Source of the DNA: Methylorubrum thiocyanatum
GTDB taxonomy: Bacteria; Pseudomonadota; Alphaproteobacteria; Rhizobiales; Beijerinckiaceae
Length of the DNA: 64,000 bases
NCBI GenBank assembly: GCA_014138645.1
Contig: JACJIB010000010.1
Location: 62,001-126,000 of the forward strand
Direction of reading: 5' to 3'
This document shows, one piece after another, positions 1-64,000 of the stretch. The stretch's first letter is position 1. Every line of letters begins with the position of its first letter. The notes under the pieces are model-generated. The model ran no database searches. It was not told the origin of the DNA and saw only the letters and a list, made by a program, of their open reading frames with translations. Made by a program: the position numbers and the translations under genes.

Positions 1-558
1 GCGCAGGATCGCGTCGTTGCCGAGGGGGGCCACGATCAGCGGCTGATGGTCCTGCCAGAGCCGGGCGACGGTGGGGCCGTCGAGATGGTCGTAGTGGTTG
101 TGGGTGATCAGCACCGCGTCGATTGGCGGGAGATCCGCATAGGCGATACCGGGCGGGTTCACCCTTTTCGGGCCGGCGAAGCGGACCGGACTCGCGCGCC
201 GCGCAAAGACCGGATCGACCAGGATGTTGCGGCCGGCGACCTGGAACAGGTAGCTCGCATGCCCGATCAGCACGACGCGAAAGTCCTCGACCCGCTCCGG
301 CGGCTTGTCCGCCGGAAACGGGCTCGGAAAGCGCGCCGGCCAAGCCTCGGGCTTGCCGGTCCGGCGCCAGCGGGCGAGGTCGCCGAGGGATTTGTCGGGG
401 GGCTGGTCGGCGGTGTGGAAGCGCAGGCCGTCGAAATGATCGCTCTTGGGCCCGCGGTAATAGGGGTTCCGGCCCCGGCGATGGGCGGCATAGCCGACGC
501 CGCCAAGGGTCATCACCGTGGCCGCGCTGGCGACCGTGAGCAGGCCACGCTTCTTCAT
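1..558 (-). CDS. MBL-fold metallo-hydrolase, N-terminal part (runs off the window)
   Basis: The reading frame is open from the ATG at 558 to the window edge, giving 186 residues. The first 25 residues form a hydrophobic segment after KKR, so a signal peptide or membrane anchor is likely. The zinc-binding HxHxDH motif is visible as THNHYDHLD at about residues 152-160, preceded by a typical core strand (VVLIGHASYLFQ) and NILVDPVF. This layout fits the metallo-beta-lactamase superfamily, closest to the NAPE-PLD/UlaG-like group of lipid or phosphodiester hydrolases. The substrate cannot be told. It lies 49 bases downstream of the Rieske oxygenase gene on the same strand, so the two may be co-transcribed. 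Confidence 0.85.
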   Translation of the reverse strand, partial: MKKRGLLTVASAATVMTLGGVGYAAHRRGRNPYYRGPKSDHFDGLRFHTADQPPDKSLGDLARWRRTGKPEAWPARFPSPFPADKPPERVEDFRVVLIGHASYLFQVAGRNILVDPVFARRASPVRFAGPKRVNPPGIAYADLPPIDAVLITHNHYDHLDGPTVARLWQDHQPLIVAPLGNDAILR

Positions 559-607
559 ACGGCCAAGATGGCCCGCCCGCCTTGCGGTTCAAGCGCGGCG
601 AGGGGCC

Positions 608-1693
608 TCAGGAGCGCCAGCGCAGCTCCTGGCGCGTCAGCGGGTTGGCGAACGGCCGACCCTCGCGGGCGGCTTCCAGGGCCTCGCGCTTGAGGCGGAA
701 GTACCATTGCGAGGGCAGATCGCCCTGGCCGAGCAGCACCATGGTCGGCTTGCGGTCGAGGCCGGCCTGCGCGTGCTGGAGCACCTGCTGATCCTGGGTC
801 AGGAACTGGCGCATCAGCGGCCGGGCGATCGGCTTCAGCAGGTTGAGCGCGGGCATGCTCCAGTAGAGCGCGTTGGTCAGCATGGTCCGGTTCGGGCCCA
901 TCGGCGTGGCGAAGGTGTAGTTCGCCACCCGCTTCGTACCCGCCTTGATCCGCTCCAGCCGGACACCGGGCAGGCGGAACTCGATCTCGACCTCCGGCGC
1001 GCCGCCGAGCAGGCGGTAGACCGGCGAACTCGTCGTGGTGGCGTGGCTCGTCATGACGAAGCCGTGCGGCACGGGCTGGAAGGTCTTCACCTTCTCCCGC
1101 AGCTCCTTGGAGGGCCGGAACCACCACGTGTCGTGGACGAAGGCGACGTGGCCGGGATCGACAAGGCTGAGCGTCGTCAGGTCGAAAGAGGCCTCGACCT
1201 CGAGTTCGAGCACGAGGCAGCCCGCCGGCTCGAAATCGAGCGAGGGCACCGCCGGCACCGCCTCCGGGTTGGAGGGGCCGAGATGCGGGTTGACCCAGAG
1301 GAAGCCGGCGCTCTCGACGATGGGAAAGCGCTGCACGGCGATGCGCGAGAAGTCGGAGGCATCGTGCTCGGAAAGGGTCGGCACGTCGCGGCAGCGCCCA
1401 TCGGTGCCGAAGCGCCAGCCGTGGAACGGGCACATCAGCGTGTCGCCGTCGAACTTGCCCTTGGACAGCGCCATGCCGCGATGAGGGCAGCGGTCGCGCA
1501 GCGCGAACAGGGCGCCGTCCTTGCCCCGGCCGAGCACCACCTGCTCGCCGTTGAGCGCCACCGCCCGCATCTTCCCGCCCGCGACCGCGGAGGCTTGGCC
1601 GGCGCAGTACCACGCGTTCGGCAGCGGCTCGCGCATGGCACGCGGATCGAGAGCGTCGTCGGTGGAAACGCGCGGGGCGGCGGCGGAGGACAT
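608..1693 (-). CDS. Rieske [2Fe-2S] aromatic ring-hydroxylating oxygenase, alpha-subunit type
   Basis: A 361-residue protein with both halves of a Rieske cluster motif: CPHRG (C69, H71) and CPFHGW (C88, H91). The C-terminal half carries HVAFVH, which fits the two histidines of the mononuclear iron site of Rieske oxygenases. Such enzymes take electrons from a separate reductase and insert oxygen into aromatic or related substrates, or demethylate them. The length and the single-subunit look resemble the vanillate demethylase, choline monooxygenase and pheophorbide oxygenase branches. No reductase or ferredoxin gene is adjacent. I chose the ATG at 1693, since the longer frame back to 1795 adds 34 low-complexity residues. 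The substrate is unknown. Confidence 0.85.
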   Translation of the reverse strand: MSSAAAPRVSTDDALDPRAMREPLPNAWYCAGQASAVAGGKMRAVALNGEQVVLGRGKDGALFALRDRCPHRGMALSKGKFDGDTLMCPFHGWRFGTDGRCRDVPTLSEHDASDFSRIAVQRFPIVESAGFLWVNPHLGPSNPEAVPAVPSLDFEPAGCLVLELEVEASFDLTTLSLVDPGHVAFVHDTWWFRPSKELREKVKTFQPVPHGFVMTSHATTTSSPVYRLLGGAPEVEIEFRLPGVRLERIKAGTKRVANYTFATPMGPNRTMLTNALYWSMPALNLLKPIARPLMRQFLTQDQQVLQHAQAGLDRKPTMVLLGQGDLPSQWYFRLKREALEAAREGRPFANPLTRQELRWRS

Positions 1694-1837
1694 GATGTCG
1701 AGAAGCCCGATGCTGACGGGCGCCCTCTTTAGGCCTCCCGCCGCCGGTCGGCCAGCAGGGGCGTGAGCGCCACATTGTGCACCGCGGCGAGACAACGCAC
1801 CGGATCGGCCGCGAGGGGCCTTTCGCGCGGCGGAATT

Positions 1838-1884
1838 CCTCCCTACCTTGGGCTCATCCGCAACGAACGAAAGGAGGTGATCCA
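1838..1884 (+). promoter_or_regulatory. Extended Shine-Dalgarno with possible sequestering strand
   Basis: GAAAGGAGGTGATCC at 1869-1883 is a 15-base match to the complement of the conserved 3' tail of bacterial 16S rRNA. It ends two bases before a GTG codon. A CCTCC at 1838-1842 upstream, and ACCTCC at 1933-1938 inside the ORF, could each pair with the GGAGG core. The downstream pairing can extend to about nine pairs (GGAGGTGAT with GTTACCTCC, two wobbles). The two pairings would exclude each other, as in a translational switch. The sequence matches are direct; regulation is inferred. Confidence 0.6.
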
Positions 1885-1953
1885 GTGTCTCATTGTCATC
1901 AGCCGTCGCCGACGACCAAGGCCTGGACCGTTACCTCCGGCGTGTGCGCCTAA
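1885..1953 (+). CDS. Putative 22-residue peptide with near-complete anti-SD complement
   Basis: GTG start two bases after an exceptionally long Shine-Dalgarno sequence, then 21 sense codons and TAA. The peptide begins (V/M)SHCHQPSP and ends AWTVTSGVCA. It has two cysteines and two histidines, and no hydrophobic span. No gene follows on this strand for about 900 bases, and a 12-bp GC-rich hairpin closes the segment at 2006-2033. It therefore looks like a free-standing small transcript rather than a leader for a neighbour. Function unknown. The ribosome-binding site is the main reason to believe it is translated. The alternative is a structured small RNA in which the ORF is incidental. Confidence 0.55.
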   Translation: MSHCHQPSPTTKAWTVTSGVCA

Positions 1954-2005
1954 CGCATTCGCGGGATTACGACAGGTTTCGTCGGACTGACCGGTTCGAC
2001 AATGG

Positions 2006-2033
2006 AAGGGCCGCCCCCATCGGGGCGGCCCTT
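2006..2033 (+). terminator. 12-bp perfect hairpin, terminator-like
   Basis: AAGGGCCGCCCC and GGGGCGGCCCTT pair perfectly around a CATC loop. No strong T-tract follows on either strand, so it may be a poor intrinsic terminator or an RNA 3'-end stabiliser. It lies 52 bases after the 22-codon ORF and 46 bases past the stop of the minus-strand gene at 2080-2598, so it could serve both. Confidence 0.55.
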
Positions 2034-2060
2034 CGCATGTTCGGGGTGTCGGAAGGCGCT

Positions 2061-2100
2061 CAGCGCTGCTGGACTTGGTTCAGCGCTGCTGGACTTGGAA
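2061..2100. repeat. 20-bp tandem duplication at a gene end
   Basis: CAGCGCTGCTGGACTTGG occurs twice in a row, at 2061-2078 and 2081-2098, followed by TT in the first copy and AA in the second. The minus-strand gene ending at 2080 stops between the copies. Its last codons (QVQQR) are encoded by the second copy, and the first copy would encode the same residues in another frame beyond the stop. Confidence 0.8.
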
Positions 2101-2598
2101 CAGCGGGGCGGCCAGGGCCTCGCAGCGGGCGCGCCACAGATCGCGCTCGGCCCGCAGATCCTCCATCTTGCCGACTTCCTCGGCGATGTGGGCGCGCAGC
2201 TCGCGGATCTCCTGGGCCAGGATGACCTGAAGCTCGTCGCGGCGTTCGGCCTCCAGCCGGAGCCGGGCCTTCAGCATCATGTTCTCGGCCATGATCTCGG
2301 CGACGTCCTCGTCGGCGGCCTCGGCCGATTTCGCGGCGGCGGAGACGAGGCGGGGCGACCAGCCGCTGATGCGCGATTCGACGTCCGTCTCGGCGATGGC
2401 GGGTTCCGCGCCGCGCCCTTCCACGGACCGGGTCTCGGACGCCGTCGCGCGCATGGCGGCGAGCCAATCCCGTAGCGGCGCGCTGCTGGGCGAGGACCGC
2501 AGACCGGTCTCGGGGGATGGGGCCTGTCGCGCGGGTTCCGACATCGGGTAGTCCTCGGGCACCTCCAGCGGTGCATCGACGGCATCAGAGCCGAACAT
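2080..2598 (-). CDS. Hypothetical coiled-coil protein
   Basis: A 172-residue protein of unknown function. The N-terminal half is proline/serine-rich and probably disordered. The C-terminal half, from about residue 95, is rich in Glu, Arg, Ala and Leu with heptad-like spacing (for example MLKARLRLEAERRDELQ), so a coiled coil is likely. No signal peptide or membrane span is seen. The ATG at 2598 was chosen over an in-frame start at 2751, which adds 51 residues. A further in-frame ATG at 2544, preceded by GAGG about nine bases away, is a real alternative. The end of the gene lies in a 20-bp tandem duplication. Confidence 0.6.
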   Translation of the reverse strand: MFGSDAVDAPLEVPEDYPMSEPARQAPSPETGLRSSPSSAPLRDWLAAMRATASETRSVEGRGAEPAIAETDVESRISGWSPRLVSAAAKSAEAADEDVAEIMAENMMLKARLRLEAERRDELQVILAQEIRELRAHIAEEVGKMEDLRAERDLWRARCEALAAPLFQVQQR

Positions 2599-2884
2599 GC
2601 TTAACGAAGGGTAAAGCTTAACCTTCCGGTTACGTCCTTTGCGGGCACATGGCGCCCGCCGGCCGGCCCTCGGTGGCCACGCTCGGAACGATGCGGGAAG
2701 GGCCCCGGGATTGACTTGAACGGGCTCAGGGCCTATCCGCCCGGCTTCCATTTCGACGTTCGAACGTCACGATGAGCCGCCGACCGGCCCGAGAGGCCGG
2801 AGGTCAACGTCCGACAGCGCGTCTGCGCCCTCGGGCGCCCTTGTCGTTGCCGTACATTCGCCGAAGCGTCAAACGAGCCCTGCC

Positions 2885-3106
2885 ATGGCGCCCGCGAACG
2901 ACACCACCCTTCGCATCGAAGATGCGGTCAACGACCTCTGCCCCTGGTCGGGCAAGCCGATCGTGCCCGAGGCGCTGACCCTCTACAACGGCGCGGTGGT
3001 CGGCTTCTGCGACGCGGCCTGCCGTGACAAGTTCGCCCGCGCGGTGGCGGCCTTCGAGGATGCGCTGCGCGCGCGCCGCGTGGCCAATGCCGGCCTCCAC
3101 CAGTAA
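2885..3106 (+). CDS. Small YHS/TRASH-like metal-binding protein
   Basis: A 73-residue protein with the pattern CPWSGKP near residue 19, then an NGAVVGFC segment and CRDKF. This Cys spacing and the G-x-V-V-G-F-C signature resemble YHS/TRASH-type metal-binding modules, which often bind zinc or other transition metals through three or four cysteines. No other domain is present. It ends 16 bases before ffh, so it may be the first gene of the ffh transcription unit. Its role is unknown; a metal-sensing or chaperone role is only inferred from the fold. Confidence 0.65.
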   Translation: MAPANDTTLRIEDAVNDLCPWSGKPIVPEALTLYNGAVVGFCDAACRDKFARAVAAFEDALRARRVANAGLHQ

Positions 3107-3122
3107 GGACCTCTGAACCCGC

Positions 3123-4685
3123 ATGTTCGAAGGCCTTTCCGACCGCCTTTCCGGCATTCTCTCCGGGCTGACGCGCCGCGGCGCGCTGACGGAAGCCGAC
3201 GTCACCGCCGCCATGCGCGAGGTGCGCCGCGCCCTGCTGGAGGCGGACGTCGCGCTCGAAGTGGTGCGCTCGTTCACCGACAAGGTGCGCGAGAAGGCGG
3301 TGGGCGCCGTCGTGCTCAAGTCGGTGACGCCCGGCCAGATGGTCGTGAAGATCGTCAACGACGAGCTCATCGCGATGCTCGGCACCGATGCCAGCGTCGT
3401 CGACCTGAACGCCCCCGCCCCCGTCGCCATCCTGATGGTCGGCCTCCAGGGCTCGGGCAAGACGACCACCACGGCCAAGATCGCGCGCCGCCTGAACCAG
3501 CGCGAGAAGCGCCGGGTGCTGCTCGCCTCCCTCGACACCCGTCGCCCCGCGGCGATGGAGCAGCTCGCGGTGCTGGCCAAGCAGGTCGAGGTCGAGAGCC
3601 TGCCGATCGTCGCCGGCCAGTCGGCGGTGCAGATCGCCCGGCGCGCCATGGAGGCCGCCCGGCTCGGCGGCTTCGACGTGGTGATGCTCGACACCGCCGG
3701 CCGCACCACCGTCGACGAGGGCCTGATGGCCGAGGCCGCCGAGGTGAAGGCGGCGACGAACCCGCACGAAGTGCTGCTGGTGGCCGACGCGCTCACCGGC
3801 CAAGACGCGGTGAACACGGCGCGGGCCTTCGACCAGCGGCTCGGCGTCACCGGCATCGTCCTGACCCGCATGGACGGCGATTCCCGCGGCGGCGCGGCGC
3901 TCTCCATGCGCGCCGTCACCGGCAAGCCGATCAAGCTCGTCGGCGTCGGCGAGAAGGTCGACGCGCTCGAAGAGTTCCACCCGCAGCGGGTGGCCAACCG
4001 CATCCTCGGCATGGGCGACATCGTCTCGCTCGTCGAGAAGGCGGCCGAGACCATCGACCACGAGCAGGCCCTGCGCACCGCCGAGAAGATGCGGAAGGGC
4101 AAGTTCGACCTCGAAGACCTGTCGATGCAGCTCGCCCAGATGGAGAAGATGGGCGGCATCGGCGGCCTGATGGGGATGCTGCCCGGCATGGGGCAGATCA
4201 AGAAGCAGGTCGAGGGCGCCAATCTCGACGAGAAGATGTTCAAGCGCCAACGCGCCATCATCTCCTCGATGACGGCCCAGGAGCGCAAGAACCCCGACCT
4301 CCTCAAGAACAGCCGCAAGAAGCGCATCGCGGCGGGCGCCGGCGTGAAGGTCGAGGAGATCAACAAGCTCCTCAAGATGCACCGGACCATGGCCGACATG
4401 ATGAAGGCGATGGGATCGGGCAAGCGCGGCGGCATCGGCCAGGCGCTGGGCAACATGTTCGGGCTGGGCGGCGGCACGCCGGGCGGCCTTCCCGGCGGCA
4501 TGAAGCTGCCCCCGGGCATGCCCGAGCCGACGCCGGAGCAGATCGCCGAGATCGAGAAGCAGTTCGGCGGCAAGCTGCCGCCGATGCCGGCGGGCCTGGG
4601 CGGCGGAAAGATGCCGGGGCTTCCGGGCCTGGGCGGTCCGAAGCTGCCGGGGCTGGGCGGCTTCCTGCCGGGTAAGAAGAAATGA
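3123..4685 (+). CDS. ffh: Signal recognition particle protein Ffh (SRP54)
   Basis: A 520-residue SRP GTPase that binds signal sequences of nascent membrane and secreted proteins with 4.5S RNA and docks on FtsY. The N domain comes first. The G domain follows with [15 protein letters not shown] (P-loop, from about residue 106), DTAGRT (about 190) and [13 protein letters not shown]. The methionine-rich M domain includes [12 protein letters not shown]. The tail from about residue 440 is an unusually long Gly/Pro/Met-rich extension, longer than in enteric Ffh (about 450 residues). It overlaps the chorismate mutase gene by four bases (ATGA), indicating translational coupling. Confidence 0.97.
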
Positions 4686-5029
4686 CGATCTTGTCCGCGC
4701 AAGGAATCGATCCCGAGCTGGCAAGCCTGCGCGAGAGCATCGACAACTTCGATGCCGCGCTCATCCATCTGCTCGCCGAACGCTTCCGCTGCACCCAGCG
4801 GGTCGGCGAGCTGAAGGCCCGCAAGGGCCTGCCTCCCTCCGATCCGGACCGGGAGGCGCGTCAGGTCAAGCGCCTGAGGAATCTCGCGGTCGAAGCCAAG
4901 CTCGACCCCGATTTCGCCGAGAAGTTCCTGGCCTTCGTGGTCAAGGAAGTCATTCGGCACCACCGGACGATCGCCGAAAGCGTCGATCACAACACCGCCT
5001 CGAAACACGACACCGAAAGGAACGACTGA
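4682..5029 (+). CDS. Chorismate mutase, AroQ type
   Basis: A 115-residue, all-helical protein. [20 protein letters not shown] followed by VGELKARKG and a [11 protein letters not shown] stretch matches the AroQ chorismate mutase family. That enzyme converts chorismate to prephenate for Phe and Tyr synthesis. The conserved Arg, Lys and Asp/Arg positions of the active site appear present. The gene sits between ffh and rpsP, with ATGA and TGATG overlaps on its two sides, so it is translationally coupled into the SRP/ribosome operon. That placement links an aromatic amino acid enzyme to growth-rate-controlled genes. Monofunctional, with no prephenate dehydratase domain. Confidence 0.9.
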
Positions 5030-5391
5030 TGTCCCTCAAGATCCGTCTCACCCGCGGCGGCGCCAAGAAGCGCCCCTACTACCGCATCGTCGTCGCCGAC
5101 GCCCGCGCCCCGCGCGACGGCCGCTTCATCGACAAGGTCGGCGCCTACGACCCGATGAAGGCCAAGGACGATCCGGCCCGCATCGTGCTCGACAACGAGA
5201 AGATCCAGTCCTGGCTCGCCAAGGGCGCGCAGCCGACCGACCGCGTCCTGCGCTTCCTCGATGCCGCCGGCCTCGCCAAGCGCCCGGCCCGCAACAACCC
5301 GCAGAAGGCGGAGCCCGGCGAGAAGTCCAAGGAGCGCGCCGCCAAGCGCGCCGAGAAGGCCGCCGCTCCGGCCGAAGACGCCGCGGCGTAA
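5029..5391 (+). CDS. rpsP: 30S ribosomal protein S16
   Basis: A 120-residue S16. The N-terminal segment [20 protein letters not shown] is diagnostic, and [13 protein letters not shown] follows. The globular S16 fold ends near residue 85. The remainder is a Lys/Ala/Glu-rich tail typical of alphaproteobacteria. The start codon overlaps the stop of the upstream chorismate mutase (TGATG). A GC-rich hairpin follows directly after the stop, before rimM. S16 binds 16S rRNA in the body of the small subunit and is needed for its assembly. Confidence 0.97.
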
Positions 5392-5400
5392 GCCGCTCAG

Positions 5401-5424
5401 CCCTCCCCCATTCATGGGGGAGGG
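5401..5424 (+). terminator. Hairpin between rpsP and rimM
   Basis: CCCTCCCCC and GGGGGAGGG form a 9-bp perfect stem around ATTCAT, ten bases past the rpsP stop. No T-tract follows. It may be a partial terminator or processing site lowering rimM expression relative to the ribosomal protein. Confidence 0.5.
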
Positions 5425-5453
5425 CCTCTCGCCGCTCGAGACAGGCACGCTGC

Positions 5454-6128
5454 ATGGCCCGCCGCCCCGGATCGTCATCGCGCGGACCCGCGCGGCCCGA
5501 CCGCCTCGCACCGCAGGCGGTGACCTCGGCGCGCAGGCCGCAGACACCGGACAAATCTCCGAAGCCCGCCTCCCCCGATCCGAGCCTCGTCCTGCTCGGC
5601 GAATTCGGCCGGCCGCACGGGCTGCACGGCGAGGTCCGGCTGAAATCCTTTACCGGCGAACCGCTGGCGATCGCGGGCTACGGCCCCCTGCACGCCTCGG
5701 ACGGCCGCACCCTCGAACTCGAAGACGCCCGCCCCGCTCCCGGCGGCTCGCCCGACCTGCTGATCGTGCGGGTGAAGGGGGTCGACAACCGCAGCGGCGC
5801 GGAAGCGCTCAATCGCATCACCCTGGCGATCGCCCGCGAGCGCCTGGGGCAGGCGGAGGATGAGGACGAGTTCTTCCTCACCGACCTGATCGGCCTCGCC
5901 GTCGAGGACGAGGCCGGCACGGTGATCGGCACCATCGTCGCCGTGCCGAATTACGGCGGCGGCGACCTGCTCGAGATCCGCCCGGCGGCCGGCGGACCGA
6001 CCGCGCTCCTGCCCTTCACCAAGGCCTTCGTGCCGACCCTCGATCTCGCGGGCGGGAAGGTCGTGGCCAATCCGCCCGAGGACCTGTTCGCCCCGCCGGG
6101 GCCGAAGCCCGCCGACGATCCGGGCTAG
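5454..6128 (+). CDS. rimM: Ribosome maturation factor RimM
   Basis: A 224-residue protein. The RimM domain begins near residue 45 with [20 protein letters not shown], the conserved start of the family. The C-terminal PRC-barrel half is recognised by [14 protein letters not shown] and [12 protein letters not shown]. RimM binds S19 and helps mature the 30S head. The first 44 residues are basic and proline-rich with no counterpart in the core family, so the true start may lie further downstream, but no better in-frame ATG occurs before the domain. The usual neighbour trmD is not adjacent here: three other genes intervene. Confidence 0.93.
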
Positions 6129-6171
6129 GGCACCGCGCCGGATACCGAATCCCGGACGATGCGTCTGTCCC

Positions 6172-6966
6172 CTACCGTCCGCCCGCCTCCATGGCGGCAC
6201 GGGCGAGGCGGATCGGCTCGGACGACAGCGCCAGGGGGCCGTCGAAGGGGCGCTCGTGCAGGGCGACGACGCCCAGCGTGGTCACCATCGCGGCGGAGAA
6301 CAGGAACAGCGTCGTGGCCTGCGCGAACGGGCGCTCGGCATGCACCAGGGCGATCGCCGTCAGCGTCAGCACGGCGAGGACGAGCAGCGTCAGCCACTTG
6401 CTCTCGTCGCTGCGGGCGGCACTGAGCGCGAGGCGCTCGCTGCGGGCCGAGCGGAGCTGCATCACCGCTTCGAGCAGGGCCGCGTGCGTCGCCTCCCCCG
6501 CCTCCGCCGCGGTGCGCGGGTCGGCTGCGCTCTGGAGCAGGCGACCGAGCGCCTGACCCGCCGCGGGCGCCGAGGCGCCGGTCGCGGCCATGGAGGGCCA
6601 TTCCTCCTTCACCACGGCATCGAGATAGGCGAACAGCGACGTGCGCAGGCCGCTCATGTCCGGCGCCGAGGCGATGCTGAGATCGTAGACCGCCAGCGCG
6701 TGCGAGCGCTCGGCCTGGAGCACGCGGCTGGCCTGACGCTGGCGCTCCCAGGCATCGTTGGCGACGAAGCCGGTCAGCAGGGCGAGCAGAACCGCGACGA
6801 CGCCGATATAGGGCGGCACGATTCCGGTCGCGAGGAGGCGTATCCCGCCCCGCGTCCACGGCAGGTTGGTGAGCAGGCTCAGGACGAGGCAGACCGTGAG
6901 GAAGACACCCGCCACGAGGGTGAACATCAGCCAGACCGGTTGGTCGAGCCAGAGGCCGAGAATCAT
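6172..6966 (-). CDS. DUF4239-type (bestrophin-like domain) membrane protein
   Basis: A 264-residue integral membrane protein. Two hydrophobic spans near the N-terminus (about residues 10-30 and 45-68) are followed by a soluble stretch of about 120 residues that starts with DAWERQRQASRVLQAE, and then two more spans near the C-terminus (LTLLVLAVLTLTAIALV and TLFLFSAAMVTTLGVV). This two-plus-two layout with a central soluble segment matches the DUF4239 family. Its function is unknown. The start is uncertain: the ATG at 6966 has no clear ribosome-binding site and the frame is open far upstream. It is convergent with rimM and lies downstream of the methyltransferase gene on the same strand. Confidence 0.7.
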   Translation of the reverse strand: MILGLWLDQPVWLMFTLVAGVFLTVCLVLSLLTNLPWTRGGIRLLATGIVPPYIGVVAVLLALLTGFVANDAWERQRQASRVLQAERSHALAVYDLSIASAPDMSGLRTSLFAYLDAVVKEEWPSMAATGASAPAAGQALGRLLQSAADPRTAAEAGEATHAALLEAVMQLRSARSERLALSAARSDESKWLTLLVLAVLTLTAIALVHAERPFAQATTLFLFSAAMVTTLGVVALHERPFDGPLALSSEPIRLARAAMEAGGR

Positions 6967-7034
6967 CGCGGGATCGATCGAAGGGACGGGGCCCGCCAGC
7001 GTGACCGCCAAACCCTCCGATTCGGTAAAAGCAG

Positions 7035-7769
7035 TCAGCGCGTCTCCCGCGTCGCCGCGTCCCGGCAGGGACGGATCGCCTCCGGCTCCGGCCGCCGCTC
7101 CGGTGCCGGGGCTTCGAACACCGCGAGATAGCCGACCCCGCCCTTCAGCCGCGTCATCGACACCTCGCGAAAACCGACCGCGGCGAGTTCGCAGCGCAGG
7201 AGCTTGGGCGGCGTGCCGTGGCGCGAGGGGATCGCGTCGGCATCGACGATGCCGACTCGGCCGCCGGGCTTCATCGCGGCAGCGAGGTTCCAGAGCAGAC
7301 CGAAGGGCTGGGCGATCTCGTGGTACATGTGGACGAGGACCGCCGCATCGACCGAGCCGGGCGGCAGGCGCGGGTCGTGCGCCTCGCCCCGCACCACGGT
7401 GACGTTGGCAAGCCCCGCTTCCGAGACCCGGCGCTCGAGATCGGCCAGGTAATCCGGCGTGATGTCCTGCGCGAGAATGCGTCCCGCCGGTCCGACGCGG
7501 GGGCTCAGGCGGAACACATAGTAGCCGCTGCCTGCGCCGATATCGGCCACCGTCTCGCCGGGAGCGATCCGCATCAGCCGGGCGACCTGGCCGACCTCGT
7601 CGGCCTTGTCCCGCTGGCGCTCGTGCGCCCATTGCGGCGCGACGATCTCGGCGACTGGCCGGTCGGGCATCGGAAAGCGCCCGGCCGGCGCACCGGGCGG
7701 CGCGAGCGGTTCGGCCGCAAGGGCCGGCAGGGACAGAAGGAGGAGAGCGGCGGCGGCGAAACGGGTCAT
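7035..7769 (-). CDS. Class I SAM-dependent methyltransferase with signal peptide
   Basis: A 244-residue protein whose first 20 residues are a textbook cleavable signal (hydrophobic core, then LPALAA). After it come the class I methyltransferase motifs: VADIGAGSGYYVFRLS (motif I, about residue 80), a downstream acidic turn, VDAAVLVHMYHEI, and MKPGGRVGIVD. Export of a SAM-dependent enzyme is odd because the cofactor is cytosolic, but similar proteins with leader sequences exist in this bacterial order. The substrate is unknown. An in-frame start at 7949 would bury the signal peptide, so I prefer 7769. It is divergent from the small secreted protein at 7877. Confidence 0.75.
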   Translation of the reverse strand: MTRFAAAALLLLSLPALAAEPLAPPGAPAGRFPMPDRPVAEIVAPQWAHERQRDKADEVGQVARLMRIAPGETVADIGAGSGYYVFRLSPRVGPAGRILAQDITPDYLADLERRVSEAGLANVTVVRGEAHDPRLPPGSVDAAVLVHMYHEIAQPFGLLWNLAAAMKPGGRVGIVDADAIPSRHGTPPKLLRCELAAVGFREVSMTRLKGGVGYLAVFEAPAPERRPEPEAIRPCRDAATRETR

Positions 7770-7876
7770 GCCGGGCGTCAACGCGCGAGGCGGCGGATCG
7801 CCCCGGCGCGAGCGAACCTTCGCGGGCGAGGGTCGTTGCGTCGAGGCAGGCCCGAACCGAGGCGCGCGAGAGTCCG

Positions 7877-8188
7877 ATGCACAATCCCCTCTTTCACAGG
7901 CCCGTCCTCGCGGCCTCCGCCGCCTTGGCGCTGACGCTCCTGCCGGCACGCCTCGCCCAGGCGCAGGGCATGCCCGGCGCGACGGTCGGTCTTCCCATGG
8001 GCTCGCCCGATCCGTTCGGGCTCTCGACGGTGAACCGGCCTTCGGGGACCGCCGAGCCGTTCGCCGGCCCCGGCGTCGAGCCCGGCATCGACCCGGCCGA
8101 GCGCCGCGTCGATCCGCGGCCGCACCGGCGGCTCAAGAGCCAGCGGTCCGCCGGGCCGAAGCGGCGGGCGCCGGTGGCCCGGCGCTGA
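7877..8188 (+). CDS. Hypothetical small secreted protein
   Basis: A 103-residue protein of unknown function. Residues 1-30 form a signal peptide with a hydrophobic core and an AQAQ-type cleavage site. The mature part is rich in Pro, Gly and Arg with no recognisable domain. The tail is strongly basic (SAGPKRRAPVARR). Such small basic periplasmic proteins are common in this order and poorly characterised. It sits just upstream of trmD on the same strand and is divergent from the methyltransferase at 7769. Moderate confidence, resting on the signal peptide and on the lack of a better frame. Confidence 0.6.
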   Translation: MHNPLFHRPVLAASAALALTLLPARLAQAQGMPGATVGLPMGSPDPFGLSTVNRPSGTAEPFAGPGVEPGIDPAERRVDPRPHRRLKSQRSAGPKRRAPVARR

Positions 8189-8248
8189 CGCGATCGCCCG
8201 CCGCGCCGCCTCCGTTGACCGGCCTCGCGCGCGCCGCCATCAAGCGGC

Positions 8249-8968
8249 ATGAGCGAGCCCATCGTCCCGGACGCCGCGCCCTGGCGGGCGACCGTCCTCA
8301 CCCTCTATCCGGAGATGTTCCCCGGCCCACTCGGCCATTCGCTGTCGGGCGACGCGCTCGCCCGCGGAACGTGGAGCCTGGAGCCGCGGCAGATCCGCGA
8401 GCACGGGCTCGGTCGCCACCGCAACGTCGACGACACGCCGGCCGGCGGCGGGGCCGGGATGGTCCTGCGCTGCGACGTGCTCGGCGCGGCCATCGACGCC
8501 GCGACGCCTGCGGACGACGCCCGGCCTCGCCTGCTCATGTCGCCGCGTGGAAAGCCTCTGTCGCAGGCGCGGGTGCGGGCGCTGGCCGAGGGACCCGGCG
8601 CGATCATCGTCTGCGGCCGGTTCGAGGGCGTGGACGAGCGGGTGATCGAGGCCCGCAACCTCGAAGAGGTGTCCATCGGCGACTACGTGCTCTCGGGCGG
8701 CGAGATCGCCGCGCTCGTGCTGATCGATGCCTGCGTGCGCCTGCTGCCCGGGGTGATGGGCAAGCACGCCTCCGGCGTGGAGGAGAGCTTCGAGGGCGGC
8801 CTGCTCGAATATCCGCACTACACCCGCCCGCGGGAATGGGAGGGGCGCACGATTCCCGACGTGCTGATTGGCGGCAACCACGCGGCCATCGCCCGCTGGC
8901 GGGCCGACCGAAGCCGCGCGCTGACACGGGCGCGCCGGCCCGACCTGCTGCAGAGGGACGAATCCTAG
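8249..8968 (+). CDS. trmD: tRNA (guanine37-N1)-methyltransferase TrmD
   Basis: A 239-residue SPOUT-class enzyme that methylates G37 next to the anticodon to prevent frameshifting. It is recognised by [14 protein letters not shown] near the start, [12 protein letters not shown], the knotted SAM site [14 protein letters not shown], and the C-terminal [13 protein letters not shown] and VLIGGNH motifs. Length is typical. In most bacteria trmD lies directly between rimM and rplS. Here it is 2.1 kb from rimM, and rplS does not follow; the next gene is serC. Confidence 0.96.
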
Positions 8969-9039
8969 ATCGATTTTCTGTGCCGCTGTTCTTCCGAGAA
9001 CTGACATATCCTTCTGTTGCCTGCAGCACACGCGGACCT

Positions 9040-9130
9040 GAATCCTTGAAAACGCCGCTTGCATTGCGGCGCGCGATCCGTCATTGCCGGCGGCGGGACA
9101 CCTCCCCCCAACGGGAGGCGCTCATCTGGA
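9040..9130 (+). promoter_or_regulatory. Candidate structured leader of serC (serC-motif position)
   Basis: The 174-base gap before serC holds two clear hairpins. CGCCGC/GCGGCG (9053-9058 and 9066-9071) has a 7-base loop, and CCTCCC/GGGAGG (9101-9106 and 9113-9118) has a 6-base loop. The serC start follows 24 bases later. A conserved alphaproteobacterial RNA, the serC motif, is described in exactly this position before serC-serA operons. I cannot match its consensus from memory, so identity with that motif is an inference from position and the two-hairpin layout. Confidence 0.45.
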
Positions 9131-9142
9131 AGGATGGCTGAC

Positions 9143-10318
9143 ATGACGGCTCAAATGCCCGCCGCGCGCCCGCGCGTGCCCTATTTCTCGTCCGGCCCCA
9201 CGACCAAGCGTCCCGGCTGGAGCCTCGATGCCCTCTCCGGCGCGGCGCTGGGCCGCTCGCACCGCTCGGCCGCCGGCAAGGCCAAGCTCGCCGAGGCCAT
9301 CGAACTCACCCGCAAGGTCCTGCGCGTTCCCGCCGAATACCGCATCGGCATCGTCCCCGGCTCCGACACCGGCGCCGTCGAGATGGCGATGTGGTCGATG
9401 CTCGGATCCAAGACCGTCGAGGTCATGGCCTGGGATTCCTTCGGCGCCGAGTGGGTCACCGACGCGCTCAAGGAACTCAAGATCGATCCGATCGTGCATG
9501 TCGGCGAGCACGGCATCCTGCCCGAGCTCGACGCGATCGACACGAAGAACAACGACGTCGTCTTCACCTGGAACGGCACCACCGCCGGCGTGAAGGTGCC
9601 CCGCAGCGACTGGATCGCCGACGACCGTGAGGGCGTCACGATCTGCGACGCGACCTCGGCCGCCTTCGCGATGCCGCTGCCGTGGGACAAGCTCGATGTC
9701 GTCACCTATTCCTGGCAGAAGGTGATGGGCGGCGAGGCCGCGCACGGCATGCTGATCCTCTCGCCGCGCGCCGTGGCGCGCCTGGAGAGCCACACGCCGG
9801 CCTGGCCGATCCCGAAGGTGTTCCGCCTGACCAAGGACGGCAAGCTGATCGAGGGCATCTTCAAGGGCGACACCATCAACACGCCCTCGATGCTCGCGGT
9901 CGAGGATTACCTCGACACCCTGAAATGGGCCGAGAGCATCGGCGGTCTCGACGCGCTCCACGCGCGGGCGGACGCCAATGCCCGGGTGGTCCACGAATGG
10001 GTGGCGCGCACCCCCTGGATCGGCCACCTCGCGGTGGATCCGGCGACCTATTCGAACACGGGCGTCTGCCTCGTGATCACCGATCCGGACGTGCTCGCCA
10101 AGGGCAACGACGTGGTCAAGAAGGTCGCCGCCGGCATCGTCACGCGGCTCGAGAAGGAAGGCGTCGCCTTCGACTTCGGCGCCTACCGCGACGCCCCGGC
10201 CGGGCTGCGGATCTGGTGCGGGGCCACCGTGGAGGCCTCCGACCTCGCGGCGCTCACGCCCTGGCTCGACTGGGCCTTCGCCCAGGAGAAGGCGGCGCTC
10301 GCCGCCGCGGCGGCCTGA
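9143..10318 (+). CDS. serC: Phosphoserine aminotransferase
   Basis: A 391-residue PLP enzyme converting 3-phosphohydroxypyruvate and glutamate to phosphoserine, the second step of serine synthesis. The opening [19 protein letters not shown], the internal [11 protein letters not shown] and the PLP-lysine segment [12 protein letters not shown] identify the alphaproteobacterial SerC family, which is longer than the enteric type and aligns with it poorly. I chose the ATG at 9143 because AAGGA ends eight bases before it. An ATG nine bases earlier lies on top of that ribosome site. serA follows, so the two enzymes are made together; a hairpin lies between them. Confidence 0.93.
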
Positions 10319-10335
10319 GGCTCTGAGACGTCCTG

Positions 10336-10359
10336 ATGGCCGGTCGCGAGACCGGCCAT
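10336..10359 (+). terminator. Hairpin in the serC-serA gap
   Basis: ATGGCCGGTC and GACCGGCCAT form a 10-bp perfect stem with a GCGA tetraloop, 17 bases after the serC stop. TTTGCTT follows the stem, so it could act as a weak intrinsic terminator or attenuator that sets the serC:serA ratio. serA may also have its own promoter in the remaining 120 bases. Confidence 0.6.
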
Positions 10360-10479
10360 TTGCTTATCGACGCGTTCCAGCGATCCGCCGGTCTCCCGTT
10401 CCGAGTTCTGCGTGAACCGGCCAACGCTTCGCCGAGAAGCGAGCGATCCTGCGCGCCTGCCTGACGCGAGGTGCCCACC

Positions 10480-12087
10480 ATGCCCAAGCTCACCCAGTCC
10501 AAACCGAAGGTTCTCATCTCCGACGCCCTGTCCGACGCCGCCGTCCAGATCTTCCGCGATCGCGGCATCGAGGTCGATTTCCAGCCCGGCCTCGGCAAGG
10601 ACAAGGAGGCGCTGGCCGCCATCATCGGCAACTATGACGGTCTCGCCATCCGCTCCGCCACCAAGGTGACGGGCAAGCTGCTCGCCCAGGCCACCCGGCT
10701 CAAGGTGGTCGGCCGCGCCGGCATCGGCGTCGACAACGTCGACGTCCCGGCAGCCACCGCCAAGGGCGTGATCGTCATGAACACGCCGTTCGGCAACTCG
10801 ATCACCACCGCCGAGCACGCCATCGCCCTGATGTTCGCGCTCGCCCGTCAGATCCCCGCGGCGGATGCCTCCACGCAGGCCGGCAAGTGGGAGAAGAACC
10901 GCTTCATGGGCGTCGAGCTGACGGCCAAGACGCTCGGCGTCATCGGCTGCGGCAATATCGGCGCCGTGGTCGCCGACCGGGCGATCGGGCTGAAGCTGAA
11001 GGTCGTCGCCTACGATCCCTTCCTGACACCGGAGCGCGCCGTCGAGATCGGCGTCGAGAAGGTCGAACTCGACGAGCTTCTGGCGCGGGCCGACATCATC
11101 ACGCTCCACGTGCCGCTCACCGACAAGACCCGCAACATCCTCTCGGAAGAGAACCTCGCCAAGACCAAGCGCGGCGTGCGCATCGTCAACTGCGCCCGCG
11201 GCGGCCTCGTCGACGAGGCGGCGCTCCGCGCGGCCCTCGATTCCGGGCACGTGGCGGGCGCGGCCCTCGACGTGTTCGTCACCGAGCCGGCGACGGAGAA
11301 CCCGCTCTTCGGCCATCCGAACGTGATCTGCACGCCGCATCTCGGCGCCTCGACCGCCGAGGCGCAGGAGAACGTGGCGCTTCAGGTCGCCGAGCAGATG
11401 GCCGACTACCTGCTCAGCGGCGCCATCACCAACGCGATCAACTTCCCCTCGATCTCGGCCGAGGAGGCGCCCCGGCTCAAGCCCTTCGTCGCTCTGTGCG
11501 AGAAGCTCGGCTCGTTCCTGGGCCAGCTCACGGAAGCGCCGATCAAGGGCATCCGCATCACCTACGAGGGCGCGGTCGCCGGGATGAACACCCGGGCGCT
11601 CACCTCCGCGGCGGTGACCGGCGTGCTGCGCCCGATCCTGCAGGAGGTGAACATGGTCTCGGCCCCGGTGATCGCCCGGGACCGCGGCATCGTCATCGAC
11701 GAGATCAAGCGCGAGGGCGGGGCGAGCGACTACGAATCGGTGGTGCGCATCACCGTGGACGCAAAGGACATGCCGCGCGACGCCGCCGGCACCGTGTTCA
11801 ACGACGGCAAGCCGCGGGTGATCGAGATCCGCGGGATCGGCATCGATGCCCCGTTCGCGCCGCTCATGCTCTACGTGCGCAACCACGACAAGCCGGGTTT
11901 CGTCGGCAGCTTCGGCTCGGTGCTCGGCGATGCGGGCGTCAACCTCGCGACCTTCGCGCTCGGTCGCGAAGCCGAGGGCGGCAACGCCATCGCCTTCGTG
12001 GCGGTGGATGCCGAGGTCTCCCCCGAGGTTCTGAAGGCGATCGAGACGATCCCGCAGGTGAAACGTGTTCGCCTCGTCCGATTCTAA
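10480..12087 (+). CDS. serA: D-3-phosphoglycerate dehydrogenase
   Basis: A 535-residue enzyme that commits 3-phosphoglycerate to serine synthesis. The NAD site is [16 protein letters not shown]. Substrate and catalytic motifs include [25 protein letters not shown] and [16 protein letters not shown], where the histidine is the general acid. The length and the C-terminal architecture, with an intervening ASB-type region and a final ACT-like domain ([20 protein letters not shown]), match the long type I form, which is often serine-inhibited. The ATG at 10480 has GAGG nine bases upstream; a GTG nine bases earlier is possible. In methylotrophs serine metabolism also feeds the serine cycle. Confidence 0.96.
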
Positions 12088-12190
12088 GGCCGGCAAGGCC
12101 CGGGCGGACGATCCCGACCGCCCCCTCGACAGCGACGGCACGGCGCCTGCCGCGCCGGCCCCCTCCCCCCTTGAACATGAGGATCGCGCG

Positions 12191-12394
12191 ATGGCCCGCC
12201 AACTCACCGTCCGCTGCGCCTGGGACGAGGCTGCCGGCGTCTTCTTCGTCCACGATTCGCCTGTGCCGGGCCTCGCCACCGAGGCGCCGACCATGCCGGC
12301 CCTGCTGTGCAAGCTGCCCGGCATGATCCGCGAGTTGCTGGACCTCGACGACAGCGCCTATCTCGACATCTACGTCGAACGGGTGAAGCGATAA
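12191..12394 (+). CDS. DUF1902 protein, HicB-like, copy 1
   Basis: A 67-residue protein of the DUF1902 family. The core is a short beta-rich domain (LTVRCAWDEAAGVFFVHDS, then VPGLATEA), which resembles the partly degraded RNase H-like fold of HicB antitoxins. It is followed by LLCKLPGMIRELLDL. The start at 12191 has AGGA eight bases upstream. A longer in-frame start at 12065 overlaps the end of serA and adds an unlikely Pro/Asp-rich leader. It is about 50 percent identical by eye to the second copy downstream, which implies a tandem duplication. The nearby HicA-like gene suggests an antitoxin role. Confidence 0.75.
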   Translation: MARQLTVRCAWDEAAGVFFVHDSPVPGLATEAPTMPALLCKLPGMIRELLDLDDSAYLDIYVERVKR

Positions 12395-12404
12395 GAGGAT
12401 GTCC

Positions 12405-12450
12405 GATCGGAGGGATTGCGCGATGCACATCGCGCGGTCATCCTCCGATC
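12405..12450 (+). promoter_or_regulatory. Large imperfect hairpin between the two DUF1902 genes
   Basis: GATCGGAGG (12405-12413) pairs with CCTCCGATC (12442-12450), and inside it GCGCGAT (12418-12424) pairs with ATCGCGC (12429-12435) around a GCAC loop. The two helices are separated by a small internal loop. It could be an attenuator, or as DNA a palindromic operator for an antitoxin. It lies 18 bases before the second copy. Confidence 0.55.
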
Positions 12451-12468
12451 CATCATGAGGGATCCGCG

Positions 12469-12696
12469 ATGAACCGGCACGTTGTCGTACGCTGCGCCTG
12501 GGACGACGAAGCGGACGTCTGGTTCGTGCAGGAATCCGATGTGCCGGGTCTCGTCACCGAGGCTGACACTTTGGAAGCCCTCCGCCGCAAGCTGCCGGGG
12601 ATGATCCAAGATCTGCTTGAGGTGGAGACCGCGATGGATATCGAGGTCGACCTGATCGCCTACGCCCACGATCGCGTCCGGGTGCAAGCCGCCTGA
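12469..12696 (+). CDS. DUF1902 protein, HicB-like, copy 2
   Basis: A 75-residue DUF1902 protein: VVVRCAWDDEADVWFVQES, VPGLVTEADTLEALRRKLPG, then MIQDLLEV. It keeps the hallmark VRCAWD and KLPGMI segments of copy 1 and has a more complete C-terminus. Being closest to the HicA-like gene (85 bases upstream of it), it is the more likely cognate antitoxin. In HicAB systems the antitoxin binds the toxin and the operon promoter. No DNA-binding ribbon-helix-helix or HTH tail is visible here, so repression, if any, would need another mechanism. Confidence 0.78.
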   Translation: MNRHVVVRCAWDDEADVWFVQESDVPGLVTEADTLEALRRKLPGMIQDLLEVETAMDIEVDLIAYAHDRVRVQAA

Positions 12697-12781
12697 TCGA
12701 ACAGCTTGAGTTAGCGTCAACACGCCGGTGCCCCACCTGTGCCATTAACGGACAATCCAAGGTTCGTGAGGGCCGTGACAG

Positions 12782-12976
12782 GTGACCGACTACACTCCGG
12801 CATTGAAAAAGCTGCTGCGTCAGCAAGGCTATGCATTCCTGCGGAGCGGTCGCGGAGATCATGAGGTTTGGCGCAACGACGAGACAGGCAGGACGGTCGT
12901 CGTGGACAGTGCGATCAAATCGCGTCACACCGCCAACGGCATCCTGAAGCAGGCCGGCTTGCCCAAGGCTTTCTGA
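12782..12976 (+). CDS. hicA: HicA-type mRNA interferase toxin
   Basis: A 64-residue protein starting at GTG. It fits the YcfA/HicA double-stranded-RNA-binding-like fold: KKLLRQQGYAFLRSGRGDHE, where the histidine occupies the catalytic position of HicA, then VWRNDETGRTVVV and SRHTANGILKQAG. HicA toxins cleave mRNA and block translation until bound by a HicB-type partner. GAGGG lies ten bases before the GTG. The gene order antitoxin-like, antitoxin-like, toxin is the reverse of the classic hicA-hicB order, though DUF1902 genes ahead of hicA are seen elsewhere. Confidence 0.8.
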   Translation: MTDYTPALKKLLRQQGYAFLRSGRGDHEVWRNDETGRTVVVDSAIKSRHTANGILKQAGLPKAF

Positions 12977-13042
12977 TCCGTCACCGATCTTCCAGCCGTA
13001 TGCCTCGGAACGGCCCCGCCTGAAGTTTCGCGCGAGCAGCTC

Positions 13043-14140
13043 ATGAAGATCGACGGACGTCCCTATCGCACCATCTTCCCCGAGGCCGACGGCAACGCGG
13101 TCACGGTCATCGATCAGACCCGCCTGCCCTTCGCCTTCGAGCTCAAGCGGCTGGCGAGCCTCGACGATGCGGCAGTGGCGATCCGCACCATGGTGGTGCG
13201 CGGTGCGCCGCTGATCGGCGTCACCGCCGCCTACGGGCTGGCGCTGGCCATGCGGGAGGATGCGAGCGAGGCCGGGATCGAGCGCGCCGCCGCGACGCTC
13301 GCCGCGACGCGACCGACCGCGATCAACCTGCGCTGGGCGCTCGACCGGATGGCCGCCGTGCTGCGCCGGGCGCCGGAAGCCGAGCGCGCGGCCCTCGCCT
13401 TCACGGAGGCCGCTTCCATCGCGGAGGAGGACGTCGCGAGTTGCCGCGCCATCGGCGAGCACGGCGCCCGGATCCTGGCCGAGATCGCCGTGAAGAAGGG
13501 CGGTCCCGTCAACGTGCTGACCCATTGCAACGCCGGCTGGCTCGCCACCGTCGATTGGGGCACCGCGCTGGCACCGATCTACGTGGCGCACGATGCCGGC
13601 GTGCCGGTCCATGTCTTCGTGGACGAGACCCGGCCGCGCAACCAGGGCGCGGCGCTCACCGCCTTCGAACTCAACGCCCACGGCGTGCCGCACACCGTGA
13701 TCGCCGACAATGCCGGCGGCCACCTGATGCAGCACGGACAGGTCGATGTCTGCATCGTCGGCTCCGACCGCACCACCGCCGCGGGCGATGTCTGCAACAA
13801 GATCGGCACCTACCTGAAGGCGCTGGCCGCCTCCGACAACCGGATCCCGTTCTACGCCGCCCTGCCGTTCTCGACGATCGACTGGACCCTGTCGGACGGG
13901 GTGCGCGACATTCCGATCGAGGAGCGCGACGCCCGCGAGGTGACCCACCTCACCGGCCGCACCGACGACGGTGCCTTCGCCACCGTCGCCGTGGTGTCGC
14001 CGGGCAGCCCGGTGGCGAACCCCGCCTTCGACGTGACGCCGGCCCGCCTCGTCACCGGCCTCATCACCGAGCGCGGCGTCTGCGCGGCGACCGAGGAGGG
14101 CCTGGCCGGACTCTACCCGGAGCGGCGCAAGGCCGCCTGA
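13043..14140 (+). CDS. mtnA: Methylthioribose-1-phosphate isomerase
   Basis: A 365-residue enzyme of the eIF2B-like family that turns 5-methylthioribose-1-phosphate into the ribulose form in the methionine salvage pathway. Diagnostic segments are [16 protein letters not shown] near the start, [11 protein letters not shown] with the catalytic cysteine, [14 protein letters not shown], and [19 protein letters not shown] with the catalytic aspartate. Length is typical for the MtnA group rather than for eIF2B alpha subunits. No other salvage gene (mtnP, mtnB, mtnD) lies nearby, so the pathway genes are scattered or the enzyme serves a related isomerisation. Confidence 0.93.
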
Positions 14141-14153
14141 ACGGCTGCGGGCC

Positions 14154-14501
14154 TCAATCCTTCAAAGGGTCGTGGCCCCAGTTCATCAGCGAAAGCCGCC
14201 AGGGCGAGTCCTTCGTCTTGGACTTGTCCTCGGGTCCGCCCTGCTTGAGGTGGCGGTTCACGTAGCCCACCACCTTCTTCATGTGGGCGTAGTCGTCGTC
14301 GCTGAGATCGGCCTTCTTCTTGTGCAGGATCTCGACGATGCGCCGGCCCTCCTTGTGGCCGGTGGCCTCGCCGCCATCCTTCTTCTGCCCGACCGACTGG
14401 CTCTCGTCGGTCTCAAGGAATTTCTCGAGGGCGGAGGCGGTCATGTTGACCGCGCCCTTGAACTCCTTCCAGATCGTCTCGTGGTCGTCGGTCCCGGCCA
14501 T
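14154..14501 (-). CDS. DUF3140 family protein
   Basis: A 115-residue soluble, highly charged protein. It contains WKEFKGAVNMTASALEKFL and then the sequence around HKEGRRIVEILHKKK and HMKKVVGYVNRHLKQ, which matches the DUF3140 family (DNA-binding-like small proteins often found with DUF2945 or stress genes). The C-terminal SPWRLSLMNWGHDP is also typical. Function is not established. It converges with mtnA (13 bases between stops) and is followed upstream by the MATE transporter on the same strand. Confidence 0.8.
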   Translation of the reverse strand: MAGTDDHETIWKEFKGAVNMTASALEKFLETDESQSVGQKKDGGEATGHKEGRRIVEILHKKKADLSDDDYAHMKKVVGYVNRHLKQGGPEDKSKTKDSPWRLSLMNWGHDPLKD

Positions 14502-14546
14502 CGCGCGTCCCCTCTCGCTGTCGTCGGGGACGGGAACGGGGGTCTT

Positions 14547-15980
14547 TCAGGCGCGGTTCCGCCCGGCGGACGGATGCGCGCTTGAGCCGCGCGGGCGCAC
14601 GGTGCTGAGCCGCCGCCAGCGGACCACGAGAGCCACGGAGACGACAAGCAACCCGGCGCAGAAACCCGCCCAGATGCCGCGCCCGCCCATCCCGGCGCCC
14701 CAGGCCAACGCCGCCCCGAGCGGCACACCGATGCCCCAGTAGCCGAACAGCGCGATCAGCATCGGCACCTTGGTGTCCTGAAGACCGCGCAGGCAGCCGA
14801 GCGCCACCGACTGCACCCCGTCGGAGATCGCGAACAGGGCCGAGAAGATCAGGAAACCGGCGGCCACCGGAAACACGTCGGCGGCGCCGGGCGCGTCCGC
14901 ATCGAGGAACAGGCCGATGAGCGTGCGCGGGGCGAGGAGTTGCAGCCCGGCGCAGGCCACCATGAAGCCGAAACCGAGCCAGAGCGCGATGGCGCCGGCG
15001 CGGCGCAGGGCGGCCCGGTCGGCGGCGCCGTAGGCGCGCCCGACCCGCACCGTCGCCGCCTGTCCGATGCCGTTGGGCACCATGAAGCAGGTCGCGGCGA
15101 TCTGGAGCGTCACCGCATGGGCGGCGAGCGGCAGCGTGCCGAAGGTGCCCATCGCGACCGTCGCCGCCTCGAACAGCCCAGCCTCGGCGATGCCGGCCAC
15201 GCCCATCGGCAGGCCGACCCGCACCACGCGGGCGAGGCGCTCGCTGTCGAGCCGCCAGAGCTGGGCGAACATCCGGTGACGGTGCAGGTTGGGTTCGAGC
15301 CGGATCACCGCGATCAGCGCGCCGATCGCCAGAAATTCGGTGATGACGGTGCCGAGGGCCACGCCGACGATGCCGAGATCGGGCGGCCCGAAGGCGAAGA
15401 AGGCGCCGAGGGCGAGATTGAGCGGCAAGGCGACGAGGCTCACGGCGAGCGGCGGTCCCGGCCGCTGGAGTGCAGCGAGGGCGCCCTTCAGCACCATGAA
15501 GGCGAGCGCCGGGACCATCCACCATTGCAGCACCCGCATGTAGGCGCCGGCATCGCGGGCGACCGCCGGCTCCTGATGCAGCAGGCCGAGCAGCGCCTCG
15601 GTGAACCACAGCACCGGCATCAGCGCGAGCGTCACGAGGAAGCCGACCCACAGGCCCGCCCGCACGGTGCGCCGCACCCCGCCGGCCGCCTCCGCACCCT
15701 GTCCGACGGCTTCCGCAACGAGGGGCGCCACCGACGAGGTGAGGCCGATGCCGCCGATGAACAGCAGGAGGTAGAGGCTGGTGGCGAGCGCGCCCGCGGC
15801 GATCGGCTCGGCGCCGAGTCGGCCGAGCAGCACCGCGTTCGACGCGACCAGCCCGTGCTGGGCGAGATTGATGAGGACGAGGGGCGCCGACAGCTTCAGC
15901 GTCGCGCGCAGTTCGTCGAGCCAGGGCGAGGCCGGCGGCCGCCGCAGGCCGCCGGCCGCGAGGCTTGGTGAGGAGGTCAC
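14547..15980 (-). CDS. MATE family multidrug efflux transporter (NorM-like)
   Basis: A 477-residue protein with about twelve hydrophobic spans in two repeated halves, typical of MATE exporters that use sodium or proton gradients to expel cationic drugs and dyes. Recognisable segments are LKLSAPLVLINLAQHGL, the GLTSSVAPLVAEAVGQG loop of the N-terminal half, and the matching QAATVRVGRAYG segment of the second half. Length is typical. It starts 22 bases downstream of the ABC exporter stop on the same strand, so the two efflux genes probably form an operon. Confidence 0.9.
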   Translation of the reverse strand: MTSSPSLAAGGLRRPPASPWLDELRATLKLSAPLVLINLAQHGLVASNAVLLGRLGAEPIAAGALATSLYLLLFIGGIGLTSSVAPLVAEAVGQGAEAAGGVRRTVRAGLWVGFLVTLALMPVLWFTEALLGLLHQEPAVARDAGAYMRVLQWWMVPALAFMVLKGALAALQRPGPPLAVSLVALPLNLALGAFFAFGPPDLGIVGVALGTVITEFLAIGALIAVIRLEPNLHRHRMFAQLWRLDSERLARVVRVGLPMGVAGIAEAGLFEAATVAMGTFGTLPLAAHAVTLQIAATCFMVPNGIGQAATVRVGRAYGAADRAALRRAGAIALWLGFGFMVACAGLQLLAPRTLIGLFLDADAPGAADVFPVAAGFLIFSALFAISDGVQSVALGCLRGLQDTKVPMLIALFGYWGIGVPLGAALAWGAGMGGRGIWAGFCAGLLVVSVALVVRWRRLSTVRPRGSSAHPSAGRNRA

Positions 15981-16002
15981 GTATGCCGCTCCGTTGGTTC
16001 GC

Positions 16003-17859
<1,857 letters not shown>

Positions 17860-17987
17860 GATTTTCGGGGACCGTGCGAGGAAGGAGAGGCTCAGGTAAG
17901 CCTCCTTGACGCCGAGCCAACCCCGCGCCCATGCCGCAGGCAAGACCCTGCCCCGCCCTTATCCGGTCGCGCGAACCTGTCCCGCCG

Positions 17988-18437
17988 ATGCTGCACCTCG
18001 CCCTCTACCAGCCCGACATCCCGCAGAACACGGGGACGATGCTGCGCATGGCCGCCTGCCTCGGGGTTGCGGTGGAGATCATCGAGCCGGCGGGCTTCGA
18101 CGTGTCCGACCGGCACCTGCGCCGCTCGGGGCTGGACTATCTCGACCATGTCGCGATCACCCGGCACCGCTCGTGGGATGCGTTCCAGGCGTGGCGGCAG
18201 GAGGCCCGCCTCCGGCTCGTCCTCGCCACCACCGCCGGTGCGCTGCCCTACACGCAGCATGCCTTCCGTGACGGCGATTGCCTGCTGATGGGCCGCGAAT
18301 CCGCCGGCGTGCCGGAGGTCGTCCATGCGGCGGCCGATGCCCGCGTGGTGGTGCCGATCCGGCCGGGGCTGCGCTCGCTCAACGTCGCGGTCTGCGCCGC
18401 GATGATCCTGGGCGAGGCGATCCGGCAGGTGGGGTGA
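17988..18437 (+). CDS. trmL: tRNA (cytidine/uridine34-2'-O)-methyltransferase TrmL
   Basis: A 149-residue minimal SPOUT methyltransferase that modifies the wobble base of leucine tRNAs. It begins MLHLALYQPDIPQNTGTMLR, the family signature. The SAM-binding knot is formed by LLMGRESAGVPE and IRPGLRSLNVAVCAAMILGE. Length equals the family norm when started at 17988; the extra 19 residues of the longer frame have no match to the family. It is divergent from the ABC exporter. Confidence 0.93.
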   Translation: MLHLALYQPDIPQNTGTMLRMAACLGVAVEIIEPAGFDVSDRHLRRSGLDYLDHVAITRHRSWDAFQAWRQEARLRLVLATTAGALPYTQHAFRDGDCLLMGRESAGVPEVVHAAADARVVVPIRPGLRSLNVAVCAAMILGEAIRQVG

Positions 18438-18666
18438 CGGGCAAGCCGGCGCCACAGCGTGACCGAAAGGAAACACTACGGCACGAAAGATCGACGATGC
18501 TTCGTGGTGCGTTCCTGCAAGAAATTCGCCTCGCGCTTGAATATAAACAAAGAACACATTCGAGATTTGAATCGTTCCACTTCTAGAAAAATAACCTGTG
18601 TTGCGCAGCCTGACCCCACTGCTCTAGCTGCACCTTCAGCGAAAGAACGGTGAGCTAGGGTTCTTG
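18438..18666 (+). promoter_or_regulatory. AT-rich leader of the siderophore receptor
   Basis: A 229-base gap. The stretch 18530-18600 is much richer in A and T than its surroundings, as expected for a promoter. I looked for Fur, Irr (ICE) and RirA boxes and found no convincing match, although TTCTAGAA at 18582-18589 is a perfect 8-base palindrome. Iron control is expected from the downstream gene but not shown. Confidence 0.4.
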
Positions 18667-20853
18667 ATGTCGTCTGTGTTGCGTAATCGCCTGTGTCACG
18701 GCGTGGCTGCCCTGCTGGTGAGCACCGCGGGCTTGGGCCAATCCGGCACGGCGTGGGCTCAGGAGGCGGTGACGCTGGAGACGCTCAGCGTCGAGGGTTC
18801 GGGCCGCGGCGGCGCGGGACTGGGGGGAGCCGGTGCCGAGAGCGCCTTCGGCCCCGTGCCCGGCTACGTCGCCAAGCGCAGCGCCACTGGCACCAAGACC
18901 GACACGGCGCTGGCCGAGACGCCGCAATCGATCTCGGTCGTCGGCGAGCAGCAGGTCCGCGAGCAGGCGGCCACCAGCGTGCAGGAAGCCCTGCGCTACA
19001 CGGCCGGCGTCGCGGCCGAAGCCTACGGCCCGAGCACCCGCGGCGACTATCCTCGCATCCGCGGCTCGGACGCGGCGATCTTCCTCGACGGCCTGCGCCT
19101 GAAGGACCCCGACGTCTTCAACGAGCCGCGGCCGGATCCCTACACCCTGTCGCGCTTCGAGGTGCTGCGCGGCCCCGCCTCGACCCTGTACGGGTCGAGC
19201 CCGGTCGGCGGCCTGATCAATCTCGTCTCGAAGCGGCCCCTCGACGTGCCCTACACCGAGGCCGGAATCCGCTTCGGCAATTACGGCTGGAAGGAAGCCT
19301 TCACCGACTCGACCGGGCGCCTGAGCGAAGACGGGCAGTTCCTCTACCGCTTCGTCGGCATCGGCCGGCTCGCCGACGCGCAGACCGATTTCGTCGCCAA
19401 CGACCGCTACGTCCTCAACCCTTCGGTGACGTGGCGCCCCTCCGCCGACACGACCTGGACCCTGATCGGCCTGCACCAGAAGGATGCGTTCGGCGCCTCC
19501 GACGCCTTCCTGCCGCGCGAGGGCTCGCTCTATGCCGGCCCCAACGGCTTCATTCCCCTGAACCGCTTCACGGGCGATCCGAACTTCAACCGCTACGAGA
19601 CCGAGACGAGTTCGATCACCAGCCTGTTCGAGCACCGCTTCGACGATAGCCTGATCCTGCGGCAGAACCTGCGCTACAGCCACATCGACGGCACCTATCA
19701 GTCCGCCTACGGCAACGTGTACACGCTGACGCCGAGCGCCGACCTGCCGAACGCGCCGTTCCTCGATCCCGCCCGCCGGACGGTCGACCGGTTCACCTAC
19801 CGGGTCAGCTCGGTCAAGGACCGGATCACCACCGACACCAACCTCCAGGGGCGCTTCGACACCGGGCCGATCTCGCACGTGGTGCTCGGCGGCGTCGATT
19901 TCCGCCAGCAATGGGACAGCACGCGCACCGGCTTCGGCACCGATCCGCGCCCGTTCGACCTCTACGCGCCGGTCTATGTCGGCGTGACGCCGCCGGATCT
20001 CGGCGTGCCGACCGCGCTCTCGCAGAGCCAGACCGGTCTCTACCTTCAGGATCAGATCAAGTTCGGCCAGTGGATCGTGCTCGCCACCCTGCGGCACGAT
20101 TGGGTGAACAGCGCGACCCGCGGCGCCGAGAGCACGTCGGGCGAGGCCACAACCGGCCGCGTCGGCCTGATGTACGCCTTCGAGAACGGGCTGACCCCTT
20201 ACGTCTCCTACGCGACCTCGTTCACCCCGATCTTCGGCGCCAATGTCTGCGCGGGCGGGGCCTGCCGGCCGATCGAGGGCGAGCAGATCGAGGGCGGCTT
20301 CAAGTACAACCCGACGCCGTGGTTCGCGGTCAACGCGGCGATCTACGACACGACGGAGCGCAACCGCCTCGCCCCCGATCCGAGCGGCCTGCCGATCTCG
20401 ATCCAGACCGGCAAGGTCAAGATCCAGGGCGGCGACATCGAGGCGATCGCCACCATCAACACCGACACCAACATCATCGCGAGCTACGCCTACACCGACG
20501 CCCGCTACGCCGCCGGCGCCAATGCCGGGGCGCGGGTCGAGACGCAGCCGCTGCACCTCGCCTCGCTCTGGGTGACGCACCGCTTCACCCTCTCGGAGGT
20601 GCCCGGCGCCTTCCTCGTCGGCGGCGGCGTGCGCTACATCGGCGAATCCTTCGACGGCTCGCTCAACAGCTTCAACACGCCCGCCGCGACACTCGCCGAC
20701 GCGCTGATCGGATGGGAGGACGCGCATTGGCGTGCTCAGCTCAACGTCTCCAACATCGCCGACACGCGGTATCTCTCGACCTGCCTCGCCCGCGGCGACT
20801 GCTTCGTCGGCACCCGGCGCACGATCCTCGGCAGCCTGACCTACAAGTTCTAG
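18667..20853 (+). CDS. TonB-dependent siderophore receptor
   Basis: A 728-residue outer membrane protein. A signal peptide ends near residue 32. There is no N-terminal signalling (STN) domain. The plug domain starts about residue 75 with [17 protein letters not shown] and contains [23 protein letters not shown] TonB plug motifs. The beta-barrel ends in the required aromatic residue (LTYKF). It belongs to the ferric-siderophore class (FhuA/FpvA-like), taking up Fe-siderophores with TonB-ExbBD energy. The ligand is unknown and no siderophore or ABC uptake genes are adjacent. A palindromic repeat begins at its stop codon. Confidence 0.93.
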
Positions 20854-20953
20854 AGCATCGTCCCGAAAGGTGGCCTCCGGCTTTCGGAAAAAGACGATGC
20901 AGAACCAGAAGTTTAGAGCATCGTCCTGGATCCGGTATCCAGGACGATGCTCT
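20853..20953. repeat. Palindromic dispersed repeat A, copy 1
   Basis: Two stem-loops side by side. The first pairs GCATCGTC (20855-20862) with GACGATGC (20893-20900), with an inner CCGAAAG/CTTTCGG helix. The second is a 17-bp perfect stem (20915-20931 with 20937-20953) around CCGGT. The same module, starting GAGCAT..CCCGAAAGGTGG, recurs after flgD at 38039-38150. It probably also serves as a terminator for the receptor gene. It behaves like a REP-type element. Confidence 0.85.
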
Positions 20954-20998
20954 GAGCCCGAATTGACGGATCGCCGCTTGGGTGGGAAAGCCTCTCGC

Positions 20999-21922
20999 AT
21001 GAGCGACGCGACGGCTTCTCCCCTTCCCTCACCCGACGACCTCGCCGCGCTGAAGAGCGAGGCGGGGGCGTGGTTTTCCACCCTGCGCGACCGGATCGTC
21101 GCCGCGCTGGAGACGCTGGAGGACGAGGCGACCGGCCCGTTCCATCCGGATGCGCCGAAGCAGGCGGGCCGGTTCGAGAAGACGCCCTGGCAGCGCACCG
21201 ACCATAGCGGCACGCCGGGCGGCGGCGGCGTCATGGCGATGCTCAAGGGCCGGGTGTTCGAGAAGGCCGGCGTCCACGTCTCGACGGTGCACGGCGAGTT
21301 CGCGCCGGAGTTTCGCGCCCAGATGCCCGGCGCGGCCGAGGATCCGCGCTTCTTCGCCACCGGCATCTCGCTGATCGCCCACCCCTGGAACCCGAACGTT
21401 CCGACGGTGCACATGAACACCCGCTTCGTCGTGACGACGAAGGCGTGGTTCGGCGGCGGCGCCGACCTCACCCCCGTACTCGACCGGCGCCGGACCCAGG
21501 ACGACCCCGACACGCAGTTCTTCCACGCCTGCCTGCGCGAGGCCTGCGAGGCGCACGCGCCGGCCGCGAACTACGAGCGGTACAAGGCGTGGTGCGACGA
21601 GTATTTCCACCTCAAGCACCGCAACGAGCCCCGCGGCATCGGCGGGATCTTCTACGACTATCACTGGACCGGCGAGCCGCAGGCCGATCTCGCCTATACC
21701 CGCGATGTCGGCGGAGCCTTCCTCAAGGCCTATCCCGAGATCGTCCGGCGCAACTTCGCACAGGCCTGGACCGAGGCCGACCGCGAGGAGCAGCAGGTGC
21801 GGCGCGGGCGCTACGTCGAGTTCAACCTGCTCTACGACCGCGGCACCATCTTCGGCCTGAAGACCGGCGGCAACGTCGCCTCGATCCTGTCCTCGCTGCC
21901 CCCCACGGTGCGCTGGCCCTGA
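20999..21922 (+). CDS. hemF: Coproporphyrinogen III oxidase, oxygen-dependent
   Basis: A 307-residue enzyme that oxidatively decarboxylates two propionates of coproporphyrinogen III to give protoporphyrinogen IX in haem and bacteriochlorophyll synthesis. Characteristic segments are [58 protein letters not shown] and the C-terminal [15 protein letters not shown] and SLPPTVRW. Length is typical. I chose the ATG at 20999; the frame is open upstream into the repeat. It lies 145 bases after the siderophore receptor, so iron uptake and haem genes are neighbours. Confidence 0.96.
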
Positions 21923-21935
21923 GGGGCGTCCGGCC

Positions 21936-23054
21936 ATGCCTGAATCCGTTCCCACCCAGTTCGCGCCGCAGCAGGATGCGGCGCTGAAGGCCATCGCCCG
22001 CTGGCGCAAGGAGGGCGGCGACCAGGTCTTCCGCCTGTTCGGCTATGCCGGCACCGGGAAGACCACGCTCGCCCGCCGCATCGCCGACGACATCGACGGC
22101 CCGGTCGTCTACGGCGCCTTCACCGGCAAGGCGGCTTCGGTCATGCGCCAGAAGGGCTGCCACGACGCGGCGACGATCCACTCGCTGATCTACCGCAGCA
22201 AGGAGGGCGACGAGGGCGGCCCGACCTTCACCCTCAACCGCTCGGGCCCCGCGGCCAAGGCCGACCTCATCGTCATCGACGAGTGCTCGATGGTCGATTC
22301 CGATCTCGGCCACGACCTCCTGTCCTTCGACAAGCCGGTGCTGGTGCTGGGCGATCCGGCCCAGTTGCCGCCGGTGCGCGGCGGCGGCTTCTTCACCGAG
22401 GCCGAGCCCGACGTGATGCTCACCGACGTCCACCGGCAGGCGGCCGACGACCCGATCGTGCGCATGGCGATGACGATCCGCGAGGGCGGGCGGCTGGAGG
22501 TCGGCGAGTACGGCGAGAGCCGGGTGATCCGCCGCCGCGACATCGACCCGGCCCAGGTGCTCGACTGCGATCAGGTCCTGGTCGGCCTCAACCGGACGCG
22601 CCGCCTCTACAACAACCGCCTGCGGGAACTGGCCGGCCATACCGACCCGATGCCGTCGGTGGGCGAGAAGCTGGTCTGTCTCAGGAACGACCGCACCAAG
22701 GGCCTGCTCAACGGCTCGACCTGGACGGTCCAGGCCCTGCGCGCGCCGCCCCGGCCCGACACGATCCGCCTCGACGTGGTGCCGGAGGACGACCCGGCCG
22801 TGCGCCGCCGGGCGGTCGACATCAAGGTGCTGCGGCAGGTGATCGAGGGTTCGGAGGAGGAGATCCCGCTGTTCCTGCGCCGCGAGACCGACGAGTTCAC
22901 CTACGGCTACGCACTGACCGTCCACAAGGCTCAAGGCTCGCAATGGGACAAGGTGGTCCTGTTCGACGAATCCTACGCGTTTCGCGAGCACCGGGCGCGC
23001 TGGCTCTATACCGGGCTGACCCGGGCGGCGCAGGCGATCACCGTGGTGGTGTGA
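21936..23054 (+). CDS. RecD-like ATP-dependent DNA helicase
   Basis: A 372-residue superfamily 1B helicase with Walker A LFGYAGTGKTTLARRIA (about residues 34-50), DEXX box VIDECSMVD, LVLGDPAQLPPV (motif III) and the C-terminal motifs FTYGYALTVHKAQGSQW and LYTGLTRAAQA (motif VI). It has no RecBC-binding N-terminal domain and no partner genes, so it belongs to the short stand-alone RecD2/Dda-like group. It starts 13 bases after hemF. The function is presumably in DNA repair or replication fork processing; the exact role is unknown. Confidence 0.85.
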   Translation: MPESVPTQFAPQQDAALKAIARWRKEGGDQVFRLFGYAGTGKTTLARRIADDIDGPVVYGAFTGKAASVMRQKGCHDAATIHSLIYRSKEGDEGGPTFTLNRSGPAAKADLIVIDECSMVDSDLGHDLLSFDKPVLVLGDPAQLPPVRGGGFFTEAEPDVMLTDVHRQAADDPIVRMAMTIREGGRLEVGEYGESRVIRRRDIDPAQVLDCDQVLVGLNRTRRLYNNRLRELAGHTDPMPSVGEKLVCLRNDRTKGLLNGSTWTVQALRAPPRPDTIRLDVVPEDDPAVRRRAVDIKVLRQVIEGSEEEIPLFLRRETDEFTYGYALTVHKAQGSQWDKVVLFDESYAFREHRARWLYTGLTRAAQAITVVV

Positions 23055-23094
23055 TACCGTTTCCGATGACTGCGTTCGGTGCGGTCACCTCTTC

Positions 23095-23207
23095 GTCATC
23101 CCGGGGCCGCGCAGCGGAACCCGGGATCCACCCGTGATGAGGCGCTGAAACCGGACATTGCGGCCGGTCGCGGATTCCGGGTTCGCTCATCAGCGCCCCG
23201 TAATGAC
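23095..23207. repeat. Dispersed repeat B, copy 1
   Basis: A 113-base element bounded by GTCATCCCGGGGC and GCCCCGTAATGAC, near-perfect inverted ends. It shares the internal segments GGGGCCGCGCAGCGGAACCC, ACCCGTGATG and GCGGCCGGTCG with copy 2 at 44990-45129. Copy 1 lacks about 27 bases present in copy 2. It is non-coding. Confidence 0.8.
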
Positions 23208-23273
23208 GGCGATAGAAACGGGACTGAACGCGTCAGCCGGAAGCCGTATGGGACCTTCTCCCAAAGCGCTTAG

Positions 23274-23352
23274 AGTGCCTCACAAAACTCCCGGTCACCA
23301 ACCGTTCTCGCTCTGGCGAGGACAGCGCGGCGGGAGTTTTGTGAGAGACACT
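23274..23352. repeat. Long imperfect palindrome (79 bases)
   Basis: CTCACAAAACTCCC (23279-23292) pairs perfectly with GGGAGTTTTGTGAG (23332-23345). Beyond a C/AGA internal loop, AGTG (23274-23277) pairs with CACT (23349-23352). The 39-base interior carries its own CTCG/CGAG pairing. The A/T-rich arms contrast with the local GC content. It could be a small MITE-like element or a bidirectional terminator. Confidence 0.8.
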
Positions 23353-23368
23353 TAGGCGGCGTGCATTC

Positions 23369-23392
23369 CCTCTCCCCGCTCGCGGGGAGAGG
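23369..23392. terminator. Hairpin between convergent genes
   Basis: CCTCTCCCC and GGGGAGAGG form a 9-bp stem around GCTCGC, about 110 bases past the aminotransferase stop. There is no T-tract. Confidence 0.5.
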
Positions 23393-23499
23393 AGTGGCGC
23401 CAGATCGGATCTGCGGCGGATCGGCTGGAAACGCGAAGCACCCTATGCGGAGATTGGAAGCGACATTCCCCGCATGATCGGCGGTGAATGCCCGGCGCC

Positions 23500-24777
23500 T
23501 CACCCTGCCGCACGCGCCTCCACCGCCGCCAGCAGCGTGCACAGCGCCACCGCCTCGGCCGCCTGGCGCACCGCCTCGAGCTTCGGAAACGTCGGGGCGA
23601 TCCGCAGCGTGCGGTCGTGCGGGTCCTTGCCGTAGGGATGCGTCGCGCCGGCCGGGGTCAGGGCGATGCCCGCCTCGCCCGCGAGCCGGACCACCTGCGA
23701 GGCGGTGCCGTCGGCGACATCGAGCGTGATGAAGTAGCCACCGAGCGGACGGCTCCAGCGGGCCACCTCCCACCCGTCGAGGCGGGCGGCGAACGCCTCC
23801 TCCACCGCAGCGAATTTCGGGGCGATCAGGGCGCGGTGGCGCTCCATATGCGCGGCGATCCCGGCCGCGTCGCGCAGGAAGCGGACGTGGCGGAGCTGGT
23901 TCAGCTTGTCCGGCCCGATGCTGCGGCGCCCGGCCTGGGCGAGATACCACTTCACGTTGGTCGGCGAGGCGGCGAGCATGGCAAGGCCGGCGCCGGCCAG
24001 CGTCACCTTCGAGGTCGAGGCGAACACGATCGGCCGGTCGGGATGTCCGGCCTCGGCACAGGCCTCCAGGATGTTGGCGAGCGCGGGCCGCGCCTCGGTG
24101 AGGTGATGCACCACGTAGGCGTTGTCCCACAGGATGCGGAAATCGGGGGCCGCGGCCTTGAGCGAGGCCAGACGCCGCACGGTCTCGTCGGAATAGGTCT
24201 CGCCGCTCGGGTTCGAGTATTGCGGCACGCACCAGATGCCCTTCACCGACGGGTCGGCGACCTCGCGCTCCACCGCCTCCATATCCGGCCCCTCCCCCGT
24301 CATCGGGATCGGGATCATGCGGATGCCGAAGCCCTCGCAGAGGAAGAAGTGGCGGTCGTAGCCGGGCACGGGGCAGAGGATCGTGATCGGCTCCTGCTTC
24401 GACCAGGGCCGCTCGCCGCCGGGCACACCCTTCAGGAGCGCGTAGACGAGCACGTCGTGCATCAGCGCGAGGCTCGAATTGTTGGCCACCACGATCTGAT
24501 CCGCGGGCGCCCCGAGCACGGGCGAGAACAGCGCGCGGGTCTCGGGCAGGCCCTGGAGGTTGCCGTAATTGCGCGCGTCGGTGCCGTCCTCGGCGGTGGT
24601 GTCGCGGTTGCCCGGCAGGGCCAGCATCTCGGCGGCGAGGTCGAGCTGGTCGGAAGCCGGCTTGCCGCGGGTCATGTCGAGCTTGAGCCCCTGCGCTTTC
24701 AGGGCCTCGTACTCGCCGCGCAGGCCGGAGCGCAGCTCCGCGAGCGCCTCGGAAGACAGGGTGGACAACGCAGGCAT
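23500..24777 (-). CDS. Class I/II aminotransferase (AspC-like, MocR-type fold)
   Basis: A 425-residue PLP enzyme. The pyridoxal lysine is in FASTSKVTLAGAGLA, and other markers are DMTRGKPASDQLDLA, NYGNLQGLPETR, CPVPGYDRHFFLCE and a QYSNPSGETY segment that contacts the cofactor ring. These features match a type Ic aspartate aminotransferase-like group of about 425 residues rather than the common type Ia/Ib enzymes. The likely substrates are aspartate and 2-oxoglutarate, but specificity is uncertain. The gene is monocistronic and followed by terminator-like hairpins. Confidence 0.85.
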   Translation of the reverse strand: MPALSTLSSEALAELRSGLRGEYEALKAQGLKLDMTRGKPASDQLDLAAEMLALPGNRDTTAEDGTDARNYGNLQGLPETRALFSPVLGAPADQIVVANNSSLALMHDVLVYALLKGVPGGERPWSKQEPITILCPVPGYDRHFFLCEGFGIRMIPIPMTGEGPDMEAVEREVADPSVKGIWCVPQYSNPSGETYSDETVRRLASLKAAAPDFRILWDNAYVVHHLTEARPALANILEACAEAGHPDRPIVFASTSKVTLAGAGLAMLAASPTNVKWYLAQAGRRSIGPDKLNQLRHVRFLRDAAGIAAHMERHRALIAPKFAAVEEAFAARLDGWEVARWSRPLGGYFITLDVADGTASQVVRLAGEAGIALTPAGATHPYGKDPHDRTLRIAPTFPKLEAVRQAAEAVALCTLLAAVEARAAG

Positions 24778-25169
24778 GGGATTCCTCGTGGCGGTGCCGA
24801 ACCCGCCTTCGATCCTGCGGTGGCGCCAGGGTCAACCCCGGGAAGGGGGAGAGGCGTGGGCAATGGAGGGTCAGCCCGGCAACACTGTGGCCGATCGGTC
24901 ACGTGGGCCGGTGCGACGTGATCAAACTCCTAACGCAGTGTGAAGCGCGAGCTTGGCCTTAACGCGTCGTTAACCATTCCAGCCAAAAAGATTAATCCGT
25001 CAAATGATGGAGGAAGCGGCACACCGGAGCGACCCGCGACAGCGACGACGCTCCTGAACCGCGATCCGACGACATTCGGCAGCCCTTCGAAAAACCAGAT
25101 CGGCCATGGCGCGGCGCGGAGGATATCCGTGCCGAGCGCAATGACCTCGCACATCTTCGAGCACTGACG
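24778..25169. other. 392-base divergent promoter region upstream of ftcR
   Basis: It lies between the start of the aminotransferase (minus) and the start of ftcR (plus). It is relatively A/T-rich from 24950 to 25015 and contains the CtrA-type box listed separately. I see no gene and no further clear motif. Confidence 0.6.
24959..24974 (+). promoter_or_regulatory. CtrA-type binding site upstream of ftcR
   Basis: TTAACGCGTCGTTAAC is an exact match to the TTAA-N7-TTAA(C) consensus of the alphaproteobacterial cell-cycle regulator CtrA. It lies 196 bases before the ftcR start. CtrA is known to sit above the flagellar cascade in several alphaproteobacteria, so direct control of ftcR is plausible but inferred. 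Confidence 0.65.
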
Positions 25170-25850
25170 ATGTACATCGTTGTCGACGAGCGGCAGAGCG
25201 TCACCGAGCAATACGTCGCCGGCTTCGGCGCCGAGGGCGTGCCGGCGCAGGGTTTGGCCGTCGGATCCATGAAGGACTGGCTCGACGCCACGCCGCGGAT
25301 CGACGTCGAGGCGATCGACGGCTTCCTGATCGGCGACTGCGCCGACCGCGCCTCCTGCACCGTGGCGATCCGCTCGCTCAGCCGGGCGCCGATCATCGCC
25401 CTCAACGAGACGCGCTCCCTGGAGCAGACCCTGGCGCTGTTCACCGCCGGCATCGACGACGTGGTGCGCAAGCCCGTCCATGTCCGCGAGATCATCGCCC
25501 GTGCCACCGCGATCCGGCGCCGGACCGGCCGGGGCGTCGAGCCGGCCCCCGCCCCCGACCGGGCCGGCCGCCTCAAGGTCTACACCGACGGACGCGATCC
25601 GGAGATCGACGGCACCTGCCTGATCCTGCCCCGGCGCGAGCGGCACATCCTCGAATATCTCGCCAAGAACCGCGGCCGGCAGGTGACCAAGGGCCAGATC
25701 TTCACGGCCGTCTACGGCGACCTCGATTCCAGCGTGGAAGAGAGCGTGGTGGAGGGCCATATCAGCAAGCTGCGCAAGAAGCTGCGCATGCGCCTCGGCT
25801 ACGACCCGATCGAGGCCAAGCGGATGGCCGGCTACACCTTCGTCGGCTGA
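25170..25850 (+). CDS. ftcR: Flagellar transcriptional regulator FtcR/Rem
   Basis: A 226-residue response-regulator-like protein. The receiver-like N-terminal domain opens with MYIVVDERQSVTEQY and contains the family-specific IDGFLIGDCAD and AGIDDVVRKPVHVREIIAR. The typical phosphoacceptor acidic cluster is altered, as in FtcR of Brucella and Rem of Sinorhizobium, which act without an obvious kinase. The C-terminal OmpR-type winged helix includes LPRRERHILEYLAKNRGRQ and VVEGHISKLRKKLR. The regulator activates flagellar genes such as the hook operon and flagellin. It converges on fliC, with a shared terminator between them. Confidence 0.93.
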   Translation: MYIVVDERQSVTEQYVAGFGAEGVPAQGLAVGSMKDWLDATPRIDVEAIDGFLIGDCADRASCTVAIRSLSRAPIIALNETRSLEQTLALFTAGIDDVVRKPVHVREIIARATAIRRRTGRGVEPAPAPDRAGRLKVYTDGRDPEIDGTCLILPRRERHILEYLAKNRGRQVTKGQIFTAVYGDLDSSVEESVVEGHISKLRKKLRMRLGYDPIEAKRMAGYTFVG

Positions 25851-25878
25851 AGCGCCCGTTCGAAATCCGCAGACGAGA

Positions 25879-25911
25879 AAAAGGCCGCGCTCGGTGTGAG
25901 TGCGGCCTTTT
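25879..25911. terminator. Bidirectional terminator between ftcR and fliC
   Basis: AAAAGGCCGC (25879-25888) pairs with GCGGCCTTTT (25902-25911) around a 13-base loop. The T-run on each strand makes it a good intrinsic terminator in both directions, which suits the convergent genes. Confidence 0.85.
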
Positions 25912-25971
25912 CGCGTGTCCGTTTGGGCCCGCCCGCGAGGGACGGGCCCGCCGTTCGATTGGACCTTCGGC

Positions 25972-27759
25972 TTAGCGGAAGAGCGAGAGGATGCTCTGGG
26001 TCGAGCTGTTGGCGATCGAGAGCGTCTGGACCGCGAGCTGCTGCTGGGTCTGGAGCGCCTTCAGCTTGGTCGATTCCTCCTCGACATCGGCGTCGACCAG
26101 GATGCCGATCGTGCGGTCGTTGGCCTTCATCAGGGTGTCGACGAAGGACTTCTGGCCGTCGATCTGGGTCTTGCCGGCGCCGAGCTTCGTGCCCGCATCG
26201 GTGACCTTGGCGATCGCCCGGTCCACCGCCGTGATGATCGCCGAGAGATCGGTGTCGCCGCTGGTGCCGACCAGCTTGGAGATGTCGAGGGTCGCGATCG
26301 AGTAGTCGGTGCCGGCGGCCGGGGTGGTGTAGGTGCCGACGTTGGTGTCGAGGATGCCCTGGGCCTGCGTCGTGCCGGCGTTCGTGCCGGAGGCGTTCCG
26401 GCCGGCCGGGGCCGCCGTCGCGCCGGCGGTGAAGCCGAAATCCGCCACGTCGGCGCCGCCGAGCGTGATGGCCTTGCCCGTGACCGCGTTCGTCAGGGTG
26501 ATCTTGCCGCCCGCAAAGCTTGCCTCGACCGTGCTCGCTCCGGGGGGCGTGCCCGTCGTGGTCTTGTCCAGCTCCGCGTTGATCATCGCCACGATGTCGG
26601 CGCCGTTCACGGCGTTGTTGCCCGTGGAGGTCGCCGCGCCACCGAGTGCGGTGTAGGACGCCGCGTTCAGGGTGATGGTCTTGGCCGTCGTGCCGTCGTT
26701 GATGGAGATGACCTTCGAACCCGACGACAGGTTGAGGTTGCTGTAGGCGCCGCCGGTCACCGAGGCGACGTCGGGAGCGGTGCCGAAGCCGGCGTCGATC
26801 AGCGTCCGTGCGGTGCCGCCGGTGGTGAGGGAGGCGGCCGCCACCGACACGTTCAGGCCGGTGGTCGCCCCGGTATCGGAGGTGGAGAAGGTCAGACGAC
26901 CGGAGCTGTCGAGGGACGCGGTCACCTCACCCGCGAGGCCGGAGGCGGCGATCTGGTTGTTGAAGGCGCTGAGGAACTCGTCGGTGGTGACCTTGGTGAG
27001 ATCCTTGGCGGCGGACTTCAGCGTGTCGGCGTTCATCCGCACGGTCACCGAGGTGCCGCCGGTGGTCAGGGTGAAGCCGACCTCGCTGTTGCCGCTGAAG
27101 TTGGCCGTGCCGCGGTTGGCGATGACGGCGTCGTTGGGGCGGAACGCAGCCGTGCCCGTCAGGGCGGCGGCGCCGACGACCTGGGCGTTGGTGGCGGCGG
27201 TCGTCACGCTGGTGGAGTTGGTGTCGTAGAGGCGGATGCTCTGCACATCGATGGTGATCTGCGAGAACGAGATCGCGCCGGTGCTGCTGCGGGCGAAGCC
27301 GGCGACCACGTTCTGCGTCGCCTTGTAGGCGGTGTTGGTCGAGGACGAGTTGACCGACAGCCAGTTCTGACCCGACGAGTTCGAGGAATCGGCGGTCGCC
27401 TTCATCTTGCTCTGGAGCGCGGCGATCTCGGTCTGCACCTTCGAGCGGTCCACGCCCGGCTGCAGCGCCGTCTGCAGCTTGGCGCGCATGTTCTGCAGGT
27501 CGGACAGGATCGAGTTCAGGCCGTTATAGGCGGTGTCGACCGCCGACGAGCCGAGGCCGAGCGAGTCCTTGACCGCCGAGAGCGAGGCGTTGTCGGTGCG
27601 AACGGTCGTGGCGATCGACCAGTAGGCGGCGTTGTCGGCGGCGTTCGAGACGCGCTGGCCGGTGGAGACGCGGTTCGAGGTGGCGTCGAGGTTGGAGTTG
27701 ATCGACTTGAGGGTCGTCAGCGCCGTCATCGCGGCGGAGTTGGTCAGCAGGCTGGTCAC
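25972..27759 (-). CDS. fliC: Flagellin
   Basis: A 595-residue filament protein. The conserved N-terminal coiled-coil region opens TSLLTNSAAMTALTTLKSIN and includes STGQRVSNAADNAAYWSIA. The matching C-terminal end is STKLKALQTQQQLAVQTLSI followed by the terminal SLFR. The central 250 residues are an insert containing two hook-IN-like modules; the first is at residues 237-294. The start codon is GTG at 27759, with GGAAG about ten bases upstream. Export is by the type III apparatus encoded downstream, and abundance is probably set by FlaF and FlbT. The convergent ftcR shares its terminator. Confidence 0.96.
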   Translation of the reverse strand: MTSLLTNSAAMTALTTLKSINSNLDATSNRVSTGQRVSNAADNAAYWSIATTVRTDNASLSAVKDSLGLGSSAVDTAYNGLNSILSDLQNMRAKLQTALQPGVDRSKVQTEIAALQSKMKATADSSNSSGQNWLSVNSSSTNTAYKATQNVVAGFARSSTGAISFSQITIDVQSIRLYDTNSTSVTTAATNAQVVGAAALTGTAAFRPNDAVIANRGTANFSGNSEVGFTLTTGGTSVTVRMNADTLKSAAKDLTKVTTDEFLSAFNNQIAASGLAGEVTASLDSSGRLTFSTSDTGATTGLNVSVAAASLTTGGTARTLIDAGFGTAPDVASVTGGAYSNLNLSSGSKVISINDGTTAKTITLNAASYTALGGAATSTGNNAVNGADIVAMINAELDKTTTGTPPGASTVEASFAGGKITLTNAVTGKAITLGGADVADFGFTAGATAAPAGRNASGTNAGTTQAQGILDTNVGTYTTPAAGTDYSIATLDISKLVGTSGDTDLSAIITAVDRAIAKVTDAGTKLGAGKTQIDGQKSFVDTLMKANDRTIGILVDADVEEESTKLKALQTQQQLAVQTLSIANSSTQSILSLFR

Positions 27760-28206
27760 GGATCAGACTTCCGGAAAAAGGGAGAGGGGGATGGTTCTCA
27801 GGACCGGACTCGCACCGGTGCGGCCGCGCGGCCCTTCGAGAGAGCCGCGGCGAGCCCGCAAGGGCCCGTTCACCGCGCATCACACCTCCGGACTCGCACC
27901 GGATCAGCGGACCGACATCATGTCTGTGAACCCGTCGAAGGATTCACCCGCTGGCCTGTTGGCGAAGGCGGCCTCCGTTTGGTGACGGCGCCGCCTCGCG
28001 ATGGCCCGACAATGGCCGCTCCCCGTTACGAAGCGATTAAGCGACCCGGCCCGACACCGTCCCGCCGCGCCTCCTCCACAGGGCGGTCCCGTGTCTGTGG
28101 AGAAGGGACTTGGGCGGCCACGCGCACGGGCCGACGGCTCGCCCGAAAAGACGTCGCGACATCAAGGAGTTGACGTGCTGCCCGGCATCCACGGGGCGGG
28201 GTCCGG
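27760..28206. other. 447-base flagellin upstream region
   Basis: No convincing gene is present; frames here are shadows. The region carries a perfect 15-bp direct repeat (listed separately) and the GC-rich palindrome GCGGCCGCGC at 27820-27829. It must hold the flagellin promoter and 5' leader, but I cannot place the promoter by eye. Confidence 0.6.
27804..27902 (-). promoter_or_regulatory. 15-bp direct repeats upstream of flagellin
   Basis: CCGGACTCGCACCGG occurs at 27804-27818 and again at 27888-27902, 84 bases apart, or eight helical turns at 10.5 bp per turn. They lie 45 and 129 bases upstream of the flagellin start. Same-face spacing suggests a regulator-binding pair, for example for FtcR; this is an inference. 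Confidence 0.5.
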
Positions 28207-28512
28207 TCACGGGGCCGGATCGGTGGCATCCTCGAAGACGACGCCGGCGAGGTCGCCCCGGCGCCAGCACAGCCGGGCCTTCATCGTGCGCAGATCGTGC
28301 GCCGCGATGACGAGGGAGAAGGTCTCCGGCAGAACATGCCCGGAGGCAACGCGGATCTGGGCGCCCCGGCGCGAGAGGTCGCGCACGGTGCAGGCGATCA
28401 GCCGCTCGGGACCGAGGACGATGCGGCCCTGCTGGACCACGCGGTGACGCTTGCCCGCCCGGGCGACGGGCGCCGCGGGGTCCGGCACCACACTCTCCCG
28501 CGGATCGGCCAT
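28207..28512 (-). CDS. PilZ domain protein, putative c-di-GMP receptor
   Basis: A 101-residue protein consisting of a single PilZ domain. RHRVVQQGRIV provides basic residues in the position of the c-di-GMP-binding RxxxR loop, in a non-canonical spacing, and VRDLSRRGAQIR gives the (D/N)xSxxG motif. LCWRRGDLAGVVF fits the final strands. PilZ proteins next to flagellar genes often act as motility brakes or adjust motor output in response to c-di-GMP. The start at 28512 was chosen over 28554. It lies upstream of flagellin on the same strand, with a long gap in between. Confidence 0.75.
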   Translation of the reverse strand: MADPRESVVPDPAAPVARAGKRHRVVQQGRIVLGPERLIACTVRDLSRRGAQIRVASGHVLPETFSLVIAAHDLRTMKARLCWRRGDLAGVVFEDATDPAP

Positions 28513-28731
28513 GCTCGCTCCCCGGCGCCTCGCCGATACCGGCTTAATGAGCATCCGCCGCGCTGTCGATGAGACGGAAAGGCCCTTCGCGCGGCATCGT
28601 TAACCGGACGTCAAGCATAATTGTACACGGATCGTGAACGATGACGCTGCCGCTCCCGAGGCGCTCCCCGCGAAACCGCTTCGCGGGGCGGATCCCGGGA
28701 GCGTCTCATCGAGACGCCCGTCGAGACACCC

Positions 28732-29298
28732 ATGACGCCCGATCCCGCACGGCGATCCGCCCACGGCACCGTTGCACGTGCCCCGAGCCCGCCCGCGCGG
28801 CCGCTGGCGGGAAGCGTCGCGGCCCGCCGCGCCCGCGAGGCTGCCGGCGAGCGCACCGTGCTGGCCGGTTTCGTGCTGCTCGCTCTGACCGCGAGCGGCT
28901 TCGCCGGCTACACCATCGCGACCGGTACGCACGGCTACGACGTGCAGGCGGTGCTGCCGGCCGGTGCCGCACCCTTCGCCTGGAAGAAGACCGTGGCGCA
29001 GGGGCGCCTCGCCGATCCCGACTTCGACCCCGTCACCACCGGCTCGCTGCCCGATCGTCCCCTGGCCGCGACGTCCGGCCCCCTGGCTGTGCCGGAGCGC
29101 TCCGCGCCGCCGCCCGCGGGCGGCTACGCCCTGCGCGGCGTCGCCGACGGCGTGGCGACTCTGGAGAGCCGCGAGGGACGGGTCACGGCCTCCCTCGGCA
29201 GCGTACTGCCCGGCGCGGGGCGCGTGCTGTCGATCCGCCGGACCGGCGCGGGCTGGGTCGTGATCACGACCGAGACGATCATCGGGCCCTCGTCGTGA
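28732..29298 (+). CDS. Single-span membrane protein with beta-rich C-terminus
   Basis: A 188-residue protein of unknown function. A basic N-terminus (about 40 residues) leads into one membrane span (VLAGFVLLALTASGFAGYTIA, residues about 43-63). The periplasmic remainder has a Pro-rich linker and then a compact domain GYALRGVADGVATLE...LGSVLPGAGRVLSIRRTG...WVVITTETII. This C-terminal pattern resembles short PilP/FlgA-like beta domains seen in membrane proteins of the order. It precedes the flagellar operon by 145 bases on the same strand, so a flagellar or envelope role is possible but unproven. Confidence 0.65.
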   Translation: MTPDPARRSAHGTVARAPSPPARPLAGSVAARRAREAAGERTVLAGFVLLALTASGFAGYTIATGTHGYDVQAVLPAGAAPFAWKKTVAQGRLADPDFDPVTTGSLPDRPLAATSGPLAVPERSAPPPAGGYALRGVADGVATLESREGRVTASLGSVLPGAGRVLSIRRTGAGWVVITTETIIGPSS

Positions 29299-29443
29299 CG
29301 CGGCCCCCTCGCCCGGCCGGGCGCTCCCGCAGCGGCGGACAAGCCTGGAGCAAGCGTGCCCGCCTAGAGGCAGACTCGGACCCTGCCCTCGCCGCCGAGC
29401 CAATGGCCGTGTCCCTCCCGCGCTCCCGCCCAGGCGCCCGCCC

Positions 29444-30697
29444 GTGACCGATACGCTCACCAGCTACCGGCTGATCGCCAAGGATCTGCCCGCCTCGCTC
29501 GCGCGGAAGGCGGCGGAGCCGACGGTCGCCCGGGAGACCGCCTATTACGAGGCCCATATCGGCCAAGTGAAGACGGTCGACGACCTGCTCGGCGACCAGC
29601 GCCTCTACGCCTACGCCATGAAGGCCTACGGCCTGGAGGAGATGACCTACGCCAAGGCGTTCATGCGCAAGGTGCTGGAGGAAGGGGCCGCGAGCGCGGC
29701 GAGCTTCGCCAACCGGCTGGCGGACGACCGCTACACAGCCTTCGCCAAGGCCTTCAGCTTCGGCCAGGGCGTGTCCGCCACGGGCGCGGACGCTGCCAGT
29801 TTCGGCGAGCGCGCCCGCGCCGCCACGCTCAGCGCGCCGAAGCTCCTCGCCGACGCCTACGATTTCAGCGGCCGCGCCGAGGCGAGCTTCCTCGTGGAAT
29901 CGCGGCTCGACGCCACGACCACGCAATCGGTGACGATCCGGCTCAACGCGCAGACCCTCGCCGGACGCGTGCAGGACCTGTCGAAGGTGACGCCCTCGGA
30001 GATCGCCACCGCGGTGGCGGCGCAGATCGAGGGCTCCGACCTCAAGGGCAAGGTCCAGGCGGGTCTTGCGGCGGACGGAAGCCTGTTCTTCGAGACCACG
30101 GCCCTGACCGATCTCGGCGCCGACGGCGCTTACGGCGGTTCAGGCCTAAACGCCGACACGCTGGTGAGTGCGGGCGGCGCGATCCGCACCCTGGCGATCC
30201 GCAACGTGCCGCTCTCCGCCGACCGGATCGCCGTCGATGTCGGGTTCGGCACGGATCTGGGGCCGGACACGATGGCGCTGACCGTGACCCAGGCCTATCT
30301 GCGCCAGTCACTCGAGAGCGACGCGGGGGACACGGATACGGGCGTGCGCCTTGCCCTGTATTTCGCCCGCAAGGGCCCGTCGCTGAGCAGCGCCTACGAT
30401 ATCCTCGGCGACGCGGCGCTGAGCCAGGTGGCCAACACCGTGATCGGCCTGCCGGCCACTAACGGGGCGGCGACGAGCGAGGCCCTGGCCAAGCGAGCGC
30501 AGCTGATCGCCGACAAGATCGACATCGCGGGCCTTCGGGATCCGGCCAAGCTCGACGCTTTCCTGCGGCGCTTCGCGGCGATCTGGGACGCGCAGAACAA
30601 CACCGCCAGCGCGCCCGTGCTCGCGCTGTTCACCGGCGCGGGCGGCATCGACGCCGAGCTGCTCCTCAACCGGCAGACGGCGCGGATCGGAGCCTGA
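29444..30697 (+). CDS. DUF1217 family flagellar-locus protein with a hook-IN-like module
   Basis: A 417-residue protein. Residues 1-120 contain the DUF1217 signature (TSYRLIAKDLPASLARKA, YAMKAYGLEEMTYAKAFMRK, RYTAFAKAFSFG), and the pattern resumes after about residue 270. Residues 162-219 form a module about 47 percent identical by eye to residues 237-294 of the flagellin here (SVTIRLNAQTLAGRVQDLSK against SVTVRMNADTLKSAAKDLTK). Such proteins are encoded in flagellar clusters of the Hyphomicrobiales; the function is unknown. The shared module suggests a surface-exposed, assembled part of the flagellum. It starts at GTG and lies four bases ahead of flgF. Confidence 0.8.
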   Translation: MTDTLTSYRLIAKDLPASLARKAAEPTVARETAYYEAHIGQVKTVDDLLGDQRLYAYAMKAYGLEEMTYAKAFMRKVLEEGAASAASFANRLADDRYTAFAKAFSFGQGVSATGADAASFGERARAATLSAPKLLADAYDFSGRAEASFLVESRLDATTTQSVTIRLNAQTLAGRVQDLSKVTPSEIATAVAAQIEGSDLKGKVQAGLAADGSLFFETTALTDLGADGAYGGSGLNADTLVSAGGAIRTLAIRNVPLSADRIAVDVGFGTDLGPDTMALTVTQAYLRQSLESDAGDTDTGVRLALYFARKGPSLSSAYDILGDAALSQVANTVIGLPATNGAATSEALAKRAQLIADKIDIAGLRDPAKLDAFLRRFAAIWDAQNNTASAPVLALFTGAGGIDAELLLNRQTARIGA

Positions 30698-30701
30698 GCG
30701 G

Positions 30702-31430
30702 ATGCAAAGCAGCCTCTACGTCGCCCTGTCGAGCCAGATCGCCCTCGAGAAGCGGCTGACGACCACCGCCAACAACGTCGCCAACATGGCGACCGCCGGC
30801 TTCCGGGCCGAGGAGGTCAGCTTCTCGGAGCTGCTCGCCCGCTCCAACCGCGGCGAGGTCGCCTTCGTCGGCCCCGGCAAGAACACCCTCTCGCGGGCCG
30901 CCGGCCCGACCACGAAGACCGATTCCGCCCTCGACGTCGCCGTGCAGGGCGATGCCTGGCTCGGCGTGAAGGGTCCGAAGGGCGATACGCTCTATACCCG
31001 CGACGGCCGCCTGACGATGGACGCCAACGGGCAGTTGCGCACGGTCGGCGGGATGCCGGTGGTCGATCCCGGCGGCGGCCCCCTGCTGCTCGACCCTCAG
31101 GCCGGTCCGCCGACCATCGGCCGCGACGGCAGCATCCACCAGGGCGTCAACCAAGTCGGTGCGCTCGGCGTCTTCAGCCTCGACCCGAAGGCGACCCTCA
31201 GCCGCTCCGGCGAGAATGCGGTCGCGGCCAGCCTGCCCGGTCGGCCGGTACAGGATTTCACCCGGATCGGCGTCGTGCAGGGTTATGTCGAGGGCGCCAA
31301 CGTCAACCCGATTCTGGAGATGACGCGGCTCATCGCGATCCAGCGCGCCTTCGAGAGCGCGGCCACTATGACCTCGGAGGCCGACAACACGCTCACCGGC
31401 GCCGTCAAGACCCTCGGTCCGCAGGGCTAG
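30702..31430 (+). CDS. flgF: Flagellar basal-body rod protein FlgF
   Basis: A 242-residue proximal rod protein. The N-terminal rod/hook signature is LYVALSSQIALEKRLTTTAN followed by NVANMATAGFRAEEV. The C-terminal signature is GYVEGANVNPILEMTRLIAI with the flanking QRAFESAA. FlgF polymerises in the periplasmic rod after export by the type III apparatus. Length is typical. It starts four bases after the DUF1217 gene and ends just ahead of fliI, the same flgF-fliI order as in rhizobial flagellar clusters. Confidence 0.94.
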   Translation: MQSSLYVALSSQIALEKRLTTTANNVANMATAGFRAEEVSFSELLARSNRGEVAFVGPGKNTLSRAAGPTTKTDSALDVAVQGDAWLGVKGPKGDTLYTRDGRLTMDANGQLRTVGGMPVVDPGGGPLLLDPQAGPPTIGRDGSIHQGVNQVGALGVFSLDPKATLSRSGENAVAASLPGRPVQDFTRIGVVQGYVEGANVNPILEMTRLIAIQRAFESAATMTSEADNTLTGAVKTLGPQG

Positions 31431-31434
31431 CGCG

Positions 31435-32763
31435 ATGACGGACAACGCCATCGAGCGCCTCCGCAAGGCGATGGAAGCCGGACGCCGCGACCGGCCCCTG
31501 GTGCGCGTCGGCGGCCCCGTGCGCGAGGTCACCGCGAGCGCCGCGCGGGTCGCGGGCGTCTCCGCCTTCGTCCGGCTCGGCGACCGCATGGGCTTCTCGG
31601 CCGACGGCCGCGTGCAGGTCGGCGAGGTCGTCCGCATCGATTCTGCCGGTGCCACGGTCAAGCCGTTCGAGAGCCGGATCGAGGCCGGCATCGGCAGCCT
31701 CGCCCACCGCATCGGCCCGGCGCAGCTGCGCCCGGACCCGCGCTGGAAGGGCCGGGTGATCGACGCGCTCGGCCGCCCCGTCGATGGCCTCGGCCCGCTG
31801 GCCGAGGGGCCGGACAGCGTCCCCCTCGACGCCGATCCGCCCGCCGCCATGACGCGTGCCCGGGTGCGGACGCCGCTGCCCACGGGGGTCAGGGCGGTCG
31901 ACCTGTTCACGCCGCTCTGCGCCGGCCAGCGCATCGGCATCTTCGCCGGCTCCGGCGTCGGCAAGTCCACCTTGCTGGCGATGCTGGCGGGCGCCGAAGG
32001 CTTCGACAGCGTCGTAGTGGCGCTGGTGGGCGAGCGCGGACGCGAGGTGCGCGAGTTCCTCGAAGGCCCGATCGCCGCCAGTCGCGAGCGCGCGGTGATC
32101 GTGGTCTCGACCGGCGACGAGAGCCCGATGATGCGCCGGCAGGCGCCGAAGGTGGCGCTTGCGGTGGCCGAGTGCTTCCGCGACCGCGGCGAGTCGGTGC
32201 TGCTCATCGTCGATTCCGTGACCCGCTACGCCCACGCCGCCCGCGACGTGGCGCTCGCAGCCGGCGAACCGGCGGTGGCCCGCGGCTATCCGCCGAGCGT
32301 CTTTTCGGACCTGCCGCGCCTCCTGGAACGCGCCGGCCCCGGCGCCGAGGGGAGTGGCACCATCACCGGCATCTTCTCGGTGCTGGTCGATGGCGACGAC
32401 CACAACGACCCGGTCGCCGACTCGATCCGCGGCACCCTCGACGGCCACGTGGTGCTCGACCGCGCCATTGCCGAACAGGGCCGCTATCCAGCGATCAACC
32501 TGCTCGGCTCGATCTCGCGGCTCGCGGGCGAGGTCTGGACCGGCGACCAGCGCGAATTGGTGCGCAAGCTCAAGAGCATGATGGCCCGCTTCGAGGAGAC
32601 GCGGGATCTGCGCCTGATGGGCGGCTACCGCGCCGGCAGCGACCCCGACCTCGATCAGGCGGTCAGCCTCGTGCCGCGGATCTACGAGGCCCTGCGCCAG
32701 GAGCCGGGCCAGCCGCCGAGCCGCGACGCCTTCCTCGAACTCGCCCAGTCCCTCCGGGGATGA
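31435..32763 (+). CDS. fliI: Flagellar export ATPase FliI
   Basis: A 442-residue F1-beta-like ATPase that forms a hexamer at the flagellar export gate and, with the proton motive force, drives substrate unfolding and delivery. Walker A is GIFAGSGVGKSTLLAML, Walker B VLLIVDSVTRYAHAARD. Further family motifs are LPTGVRAVDLFTPLCAGQR, DDHNDPVADSIRGTLDGH and the QGRYPAINLLGSISR segment. The gene starts four bases after the flgF stop. Its regulator FliH is not seen in this window; a small FliJ-like gene is present near 41.6 kb. Confidence 0.96.
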   Translation: MTDNAIERLRKAMEAGRRDRPLVRVGGPVREVTASAARVAGVSAFVRLGDRMGFSADGRVQVGEVVRIDSAGATVKPFESRIEAGIGSLAHRIGPAQLRPDPRWKGRVIDALGRPVDGLGPLAEGPDSVPLDADPPAAMTRARVRTPLPTGVRAVDLFTPLCAGQRIGIFAGSGVGKSTLLAMLAGAEGFDSVVVALVGERGREVREFLEGPIAASRERAVIVVSTGDESPMMRRQAPKVALAVAECFRDRGESVLLIVDSVTRYAHAARDVALAAGEPAVARGYPPSVFSDLPRLLERAGPGAEGSGTITGIFSVLVDGDDHNDPVADSIRGTLDGHVVLDRAIAEQGRYPAINLLGSISRLAGEVWTGDQRELVRKLKSMMARFEETRDLRLMGGYRAGSDPDLDQAVSLVPRIYEALRQEPGQPPSRDAFLELAQSLRG

Positions 32764-32845
32764 AGGCATCCATCCATTCCTTCAGCCCCGCGCAAGCGAC
32801 ACCGTGTCCATTGCGCAAGAATTCGAAAGTCAACGAGGTCTCAGC

Positions 32846-34054
32846 ATGAGTCTCATCGGCGTGCTCCGCACCGGCGTGTCCGGGATGAACGCTCAGTCCA
32901 ACCGCATCTCGACGGTGGCCGAGAACATCCAGAACGCCAGCACCACCGGCTACAAGCGCACTTCGGCCGAGTTCTCGTCGCTGCTGCTCGATTCGGGCGA
33001 TGTCGGCAACTACAACTCCGGCGCGGTCGAGACCACCCTGCGCCGCTCGGTCAGCGAGGGCGGCCCGATCGCCTCGACGAATTCCGACAAGGATCTCGCG
33101 ATCCAGGGCAACGGTTTCTTCGTGGTGAGCGACGCGGCCGGCGCGCCCTTCATGACGCGGGCGGGCAACTTCGTCGTCGACGGCAAGACCGGCAACCTCG
33201 TCAATGCCGGCGGCTTCACCCTGATGGGCTACAGCCTCGCCAACGGCACCCCGAACCCGGTCCTCAACGGCGTGGCCGACCTCAAGCCGGTCAATGTCAG
33301 CGTGATGGGACAGGAGGCGCGTCCCTCCACCAGCGCCACGATCAGCGGCAACCTCTCCTTCGAGACGCCCGTCTACGATCCGGCGACGAGCACCATCGGC
33401 TACTCGAAGAAGAACTCGCTCAAGGTCTACGACAATGTCGGCCAGCCGGTGACGCTGGACGTGCAGATGACCAAGACCGCCGCCAACACGTGGTCGGTCA
33501 AATTCTTCAACCCGGCGGATGCCACGACCCCCGTCGGGACGGCCACCGTGGCCTTCGACGGCAACGGCAAGGTCACGAGCGGCGGGTCGACCCTCGTGCA
33601 GGTGCCGAACGGGCGCGAAATCAAGGTCGATCTCGGCGGCCTTACGCAGCTCTCCGGCGACCACGCCCTGTCCGGCACCGCCGACGGCTCGTCGCCCACC
33701 TCCGTGAGCGGAACCGCCTTCGGAGAGGACGGCACCGTCTACGCCGTCTACTCGGACGGCACCCGCAAGGCCGCCTTCAAGGTGCCGCTCGCGGACGTGG
33801 CGAGCCCCGACAACCTGTCGCCGCGGGCGGGCAACGTCTTCACGACGAGCGCCGAGTCCGGCGACATCCAGATCGGCTTCGCCGGCGCGGGCGGGCGCGG
33901 CATCCTCAAAGCCGGCGCGCTCGAACAGTCCAACGTCGATGTCAGCACCGAGCTGACCACGATGATCGAGTCGCAGACGGTCTACACCGCCAATTCCAAG
34001 GTGTTCATGACCGGCAACGAGCTGCTCGAGACCCTGATGAACCTGAAGCGCTGA
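32846..34054 (+). CDS. flgE: Flagellar hook protein FlgE
   Basis: A 402-residue hook monomer. The N-terminal signature LRTGVSGMNAQSNRISTVAE and NIQNASTTGYKRTSAEF, followed by the DKDLAIQGNGFFVV motif, identify a rod/hook family protein. The C-terminal ALEQSNVDVSTELTTMIESQ closes the polymerising core. The central insert is the hook surface. The ATG at 32846 has GAGG eight bases upstream, so the longer frame from 32804 is not used. An 82-base gap after fliI may hold the promoter of the hook operon, which is FtcR/Rem-controlled in related bacteria. Confidence 0.95.
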   Translation: MSLIGVLRTGVSGMNAQSNRISTVAENIQNASTTGYKRTSAEFSSLLLDSGDVGNYNSGAVETTLRRSVSEGGPIASTNSDKDLAIQGNGFFVVSDAAGAPFMTRAGNFVVDGKTGNLVNAGGFTLMGYSLANGTPNPVLNGVADLKPVNVSVMGQEARPSTSATISGNLSFETPVYDPATSTIGYSKKNSLKVYDNVGQPVTLDVQMTKTAANTWSVKFFNPADATTPVGTATVAFDGNGKVTSGGSTLVQVPNGREIKVDLGGLTQLSGDHALSGTADGSSPTSVSGTAFGEDGTVYAVYSDGTRKAAFKVPLADVASPDNLSPRAGNVFTTSAESGDIQIGFAGAGGRGILKAGALEQSNVDVSTELTTMIESQTVYTANSKVFMTGNELLETLMNLKR

Positions 34055-34156
34055 CGGGGACCGTCGCCGCATCCGGGGGCGCCGGCCCGACGCCGGCGCC
34101 CCCGCCCCGTGACCTTTCCCATCCCGCGTCCCGTATCGCGTCCCAGGAACCGACCG

Positions 34157-35626
34157 ATGGGTCTCACCCTCGCGCTCAACACCGCGCGCGCCTCGCTGCT
34201 CGCGAATTCGAACCAGATCGCCGTGTCCGCGCGCAACGTCGCGGGCGCGAACGATCCCGGCTACTCGCGCAAGATCGCGACGCTGGTGGCCGGCAGCGCG
34301 GGCGGCGCCACGGTGACGATCACCCGCGCGGGCGACCCGGCGCTCTACGCCCGCACCCTCACCGCCTCGTCCGACGCCGCCCGCGGCGACGCCCTGCTGA
34401 CCGGGCTGACGAAGCTCGCTCAGACCATCGGCGACACCGACGACACGAGCGCGCCCGCCGCGCGGCTCTCGATCTTCCAGGCCGCCCTCCAGGCTGCCGC
34501 CAACCAGCCCGACAACACGCAGCTCGCCCGCGACGCGGTCGAGGCGGCCAAGGCCCTGGCGGGAAGCCTCAACCAAGCCGCGGACACGGTCCACGCCGTG
34601 CGGGCGGAGGCTGATGCCGGCATCGGTGACGCGGTCGGCCGCATCAACGATCTTCTCGGCCGGTTCGACGCCGCGAACCGCGCCGTCGTCAAAGCCACGG
34701 CGCTCGGCGGCGACGCCACCGATGCGCTGGACGACCGCGACCGTATCCTGACCGCCCTGTCTCAGGAAATCGGTGTGACCGCGGTGTCCCGCGAGGGCGG
34801 GGACATGGCCCTCTACACCGATGGCGGCGTCACCCTGTTCGAGCGCGGCCCCCGCACGGTCGCGTTTTCCCCCACTGCCACCTTCACCGCCGGCACCGTC
34901 GGCGGCAGCGTGACGATCGATGGCGTGCCGGTGACCGGCGCCGCCTCGCCGATGCCGCTGACCTCCGGCCGGATCGCCGGGCTCGCCGCCCTCCGCGACG
35001 GCACCGCGGTGGCCTACGAGGCGCAGCTCGACGCGGTGGCCGGCGGCCTGATCGGTGCCTTCGCCGAGAACGACACGTCGCTGATCGACGACGGTCCACG
35101 GGCCGGCCTGTTCACCGCGGGCGGCAGCGCCCTCCTGCCGACGGCGACCGCTGCCGGACGAACCGGCCTCGCGGCCTCGCTCGCGATCAACGCGGCGGTC
35201 GATCCGAGCCGAGGCGGCAACCTCACCCTGCTGCGCAGCGGCGGCATGAACGGCAGCGACTACGACGACCCCGCAGCCGGCGGCGACGCGGCCTATGCGG
35301 GCCGCCTGCGCGGCCTCGTCACGGCGCTCTCCAGCTCGAAGCCCGTCGATCCGGCCCTTGGGCTCGGCACCGCGTCGAGCCTGCCCGAACTGGCCGCGGC
35401 CTCGGCCGGCTGGCTCGAAGCCCAGCGCAAGGACGCCGCGACCGGCGCCGCCTACCAGAAGACCCTGCTGACCCGCGCCAACGAGGCGCTGTCGAACGTG
35501 GCCGGCGTCAACGGCGACGACGAGACGGCGCTGGCCCTGCAGCTGGAGCGCTCCTACAGCGCCTCGGCCAAGCTCATCTCGGTCGTCAACGACCTCCTCA
35601 AGACCCTCCTCGACGCGGTGCGGTGA
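34157..35626 (+). CDS. flgK: Flagellar hook-associated protein FlgK (HAP1)
   Basis: A 489-residue junction protein joining hook to filament. The N-terminal coiled-coil signature is LALNTARASLLANSNQIAVS and NVAGANDPGYSRKIATLV. A conserved C-terminal SGWLEAQRKDAATGAAY and NLSNVAGVN-like segment (ALSNVAGVNGDDETALALQL), ending in LEDLLKTLL-type leucines, completes the HAP fold. The ATG at 34157 has AGGA nearby upstream. It ends eight bases before flgL. Confidence 0.94.
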   Translation: MGLTLALNTARASLLANSNQIAVSARNVAGANDPGYSRKIATLVAGSAGGATVTITRAGDPALYARTLTASSDAARGDALLTGLTKLAQTIGDTDDTSAPAARLSIFQAALQAAANQPDNTQLARDAVEAAKALAGSLNQAADTVHAVRAEADAGIGDAVGRINDLLGRFDAANRAVVKATALGGDATDALDDRDRILTALSQEIGVTAVSREGGDMALYTDGGVTLFERGPRTVAFSPTATFTAGTVGGSVTIDGVPVTGAASPMPLTSGRIAGLAALRDGTAVAYEAQLDAVAGGLIGAFAENDTSLIDDGPRAGLFTAGGSALLPTATAAGRTGLAASLAINAAVDPSRGGNLTLLRSGGMNGSDYDDPAAGGDAAYAGRLRGLVTALSSSKPVDPALGLGTASSLPELAAASAGWLEAQRKDAATGAAYQKTLLTRANEALSNVAGVNGDDETALALQLERSYSASAKLISVVNDLLKTLLDAVR

Positions 35627-35633
35627 TACGGCC

Positions 35634-36686
35634 ATGATGACCACCGGCTTCATCTCGAGCCTCAGCCTCTGGAACGCGCCGCGCACCGGCGCTGCGCGCC
35701 TCCAGACCGACCTCGCCACCGCGACCAAGGAGATCGCCACCGGCCGCTTCGCCGATGTCGGCGCGAGCCTGGGCGGCGGCGTGGTGGAATCCTTCGGCCT
35801 GCGGCGGCAGAGCGCCGTGCTCGCGGCGCTGACCCAGAGCAACACGGCGGCCTCCTTCCGGCTCGAAGCGACGCAGAGCGCGCTCAAGGAGATCCAGTCG
35901 GCCGCCGAGGCGACGCTCAACGAACTCACCGCGCTCCCCGCCGACCAGCGCGCGAAGACGGTGGCGGAAACCGCGCGCGGCCGCCTCGTGGCCCTGGCGG
36001 GTGCGCTCAACACCAGCGCGGGCGGTCAATTCGTGTTCGGCGGCACCGACAGCGGCACGGCACCGCTGACACCCTACGAGGGCAGCCCGCCCTCCGCGGC
36101 CAAGGCGGCCGTCGATGACGCCTTCACCGACTTCTTCGGCTTCGCGCCGGGCAGCGCGGCGGCCGCCGCGATCACTCCGACCGAGCTCAAGGGCTTCCTC
36201 GACGGGCCGCTCGCGGGCCTGTTCACCGAGGTGAACTGGAGCCGGACATGGTCGAGCGCGTCGAGCCGCACCATCGACAGCCAGATCTCGCTCACCGAAA
36301 CCGCCACGACCTCGACGAGCGCCAATGCCGAGCCGTTCCGCAAGCTCGGAATGGCCTACGTCATCGCCTCGGGGCTCGGCCTGTCCGGCCTCTCGCCGGA
36401 GGCGCAGGAGGTGGCCACCGTCAAGGTCATGGACCTGCTGGGCCAAGTCAGCGGAGGCCTGACGACGCTGCGGGCCGATCTCGGCCGGACCCAGAGTCAG
36501 ATCACGGACGCGAATGCGCGCATGGCCAAGCAGACCACGCTGCTGACCGGACAGATCCGCGATCTGGAGAGCGTCGATCCGGCGGAGGCCAAGGCCCGCG
36601 TCGATGCCATCACCACCCAGATGCAGATGTCCTACGGGCTGACGGCGCAGCTGCGCAGCCTCAGCCTGATCAACTTCATCTCCTGA
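35634..36686 (+). CDS. flgL: Flagellar hook-associated protein FlgL (HAP3)
   Basis: A 350-residue flagellin-related junction protein. It has the N-terminal helical region ARLQTDLATATKEIATGRFA and the family motif GGQFVFGGTDSGTAPL, which is typical of FlgL. The C-terminal helix resembles that of flagellin (ESVDPAEAKARVDAITTQMQ, then SYGLTAQLRSLSLINFI). FlgL lies between FlgK and the filament. It is translated from the first of two adjacent ATG codons seven bases after the flgK stop. Confidence 0.93.
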   Translation: MMTTGFISSLSLWNAPRTGAARLQTDLATATKEIATGRFADVGASLGGGVVESFGLRRQSAVLAALTQSNTAASFRLEATQSALKEIQSAAEATLNELTALPADQRAKTVAETARGRLVALAGALNTSAGGQFVFGGTDSGTAPLTPYEGSPPSAAKAAVDDAFTDFFGFAPGSAAAAAITPTELKGFLDGPLAGLFTEVNWSRTWSSASSRTIDSQISLTETATTSTSANAEPFRKLGMAYVIASGLGLSGLSPEAQEVATVKVMDLLGQVSGGLTTLRADLGRTQSQITDANARMAKQTTLLTGQIRDLESVDPAEAKARVDAITTQMQMSYGLTAQLRSLSLINFIS

Positions 36687-36727
36687 ACGCGCGCTTTTTC
36701 AGAACCGAGTACGGAGCGTCGGCCCCG

Positions 36728-37078
36728 ATGTACCGCCTGTCCTATTCCGAGATCATGGAAGACGCGCCCGATCTCGGCCGCGAGCGCGAGCGCGAGGCCT
36801 TCGACCGGGCGCTCGGCCTGCTGCGAACCGCCGAGGCGCAGGGCGCCGGGGCGGGTGCGGAGCGCAACAGCGCCGTCGGTTCGATCCAGGAACTCTGGAA
36901 CGTGCTGATCTCCGACCTGCTCGATCCCGAAAACGGTCTGCCCGAAGGCCTTCGCGCCGACCTCGTCGCCATCGGCCTGTGGAACATGCGCGAGGCCGGC
37001 GAGGTGCTGAGCACGCCCGAACGCAGCCTCTCGGCGCTGATCGAGGTCAACACCTCGATCCGCGACGGTCTGCGGTGA
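36728..37078 (+). CDS. flaF: Flagellar biosynthesis regulator FlaF
   Basis: A 116-residue protein with the FlaF core RLSYSEIMEDAPDLGRERER, SIQELWNVLISDLLDPENGL and RADLVAIGLWNMREAGEVLS. In Caulobacter and Sinorhizobium relatives FlaF promotes flagellin translation or secretion and acts opposite to FlbT. It is followed by flbT 10 bases later, the conserved order in alphaproteobacteria. The neighbouring flagellin is the likely target of this control. Confidence 0.92.
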   Translation: MYRLSYSEIMEDAPDLGREREREAFDRALGLLRTAEAQGAGAGAERNSAVGSIQELWNVLISDLLDPENGLPEGLRADLVAIGLWNMREAGEVLSTPERSLSALIEVNTSIRDGLR

Positions 37079-37088
37079 GGCGCCGGCC

Positions 37089-37616
37089 ATGACGCGCGAG
37101 ACCGGCCGCCCCCCCGCCCGCACGATGCATCTGAGCCTGAAGGCGGGCGAGCGCGTCTACATCAACGGCGCGGTGGTGCGCGTCGATCGCAAGGTCGCGC
37201 TCGAACTGATGAACGACGCGACCTTCCTACTGGAGGGTCACGTCCTCCAGGCGGAGGAGGCGACGACGCCCCTGCGCCAGCTCTACTTCGCGGCCCAGAC
37301 CATCCTGATCGCCCCGGCCCAGGCCGGCCCGGCCCGGGCGCTCTACGCCCGGATCGAGGAGGGCATCCTCGCCGCCACGACCGAGCCGGCGATCCGCGAC
37401 GGGCTGGCGGCGGCGCACGCCCTGGTCGAGGCCGGACGGGCCTTCGAGGCGCTGAAGCTCATCCGCAGCCTCTACCCGGCCGAGGCCGCCGTGCTCGGCC
37501 CCTCGACGCCCCTCCCCGACATGCCCCCCGCCGCTCTCGTGGCGCCCGGCCGGTCCGGCCCCCGCCGCCGGCCGCCGTTGCGCGCCCGGCCGGCCCCCTC
37601 CTCCGACAAGGCCTGA
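37089..37616 (+). CDS. flbT: Flagellin post-transcriptional regulator FlbT
   Basis: A 175-residue protein. The FlbT core is at residues 12-140: LSLKAGERVYINGAVVRVDR, MNDATFLLEGHVLQAEEATT and PLRQLYFAAQTILIAP are diagnostic. FlbT binds the 5' leader of flagellin mRNA and lowers its translation or stability until the hook is finished. The C-terminal 35 residues are Pro/Arg-rich and not conserved; such a basic tail might assist RNA binding. It precedes flgD by 5 bases. Confidence 0.93.
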   Translation: MTRETGRPPARTMHLSLKAGERVYINGAVVRVDRKVALELMNDATFLLEGHVLQAEEATTPLRQLYFAAQTILIAPAQAGPARALYARIEEGILAATTEPAIRDGLAAAHALVEAGRAFEALKLIRSLYPAEAAVLGPSTPLPDMPPAALVAPGRSGPRRRPPLRARPAPSSDKA

Positions 37617-37621
37617 CACCG

Positions 37622-38038
37622 ATGGACGTCACCAGCACCGGCGCGACGAGCGGAACGAACACCGGCACCACCGCCGCGGCGGCGAAGGCGGCGACCTCGG
37701 TCGCCTCCAAGATGAACGCCGACACCTTCCTGCAATTGCTGATGGCTCAGCTTCAGAACCAGGATCCGACGAAGCCGATGGATTCGACGGAATATGTCGG
37801 CCAGCTCGCCTCGTTCTCGCAGGTCGAGCAGGCGACCAAGACCAACCAGAAGCTCGATTCGCTCCTGGCCTCCAGCTTCCTGAACCAGGCCGACGCGATC
37901 ATCGGGCGGAGCATCACCTCGGCCGACGGCCTGACGACCGGCACGGTGCAGTCGGTGCGGGTGACCGGCGACGGGGTGATGGCCAAGCTCACCGACGGCC
38001 GCGAGATGCTGCTCGCCTCCGGCATCTCGATCAGCTAG
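37622..38038 (+). CDS. flgD: Flagellar hook assembly scaffold FlgD
   Basis: A 138-residue short FlgD that caps the growing hook. The conserved N-terminal region is MNADTFLQLLMAQLQNQDPT followed by MDSTEYVGQLASFSQVEQ. The C-terminal half retains one small beta domain (ADAIIGRSITSADGLTTGTV, then GREMLLASGISIS). It is shorter than the enteric FlgD (about 230 residues), as is usual in the rhizobial group. It ends at the repeat A copy 2, which separates it from fliQ. Confidence 0.92.
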   Translation: MDVTSTGATSGTNTGTTAAAAKAATSVASKMNADTFLQLLMAQLQNQDPTKPMDSTEYVGQLASFSQVEQATKTNQKLDSLLASSFLNQADAIIGRSITSADGLTTGTVQSVRVTGDGVMAKLTDGREMLLASGISIS

Positions 38039-38150
38039 AGCATCATCCCGAAAGGTGGTTTCCGGCTTTCGGAAAAAGGCGATGCAGAAACAAGACTTTA
38101 GCGCATCGTCCCGAAAGATGGCGGCCGGCTCTCGGACACAGATGATGCGC
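38039..38150. repeat. Palindromic dispersed repeat A, copy 2
   Basis: Two stem-loops like those of copy 1. The first pairs GCATC (38040-38044) with GATGC (38081-38085), with an inner CCGAAAG/CTTTCGG. The second pairs GCGCATC (38101-38107) with GATGCGC (38144-38150). The sequence is very close to 20853-20953 in the first module and diverges in the second. Like copy 1, it begins directly at a stop codon. Confidence 0.85.
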
Positions 38151-38167
38151 CCTTCGAAGACCCCGTC

Positions 38168-38434
38168 ATGAACGAGGTCGACGCCCTCGAACTCGTCCGC
38201 TCGGCGATCTGGACGGTGCTGGTCGCCGCCGGCCCCTCGGTGGGCGCGGCGATGCTGGTCGGCATCGCGGTGGCGCTGCTCCAGGCGCTGACGCAGGTCC
38301 AGGAAGTGACGCTCACCTTCGTCCCGAAGATCGTCGCGATCCTGCTGGTGATGCTGGTGACCGGCACCTTCGTCGGCTCGCAGATCTACGCCTTCGCCGA
38401 GATGACCTACGGGCGGATCGCGACGGGGTTCTGA
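38168..38434 (+). CDS. fliQ: Flagellar type III export protein FliQ
   Basis: An 88-residue membrane protein with two spans (about residues 15-40 and 52-78). It has the family sequence MNEVDALELVRSAIWTVLVA and ALTQVQEVTLTFVPKIVAI. FliQ forms part of the FliPQR export channel. The gene lies after repeat A copy 2 and is followed by a 292-base gap before flhA, whereas fliQ-flhA-fliR is usually compact. Confidence 0.95.
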   Translation: MNEVDALELVRSAIWTVLVAAGPSVGAAMLVGIAVALLQALTQVQEVTLTFVPKIVAILLVMLVTGTFVGSQIYAFAEMTYGRIATGF

Positions 38435-38726
38435 CGGGGATGCGCCGAAGCGGGCGGGACCGGGCGGAGGAAGCTGTCGAGACTTGACCGCCCGGTCCCT
38501 CGCGAGAGCCTCGACCTTGGGAAGGACAAAAGCTTCGGCGATGAGGAGTTTAGCACTCCGCGCGGGCGACGGCAGCATCCGATACGAGGCCCTGCCATGC
38601 GAACGGTGACGGCAGGCTTCGAGAGTCACGGTTAAGAGCGGTTATCCGGCGCCGGCGGCGTCCGGCCATCCCCGCGCAAGCTTGCCGCGCCAAAACCGCC
38701 CGACCTTCAGGGAATCGGTTCACGTC

Positions 38727-40808
38727 ATGGCGGTGAGCGAAGCGCTCGTCCTGGAAAAGCGGTCGCGGCGCGACTTCGGCTTCGCGGCCGGAATCGTCGC
38801 GATCCTGGCGGTCCTGTTCCTGCCGGTGCCGGCGGTGCTGATCGATGTCGGGCTCGCCTTCTCGATCGCGCTGTCGGTGCTGATCCTGATGGTGGCGCTC
38901 TGGATCCAGAAGCCCCTCGAATTCTCCGCCTTCCCCACCGTGCTCCTGATCGCGACGCTGCTGCGGCTCGCGCTCGGCATCGCCACGACGCGCCTGATCC
39001 TGGCCAATGGCCAGAAGGGCGTGGATGCCGCCGGCCACGTCATCCAGGGCTTCTCGCAGTTCGTAATGAGCGGCGATTTCGTGATCGGAATCGTCGTCTT
39101 CATGATCCTGATCACGGTCAACTTCCTCGTCATCACCAAGGGCGCGACCCGCATCGCCGAAGTCGGTGCCCGCTTCACCCTCGACGCCATCCCCGGCAAG
39201 CAGATGGCGATCGACGCCGACCTCAATGCCGGGCTGATCGACGACAAGGAGGCGCAGCGCCGCCGCCGCGAGCTGGAGGAGGAGAGCGCGTTCTTCGGCT
39301 CGATGGACGGCGCCTCGAAATTCGTGCGCGGCGAGGCGGTGGCCTCGCTCATCGTCATCGCCGTCAACGTGTTCGGCGGCGTCATCATCGGCACCACCCG
39401 CCACGGCATGCCGCTGGGTCAGGCCGCGGACGTCTTCGTCAAGCTGTCGGTGGGCGACGGCCTCGTCTCGCAGATCCCGGCGCTGATCGTCTCGCTCGCC
39501 GCGGGCCTCCTCGTCTCCAAGGGCGGCACCCGCGGCGCAGCGGAAGAGGCCGTGCTCGGCCAGCTCAGCGCCTATCCCCGCGCGCTGCTGGTCGCCGCGG
39601 CCCTGATGCTGATGTTCGCCATCGTACCGGGCCTGCCGTTCCTGCCCTTCGTCGCGCTCTCGGGCCTGATGGGCTTCGTCGCGATCACCATCCCGAAGCG
39701 CCGCGCGGCCCAGGCCGCCGCCGCGGCAGCCCAGGTGAAGCGCGAGGAGGAGACCAAGCAGGCCGAGGTCAAGGACTCGGTCAAGGAGCAGCTCCGCACC
39801 CCGGAGATCGAGCTGTGCCTCGGCCGGCAGGTCGCCGCGCAGATCCAGGGCAGCCACGCCGAGCTGCACCACCGGGTCGCCAAGATGCGCCGCAAGTTCG
39901 CGCGCCAGTACGGCTTCGTCGTGCCCGACATCAAGCTGACCGACAGTCTCAACCTGCCGCCCAAGACCTACCAGATCCGCATCCACGGCACGGTCGCCGC
40001 GACCCAGGAGATGCGGCCCGGCGAGCTGCTCGTCGTCGTCGGCGACGGGCCCCGCCCCGACGTCCCGGCCGAGGAGGTGCGCGAGCCGGCCTTCGGCATG
40101 AAGGCGCTGTGGATCGTCGATGCCTATGCCGGCGAGATCCGCCGTTCCGGCTTCGAGGCGATCGACGGCGCCTCGGTGCTGCTCACCCACCTGTCCGAGG
40201 TGATCCGCAACAACCTGCCCCAGTTCCTCTCCTACAAGGACATGCGGGCGCTGCTCGACCGGCTCGACCCCGAATACAAGCGGCTGATCGATGAGATCTG
40301 CCCCTCGCAGATCTCGCATTCCGGCCTCCAGGCGGTGCTGAAGCTCTTGCTCTCCGAGCGGGTCTCGATCCGCAACCTCCACCTGATCCTGGAGGCGGTG
40401 GCCGAGATCACTCCGCATGCCCGCCGGGCCGAACAGATCGCCGAGCACGTTCGCATGCGCGTCGCCCAGCAGATCTGCGGCGATCTCGCCGAGGACGGGG
40501 TGCTGCACGTGCTGCGGCTCGGGGCCAACTGGGACCTCACCTTCCACCAGAGCCTGAAGCGCGACGCCAAAGGCGAGGTCATCGAGTTCGACATCGATCC
40601 GCGCCTCGTGGAGCAGTTCGGCGCGGAAGCCGGCGAGGCGATCCGCGAGCGGATGCGGCAGGTGCACGGCTTCGCCCTCGTCACCGCCCCCGATGCCCGG
40701 CCCTATGTGCGGATGATCATCGAGCGCATCTTCCCGACACTCCCCGTCCTCTCGCATCTGGAGATCGCCCGCGGCGTCGAGATCAAGTCGCTGGGCACCA
40801 TCTCGTGA
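38727..40808 (+). CDS. flhA: Flagellar type III export gate protein FlhA
   Basis: A 693-residue export gate protein. The N-terminal half has about eight membrane spans, with [20 protein letters not shown], the FHIPEP-family motif [13 protein letters not shown], and the [20 protein letters not shown] loop. The C-terminal cytosolic half docks chaperone-substrate complexes and contains [20 protein letters not shown] and [20 protein letters not shown]. It overlaps fliR by four bases (GTGA), indicating coupling. The ATG at 38727 fits the family start; the frame is open a further 45 bases. Confidence 0.96.
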
Positions 40809-41575
40809 TCCCGGGCTTTGGCAGCCTGCTCGGCGGCGACGCCTTCCTCAGCGTCTTCCTGATCTTCTGCCGCATCGGCGGCTGCCTGCTGATCGTGCCG
40901 GGCTTCTCGAGCCCGCGCGTGCCGGCGCAGGTGCGCCTGCTGATCGCGGCTGGCGTCTCGCTGGCCGTCACGCCGCTGCTGCTGCCGCTGTTCCAGGGCC
41001 GGCTTCCGGGGCAGGCGCCGACCGAGACGCTCGTCTGGATCGCCAGCGAGTCGATCACCGGGCTCCTCATCGGCTTTCTCGGGCGCATCTTCGTCTTCGT
41101 GCTGGAGACGGTGATGAATGCGGTCTCGACCATGGTCGGGTTCGGCTCGATGCCGGGCACCCCGGTGGAGGGCACCGACGCGATCCCCGCCGTCGAGTCG
41201 CTCATCGTCTTCACGGCCGTCGCACTGATGTTCGCCGCCGACCTGCATTGGGAGCTGTTTCGCGGCCTCGTCGATTCCTATGCCCGCATCCCGCCGGGCG
41301 AGGGGTTCGGCACCCAGACGGCGCTGGTGCGCATCGCCGACCAGATCGGCGAGGCCTTCACCCTCGCCTTACGGATCGCCGCGCCCTTCATCATCTACGC
41401 TGTGGCGGTGAACCTCGCGGCGGGCTTCGTGAACAAGCTGACGCCGACGATTCCCGTCTACTTCATCGCCACGCCCTTCGTGATGTTCGGGGCGCTGATC
41501 CTGCTCTACACCCTGTCGAGCGAGTTCATGACGCAGTTCCTGTCGGGCTACGTCGCGTGGCTGCGCAAGGGCTGA
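40805..41575 (+). CDS. fliR: Flagellar type III export protein FliR
   Basis: A 256-residue membrane protein with about six spans, completing the FliP/Q/R export channel together with FliQ. Recognisable segments are [40 protein letters not shown], a characteristic [12 protein letters not shown] loop and the final [18 protein letters not shown]. The start is GTG inside the flhA stop. FliP and FlhB are not in this window. Confidence 0.94.
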
Positions 41576-41580
41576 CCCGA

Positions 41581-41991
41581 TTGTCCGCCGCCGACATCGC
41601 CAAGCGCCTGAAGCGCGCCGAGCGGCTTACCGCCGTACAGGAACAGATGCGCCGGGCCGCCGAGTGGCAGCTCGCCCAGACCCGGCGCGACGCCGACGCC
41701 GTCGAGGCGGACCGCGCCGCCCTGCTCGCGGCCGTCGGTGCCTCTGTGCACGGCCACCTGTTTCTGGAAGCCGCCAACCGCCGCCTGCGCGGGCTCGCCG
41801 CCCGGGCGACGGAACTCGAACGGATCGCCGCCTCGCAAGCCGACGAAGTGCGCGAGCAGGGGCTCGCGCAGAAGCGCGCCGAACTGAACGCGGAACGGAT
41901 CGAGACGCTGCTCGGCCGCGAGCGCGAGCGCGTCGAGGCGATGGAGCAACTCGACGGACTCACGCGAGCGCGCGACGCAAGCCTCCCGTAA
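41581..41991 (+). CDS. FliJ-like coiled-coil protein
   Basis: A 136-residue, almost entirely helical protein with many Arg, Glu and Ala residues (RAERLTAVQEQMRRAAEWQL, LERIAASQADEVREQGLAQK). Its position in the flagellar operon and its size match FliJ, the coiled-coil stalk that escorts chaperones to the gate and links FliI to FlhA. Sequence identity to FliJ cannot be judged by eye, so this is a position-plus-fold call. The start is an unusual TTG at 41581, five bases after the fliR stop; the frame is open upstream, so the start is uncertain. Confidence 0.6.
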   Translation: MSAADIAKRLKRAERLTAVQEQMRRAAEWQLAQTRRDADAVEADRAALLAAVGASVHGHLFLEAANRRLRGLAARATELERIAASQADEVREQGLAQKRAELNAERIETLLGRERERVEAMEQLDGLTRARDASLP

Positions 41992-42063
41992 GCCAGCGGG
42001 TCTAGGGTTCCAGCGATTGTCAGCGGCGCCGCCGGTTCGCGCCGCGTCAGGTTCGATGGCGCG

Positions 42064-42534
42064 ATGAGCATCACCCCCCCCTCCGACATCGTCATGGACG
42101 TGGCCCGCGCCGCCGATCCGGCCCGCTATCAGGAGGCCGCCTCCAAGCTGTCGCAGCCCGGTGATCCGGCGGCCTTCGCCAGCGCCGCCGACGAGGCCGC
42201 GCGCGAGGCGGGCCTGACCACGCATCTGCCGCTCGACGTCCACGGGGCGCTGACCGGCCTGAAGAACGACACCGCCCGCAACGCCGCCGCCGACCCCTAC
42301 CGCAAGTTCGAGGGGCAGGTGATCCAGCAATTCGTCGAGGCGATGCTGCCCAAGGCCGAGACCGTGTTCGGCAAGGGCAATGCCGGCGGGATCTGGAAGT
42401 CGATGCTCTCCGAGCAGATCGGGCAGCAGATCGCCAAGACCGGCGGCATCGGCATCGCCCGCATGCTGAACGCCGCCCATCCCACCGAGGCGACGGCGGC
42501 CCCCGCCGCGACCGGCGTGGCGGGCAAGGTCTGA
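42064..42534 (+). CDS. Rod-binding protein, FlgJ N-terminal/CheL type
   Basis: A 156-residue protein. The C-terminal half is the rod-binding domain: KFEGQVIQQFVEAMLPKAE, GNAGGIWKSMLSEQIGQQIA and KTGGIGIARML. This is the FlgJ N-terminal domain without the muramidase, also called CheL in rhizobia. It caps and scaffolds the rod in the periplasm. The muramidase activity must come from elsewhere. The N-terminal half is less conserved. The start at 42064 has only a weak ribosome site. Confidence 0.85.
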   Translation: MSITPPSDIVMDVARAADPARYQEAASKLSQPGDPAAFASAADEAAREAGLTTHLPLDVHGALTGLKNDTARNAAADPYRKFEGQVIQQFVEAMLPKAETVFGKGNAGGIWKSMLSEQIGQQIAKTGGIGIARMLNAAHPTEATAAPAATGVAGKV

Positions 42535-42540
42535 TCGCCG

Positions 42541-42885
42541 ATGCTGCTCGATTCCCTCAAGCGATTGGAAGCCACCGTCGAGGCCGAGACCGAGGCGCTC
42601 GCCGCCAACGCGCCTCTCGATCTCGACGCGGTCAACCGGGCCAAGAGCCGGAGCCTGCTCGAACTCACGCGGCTGGCCCGCGGCATCGATGCCGCGAACA
42701 TCGACGCCGAGACCGGCATCGTGCTGGCCCGCCTGCGCGACAAGCTGATCCGCAATCAGGAGGCGGTCGCCCTGCATCTGCGGGCGGTGGAGGAGGTCGG
42801 CGAGACGCTTCAGGCGAGCCTGCAGGCCGCGGAGTCCGACGGCACCTATTCCGCGCGCCCGCCCGCGCAGTCCGGGCGCGCGTGA
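42541..42885 (+). CDS. FlgN-like flagellar chaperone
   Basis: A 114-residue helical protein six bases downstream of the rod-binding gene. The layout (LLDSLKRLEATVEAETEALA, then AKSRSLLELTRLAR and HLRAVEEVGETLQASLQAAE) fits the FlgN family of export chaperones, which hold the junction proteins FlgK and FlgL before export. Those clients are encoded in the same block. The assignment is based on position and pattern rather than invariant motifs, so FlgN-like is used. Confidence 0.7.
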   Translation: MLLDSLKRLEATVEAETEALAANAPLDLDAVNRAKSRSLLELTRLARGIDAANIDAETGIVLARLRDKLIRNQEAVALHLRAVEEVGETLQASLQAAESDGTYSARPPAQSGRA

Positions 42886-42888
42886 GCG

Positions 42889-43335
42889 ATGCGCGTCCTC
42901 CTCTCGGGCCTGTGGATCTGCGCCGTCACCATCGCCTCCTGCTACGCGGCGGTGACCTTCGGCGGCGGGTTCTTCTCGAAATCGACCGAGCCCTATCTCG
43001 AAGGGCTGCAGTACCAGAAGCTCGCGCCCATCAACATTCCGATGGTCGCGGACGGCAAGGTGCAGGGCTACGTCATCGCGGTGCTGGTCTTCACGGCCGA
43101 TGCCAAGCTGATGCACACGCTGCCCGTCGCCCCGAACGCCTTCGTGGTCGATGAGGCCTTCCGCCAGATCTACGGCGACACCACGATCGATTTCCGCAAG
43201 CTCGCCCGCTACGACATCAACGGCCGGCTCGCCCAGATCCGCGCCCGGGTGAACGAGCGTCTCGGCTCCGACGTGGTCAAGGATGTGCTGGTGGACGAAC
43301 TGAACTTCGTCGCCAAGCGCGAAGTGCGCTCGTAG
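42889..43335 (+). CDS. FliL-like membrane protein of the flagellar cluster
   Basis: A 148-residue protein with one N-terminal membrane span (residues about 3-24) and a periplasmic domain. The C-terminal IRARVNERLGSDVVKDVLVD segment resembles the end of FliL (the basal-body-associated stator ring protein), whose last helix carries a similar R-x-x-V-x-x pattern. Central residues LAPINIPMVADGKVQGYVIA form a beta core. It lies three bases after the FlgN-like gene and ends the compact operon. It may tune motor torque; the function is inferred only. Confidence 0.65.
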   Translation: MRVLLSGLWICAVTIASCYAAVTFGGGFFSKSTEPYLEGLQYQKLAPINIPMVADGKVQGYVIAVLVFTADAKLMHTLPVAPNAFVVDEAFRQIYGDTTIDFRKLARYDINGRLAQIRARVNERLGSDVVKDVLVDELNFVAKREVRS

Positions 43336-43557
43336 CTCCGCCGCGACCGAATGCTCTGCCTAGCCGTGGCGGCCATGTTGGAGCGGACGGCCGGCGCTCG
43401 CCGAGCCCGTCCAGGACCGGGTCGCGGAGGTCCTGAACCGGCTCGTTTCCGCCTGACCCGGCCGCTGCGGGACAGTCGCGGTTGCGCACTCTTAAAGGTC
43501 GATTCACGCCGAACTGTTTGACTCATCGTCAGAGTAAGTTCTGCGTAATCGAGTGCC

Positions 43558-44553
43558 ATGTCCTTATCGGTCGCCGGCGCGCCGGACCTGTCCGGCCTCA
43601 TCGAGCTCTCGCGCGACCCCGCGCTGGACCTGAAGCCCGTGATCCTGCGGGTGCAGACCGACCTTTTCCTGTCCGCTCCGGTCCACGACCGGGCGATCCT
43701 CCAGGCCTTCGAGTCCCTGGCCGCGGGCCTGATCCCGACTGTGGACGAGGAGACCCTGCGCATCGTCGCCGAAAAGCTCGACGGATGTCCCGACGTGCCG
43801 GCCGGCGTCCGCGCCGCGCTGGAGACCCGCGGCTTTCCCATCGCGCTGCCCCGCGAGCCGGAATCGGAAGCGGAGGCCGACCGGGCGCTTGCCGAGAATC
43901 CCGGGGCGCTGATCGGCACCCGCGTGCTGGAACGCCTGCTCGCCCGCGCCCGCACCGATGCGGACCTCGCCCGCACCCTGCTCGCCCGGCCCGAGATCCC
44001 GCCCGCCGACCTCGCGCCGCTCTGGCTCGCCGCCGAACCGGAGCAGCGCCGCGCGATCACCGAGGCCGTGGAGGCCACCGCCGCCCTGCGCCCCTGCCCG
44101 CCGGCGCCGCGCTCGCTCGCGACGCGCCTCGTCGAGCATTCCCATTCCCGCGACGTCCAGGCCTTCATCACCGCGCTCGGCGACGGGCTCGGCCTGCCGC
44201 CGAACTATCTCGGCGCCGCGAGCGATCCGGCCGCCCGCTACGACCTGCTGACGCTGGCTCTGCGCGCGGCCGATCTGCGCGAGGGCGAGGCGGTCTTCGT
44301 CTTCCTCACCCTCAACGACAGCGTGGCGCGCTCGGTCGAGCGGGTCTTTTCCCTCGTCACGCTGTTCCGCGAAACGAGCCGGGCCGCCGCCCGCGACCTG
44401 CTCTGCGCGATCCTCGGCGTACCGGTGATGGAGCGTGCCGGCGGCGAGCACCAGCCGCTGCACGGGCCCGAAGCCAAGCGCAGCACGCCGGCCGCCGCCG
44501 AGCGCGGCGGCTTCCGCACGGTGCTGCCCAGCCGCCTGCGCCGCACGAGCTGA
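43558..44553 (+). CDS. DUF2336 family protein
   Basis: A 331-residue soluble protein of alpha-helical HEAT-like repeats, matching the DUF2336 family common in alphaproteobacteria. DLSGLIELSRDPALD at the start, AVHDRAILQAFESLA-like repeat units (VHDRAILQAFESLAAG) and VLERLLARARTDADLAR are typical. The role is unknown; members are often encoded near flagellar, chemotaxis or two-component genes, consistent with this location. A 222-base gap separates it from the flagellar operon, so it probably has its own promoter. Confidence 0.8.
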   Translation: MSLSVAGAPDLSGLIELSRDPALDLKPVILRVQTDLFLSAPVHDRAILQAFESLAAGLIPTVDEETLRIVAEKLDGCPDVPAGVRAALETRGFPIALPREPESEAEADRALAENPGALIGTRVLERLLARARTDADLARTLLARPEIPPADLAPLWLAAEPEQRRAITEAVEATAALRPCPPAPRSLATRLVEHSHSRDVQAFITALGDGLGLPPNYLGAASDPAARYDLLTLALRAADLREGEAVFVFLTLNDSVARSVERVFSLVTLFRETSRAAARDLLCAILGVPVMERAGGEHQPLHGPEAKRSTPAAAERGGFRTVLPSRLRRTS

Positions 44554-44570
44554 CGTTTCACGGCAAAAAA

Positions 44571-44912
44571 CTACGCCGCCAGCGGCAGGCCGTGCCGCCC
44601 CTCGCGGTCGTCGATCTCGACGATCCAGAGATCGGAATCGAAGCGGATCTCCCGCGCGAGCCGCTCCTCGACATCCGGCGATGGGGCGGCGGTGAGGATC
44701 GCCGAGAACAGGCGCTCGCCGGAATCCTCCGCCTCGATCAGCGCTTGGGGTGCCGGACCGTAGAGGTCGGCGGTACCGTCGAGCCGATCGATCTTGACGA
44801 AGATCGCCCCCGCCTCCGGTGAACCCCGACGGCGTTGCACCGCCGGGATGCCCTCGCCGTTGAGGCGGCGCAGCTGGGCGGAGACCCAGAAATCCGAGCG
44901 AAGACGTGGCAT
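44571..44912 (-). CDS. DUF1491 family protein
   Basis: A 113-residue soluble protein with the DUF1491 signature: MPRLRSDFWVSAQLRRLNGE, AGAIFVKIDRLDGTADLYGP, and the C-terminal DSDLWIVEIDDREGRHGLPL. The family is restricted to alphaproteobacteria and its function is unknown. It is convergent with the DUF2336 gene (17 bases between stops). Confidence 0.85.
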   Translation of the reverse strand: MPRLRSDFWVSAQLRRLNGEGIPAVQRRRGSPEAGAIFVKIDRLDGTADLYGPAPQALIEAEDSGERLFSAILTAAPSPDVEERLAREIRFDSDLWIVEIDDREGRHGLPLAA

Positions 44913-44989
44913 GCGCGGTTCATAGGCGCCCGCCGCCGCCGCGTCGATGGCGCGGTGCTGTTGCGGTCGCTCTCCCAGCTCCCACGGCT

Positions 44990-45129
44990 GTCATTCCGGG
45001 GCCGCGCAGCGGAACCCGGAAGCAACCCGTGATGCGCGGCGAGAGCCCGGCGTCGCGGCCGGTCGTGGATTGCACGCCTCCGGCGCGCCCCTTCGGGTCC
45101 GGGTTCGCTTGTCAGAGCCCCGGAATGAC
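44990..45129. repeat. Dispersed repeat B, copy 2
   Basis: A 140-base element with perfect 13-bp inverted ends GTCATTCCGGGGC and GCCCCGGAATGAC. It shares long segments with copy 1 (23095-23207) and contains an extra block of about 27 bases in the middle. No gene lies in it. It sits between DUF1491 and the peptidoglycan-binding protein. Confidence 0.85.
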
Positions 45130-45172
45130 GATCTTTCGGTGAGGGTAGCGACGCGATCGAACGGATGCCGCC

Positions 45173-45910
45173 TTACCCGCTCGCCTTGGCGGTCATCTCG
45201 CGGGTGAGCGCGCGGAGCGTCGGCCCGGCGGCCTCGCCCTTGACCGGCAGCTTGCGGTCGCGCTCGAACTTCTCGATCGCCGCCTTCGTGCCCGGTCCCA
45301 TCAGGCCGTCATCCTTGAGCGGGCCGTAGCCGAGCTTGGTCAGAGCGCGCTGGACGCGGGTCACCGTCGGGTCCGGCTTCGGCCCCTCCGGCTTGACCGC
45401 CTCCGTCTTCGCTTCGGCCTTCGCGTCCTTGGGGGGCTTCGGGGTGACCGAAGCGGTGGTCTCGCCGGAGCGGATCATGTCGGCGATGGCGTCGCGGGGC
45501 GCGGGCGGCGCCTCCCGCACCGGCGCGGGCTTGGGCGCCGCTGCCGCCGTGCGGATCTCGCGGACCGGTTGCGGCGCGGGTGGCGCAGGCGATCGTGCGG
45601 CCACCGGCTTCGACTCGACGGTCGGCAGGATCGGCGCCGGATGCGGCCCGGCCTGGAAGCCCATGGCGTTCACGCAGACATAGACCGCCGCGCCGAGGCC
45701 GAGCAGCGTTCCGGACACGCCGCCGGGATAGCGCAGGCAGAACTGACCGGCCCCCGCCGCCGCGGAGAGGGCTGTCGCCCGCCAGCCCGAGGCGGCGGGT
45801 CCGCGCGCGGCCGGCTTGCGGCGCGGGGATCGGGCCGGGCTCCGCCCGGCGCGCATGTCACCGGGGACGACGATCTCGCGCTGGTCCCGTCTCACGGGCG
45901 GCTCGCGCAT
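45173..45910 (-). CDS. Membrane-anchored peptidoglycan-binding protein
   Basis: A 245-residue protein. A basic cytosolic N-terminus is followed by one membrane span around residues 65-85 (VSGTLLGLGAAVYVCVNAMG), a long Pro/Ala/Lys-rich periplasmic linker (about residues 90-180), and a C-terminal PG_binding_1 domain (VTRVQRALTKLGYGPLKDDG, GPGTKAAIEKFERDRKLPV). AAGGAG seven bases before the ATG supports the start. It begins 43 bases after the histidine kinase stop on the same strand. The arrangement would tether the membrane to the cell wall or localise a partner to peptidoglycan; the function is unproven. Confidence 0.85.
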   Translation of the reverse strand: MREPPVRRDQREIVVPGDMRAGRSPARSPRRKPAARGPAASGWRATALSAAAGAGQFCLRYPGGVSGTLLGLGAAVYVCVNAMGFQAGPHPAPILPTVESKPVAARSPAPPAPQPVREIRTAAAAPKPAPVREAPPAPRDAIADMIRSGETTASVTPKPPKDAKAEAKTEAVKPEGPKPDPTVTRVQRALTKLGYGPLKDDGLMGPGTKAAIEKFERDRKLPVKGEAAGPTLRALTREMTAKASG

Positions 45911-45953
45911 CGATTCGCTCCTTCACCTGTCTGTCGCGTCGCGTTCGGTCGCC

Positions 45954-47885
45954 TCATGAGGCGCGGCGCATCGGGGGGATCGTGGAGACCGGGGCGGGAT
46001 CGAACAGGCCGACCGGCAGGCGGATCGGCTCGGGCGCCGGCTCCGGCACCACCGCGCCCCGCACCGACGTCCGGATCGGCGCCGGCTGGGCCGGTTCCGC
46101 GGCCGCCCCGTTGACACCGTTTCGACCGGCCTTCGCGGCGGCCTTGGCGCGGCTGCAGTCGAGCGGCAGGGTCACGGTCACCGCGGTGCCCTTCCCCGGC
46201 GCGCTCTCGACCGAGACAGCGCCGCCGTGCAGCCCGGCGAGGCCGCGCACCACCGAGAGGCCGAGTCCGGTGCCCTCGTGGCTGCGGCCGTAGCCGCCGC
46301 CGGCCTGGAAGAAGGGGTCGCCGAGCCGCGGCAGGTCGGCCTCGGTGATGCCGATGCCGTTGTCGCTCACCACCACGTCGAGATAGGCGCCGCCCCGGCG
46401 CACCATCACCTCCACCCGCCCGCCGCGGGGGGTGAACTTCACGGCGTTCGAGATCAGGTTGATCAGCATCTGGCGGCAGGCGCGGGCATCGGCCACGAGG
46501 GCACAGCCGGCCGGCACCGGGGCGCTCACCAGAGCGATCCCCGAGGCATCGGCCTTGAGCCGCATCAGGTCGCAGCAGCTGCGGATCAGCGCCTCGACAT
46601 CGACCGGCTCCGGCTGGAAGTCGAAATGGCCGCCGCGGATGCGCGAGATGTCGAGCAGCGTGTTGACCACGTCCAGCAGGTGGCGCCCGGACTGGGCGAT
46701 GATGCCGGCATATTCGCGGGAACGCTCCGGCGAGAGGCTCACCGCGCCCTCCCCCGACAGCACGTCCGAGAAGCCGATAATTGCGTTGAGCGGCGTGCGC
46801 AGCTCGTGGCTGACGGTGGCGAGGAAGTGGGTCTTCACCTCGTCGGCGCGCTCGGCCTCGGCGCGGGCGCGGTCGAGTTCCTGGGCGTGGCGGCGATGTT
46901 CGGACACGTCGCGGGTCACGGCGACGACGGTCGAGCCGTTGGCCCCGGCGAGCCCCGATTCGATCCGGTGCGCCCGCATCTCGGCGTAGATGGTGCGGCT
47001 GCCGTCGGCGCGCGGCGCGTCGAGATGCAGGCGGAAGGGCACCGTTGCCGGCATGCCGTGGGCGGCGACGTCGCTGATCGCCTGAAGCAGGGCCGGACGG
47101 TCGCCGATATGCACCCGGTCGAGCAGGCCGTGGCCGCGCAGCCGGCTCGCCTCGGCGCCGACGAAGCGGGCGGCCGAGCCGCTCGCCTCCAGCACGCGGC
47201 CGTTGGCGTCGTGCCACGTCACGAGGTCGTCGATGGCGGAGAGCAGCAGGCGGTCGCGGGCCTCGTTGTCCTGCATGCGCGCACGCCACTCGCCCTCGCG
47301 GCGCATGTGCTCCATCGCCTGCGCCGCGATGTGGCCGATGGCGGTCACGGCGAAGACCGGCATGACGACGGCGTTGGGCCAAGCCAGCGCGAGGCTTCCC
47401 ACCGGCAGGTAGCCGCTCAGCGCCACCGCGAAGGCGCCGAGGACGGCGATGACGGAGGCCGCGATCGTCGCCCGGCGCGAGCCGGAGATCATCGCCTCCA
47501 GCGGCACCGCCACGAGCCAGATGGCGGCGGCCGAACTCGCGCCGCCGGTGAGCGCGGCGAGGCAGACGACGATGCCGGTCAGGCCGAGCGAGGACAGGGC
47601 GTGCGCGATCCAGAGCGAGCCGGTGCGCGACAGGATGACGGCGGCCACGAGCGGCAGGAACAGGCTCGCGATGGCGAGCGCTTCGATGCCGCTCGGAACG
47701 CCGCGCCAGACGAGGTAGGGCGGCAGGCCCGCCATCATCACCGCGCCGGTGGCGAGCCGCGAAATGAGAAAGCGCTCGTGGCGGAAGCGCACGCCCGGCT
47801 CGGCCAGCGCGGAGGCATGGACCAGCCCGGCGAGCCGGGAATCGAAGAGGGAGGCAAGGGCACCGTCTTTACGCAACACCACCAC
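45954..47885 (-). CDS. Hybrid-free membrane histidine kinase (DivJ/PleC-like)
   Basis: A 643-residue sensor kinase starting at GTG. Residues 40-185 hold about six membrane spans. A PAS-like domain follows (DLVTWHDANGRVLEASGS). The HisKA phosphoacceptor box is FLATVSHELRTPLNAIIGF, and the HATPase domain has LISNAVKFTPRGG (N), DNGIGI (G1), DPFFQ (F) and GTGLGLSVV (G2). A Pro/Ala-rich tail of about 80 residues follows. The architecture resembles DivJ/PleC-type kinases of the cell-cycle phosphorelay, which would suit a CtrA-controlled flagellar system, but this is by architecture only. No response regulator gene is adjacent. Confidence 0.85.
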   Translation of the reverse strand: MVVLRKDGALASLFDSRLAGLVHASALAEPGVRFRHERFLISRLATGAVMMAGLPPYLVWRGVPSGIEALAIASLFLPLVAAVILSRTGSLWIAHALSSLGLTGIVVCLAALTGGASSAAAIWLVAVPLEAMISGSRRATIAASVIAVLGAFAVALSGYLPVGSLALAWPNAVVMPVFAVTAIGHIAAQAMEHMRREGEWRARMQDNEARDRLLLSAIDDLVTWHDANGRVLEASGSAARFVGAEASRLRGHGLLDRVHIGDRPALLQAISDVAAHGMPATVPFRLHLDAPRADGSRTIYAEMRAHRIESGLAGANGSTVVAVTRDVSEHRRHAQELDRARAEAERADEVKTHFLATVSHELRTPLNAIIGFSDVLSGEGAVSLSPERSREYAGIIAQSGRHLLDVVNTLLDISRIRGGHFDFQPEPVDVEALIRSCCDLMRLKADASGIALVSAPVPAGCALVADARACRQMLINLISNAVKFTPRGGRVEVMVRRGGAYLDVVVSDNGIGITEADLPRLGDPFFQAGGGYGRSHEGTGLGLSVVRGLAGLHGGAVSVESAPGKGTAVTVTLPLDCSRAKAAAKAGRNGVNGAAAEPAQPAPIRTSVRGAVVPEPAPEPIRLPVGLFDPAPVSTIPPMRRAS

Positions 47886-48263
47886 GCACAGCGCGAGTCC
47901 CCTCGAAAACGGGTGTCCCGCGCCCCTCGACTGCTCGTTACGATCTTCGAGGGAAACCGTCGCAGAGGCGGTTTAAGCGAGGATGAAAAGGGTCGCTCAC
48001 TTGCCGCCGACCGGCGTGCCGCGCGGCCCCGGCCGGGGCGCCGATCCCCGTTCTTCACAGCACCGGGCGGCTGCCGGAACGGGGCCGCGCAGAGGGTAAA
48101 CCGGGCGCCCGGAGCGCGGTCTTCCGCCGGACAAGGCTTCGTTCACCACGTCGACGTTTTGCCCGTCCCCGCTTCATCCGGCGGCGGCGCAACGGTGTCA
48201 GGATCAGGCGACCGAACCCCGCCGGCCGTGCCGGCCAAGCTGCGCCTTCCTGGAACCGGACCG

Positions 48264-48623
48264 ATGTCGTTTCTCCTGCGCGCCGCTCTCGTGATCGGCG
48301 CCCTCTCCTACCTCGCGCTCCAGCGCCAGGGCGGGCTCGACCCGGCGCGGCCGCAGACCGCCGCAGCGGGTATCGGCACGGGGATCGAGACGGGGATCGG
48401 GGCGGGCCGGACGATGGGCGATGCGATGGATCGCCTGACCACCGGCGGCATCGGCGCGCTGGTGAACGCGCTGCCACCCGAGACCCGCGCGGAGATGGCA
48501 CGGGCCGGGGCCGATGCCGTCGCGCGCCATGTCGCGGGACAGATCGCGCCGCCGCGTCCCTCGGTCGACACGCTCTCGGCGAGCGATCGACAGCCGCCCT
48601 GGCGGGGAGCCATATCGCACTGA
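48264..48623 (+). CDS. Hypothetical small membrane or secreted protein
   Basis: A 119-residue protein with a hydrophobic N-terminal segment (LLRAALVIGALSYLAL, residues 4-19), then a Gly/Thr-rich region (GIGTGIETGIGAGRTMGD) and a helical part with RAEMARAGADAVARHVAGQ. No known domain. A purine-rich ribosome site (GGAACCGG) lies just upstream. It precedes cydB by 63 bases on the same strand, in the place where cydA would be expected, but it bears no relation to CydA. Confidence 0.6.
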   Translation: MSFLLRAALVIGALSYLALQRQGGLDPARPQTAAAGIGTGIETGIGAGRTMGDAMDRLTTGGIGALVNALPPETRAEMARAGADAVARHVAGQIAPPRPSVDTLSASDRQPPWRGAISH

Positions 48624-48686
48624 GCGCGGTTCAGGCCTGAAGAGGCGATCCCCCGCAAGGGGCAGGCGCTGTCGGAGGGCGCGACG

Positions 48687-49730
48687 ATGTTCGGCTTCGG
48701 GAACGAGTACGAGGGCCTGGCCTTCTGGCTGCCGCTGGTCTGGGCCGGGCTGCTGGCGCTCGCGGTGGCGATGTACGTCGTCATCGACGGGTTCGATCTC
48801 GGCGTCGGCATCCTGTTCACCGCCGCGCGGCCCGGCAACTGGCGCGACCGGATGATGCTCTCGGTGGCGCCGATCTGGGACGGCAACGAGACGTGGCTCG
48901 TCCTCGGCGGCGGCGGATTGTTCGCGGTGTTCTCGGTCGCCTACGCGATCCTGCTGCCGGCGCTCTACCTGCCGATCATCCTGATGCTGATCGCGCTGAT
49001 CTTCCGGGGCGTCGCCTTCGAGTTCCGCTTCAAGGCCGAACGTTCGCAGGTGGTGTGGGACAATGCGTTCCACTACGGCTCGCTCACCGCCACCTTCGCG
49101 CAGGGCATGGTGCTCGGCGCCTTCGTCCAGGGCTTCCAGACCGAGGGCCGGGGCTTTGCCGGCGGCACGTTCGACTGGCTCACGCCCTTCAGCGTGATGA
49201 CCGGGATCGGCCTCGTCTGCGGCTACGGGCTGCTCGGCGCCACGTGGTGCGTGATGAAGACCTCCGGCGAGTTGGAGATCTGGTCGCGGATCAAGGCCAA
49301 GCAGTTCCTGATCGGCACCGTCATCTCGATGGCGATCGTCAGCGCCTGGGTGCCGTTCCTCGGCCTGCACATCCAGTGGCGCTGGTTCTCCTGGCCGAAC
49401 GTGCTGTTCGTGGCCCCCGTGCCGTTGCTGACCGCCTTCGTCTGCTGGCGGATCTGGAAGGCGATCGAGGACGGGCGCGAGGTCGCCCCCTTCCTGCTCT
49501 CGATCGCCCTGTTCCTGCTCGGCTTTCTCGGCCTGGCGATCAGCCTGTTCCCCTATATCGTGCCGCCCAAGCTCACGATCTGGCAGGCCGCCAACGCGAC
49601 CTCGGCGCTGCAATTCGCCCTCGTCGGCTACTCGGTCGTGATGCCGCTGACGCTGGCCTACACGGCCTACGCCTACTGGGTCTTCCGGGGGAAGATCGAG
49701 GAGAACCCGAACGCGGCGAGCTATCATTGA
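48687..49730 (+). CDS. cydB: Cytochrome bd-type quinol oxidase subunit II (CydB)
   Basis: A 347-residue membrane protein with about eight spans. VIDGFDLGVGILF and WDGNETWLVLGGGGLFAVF are family signatures, as are LIFRGVAFEFRFKAE and the final LVGYSVVMPLTLAYTAYAYW. CydB pairs with the haem-bearing CydA in cytochrome bd, a high-affinity terminal oxidase useful at low oxygen. No cydA is found upstream in this window, so either the partner is elsewhere or this subunit has diverged. The small DUF2474 gene overlaps its end. Confidence 0.9.
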   Translation: MFGFGNEYEGLAFWLPLVWAGLLALAVAMYVVIDGFDLGVGILFTAARPGNWRDRMMLSVAPIWDGNETWLVLGGGGLFAVFSVAYAILLPALYLPIILMLIALIFRGVAFEFRFKAERSQVVWDNAFHYGSLTATFAQGMVLGAFVQGFQTEGRGFAGGTFDWLTPFSVMTGIGLVCGYGLLGATWCVMKTSGELEIWSRIKAKQFLIGTVISMAIVSAWVPFLGLHIQWRWFSWPNVLFVAPVPLLTAFVCWRIWKAIEDGREVAPFLLSIALFLLGFLGLAISLFPYIVPPKLTIWQAANATSALQFALVGYSVVMPLTLAYTAYAYWVFRGKIEENPNAASYH

Positions 49731-49825
49731 GCCTCCGGCGCATCCTCTGGTTCGTCGCCCTCTACGGCCTGAGCCTCGTCGCCTTCACGGCGCTCGTATA
49801 CTTCATCCGTGCCATCGCGCGGTGA
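49727..49825 (+). CDS. DUF2474-type small membrane protein (CydX-like partner)
   Basis: A 32-residue single-span protein: SLRRILWFVALYGLSLVAFT followed by ALVYFIRAIAR. It starts at TTG overlapping the cydB stop (TTGA). Tiny membrane proteins of the DUF2474 family follow cydB/cioB genes in proteobacteria and, like CydX, may stabilise the oxidase. The small size and the overlap are the main evidence. Confidence 0.75.
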   Translation: MSLRRILWFVALYGLSLVAFTALVYFIRAIAR

Positions 49826-49885
49826 GGCGGGCACCCCTCGGAGGCAGAGCGGGAGGCCGGTTCGAAGCCCGAGCGGCCGCGACAT

Positions 49886-49904
49886 CCCCGGCGTGTCTCC
49901 GGGG
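49886..49904 (+). terminator. Weak GC hairpin after the oxidase genes
   Basis: CCCCGG (49886-49891) pairs with CCGGGG (49899-49904) around GCGTGTCT, about 60 bases past the DUF2474 stop. There is no T-tract, so termination would be weak or Rho-assisted. Confidence 0.35.
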
Positions 49905-50021
49905 TCACCGCCAGCGTCCATCGTCATCCCTCCCCCTTCGCGCGCGTAGCCTTGCCGCCCCCCGCTCCGCTAAGGTCGGCGCCGTGACGGGTGATGTCGG
50001 GCGGGTGGCGAACGGTTCGCG

Positions 50022-52469
50022 ATGACGGCGCAGGGACCGGACAGGCCGGGCGAGGACGGGACCGAGACCCGGGCCGCGGCGCGCGAGGCCGCGCGGGCGG
50101 CCGCCCTGCTCGCGCGCCAGCTCGGCCGCCTCGCCGGGAGCGCGGGCCGCAGCGTCTGGCGCAGCGGAACCGCCGCCGCAAGAGGCGCCGCGCGGGAGGC
50201 CGCGCCGGTCCTCGCCCGAACGCGCACCCGCCTGCGCGCGACGGGACACCGGGATGCCGCCGCAGCCCCGGTCGCCGAGACGGTCCCGCAGGCGCCGCGC
50301 CGCTCGACCCGCCTGTCCCGCCGGCCCTGGCTCCTCGGGCTCGCCGTCCTCGTCGGCCTGCCGCTGGTGATCCTGGCCGGCTATGTCTTCGCCGCCTTCG
50401 CCACCCTGCCGCCGCTGGGCGGAGCCGCGCCGGAGGCGGGCCAGCGCGCGCTCGTGGTGGAGGCCGAGAGCGGCCGATCCTTTGCCACCCGCGGCGCCTT
50501 CCAGGGCGAGCGGCTCACCGAGAAGACCCTGCCGCCCCGCCTCGCCCAGGCGATCGTCGCGATCGAGGACCGGCGCTTCTACAGCCACTGGGGAATCGAC
50601 CTGCGCGGCATGGCGCGGGCCGTCTGGCGCAATGCCACCGGCGGCGGCGTGCGCGAGGGCGGATCGACCATCACCCAGCAATATGCCCGGCTCACCTCGC
50701 TCACCCAGGAGAAGACGCTCAAGCGCAAGATCCAGGAGGCGTTCCTGGCCCTGCGCCTGGAGAGCACCCTGTCGAAGCCCGAAATCCTCGTCGGCTATCT
50801 CAACACCGCCTATTTCGGCGCCGGCGCCTATGGGGCGGATGCGGCGGCCCGGCGCTATTTCGGTCACGGGGCCGAGGGGCTGACCCTGCCGGAGGCGGCG
50901 ATGCTCGCCGGCCTCGTGCGCGCCCCTTCGCAACTCGCCCCGACCCGCAATTTCGGCGGCGCCAAGGAGCGGGCCGACCTCGTGCTTCAGGCCATGGTCG
51001 AGACCGGCGCGATCAGCCAAGCCGAGGCCGATAAGGCGCGGGCGGCGAAGCTGACGCTCCACACTCCGTCCGAGACGCCGCCGGGCACCAACTACTTCCT
51101 CGACGCGCTCCAGGGCGAGGTGAAGCGGCTGACCGAGGCGGCCGGCGACGTCACCGTGCGCTCGACGCTCAACCTCGAGCTCCAGAGCCTCGCCGAGGGC
51201 GTGCTCGCCCGCCGCCTCGACGCGGAGGGCGGAAAGAAGAAGGTCGGCCAGGGCGCGCTGGTGGCGCTCGCTCCGGACGGAGCGATCCTCGCCATGGTGG
51301 GCGGGCGCGACTACGAGGACAGCCAGTTCAACCGGGCGATCCAGGCCAAGCGGCAGGCCGGCTCGCTGTTCAAGCTGTTCGTGTACCTCGCTGCCTACGG
51401 CAAGGGATTCACCCCCGACAGCGTGCTCGTCGATCGCCCGACCCAGATCGGCGAGTGGGAGCCGCAGAACGCCAACAACCGCTTTCGCGGGGCACTGCCC
51501 CTGCGCTCGGCCTTCGCGCTCTCGGTCAACACCATCGCCGCCCAGCTCGGCGAAGAGGTCGGGATCGCGTCCGTCATCGCCGAAGCGCGCCGCCTCGGGG
51601 TGCAATCGGACCTACCGGAGGTGCCGAGCCTCGCGCTCGGCTCGGCCGACGTCTCGCTCCTCGAGATGACCCGCGCCTTTGCCGGCGTGCTCGGCCCCGG
51701 CGTGCCGGTGGAGCCCTACCTCGTCCGCACGATCCGCGGGAGCGGCCCGCAACCCCTCTACCAGCGCCCCGCGCCGAAGGCCGGGTCACCGATGGATTCG
51801 CAGGTCCAGTCGATGATGCTCGACTCGCTCCAGGCGGTGGTCGAATCCGGCACCGGCAAGGCGGCGCGGGTCGGCGGCCTTGCGGTCGGCGGCAAGACCG
51901 GCACCAGCCAGGATTTCCGCGATGCGTGGTTCATCGGGCTGACGCCGGACATGATCGTCGGCGTGTGGGTCGGCAACGACGACAACGCGCCGATGAACAA
52001 GGTGACCGGCGGCGACATTCCGGCTCGCGTCTTCCACGACTTCGTCGAGCGGGCGCAGAAGGTGCTGAAGGGCCGCAAGCGCCCCGCGCCGTCCGCCGCG
52101 CGGGCGGAGCCGGTCCCGGCAAGCGCCGTGGCGCCCGCGCCGAGCCCGGCCACGGGCGAGGTGCGCGGCGTGCCCGAGGTCGTCGATACCGGCACGCTGA
52201 CGATCCGCGGACGCACGGTGCACCTGCTCGGCGTCGTCGGCGAGGGCGGCGCACTCGCCCGCCAGCTCGCGCGCTACCTGCGCCGCCGCGAGGTCGTCTG
52301 CTCGGGCGAGCCCGCGGGACTCCGCTGCCGGCTGGATGGCGACGACCTCGCCGCCCTGATCGTCACGGCCGGCGGCGCGCGGGCGAGCGAGGACGCACCG
52401 TCCGACCTGATCGAGGCCGAGGATCAGGCCCGGGCCGAGCGCGCGGGCTTGTGGCAACGGGAGCGGTGA
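50022..52469 (+). CDS. Penicillin-binding protein 1A-type with extra C-terminal domain
   Basis: An 815-residue bifunctional peptidoglycan synthase. A basic N-terminus of about 100 residues precedes one membrane span (LLGLAVLVGLPLVILAGYV, about 108-126). The glycosyltransferase domain has AIVAIEDRRFYSHWGID and GGSTITQQYARL. The transpeptidase has RQAGSLFKLFVYLAAY with the SxxK active serine, SVNT for the SxN motif and GKTGTS. Residues about 720-815, after a Pro/Ala linker, form an added domain (DTGTLTIRGRTVHLLGV ... VVCSGEP ... GDDLAALIV ... ERAGLW) that resembles a degenerate SNase/thermonuclease-like fold. It starts 196 bases after the oxidase genes. Confidence 0.88.
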   Translation: MTAQGPDRPGEDGTETRAAAREAARAAALLARQLGRLAGSAGRSVWRSGTAAARGAAREAAPVLARTRTRLRATGHRDAAAAPVAETVPQAPRRSTRLSRRPWLLGLAVLVGLPLVILAGYVFAAFATLPPLGGAAPEAGQRALVVEAESGRSFATRGAFQGERLTEKTLPPRLAQAIVAIEDRRFYSHWGIDLRGMARAVWRNATGGGVREGGSTITQQYARLTSLTQEKTLKRKIQEAFLALRLESTLSKPEILVGYLNTAYFGAGAYGADAAARRYFGHGAEGLTLPEAAMLAGLVRAPSQLAPTRNFGGAKERADLVLQAMVETGAISQAEADKARAAKLTLHTPSETPPGTNYFLDALQGEVKRLTEAAGDVTVRSTLNLELQSLAEGVLARRLDAEGGKKKVGQGALVALAPDGAILAMVGGRDYEDSQFNRAIQAKRQAGSLFKLFVYLAAYGKGFTPDSVLVDRPTQIGEWEPQNANNRFRGALPLRSAFALSVNTIAAQLGEEVGIASVIAEARRLGVQSDLPEVPSLALGSADVSLLEMTRAFAGVLGPGVPVEPYLVRTIRGSGPQPLYQRPAPKAGSPMDSQVQSMMLDSLQAVVESGTGKAARVGGLAVGGKTGTSQDFRDAWFIGLTPDMIVGVWVGNDDNAPMNKVTGGDIPARVFHDFVERAQKVLKGRKRPAPSAARAEPVPASAVAPAPSPATGEVRGVPEVVDTGTLTIRGRTVHLLGVVGEGGALARQLARYLRRREVVCSGEPAGLRCRLDGDDLAALIVTAGGARASEDAPSDLIEAEDQARAERAGLWQRER

Positions 52470-52506
52470 GACGGGGCGTGCGTTGCGGTGATCGGCCCCC
52501 GCGCGC

Positions 52507-53379
52507 TCACGGCTCGGGCACGGCCTGAAGCTCCGCCGTGCTGGCCAGGATCGTCTCCTTCAACGCCGTCGCGATCGGATGCTGATGGCCTGAGCCGAGC
52601 ACGACGAACTCGACCTCGCCGATTGCAGGCAGCCCGGCCGATTTCGGGATCGGTGCCAGTCCCGGCGGCATGACCCTGGCCGAGTGCGGCGCGAAGCCCA
52701 GACCCGCTTCGACGGCGGCGCGCAGCCCCATCAGGCTGCCGCTGGTGCAGGCGATCCGCCAGGAGCGCCCGGCCGCTTCGAGCGCATCGAGCGCCAGCGC
52801 GCGCGTCATCGAGGGCGGCGGATAGAGGATCAGGGGCACCGGCAGCGCCGGATCGGGGAGCGAGCCGGGGCGGCCGGCCCAGATCAGTTCCTCCGCCCAG
52901 GCCAACTCGCCGCGCGGATCGCCGCGTCGGCGCTTGCAGAAGATCACGTCGAGTTCGCCCGCATCGTAGCCCTGGTAGAGGGTCCGGCTGAGCCCGACCG
53001 TCAACTGTAGGTCCACGGAGGGATGGCGATCCGCGAAACGCGCGAGCACCTGGGCCAGGGCCGACAGGGTGTAGTCTTCGGAGACGCCGAGGCGGATGCG
53101 ACCGCGCAGGCCGCTCGGCGAGAAGAAGGCGCGAAGCCGGTCGTGCGCCTCCAACAGGTCGCGGGCGAAGCCGATCATGGCTTGGCCGTCCGGCGTCGCG
53201 GCGACCCGGTGCGTGTCCCGCATGAGGAGGGGGCGGTCCAGCGCCTGTTCGAGCCGCGCGATGTGCCCGCTGACCGTGGATTGCCGCACGCCCAGCACCC
53301 CCGCGGCGGCCGTGAAGCTGCCGCTGTCGAGGACGGCCAGGAAGGAGCGGATCTGATCGAGGTTCAGGTTGCTCATCAT
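52507..53379 (-). CDS. LysR-type transcriptional regulator
   Basis: A 290-residue regulator. The N-terminal winged helix-turn-helix contains LDQIRSFLAVLDSGSFTAAA and GVRQSTVSGHIARLEQALDR, followed by the conserved LL-linker. The effector-binding domain begins near residue 90 with GRIRLGVSEDYTL. The ligand is unknown. Two adjacent ATG codons (53379 and 53376) are possible starts. The divergent gene at 53474 is a small membrane protein and could be its target. An imperfect palindrome overlaps the start and may mediate autoregulation. Confidence 0.9.
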   Translation of the reverse strand: MMSNLNLDQIRSFLAVLDSGSFTAAAGVLGVRQSTVSGHIARLEQALDRPLLMRDTHRVAATPDGQAMIGFARDLLEAHDRLRAFFSPSGLRGRIRLGVSEDYTLSALAQVLARFADRHPSVDLQLTVGLSRTLYQGYDAGELDVIFCKRRRGDPRGELAWAEELIWAGRPGSLPDPALPVPLILYPPPSMTRALALDALEAAGRSWRIACTSGSLMGLRAAVEAGLGFAPHSARVMPPGLAPIPKSAGLPAIGEVEFVVLGSGHQHPIATALKETILASTAELQAVPEP

Positions 53380-53389
53380 GATTCGTGAT
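53375..53389. promoter_or_regulatory. Possible LysR box over the regulator start
   Basis: ATCATGATTCGTGAT contains ATCA-N7-TGAT, which fits the generic T-N11-A LysR box. It covers the start codons of the LysR gene. The motif is short, and chance matches are common. Confidence 0.3.
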
Positions 53390-53473
53390 AGCCGATATCC
53401 CTACCGGCCAGGAGCCCGGCGGGCATAGGATCGCGGCCGACCCAGACCTTCCGCCCAGCGCGAAGCCTCGCCG

Positions 53474-53692
53474 ATGACTGCACCCGTTGCCATCACCATG
53501 ATCTTCATCGGCGGCTTCGTCGCAATCCCGGCCCTCGGCCGATGGGCTCTTCAAATCACCGAGGCCCTCGCGTTCCTCCTGGCGACCGTCGTCGTCGTCA
53601 CCATCATCCTGTTCCTCTGCAATCGTTGGCCGGAATACTATGCCAACCCGCGAGCCCCGGTCGTCGTCACGGATCCACCTCTCGACGATTAG
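53474..53692 (+). CDS. Hypothetical two-span membrane protein
   Basis: A 72-residue protein, mostly hydrophobic, with two spans (about residues 5-22 and 30-49: AFLLATVVVVTIILFLC), then a short polar tail NRWPEYYANPRAPVVV. No family recognised. It is divergent from the LysR gene across 94 bases and lies 43 bases ahead of the DUF1275 gene on the same strand. It may be a small target gene of the regulator. Confidence 0.55.
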   Translation: MTAPVAITMIFIGGFVAIPALGRWALQITEALAFLLATVVVVTIILFLCNRWPEYYANPRAPVVVTDPPLDD

Positions 53693-53735
53693 CCGATCGC
53701 GCCGCCCTCATCGTTTGCCAACCAGGGACAGTCTG

Positions 53736-54515
53736 GTGAAGCCGCAGATCACGCGTGGCGGCACATCCGCCGCAACCGGCCTCGCCTTCGTCGCCGGCTT
53801 CGTCGATGCCGCCGCCTTCATCGCGTTGACGGGCCTGTTCACGGCGCACATCACCGGCAACTTCGTTCTCATCGGTGCCGAGTTGGTCGCGCGTTCGAGC
53901 GGCGTGATGGCGAAACTCCTGGCGCTGCCGGTCTTCGTGGGTGCGGTGGCGGGCGCACGCATCCTCGCGTTGCTCCTGGAGCGGCGCGACGGCGATCCGC
54001 TGCCCTGGCTGCTCGCCGTCGAGGCGGGCCTGCTCGCGGGTTTCGGCCTCTGCGGGATCCTGTGGTCGCCGCTGGTCGCGCCCGACGGCGTCCCGGCCCT
54101 GACCGTCGGCATGCTCGCCGTCGCGGCCATGGGGGTGCAGAACGCGATCGGCCGTCTCTCGCTGGGCCATCTCGCTCCGACCACGGTGATGACCGTGAGC
54201 GTGAGCCAAGCCGTCATCGACGCGACGGACCTCGCCCTGCGGACCTCCGGAGATCCGGCTCAGACCCGCGCGCGGTTTCTGCGCGTCCTGCCGGCCATCG
54301 CCGCCTTCGCCGCGGGCGCCCTCTGCGGAGCGTTCGGGATCGCTTATCTGGCCTTCGGCTGCGTCGCGCTGCCGATCCTGATCCTGGTCGGCTTGATCGT
54401 CCTCGCGACGACGCCGACGGGAGCGGACGCCACGACCGCGGCTGCGCCCGCGCCATCGCGCAAGGACGGATTGCCGGGAACGGCGCGCGGCCTCGCCTCC
54501 GCGCCCGAGCGGTGA
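53736..54515 (+). CDS. DUF1275 family membrane protein
   Basis: A 259-residue, six-span membrane protein. LAFVAGFVDAAAFIALTGLF and TAHITGNFVLIGAELV near the start, and AAMGVQNAIGRLSL with TVMTVSVSQAVIDATDLAL in the middle, match DUF1275 (YoaK-type). Transport of an unknown solute is likely. A GTG at 53736 preceded by AGGGA is the best start. It follows the small membrane protein on the same strand, suggesting a common operon divergent from the LysR regulator. Confidence 0.85.
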   Translation: MKPQITRGGTSAATGLAFVAGFVDAAAFIALTGLFTAHITGNFVLIGAELVARSSGVMAKLLALPVFVGAVAGARILALLLERRDGDPLPWLLAVEAGLLAGFGLCGILWSPLVAPDGVPALTVGMLAVAAMGVQNAIGRLSLGHLAPTTVMTVSVSQAVIDATDLALRTSGDPAQTRARFLRVLPAIAAFAAGALCGAFGIAYLAFGCVALPILILVGLIVLATTPTGADATTAAAPAPSRKDGLPGTARGLASAPER

Positions 54516-54556
54516 GGCAAGCGCGGCCGCCCGATCAGGCGCGGTCTCGGCACGGC

Positions 54557-56044
54557 CTATCGGAACGGCGGCTCGTCGAAGCTCCTGAGCTTCCTCGAAT
54601 GCAGGCCCGCCCGGTCGGCGCGCAGCGCGTCGAGGGTGGCAAGCCCGATCTGCAGGTGCTCGGCCACCGCCCGCTCGTAGAAGGCATTGGCCGCGCCCGG
54701 CAGCTTGATCTCACCGTGCAGCGGCTTGTCGGAGACGCAGAGCAGGGTGCCGTAGGGAACGCGAAGGCGAAACCCCTGCGCCGCGATGGTGCCGCTCTCC
54801 ATGTCGACGGCGATCGCCCGCGAGAGGTTGATGCGCCGCCGTTCCTGGCTGAAGCGGAGTTCCCAGTTGCGGTCGTCGTAGGTCACGACCGTTCCGGTGC
54901 GCAGGCGGCGCTTGAGCGCCTCCGCCCGCTCGCCGGTGACGGCGGCCGCCGCCGATTGCAGCGCGATCTGCACCTCGGCGAGCGCGGGCACCGGAATCTC
55001 CGGCGGCACGAGGTCGTCGAGGATGCGGTCGCGGCGCAGATACCCGTGGGCGAGCACGTAGTCGCCGATGGTCTGCGACTGGCGCAGGCCGCCGCAATGG
55101 CCGACCATCAGCCAGCAATGCGGGCGCAGGACCGCGAGATGGTCGGTGATCGTCTTCGCGTTGGAGGGGCCGACGCCGATATTGACCAGCGTCGTCCCCT
55201 GCGGCGCCCCGTCGGGGCCGCGGCCGACGAGGTGGTAGGCCGGCATCTGGGACTTGTGCCAGGGCGAGGCGGCGATCAGCGCCGCCGGGTCGGCCGAGGC
55301 CGCCTCGGAGCGCTCGACCACGACCCCGCCGGGCAGGACCAACCGCTCGCCCTCTCCCGCCGCCAGACGCTCCAGCCCGTAGCGGACGAAGCCATCGACG
55401 TAGCGGTGGTAATTGGTGAGCAGGATCCAGGGCTGGATCTCGCGCCAGTCGGAACCGGTGTAGTGGACGAGCCGGCGTAGGGAGTAGTCGGTGCGCACGC
55501 CGTCGAACAGGGCGAGCGGGCGCGGATCGCCGGGATTCTCCAGCCACAGTCCGTCGGCCACCTCGTCGCCGACGACGGAGAGCAGCGGCACCGGAAACAG
55601 GCTGGCGAGATCGCTGGCGCTGACCCCGCTGCCGCCGAGATCGGTGCCGGGCTCGACGATGTAGGGATAGGGAATCTCCTGCGCCGAGAGGCCCACCTCG
55701 ATGCCGGCGCCGTAATCGCGCACGAGCGGCCGCAACTGCTCCAGCAGGTAGGGCCGGAAGTAGCCCGGCTGCGTCACCGTCGTGGCGTAGAGCCCCGGCG
55801 CCTGGAACTTGGCGGTGGCCCGGTTGAGCCGCGGCAGCGGCCCCTTGGGCTGGTAGGTCAGGCGCAGTTCGGGATAGCGGAACTGGAGCCGCTCGGTCGC
55901 GTCCGGCGGGATGCGGTGTTCGAGGTAGCGCGCCAGGGCCGCTTGGAGCGCCTGGGTCGCGCCCGCGTGCAACGCTTCGAGCCGATCCACGGCCGTCTCC
56001 GCGTCGGCAACGGCCTCCATCGGCCGCAACTCGTCGATGACCAT
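54557..56044 (-). CDS. amn: AMP nucleosidase
   Basis: A 495-residue enzyme hydrolysing AMP to adenine and ribose-5-phosphate, for adenylate control and purine salvage. The N-terminal domain includes RFRYPELRLTYQP-like sequence (QFRYPELRLTYQPKGPLPRL), and the C-terminal catalytic domain has the nucleoside phosphorylase-like NIGVGPSNAKTITDHLAVLR, MVGHCGGLRQSQTIGDYVLA and an AVDMESGTIAAQGF nucleotide-site motif. Length is typical of proteobacterial AMN. The gene is convergent with the DUF1275 gene (41 bases between stops). Confidence 0.95.
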   Translation of the reverse strand: MVIDELRPMEAVADAETAVDRLEALHAGATQALQAALARYLEHRIPPDATERLQFRYPELRLTYQPKGPLPRLNRATAKFQAPGLYATTVTQPGYFRPYLLEQLRPLVRDYGAGIEVGLSAQEIPYPYIVEPGTDLGGSGVSASDLASLFPVPLLSVVGDEVADGLWLENPGDPRPLALFDGVRTDYSLRRLVHYTGSDWREIQPWILLTNYHRYVDGFVRYGLERLAAGEGERLVLPGGVVVERSEAASADPAALIAASPWHKSQMPAYHLVGRGPDGAPQGTTLVNIGVGPSNAKTITDHLAVLRPHCWLMVGHCGGLRQSQTIGDYVLAHGYLRRDRILDDLVPPEIPVPALAEVQIALQSAAAAVTGERAEALKRRLRTGTVVTYDDRNWELRFSQERRRINLSRAIAVDMESGTIAAQGFRLRVPYGTLLCVSDKPLHGEIKLPGAANAFYERAVAEHLQIGLATLDALRADRAGLHSRKLRSFDEPPFR

Positions 56045-56187
56045 GCACCCTCCCCGCTCACCCTGCGGTGTCTACACTGCCCGAGGCAGCGAGACGAGCG
56101 ATCGGCTTGCAAGGGGCCTGCCTGCCTTGCGGCGGCCTCGCGGCGCGGCGACAAGGCAGGGTCACGCAGGAAGGGAAGCGAGGGCGG

Positions 56188-56691
56188 ATGAACGAGGATG
56201 TCGAGCGGCGCCCCGGCGAGGAGGCGATCCCGCTGCCCGCCGCTTACGATGCCGGCCTCTACTTCATCGGCCGGGTGCGCACGCCCTGGAAGGCCCGCGC
56301 CGAGTGCCCGAAGAACGGCACGCAGACGGATGCGATCTGCACCCTCGAAGTCGATGCCCGCTACCAAGCCGCGCTGCAGAACCTGGAGGGCGCCACCCAC
56401 CTGATCGTGCTCTACTGGATGGACCGAGCCGCCCGCGACCTCGTACGCCAGCAGCCGCGCCACGCCGAGGGCAGCCGCGGCACCTTCTCGCTGCGCTCGC
56501 CCGCGCGGCCGAATCCCATCGCCCTTTCCGTGGTCGAGCGGCTTGCCATCGCCGACGGCACCGTCCGCGTGCGCGGGCTCGACTGCATCGACGGCACGCC
56601 GCTCCTCGACATCAAGCCCTACTACGCTTCCACCGACAGCCGGCCCGAGGCACGGGTCGACCGCGCAGGCACGGCAAAGGCGGAGGCCTGA
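56188..56691 (+). CDS. trmO: tRNA (N6-threonylcarbamoyladenosine37-N6)-methyltransferase TrmO
   Basis: A 167-residue protein of the TsaA/YaeB family, the SAM-dependent methyltransferase for t6A37 in some tRNAs. The single-sheet fold is recognised by YFIGRVRTPWKARAECP near the start, GATHLIVLYWMD, SPARPNPIALSVVERLA and the final LLDIKPYY. The ATG at 56188 is preceded by an AG-rich site; the frame is open upstream. Divergent from amn by 143 bases and convergent with the acyltransferase gene. Confidence 0.9.
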   Translation: MNEDVERRPGEEAIPLPAAYDAGLYFIGRVRTPWKARAECPKNGTQTDAICTLEVDARYQAALQNLEGATHLIVLYWMDRAARDLVRQQPRHAEGSRGTFSLRSPARPNPIALSVVERLAIADGTVRVRGLDCIDGTPLLDIKPYYASTDSRPEARVDRAGTAKAEA

Positions 56692-56698
56692 TCGGGCG

Positions 56699-58009
56699 CT
56701 ACCGCTCCGTCGTCCCCTGCCTCGGGGCTGCGGATGGCCGCTGCGCGCCAAGCCGGGCGAGCAGGCGCAGGTAGACCGGCTTGACGTGGGCCTTGTAGGT
56801 CCGGCGGGCCACGCCGCGCCCCTGCCGGAACAGCCTTTCGGCCAGGGCGGTCAGCCGCCCCCGCGCGGAACCGCCGGGGGTGACGTCGATCAAGAGGTCG
56901 GCGATCTCGCGCCGCTCCGGCCAGAGCTGGGCCAGGGTCGCCGAGGCGTCCCGGTTGCAGGAATCGATGACGTCGAGGGTGCCATCGGCAAACACCGTCT
57001 CGGTCGTCATCTCCATCAGCAGCGAGCCGGGCCCCCATTTCGCGAAAGTCTCGTCATAGGCCATCTTCCAGCCGAAGGCGGTGCGGCCGGACCGCAGCCA
57101 GACATTCATCGCGATCGGCCGGCCGTCCAGATGCAGCGCCTCGATGCCGGCGCAGCCGTCCCGCGCCAGTCCCGCGATCATCGTTTGGGCGAAGGCGCAG
57201 AGCGAGGGCGCTTGGCGGATCGCCCGGCCGCGCCGGCTCTTGCGCCCCTTCCAACCGGCGGCCTCCAGATCGAGGAACGCCCGGAACGCGGCGCTGACCT
57301 CCTCGGGCTTGCGGTGGCTGACGTGGCGCAAGGCCCCGCGCTCTGCGAGACGCTTGCGATGGCGCCGCAACTCGGCACGGCGCTTCGCCGAGACGACAGA
57401 GGACGGTGCGCCCTGCCCCGCAGCCGGCGCATCGAGCCGGGCGCGCTGCCGCCGCTCGATCTCGACGATCCTGCCGTTCCGCCGCGCCACGGCGCCGAGG
57501 AGGGCGGGGAAGACCGGGCCGTCGGTCGCAATCTGGTTGGCGCAGATCAGCTTCGGCAGGGCGGGATCGTCGGCGACGACGGCGAGCATCGCCGAGAGCG
57601 CCTCGAGCGCCCGGTCGCGATCGAGCACCGGCGAGCCGAGAAAGGTCAGCGAATTGCACGGCGCTTCGAGGGTCCGGATCGGCAGACGCGACGAGGGCCG
57701 CGCGATCACCAGGAGCCAGACGCCGATCAGTTCGGATTCCTCCCCGGTGCGATGCGACCAGGCGAGGAGGACGTGCAGCGGCGTCTCGGTCGCCGTGTAC
57801 ATCGCGCCGGCGACAGCCGGCTCCATGAACACGTTCGGCTCGGCGCAGCGCTGGACCAACCGGCGCCAGAGCAGGGCGAGCGAGCGGAAGCGCGGCGCCG
57901 TGGCGATCTCGGCCGAGACGGCCGGCCGGGAGGCGGCCGTCGCGTCCGCGCCCGTGTCCGGGGCGGGATCGGCCAGGTGCAGGCCCCTGAAATCGCCGCT
58001 CGAATCCAT
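56699..58009 (-). CDS. GNAT-like acyltransferase, CelD/BcsL family
   Basis: A 436-residue protein. The C-terminal half has the Acetyltransf_6/CelD pattern: RAFLDLEAAGWKGRKSRRG, GRPIAMNVWLRSGRTAFGWK and YDETFAKWGPGSLLMEM. This family transfers acyl or aminoacyl groups in polysaccharide, peptidoglycan or lipid contexts; the substrate is unknown. GAGGGG eight bases before the ATG at 58009 supports that start over a longer frame. An ATP-grasp gene lies just upstream on the same strand, 203 bases away, behind a hairpin. The pairing suggests a joint modification pathway. Confidence 0.75.
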   Translation of the reverse strand: MDSSGDFRGLHLADPAPDTGADATAASRPAVSAEIATAPRFRSLALLWRRLVQRCAEPNVFMEPAVAGAMYTATETPLHVLLAWSHRTGEESELIGVWLLVIARPSSRLPIRTLEAPCNSLTFLGSPVLDRDRALEALSAMLAVVADDPALPKLICANQIATDGPVFPALLGAVARRNGRIVEIERRQRARLDAPAAGQGAPSSVVSAKRRAELRRHRKRLAERGALRHVSHRKPEEVSAAFRAFLDLEAAGWKGRKSRRGRAIRQAPSLCAFAQTMIAGLARDGCAGIEALHLDGRPIAMNVWLRSGRTAFGWKMAYDETFAKWGPGSLLMEMTTETVFADGTLDVIDSCNRDASATLAQLWPERREIADLLIDVTPGGSARGRLTALAERLFRQGRGVARRTYKAHVKPVYLRLLARLGAQRPSAAPRQGTTER

Positions 58010-58110
58010 GGACGACCCCTCTCCCTCGGCATCGCCGCTCCGCCGGCAGGGCGGCGGCCCGGGCGCCGCACTGTCCGCGCATCCCTCAGCGAGCGAGAAG
58101 AACGGCAAAG

Positions 58111-58129
58111 CCGCGTGCGACGCACGCGG
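58111..58129 (-). terminator. Hairpin between the ATP-grasp and acyltransferase genes
   Basis: CCGCGTG and CACGCGG form a 7-bp stem around CGACG. On the minus strand it is followed by CTTTGCCGTTCTTCTC, moderately T-rich. It would partly terminate transcription from the ATP-grasp gene before the acyltransferase. Confidence 0.5.
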
Positions 58130-58212
58130 TCTTGAGAGGTACATCCGGATGAGCGGCCCCGCTCGCCCCCCCGGGCGACCGGGCGCGACCTCTGCCGGAC
58201 CGGATTCCGTCG

Positions 58213-59283
58213 TCAGAGGAGCTGTCCGCCGGCCAGACGGTAACGGCCCATCGCGCTCTGGAACGCCGCCCAGGCGGAAATCGCGGGATCGCGGATGATG
58301 TAGCGGAGATACGCCCGCTCCGCCCGGTTCAGGCGCCAGGGCGTGAGCAGGTTGCCGCACAGGCGGCGCGGCGAGCGGATCTTGAGCGTATCCGTCTCCG
58401 CCAGTTCGCCCTCCCCCTCCCGCAGGCGGCAACCGAGGGTGACGAAGTTCAGGCCCGCCAGCATCGCCACGTCCATGTGGTACCAGAAGCGCGGATTGCA
58501 CTCGATGAAGCCGATCCGGCCATCCGGCTGCCGCCGGATATCGAAGCCGATGACCCCGTCGTAACGGAAATGCTCGATCAGCCTGCGGGCATGCCCGTCG
58601 ATCACCGGAACGCGGATCTCCTCCAGTTTGGTGAAGGTCCGACGGTAGGAGAAGGATGCTCGGATCCGACCTGATTCGCAGAGATAGAACGCGCTCAGTT
58701 CCTCGCCCGGCACGTAGGACTGGCAGATGATCGGCGCGTAGTTGAGGTGCTCGGGCAACGCGTCGGCCGTATCGATCCGCCGCACGCCGTAGCCGCCGGA
58801 CATCGCGGCCGGTTTCAGGATCAGAGGAAAGGCGAGGGGCTCGCGCTCGCGATCACGGCGCAGATCCGCCATCGTCTCGAACCGCCGCGTCGCGGGGACG
58901 GGAAGGCCGAGATCGACGCACAGTCCGGCGAAGCGCCACTTGTCGTCGAGCACATCGACGGTCTCCGGATCCGGCACCGGATAGAACGGCGCGCCGATCT
59001 GGTCCCCATAGGCAGCCAGAAGGCGCGTGGTCCGGCTGCAACTCGGAAGCACCATGTCGATGTCGTGCACGGCACAGAGCCGGCGAATTTCGGCCAGGTC
59101 GGACGGCTGGACGTTGGAGAAATCTCCCGAATACGGAAGAAATCTTGCACAGAACCGTGAGTGCCTCAGGAGGCCAGCGTCCTCGACGCCCAGAACATAA
59201 ACTTCATCGAAACAGTCGCTCGCACATCGCAACACCCGGTACTGAATGCGCAGACCATTGGCCAAGACAAGTGCGCGCTTCAT
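58213..59283 (-). CDS. ATP-grasp family ligase
   Basis: A 356-residue soluble enzyme. It opens RALVLANGLRIQYRVLR. The ATP-grasp core has FPLILKPAAMSGGYGVRRID (nucleotide loop) and IICQSYVPGEELSAFYL, and the metal site IGFIECNPRFWYHMD. ATP-grasp enzymes form amide or thioester bonds through acyl-phosphates; the fold here resembles carbamoyl-phosphate synthase-like and natural-product ligases. The substrate is unknown. The gene follows an AT-rich, probably regulatory, stretch and precedes the CelD-type acyltransferase on the same strand. No peptide or carrier protein gene is visible. Confidence 0.8.
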   Translation of the reverse strand: MKRALVLANGLRIQYRVLRCASDCFDEVYVLGVEDAGLLRHSRFCARFLPYSGDFSNVQPSDLAEIRRLCAVHDIDMVLPSCSRTTRLLAAYGDQIGAPFYPVPDPETVDVLDDKWRFAGLCVDLGLPVPATRRFETMADLRRDREREPLAFPLILKPAAMSGGYGVRRIDTADALPEHLNYAPIICQSYVPGEELSAFYLCESGRIRASFSYRRTFTKLEEIRVPVIDGHARRLIEHFRYDGVIGFDIRRQPDGRIGFIECNPRFWYHMDVAMLAGLNFVTLGCRLREGEGELAETDTLKIRSPRRLCGNLLTPWRLNRAERAYLRYIIRDPAISAWAAFQSAMGRYRLAGGQLL

Positions 59284-59530
59284 TGTAAAGCCTCATGCCC
59301 GACTTATCTCCGGAGGACCGGGGAACGGACTGATATCTGAGATCCAATAATTTCGGCCTTGAGCCAAGTTTGTTTTTCGCGAAATATATCGTCAACATCT
59401 AATCTCAGGCACATACAATTTTTTGCAGCAACGCTATACTGATGATTGGAACGGGGACGGCGGATTAGTCCGCAATTGCCCCTTCGCAGCTACCGCGACG
59501 ACCGGAATCCGGTTCGAAGGCGGGCTCGGA
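59284..59530. other. AT-rich intergenic region upstream of the ATP-grasp gene
   Basis: From about 59325 to 59450 the sequence is far richer in A/T than the window average, with TTTGTTTTTCGCGAAATATAT-like runs and CAATTTTTTGCAG. It holds the promoter of the ATP-grasp gene, since the DUF1810 gene ends on the far side. The composition may also mark an acquired segment. No gene is seen. Confidence 0.55.
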
Positions 59531-59959
59531 TCAGCCTTGTCTCAGACGTTCCAGGGTCATCGGATCGGGTTTCCCGTCGAAGAACGCGGCCAGCGCGCGG
59601 GCGAAGTCCGGCTCATCCGGAGCGGCCTGCGCGAACAGCGTCACCGAGGAGCGGAACTTCATGTCGTCGGGCGCGCCGAACAGGGCATGGGCCGAGCGGC
59701 CCTCCCAGGCATTCGCGGCCCGGGTGCAGGTGCGCAGCCGCTCGCCGAGCAGCGGATGGGCGAGATAGGCCCGCGCCTCGGCCAGCGAACGGATCGCGTA
59801 GCGTTGCGCCATGGTGCTGGAGCCGAGCCCGGCGATCTGCGGGAAGACGAACCACATCCAGTGGCTCTGCTTGCGCCCGTTCCGCAGTTCCGCGAGCGCC
59901 TGCTCGTAAACGCCGTCCTGCGCCTCAACGAAGCGGTTGAGGTCGAAGCGGTCCTCCAT
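59531..59959 (-). CDS. DUF1810 family protein
   Basis: A 142-residue soluble protein. DLNRFVEAQDGVYEQALAEL, QSHWMWFVFPQIAGLGSSTM and AQRYAIRSLAEARAYLAHP are hallmark DUF1810 segments; the C-terminus ends FDGKPDPMTLERL. The function is unknown (all-helical, often induced under stress). AAGGAGG lies just upstream of two adjacent ATG codons; the second (59959) has the better spacing. It is downstream of the deacetylase gene on the same strand. Confidence 0.85.
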   Translation of the reverse strand: MEDRFDLNRFVEAQDGVYEQALAELRNGRKQSHWMWFVFPQIAGLGSSTMAQRYAIRSLAEARAYLAHPLLGERLRTCTRAANAWEGRSAHALFGAPDDMKFRSSVTLFAQAAPDEPDFARALAAFFDGKPDPMTLERLRQG

Positions 59960-60025
59960 CATGCCCTCCTTCCGGCGCGTGCGCGGGTGAGGCAGGGCCA
60001 ACCGGCCGCGGGGGGCCGCGTTCCT

Positions 60026-60922
60026 TCAGGCCAGCGCCGCCATCGCCTCGAAGACGAAGGCGTGACGCGCGGCGAGCGCGTCGATGTCGCTGCCGTAACC
60101 GCCGCCGATCACCGCGCAGAGCGGGACTCCCTGTGATCGGGCGAGGCCGACGACGTAGCGGTCGCGGGCGCGCAGGCCGTCGTCGGTGAGGTCGAGGCGG
60201 CCGAGCCGATCGTCGCGATGGGGATCGACGCCGGCATTGTAGAAGATCAGATCCGGCGCGAAGTTCTGGACGAGGCCGGGCAGGTGCGCCTCCAGCACCG
60301 CGCGGTATTCCGCGTCGCCGAGACCGTCGGGAAGGCCGATATCGAGGTCGCCCGGCACCTTGTCGTGGGGGTAGTTGCGCTCGCAGTGGATCGAGAGCGT
60401 GAACAGCTCCGGCTCGCGGGCGAGGCAGTCGGCGGTGCCGTCGCCCTGATGCACGTCGAGGTCGATGATCAGCGCCCGGCCGATCGCGCCCTCGCGCCTC
60501 AGGGCAAGGGCGGCCACCGCCACGTCGTTGAACACACAGAAGCCCGCCCCGCCGTCCCTCCGGGCGTGGTGGCTGCCGCCCGCGGTGCTGCCTGCGAGGC
60601 CGTGACCGAGCGCGAGACGCGCGGCCCGCAGCGTCCCCCCGGCCGAGGCGCGGGAGCGGGCGGCCACGCTCTCGGTGACGGGCAGGCCGATCGCCCGCTC
60701 GATCGCCCGCGGCACCTGCGCGGCAAGCACCGCCGCGACATAGGCCGGGTCGTGCGCCCCCGACAGCAGCGCCGCGTCGGCGGGTTCGGGCATAACGAAA
60801 CCATCCGGCACGAGGCCGCGGGCGCGCAGGGTCTCGGCGAGCCGGCCGTACTTGCGCATCGGAAAGCGATGGCCGTCCGGCAGTTCCGCCTCGTAGGCGG
60901 GATGGAACACGATCGGGATCAA
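60026..60922 (-). CDS. Histone deacetylase family hydrolase (AcuC/HDAH-like)
   Basis: A 298-residue zinc hydrolase. The deacetylase pattern includes GGSHHARRDGGAGFCVFNDV (the HH catalytic dyad and the following Asp region), LIIDLDVHQGDGT with the metal-ligand DxDxH, and DLIFYNAGVDPHRDDRLG with the second metal-binding Asp. A further conserved GGGYG is at the end. Bacterial members deacetylate acetyl-lysine in enzymes such as acetyl-CoA synthetase, or polyamines. The exact substrate is uncertain. It starts 114 bases from the divergent glycosyltransferase gene. Confidence 0.9.
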   Translation of the reverse strand: MIPIVFHPAYEAELPDGHRFPMRKYGRLAETLRARGLVPDGFVMPEPADAALLSGAHDPAYVAAVLAAQVPRAIERAIGLPVTESVAARSRASAGGTLRAARLALGHGLAGSTAGGSHHARRDGGAGFCVFNDVAVAALALRREGAIGRALIIDLDVHQGDGTADCLAREPELFTLSIHCERNYPHDKVPGDLDIGLPDGLGDAEYRAVLEAHLPGLVQNFAPDLIFYNAGVDPHRDDRLGRLDLTDDGLRARDRYVVGLARSQGVPLCAVIGGGYGSDIDALAARHAFVFEAMAALA

Positions 60923-61035
60923 GGGATCAGCCCGGCGCGGGTCGGAGTGTCACACGCCTGATAAGGCGGCGCTGCTAGGGGCGTGATGGGGCGCGCCGTC
61001 GCGCCCGGATCCACCCTCGACGGGAGACGCCGCGC

Positions 61036-62208
61036 ATGATCGCAATGCCGGAGAGCGGCGCGCTCGCCGCCCTCGCGTTCTGCGCGGCCCTCGTTGCCAT
61101 CAACCTCGCGAGCGTCGCGGTGGCGGCTCTGCGCATCGGGCGCAGGGGCGCGGATCGGGGCAAGCCCTCCGTCTTCCCCATGGACGCACCCGTCTCGGTG
61201 GTGCGGCCCCTGCGCGGCCTCGAAGCGTTCAGCGAGGAAACCCTTCTGGCGAGCTTCCGGCTCGACTATCCGGCCTACGAGTTGATCTTCTGCGTGGCGG
61301 ATGCGGCCGATCCGGTCCTGCCGATGCTGGAGCGGATGCGGACGGCGCATCCGCACATCCCGTCGCGGCTGATCCTCGGCGACGAGCGCATCGGCGGCAA
61401 CCCGAAGCTCAACAACTGCGTGCGCGGCTGGGACGCCGCCCGGCACGACTGGGTGATCCTGGCCGATTCCAACGTCCTGATGCCGCCCGACTACATCCAG
61501 CAGATGCAGGCGGCGTGGCGCTCGGACAGCGGCCTCGTCTGCTCGACGCCGATCGGCGCGCGGCCGGACAGCTTCTTCGCCGAAGTGGAATGCGCCTTCC
61601 TCAACACCCTCCAGGCCCGCTGGCAATATGCCGGCGAGGCGCTCGGCCTCGGCTTCGCCCAGGGCAAGAGCATGCTCTGGAACAAGCCGTTCCTCGAAGC
61701 GCAGGGCGGCATCCGCGCGCTCAACGCCGAGATCGCCGAGGATGCCGCGGCGACCAAGCTCGTGCGCGCGGCGGGCAAGCGCGTCCATCTCGTCGCCTCG
61801 CCCTTCCGGCAGCCGCTCGGACATCGCGACCTGTCCGAGGTCTGGTCGCGGCAGGTGCGCTGGGCACGGCTGCGGCGCGTCACCTTCCCGCTGTTCTTCG
61901 CCCCCGAGATCGGTATCGGCGCCCTGCTGCCGCTGGTGCTGACGGGCCTCGCGCTGGGCACCGTCGAGGCCGCTCTCTGGCTCGTGGGCGCGGGCGCGCT
62001 CTGGTACGGGGCCGAGATGGCGCTGGCCTACCGCGCCGGTTGGCACCGCTCGCCGCGGATGCTGGCCGCCTTCCTCGTGCGCGACGCAATGCTGCCGGCG
62101 GTCTGGGCGAGCGCCTGGGCCCGCACGGCCATCGTCTGGCGCGGCAACGCCATGGACATCCGCACCCGCGACGCGACTCCGCTCGAGACGGGGCCGACCG
62201 CCGCCTGA
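61036..62208 (+). CDS. Ceramide glucosyltransferase-like GT family 21 enzyme
   Basis: A 390-residue membrane glycosyltransferase. An N-terminal hydrophobic span is followed by the GT-A domain: PVSVVRPLRGLEAFSEETLL, WVILADSNVLMPPDYIQ (D-x-D-like), and the GT21 motif SRQVRWARLRR (Q/RxxRW) near residue 275. Two or three further spans follow at the C-terminus. Such enzymes glucosylate ceramide or, as HpnI, add N-acetylglucosamine in hopanoid ether-lipid synthesis. Both lipid types are plausible here, since Methylobacterium makes hopanoids, but no other hpn gene is adjacent. Confidence 0.85.
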   Translation: MIAMPESGALAALAFCAALVAINLASVAVAALRIGRRGADRGKPSVFPMDAPVSVVRPLRGLEAFSEETLLASFRLDYPAYELIFCVADAADPVLPMLERMRTAHPHIPSRLILGDERIGGNPKLNNCVRGWDAARHDWVILADSNVLMPPDYIQQMQAAWRSDSGLVCSTPIGARPDSFFAEVECAFLNTLQARWQYAGEALGLGFAQGKSMLWNKPFLEAQGGIRALNAEIAEDAAATKLVRAAGKRVHLVASPFRQPLGHRDLSEVWSRQVRWARLRRVTFPLFFAPEIGIGALLPLVLTGLALGTVEAALWLVGAGALWYGAEMALAYRAGWHRSPRMLAAFLVRDAMLPAVWASAWARTAIVWRGNAMDIRTRDATPLETGPTAA

Positions 62209-62662
62209 CCGAAGCGGCCCTCGCACGGGCTCGACCGCCGACGCCGCGTCCGAGCAGAACGTCAGCCCTGGTGGATCCGGGTCCGTCGCGGCAGCGCGAC
62301 CGACGGAACGCGGCTGAACCGGCCCGGGCGGATGCGGTCAGCCTTGTGGATGCTCACGGCCAAGCACTGCCGCGAGCGCGAACCACCAGCCGATCAGAAC
62401 AGAGACACGATAAAAAACGGCACGATAGGACACAAGTCTGTTACCGAACGCGCCGGTTCGTCTCATAAAGTAAGCTCGTCCCCAAGCAACAACGCAGATC
62501 TATAAAGAGAAATATCGGCCACACAAAGCAACCATCATTCGCATCACAGCTGCAAAGAAGCCTGTTGCCAACGAAGCCGACGACTCGCCTCGGACGGGGG
62601 ATCTGTTAACAATGCAGTAAGCACCGCACATTCGCTGTGTCGTGAGGGGGGACAACACCGCG
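62209..62662. other. 454-base intergenic region before the coiled-coil gene
   Basis: The first 180 bases are GC-rich with no feature I can name. From about 62395 to 62600 the sequence turns A/T-rich (for example GATAAAAAACGGC and ATAAAGAGAAATATC), which suits a promoter and leader for the coiled-coil gene. TTAACAATGCAGTAA at 62607-62621 is one base from a CtrA box. No gene seen. Confidence 0.5.
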
Positions 62663-64000
62663 ATGGCCTGGATGCCGTTCCGTAATGTGCTGCCGACGTC
62701 GTCCGCGCCGCGCGACAGGGACGGTGAACAACAGAATCCGGAGCCGCCGGCCGCTCCGCCGCGCTTGCCGAAGGCTGCCATCCCCGACCTGATGGAGGGC
62801 GCGCGCCGTCCGCGACCGGCGCCCGAGCCTGCCCCGACCAATCTCGATGCCATCGGCCAGCGGGACGAAGTCGTCCGCCAGCGCATCGACGCGATGGTCG
62901 GCCGCCTGGACGATCTGCGGAGCCTCCAGGACGACTTCACGCTGATCCTGCAGCCGCTTTCGAGCATCAGCAGCGAGCTGTCCAAGGCCAGCGTGCGGAT
63001 CGCCGAACTCGAGAACACGCTGTCGCAGGCGGTCAGCGCCAATGGCGGCCTGCGCGACGAGGTCGTGGACCTCTCGGCGAAGCTGTCGCGCATGAACAGC
63101 GAGCTTGCGGATTCACAGCTCCACGCGAAACGGACGCTCGAGAGCTTGCGCGAGCGCGATGCGGCCGTGGAGGCACATCAGATCGACCTGCGCGACAAGG
63201 TCTCGGCGATCGAGAACCTGGAGCGCCAGCTCTTTTCCGAGGTCGAGCAGAACAAGGCCCTGGCGAGCGAGAGCCGGGCGCTGCGGCAGGAGGCGCAGGC
63301 CGCCGATTCCGCCCTGGCGCGCTCCGAGCACGAACTGAACAATATCCGCGAGAAGAACAGCCTGCTGGAGGTCGAGGGGCGCCGGCTCCAGCTTCTCAGC
63401 GAGGAGCAGGCGACGCAGCTCGCCGACCTCGATGCCCGCCATCGCGACCTGACCGCCAGCGCCGAGGCGGACCGGCAGCGCCTGCGTCTCGTCGAGACGC
63501 AGCTCGCGACGGAGATGTCGGTTCGCGAGCGCAACGAGGCGCAGCACGAGGCGGAACTCTCCGCGCTGCGCAACGACCGCGCCAGCCTCGCCATGAAGCT
63601 CGAAGCCGCCCTCAACCGGGCGACCTCGACGGAGCAGTTGCTGGTGCAGGCGCGCAACCAGCTGCGGGATAAAGACGAGGAGTTCCGCTCCGTCGACCGC
63701 AACTTCAAGGAAGCAACCATCGCGCGCAGCACCCTGGAGCGCCGCCTCGAGGCCCTGCAGGCCGATCTCTCCCGCCAGACGGAGCGGTTCCTGGAGATCC
63801 AGCGCATCCGCGGCGAACTGGATAGCCGCTGCGACATGCTCAACAAGGCACTCGCCGCCAAGGATGCGGCGATCGAGCAGACGACGAACCGCAACGCGGT
63901 CTTGAACGACCGGATCGAGCACCTGACGCACCGGCACGAAGCCGCCCGCGCCGATCTCGAAGCGTCGAACCGCAGGCTGACGGAGGAGTTGCAGAACGAG
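62663..64000 (+). CDS. Long coiled-coil protein, N-terminal part (runs off the window)
   Basis: The frame is open from the ATG at 62663 through the last base, 446 codons. Residues 1-75 are Pro/Arg-rich and probably disordered (PPAAPPRLPKAAIPDLMEG). From about residue 76 onward the sequence is a continuous heptad-rich coiled coil (VDLSAKLSRMNSELADSQLH, REKNSLLEVEGRRLQLLSEE, and so on), with no globular domain yet reached. Architecture of this kind is found in filament-forming or shape-related proteins of alphaproteobacteria such as crescentin, and in SMC-like or scaffold proteins. The identity cannot be decided without the C-terminus. An in-frame ATG nine bases later is an alternative start. 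Confidence 0.8.
   Translation, partial: MAWMPFRNVLPTSSAPRDRDGEQQNPEPPAAPPRLPKAAIPDLMEGARRPRPAPEPAPTNLDAIGQRDEVVRQRIDAMVGRLDDLRSLQDDFTLILQPLSSISSELSKASVRIAELENTLSQAVSANGGLRDEVVDLSAKLSRMNSELADSQLHAKRTLESLRERDAAVEAHQIDLRDKVSAIENLERQLFSEVEQNKALASESRALRQEAQAADSALARSEHELNNIREKNSLLEVEGRRLQLLSEEQATQLADLDARHRDLTASAEADRQRLRLVETQLATEMSVRERNEAQHEAELSALRNDRASLAMKLEAALNRATSTEQLLVQARNQLRDKDEEFRSVDRNFKEATIARSTLERRLEALQADLSRQTERFLEIQRIRGELDSRCDMLNKALAAKDAAIEQTTNRNAVLNDRIEHLTHRHEAARADLEASNRRLTEELQNE

Follow-up and report, generated by a model that had tools for sequence, protein, structure and literature searches.

We found that a short unit at positions 1838..2033 of the window (the whole 64,000-nt stretch of Methylorubrum thiocyanatum DNA analysed here) is a member of the already known RNA family CC2171 (RF01867), and that this RNA is probably to be recognised as a small mRNA which carries an imitation of the 16S rRNA tail. 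The initial annotation, which had described a free-standing ORF behind an exceptionally long Shine-Dalgarno (SD) sequence at this place, was confirmed as a real observation; the family had been missed there. Judged from the sequence, there is about an even chance that this free-standing RNA of ~180 nt works as a translation-initiation switch, a reading that is well founded in the genus of the window and patchier elsewhere. If the proposal is true, the RNA would be a natural monitor of free 30S subunits or of the accessibility of the 16S tail, for which these bacteria are not known to us to have a dedicated RNA sensor, and a widespread alphaproteobacterial RNA would gain a testable mechanism. 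The parts of the unit are as follows.

1844..1849 (+): likely -10 element, TACCTT, suggested by eye from the upstream regions
1861..2031 (+): match to RF01867 (CC2171) over the full model length, 96.4 bits
1869..1885 (+): extended SD, 17-nt perfect complement of the 16S rRNA 3' tail, predicted duplex -32.8 kcal/mol
1885..1953 (+): 22-codon ORF with GTG start at 1885, codons 1885-1950 and TAA stop 1951-1953
1891..1897 (+): 5' arm of the closing helix of the SD-open fold, pairing with 1998-2004 (minimum-energy fold; also drawn in the Rfam model)
1919..1938 (+): internal 16S-tail mimic (AGGC and CUGGA, a CCG bulge, UUACCUCC), 17 bp with 1873-1885 and 1887-1890 (RNAalifold of 27 units, duplex test of L003, fold of the window RNA)
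1998..2004 (+): 3' arm of the closing helix, GACAAUG (minimum-energy fold, Rfam model)
2005..2034 (+): terminator-like hairpin of 13 bp that closes the unit (fold; conserved in sister units)

The 22-codon ORF, which encodes VSHCHQPSPTTKAWTVTSGVCA, could be read directly in the sequence and stands free, as had been claimed. The unit ends with the hairpin, and 2080-2751, the next ORF of gene size, lies on the opposite (minus) strand, with no regulated gene downstream in the same transcript as in an attenuator or leader-peptide arrangement; the peptide, as read from the sequence, is also without the hydrophobic stretch of a type I toxin. The closing hairpin had been given as 12 bp and proved to be 13 bp long, and neither a T run of the consensus terminator type nor a consensus terminator was found at 2005-2034. 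At the place of the likely -10 element, other units read by eye TACCTT, TAACTT, TATAGT or CATAAT, a scan for the sigma-70 consensus returned no sites on either strand, and the 5' end of the window RNA is expected near 1855. The same layout recurs among the units collected here, namely a promoter-like region, CAAC.., the SD, the start, mostly 14-30 codons, the stop, 17-121 nt and a GC-rich hairpin; 151 of the 171 units had a called hairpin. A 20-bp unit (TCAGCGCTGCTGGACTTGGT) is repeated about twice in tandem at 2060-2105, where the minus-strand ORF 2080-2751 has its 3' end. Other Rfam RNAs on the forward strand of the window are an ffh RNA (RF01793, 62.3 bits) at 2793-2845, ~40 nt upstream of a 73-codon ORF (2885-3106) that is followed by what we take to be an Ffh-like gene (ORF 3123-4685), and a serC leader (RF00517, 67.2 bits) at 9091-9142.

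Membership in the family is given by the covariance model, since the score of the unit exceeds the RF01867 gathering score of 75 and the alignment spans model positions 1-159 of 159, and the Rfam consensus of this Caulobacter sRNA agrees with the window unit in the SD, in the start codon and in the first codons. Landt et al. 2008 is said to be the source of the family, which the Rfam table labels 'Gene; sRNA'. The search of related genomes that had been proposed earlier came out in favour of conservation, with a match at E<=0.001 in all 37 genomes of the genus (36 of them above the cut-off) and in 48 of the 61 genomes searched overall. Two above-cut-off matches each were seen in genomes G014 and G016, and two matches each in G072 and G672. 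By pattern, AGGAGGTGATCCARTG was found in 38 of 385 alphaproteobacterial genomes and AAGGAGGTGATCN{0,4}RTGTC in 75 of them (reversed control, 2), and the gap between SD and start, for which 0-4 nt were allowed, was 2 nt in all but one of the matches listed. The strong-SD start AAGGAGGTGATCNNRTG occurred in 49 of 86 alphaproteobacterial genomes, at least one of which (L213) reads like a match inside a gene, compared with 8 of 213 genomes from the rest of the Pseudomonadota; the reversed pattern gave 0 of 299. An SD scan of named genomes returned at least 116 loci, and 11 of the 80 titles listed are plainly not alphaproteobacterial. Because most loci were fetched by the exact SD pattern, SD conservation among them is partly circular. 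In the less biased set of 20 covariance-model matches, GGAGGTGATCC is kept in 18 and the full GAAAGGAGGTGATCCA in 16 by our own reading, the model itself rewarding the SD. In the literature, CC2171 appears in the accessible parts of a Mesorhizobium sRNA list and of the Rfam 15 paper, and two earlier predicted Caulobacter ncRNAs, unnamed in the part available to us, are reported as translated (Schrader et al. 2014, PMC4117421), which, together with the S. meliloti protein SEP1 described below, hints at translation of the unit.

The SD of the unit was described earlier as a perfect 15-base complement of the 16S rRNA end (GAAAGGAGGTGATCC, 1869-1883), and the match in fact runs on to 1885. The resulting 17 nt, GAAAGGAGGTGATCCAG, are the perfect complement of CTGGATCACCTCCTTTC, the 16S 3' end as taken from three gene ends (L179-L181) in two genomes of the same genus, the other 29 of the 31 genomes in that search, G000 among them, yielding no 16S end. 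Helix 45 precedes the single-stranded tail of 16S rRNA, and the match covers nearly all of the tail after this helix. The GTG start includes the final base of the match, and only one base (A1884) stands between GATCC and GTG, not two as had been stated. A given 15-mer is expected ~1e-4 times per 64 kb (by arithmetic with equal bases), and a 14-mer with up to two mismatches would give 0.21 matches in the window. In the genome of the window, AAAGGAGGTGATCC has one exact occurrence and one match with a mismatch, and the related motif AGGAGGTGATCCARTG is found there at two sites, of which the second (L057) lies in sequence that seems to continue as a long open frame. An origin of the motif from a 16S gene on the opposite strand was ruled out, since the sequence of the unit does not run on into that of 16S rRNA. 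As an observation apart, ORFs of 9-16 codons behind a perfect SD were seen in L071, L072, L074, L080, L081, L102 and L119, which are by title Planctomycetota and Krumholzibacteriia contigs, together with what we assume to be Myxococcota. In the duplex test described below, L080 gave p 0.040, L071, L072, L074, L081 and L119 were not significant, and L102 lies outside the 73 representatives; L141 and L156 resemble these outlying units.

The pairing between SD and ORF codons, which had been suggested as a possible switch, looks like an evolved feature by RNAalifold, by a duplex test and by matching changes in the SD and its partner. First, in the RNAalifold consensus of 27 distinct Methylobacterium units, the TWxVAS codons form a helix with the SD, the spacer and the start in which no pair has more than one broken cell; its changes are all on one side, since the SD side does not vary. 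About nine pairs had been proposed, and while the pairing itself stands, its extent is larger in the window fold, comprising 17 bp in three blocks: GGAGGUGA (1873-1880) with UUACCUCC (1931-1938), UCCAG (1881-1885) with CUGGA (1923-1927), and GUCU (1887-1890) with AGGC (1919-1922). In relatives, CUGGA..UCGCCUCC imitates CUGGAUCACCUCC of 16S rRNA with three extra bases, and in other lineages the mimic lies partly in the 3' UTR. The second partner proposed for the SD, a CCTCC at 1838-1842, is just ahead of the likely -10 element and is thus probably not transcribed; among the same-genus sequences viewed by eye, it was present only in the locus of the window and in L003.

Second, the predicted duplex of the SD with its own body was compared with dinucleotide shuffles in 73 representatives, which were selected from the 171 units on ORF length, on the presence of a called hairpin and on an ORF identity of less than 75%, and are not independent by descent. 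The duplex was significant (p<0.05) in 24 of them and above this threshold in 49. By class, significance was reached in 16/34 SHCH units (the class of the window), 5/13 MSS units (one of the five, L080, being a Krumholzibacteriia contig), 3/10 Rhodobacterales, 0/1 Bradyrhizobium, 0/12 other and 0/3 exported units, and L003, which is near-identical to the window unit, gave p 0.010. Two tests of this pairing were run, and the bulge-allowing duplex test replaced a plain contiguous-complement test of bodies against the SD, which was weaker (0.205 of the 73 representatives at p<0.05). A bipartite 16S-tail motif, written after the units were seen, was found in 16 of 95 representatives, compared with 1.7 (sd 1.3) in shuffles, with 12/44 in SHCH, 4/25 in MSS, 0/11 in Rhodobacterales and 0/14 in other units. 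Literature searches with CC2171, with AGGAGGUGAUCC and small RNA, and with mimic terms, which mostly did not extend to subscription journals, returned no earlier description of a 16S mimic.

Third, a Rhizobiaceae-like clade has one extra A in the SD (GGAAGGUG), giving GGAAGG, and a CUUCC partner stands shortly past the stop in all 12 of these units. Any YYUUCC was found in 12/12 GGAAGG units and in 20/201 GGAGG units, and a strict set of four heptamers, written after the 12 units were seen, in 12/12 and 1/201, respectively. The looser [AG][CT]CTTCC gave 11/12 and 8/201; seven of these eight GGAGG units share a single peptide type (MSSDF..., for example L075 and L218). (A/C/G)CCTCC was found in 0/12 GGAAGG units compared with 82/201 GGAGG units. 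The SD of this clade has thus left the perfect 16S match and yet retained its internal partner. As the units form one clade, the change was likely a single event, and CUUCC is also present in some GGAGG units (of the L218 type), which lack the extra A. A second matching change is suggested by eye when L240 and L260 (SD GGUGGUCCAG, ORF CUGAGGCC) are compared with Bradyrhizobium (GGUGAUCCAG and CUGGGAUC).

The window RNA has two predicted folds of nearly equal energy, -88.2 kcal/mol with the SD mostly open and -86.1 kcal/mol with SD-CCUCC pairing forced closed; the gap of ~2 kcal/mol does not exceed the folding error. When the RNA was folded as it grows, all 3/3 Methylobacterium units were predicted to hide the SD over the interval of ~58-100 nt past the start and to expose it again with the 3' UTR present. 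In the window RNA, this hiding sets in with the emergence of the mimic. Among the nine of ten units for which this was computed (L052 had no called hairpin), L113 behaved alike, L042 never closed, L063, L070 and L049 ended closed, and L092 was mostly closed throughout. Hiding of the SD is not a general rule, since its openness over the 73 representatives equals that of shuffles (0.28 and 0.27, p=0.44); it is class-specific instead, with a closed SD (openness <=0.02) predicted in 10/10 Rhodobacterales-type representatives and openness >=0.30 in 23/34 SHCH representatives.

The peptide types differ by lineage, with VSHCHQP..TW.VASG in Methylobacterium, VSHC..TWILAS..VRAA in other Hyphomicrobiales, VSR..LERGVGT (18 aa) in Rhodobacterales, VS..KRCHLAGIAR (14 aa) in Bradyrhizobium, and MSSE..EQPL and MS(N/S)EIS..RQPS in units that we guess to be Rhizobiaceae-like and in others. 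At a permissive E of up to 0.1, nine of ten loci belonging to the other types still matched RF01867 weakly, and a GCAGCC element near the stop is common to the Rhodobacterales and MSS types (25 of 36 representatives, shuffle mean ~1.3). Of 37 Rhodobacterales-type units, 34 (e.g. L063, L070) lie downstream of one conserved gene family, presumably transporter-like, on the same strand. Synteny was rejected as proof of common origin across lineages, because the large clusters of shared neighbours stay within one class; one such cluster of 33 has a single outside member, and the other mixed clusters are small. In L032, L115, L150, L164, L045 and L091, the same SD stands before exported-looking ORFs of 56-59 codons (MSHGA..LLTAG, VRISAFVLAAA), which suggests that it drives a longer product in some lineages.

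Against the idea of a conserved small protein, the ORF is kept and its amino acids hardly are. Single-base codon changes on minimum-spanning trees of eight groups comprised 121 synonymous and 248 non-synonymous changes in frame (0.328), compared with synonymous fractions of 0.295 in frame +1 and 0.326 in frame +2, so the synonymous-change analysis that had been proposed earlier gave no clear coding signature. The in-frame fraction is slightly above the neutral expectation of 0.26-0.29 (121/369 against ~0.283, p 0.057), so weak selection on the peptide is possible. In the larger groups the codon positions change about equally, and an excess is seen in one small group, MSSE26, where 14 of 28 changes are synonymous. 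The length of the ORF is constant in groups that were defined by nucleotide similarity alone, with 18 codons in 38/38 Rhodobacterales-type units (stops TAG 20, TAA 9, TGA 9) and 14 codons in 14/14 Bradyrhizobium-type units (TAG 9, TGA 3, TAA 2); in contrast, length varies in the 66 units that start like that of the window, which have 21-27 codons and all three stops. Constant length with all three stops and without a coding signature would fit selection on being translated and terminated more than selection on amino acids. We infer that the peptide is incidental and that ribosome loading is what counts, which suggests that the ORF is kept for being translated.

An ordinary small-protein gene, with a functional peptide, a strong SD for high expression and the structure as an autoregulatory detail, is therefore unlikely, and it is still the best placed of the rival explanations. 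The peptides do recur within clades (VSHCHQP..TWTVASG in Methylobacterium), the MSSE26 excess and the exported-looking proteins of the six loci speak for it, and an S. meliloti protein may belong to the family. SEP1, as described in the part of its paper available to us, has 23 aa and a pI of 4.18, is conserved in Rhizobiaceae, gives a Western signal and has the highest translation efficiency among 54 Ribo-seq sORFs (PMC10117765). Of the 12 Rhizobiaceae-like units, five have 23 codons and seven have 24, and 11 encode peptides with a pI of 4.1-5.9, so by length and pI, compared by description and not by sequence, SEP1 may be one of them, which is a guess; literature searches with MSNEIS, MSSEIS, VSHCHQ and VSHCLS returned no relevant occurrence. 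However, the pooled in-frame fraction equals that of frame 2, the peptides differ between lineages, and the TWxVAS stretch coincides with the 16S-tail mimic. By eye, KRCHLAGIAR also overlaps the mimic, its sole representative not being significant in the duplex test (p 0.11). The unit also warns that what looks like a conserved peptide in a very short ORF may reflect a signal in the RNA.

The anatomy of the unit favours a sensor or switch. In the switch we propose, the RNA would alternate between a fold in which the mimic hides the SD and one that leaves the SD free and pairs the ORF with the 3' UTR. A 30S subunit with a free 16S tail would displace the mimic (predicted -32.8 compared with -22.3 kcal/mol for the SD with its own body), the perfect 16S complement giving it an edge over the mimic at the shared site. 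Translation of the ORF would then unfold it and release the 3' UTR strand. Candidate outputs would be the stability of the RNA, a freed RNA segment acting in trans, or the holding of 30S subunits. A more specific version, which we put forward tentatively, is that of a dedicated alphaproteobacterial RNA sensor of initiation-competent 30S subunits, in which one RNA carries the complement and an imitation of the 16S tail, the imitation would compete with 30S subunits for the start site, and a content-free ORF would turn loading into a refolding read by the RNA itself.

Binding without control, that is, a ribosome decoy whose tight hold on 30S subunits slows or buffers initiation elsewhere and whose ORF merely lets ribosomes run off, is improbable in our view. 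It would account for the 17-bp complement (-32.8 compared with -11.6 kcal/mol for the core AGGAGG) and for the free-standing unit with the next gene-sized ORF on the other strand, but it would need high abundance and no SD-hiding mimic, and the mimic with its matching change argues for control rather than constant capture. We hold it similarly doubtful that the RNA is a trans-acting sRNA with translation of the ORF as a by-product and with its 3' UTR or freed 16S-tail-like strand pairing with other mRNAs: the Rfam class is sRNA, and the 3' UTR of the Rhodobacterales type, with an SD predicted to be uniformly closed, holds a CCACCUCC-like strand that pairs with the SD and, once freed, could bind the SDs of other mRNAs, but in the class of the window the mimic sits inside the ORF, where ribosomes would cover it.

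Compared with known systems, the proposed switch has several distinct features. In SD-sequestering riboswitches, ROSE thermometers and hok-type mRNAs, an anti-SD hides the SD, a signal frees it, and folds change as the RNA grows. In contrast, the window unit has no downstream gene and no known ligand. Its predicted temperature response appears weak (SD openness 0.11 at 10 C, 0.43 at 37 C and 0.50 at 55 C). In Staphylococcus aureus, extended SD helices are reported to fit into initiation complexes (PMC13009471). In Flavobacterium rpsU, the autoregulated bS21 gene, extended SD-16S pairing is reported to favour ribosomes that lack bS21 or have an accessible 16S tail, with helices of 9-13 bp and -14 to -21 kcal/mol and, in the accessible part of the paper, no description of an internal tail mimic (PMC9976891). 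The window unit shares an exceptionally long SD-16S helix with rpsU (17 bp, and -32.8 kcal/mol by a different method), but it has a 22-codon ORF whose peptide is not bS21, and it carries the mimic. Among experimental systems, rpsU is the nearest parallel to the switch proposed here.
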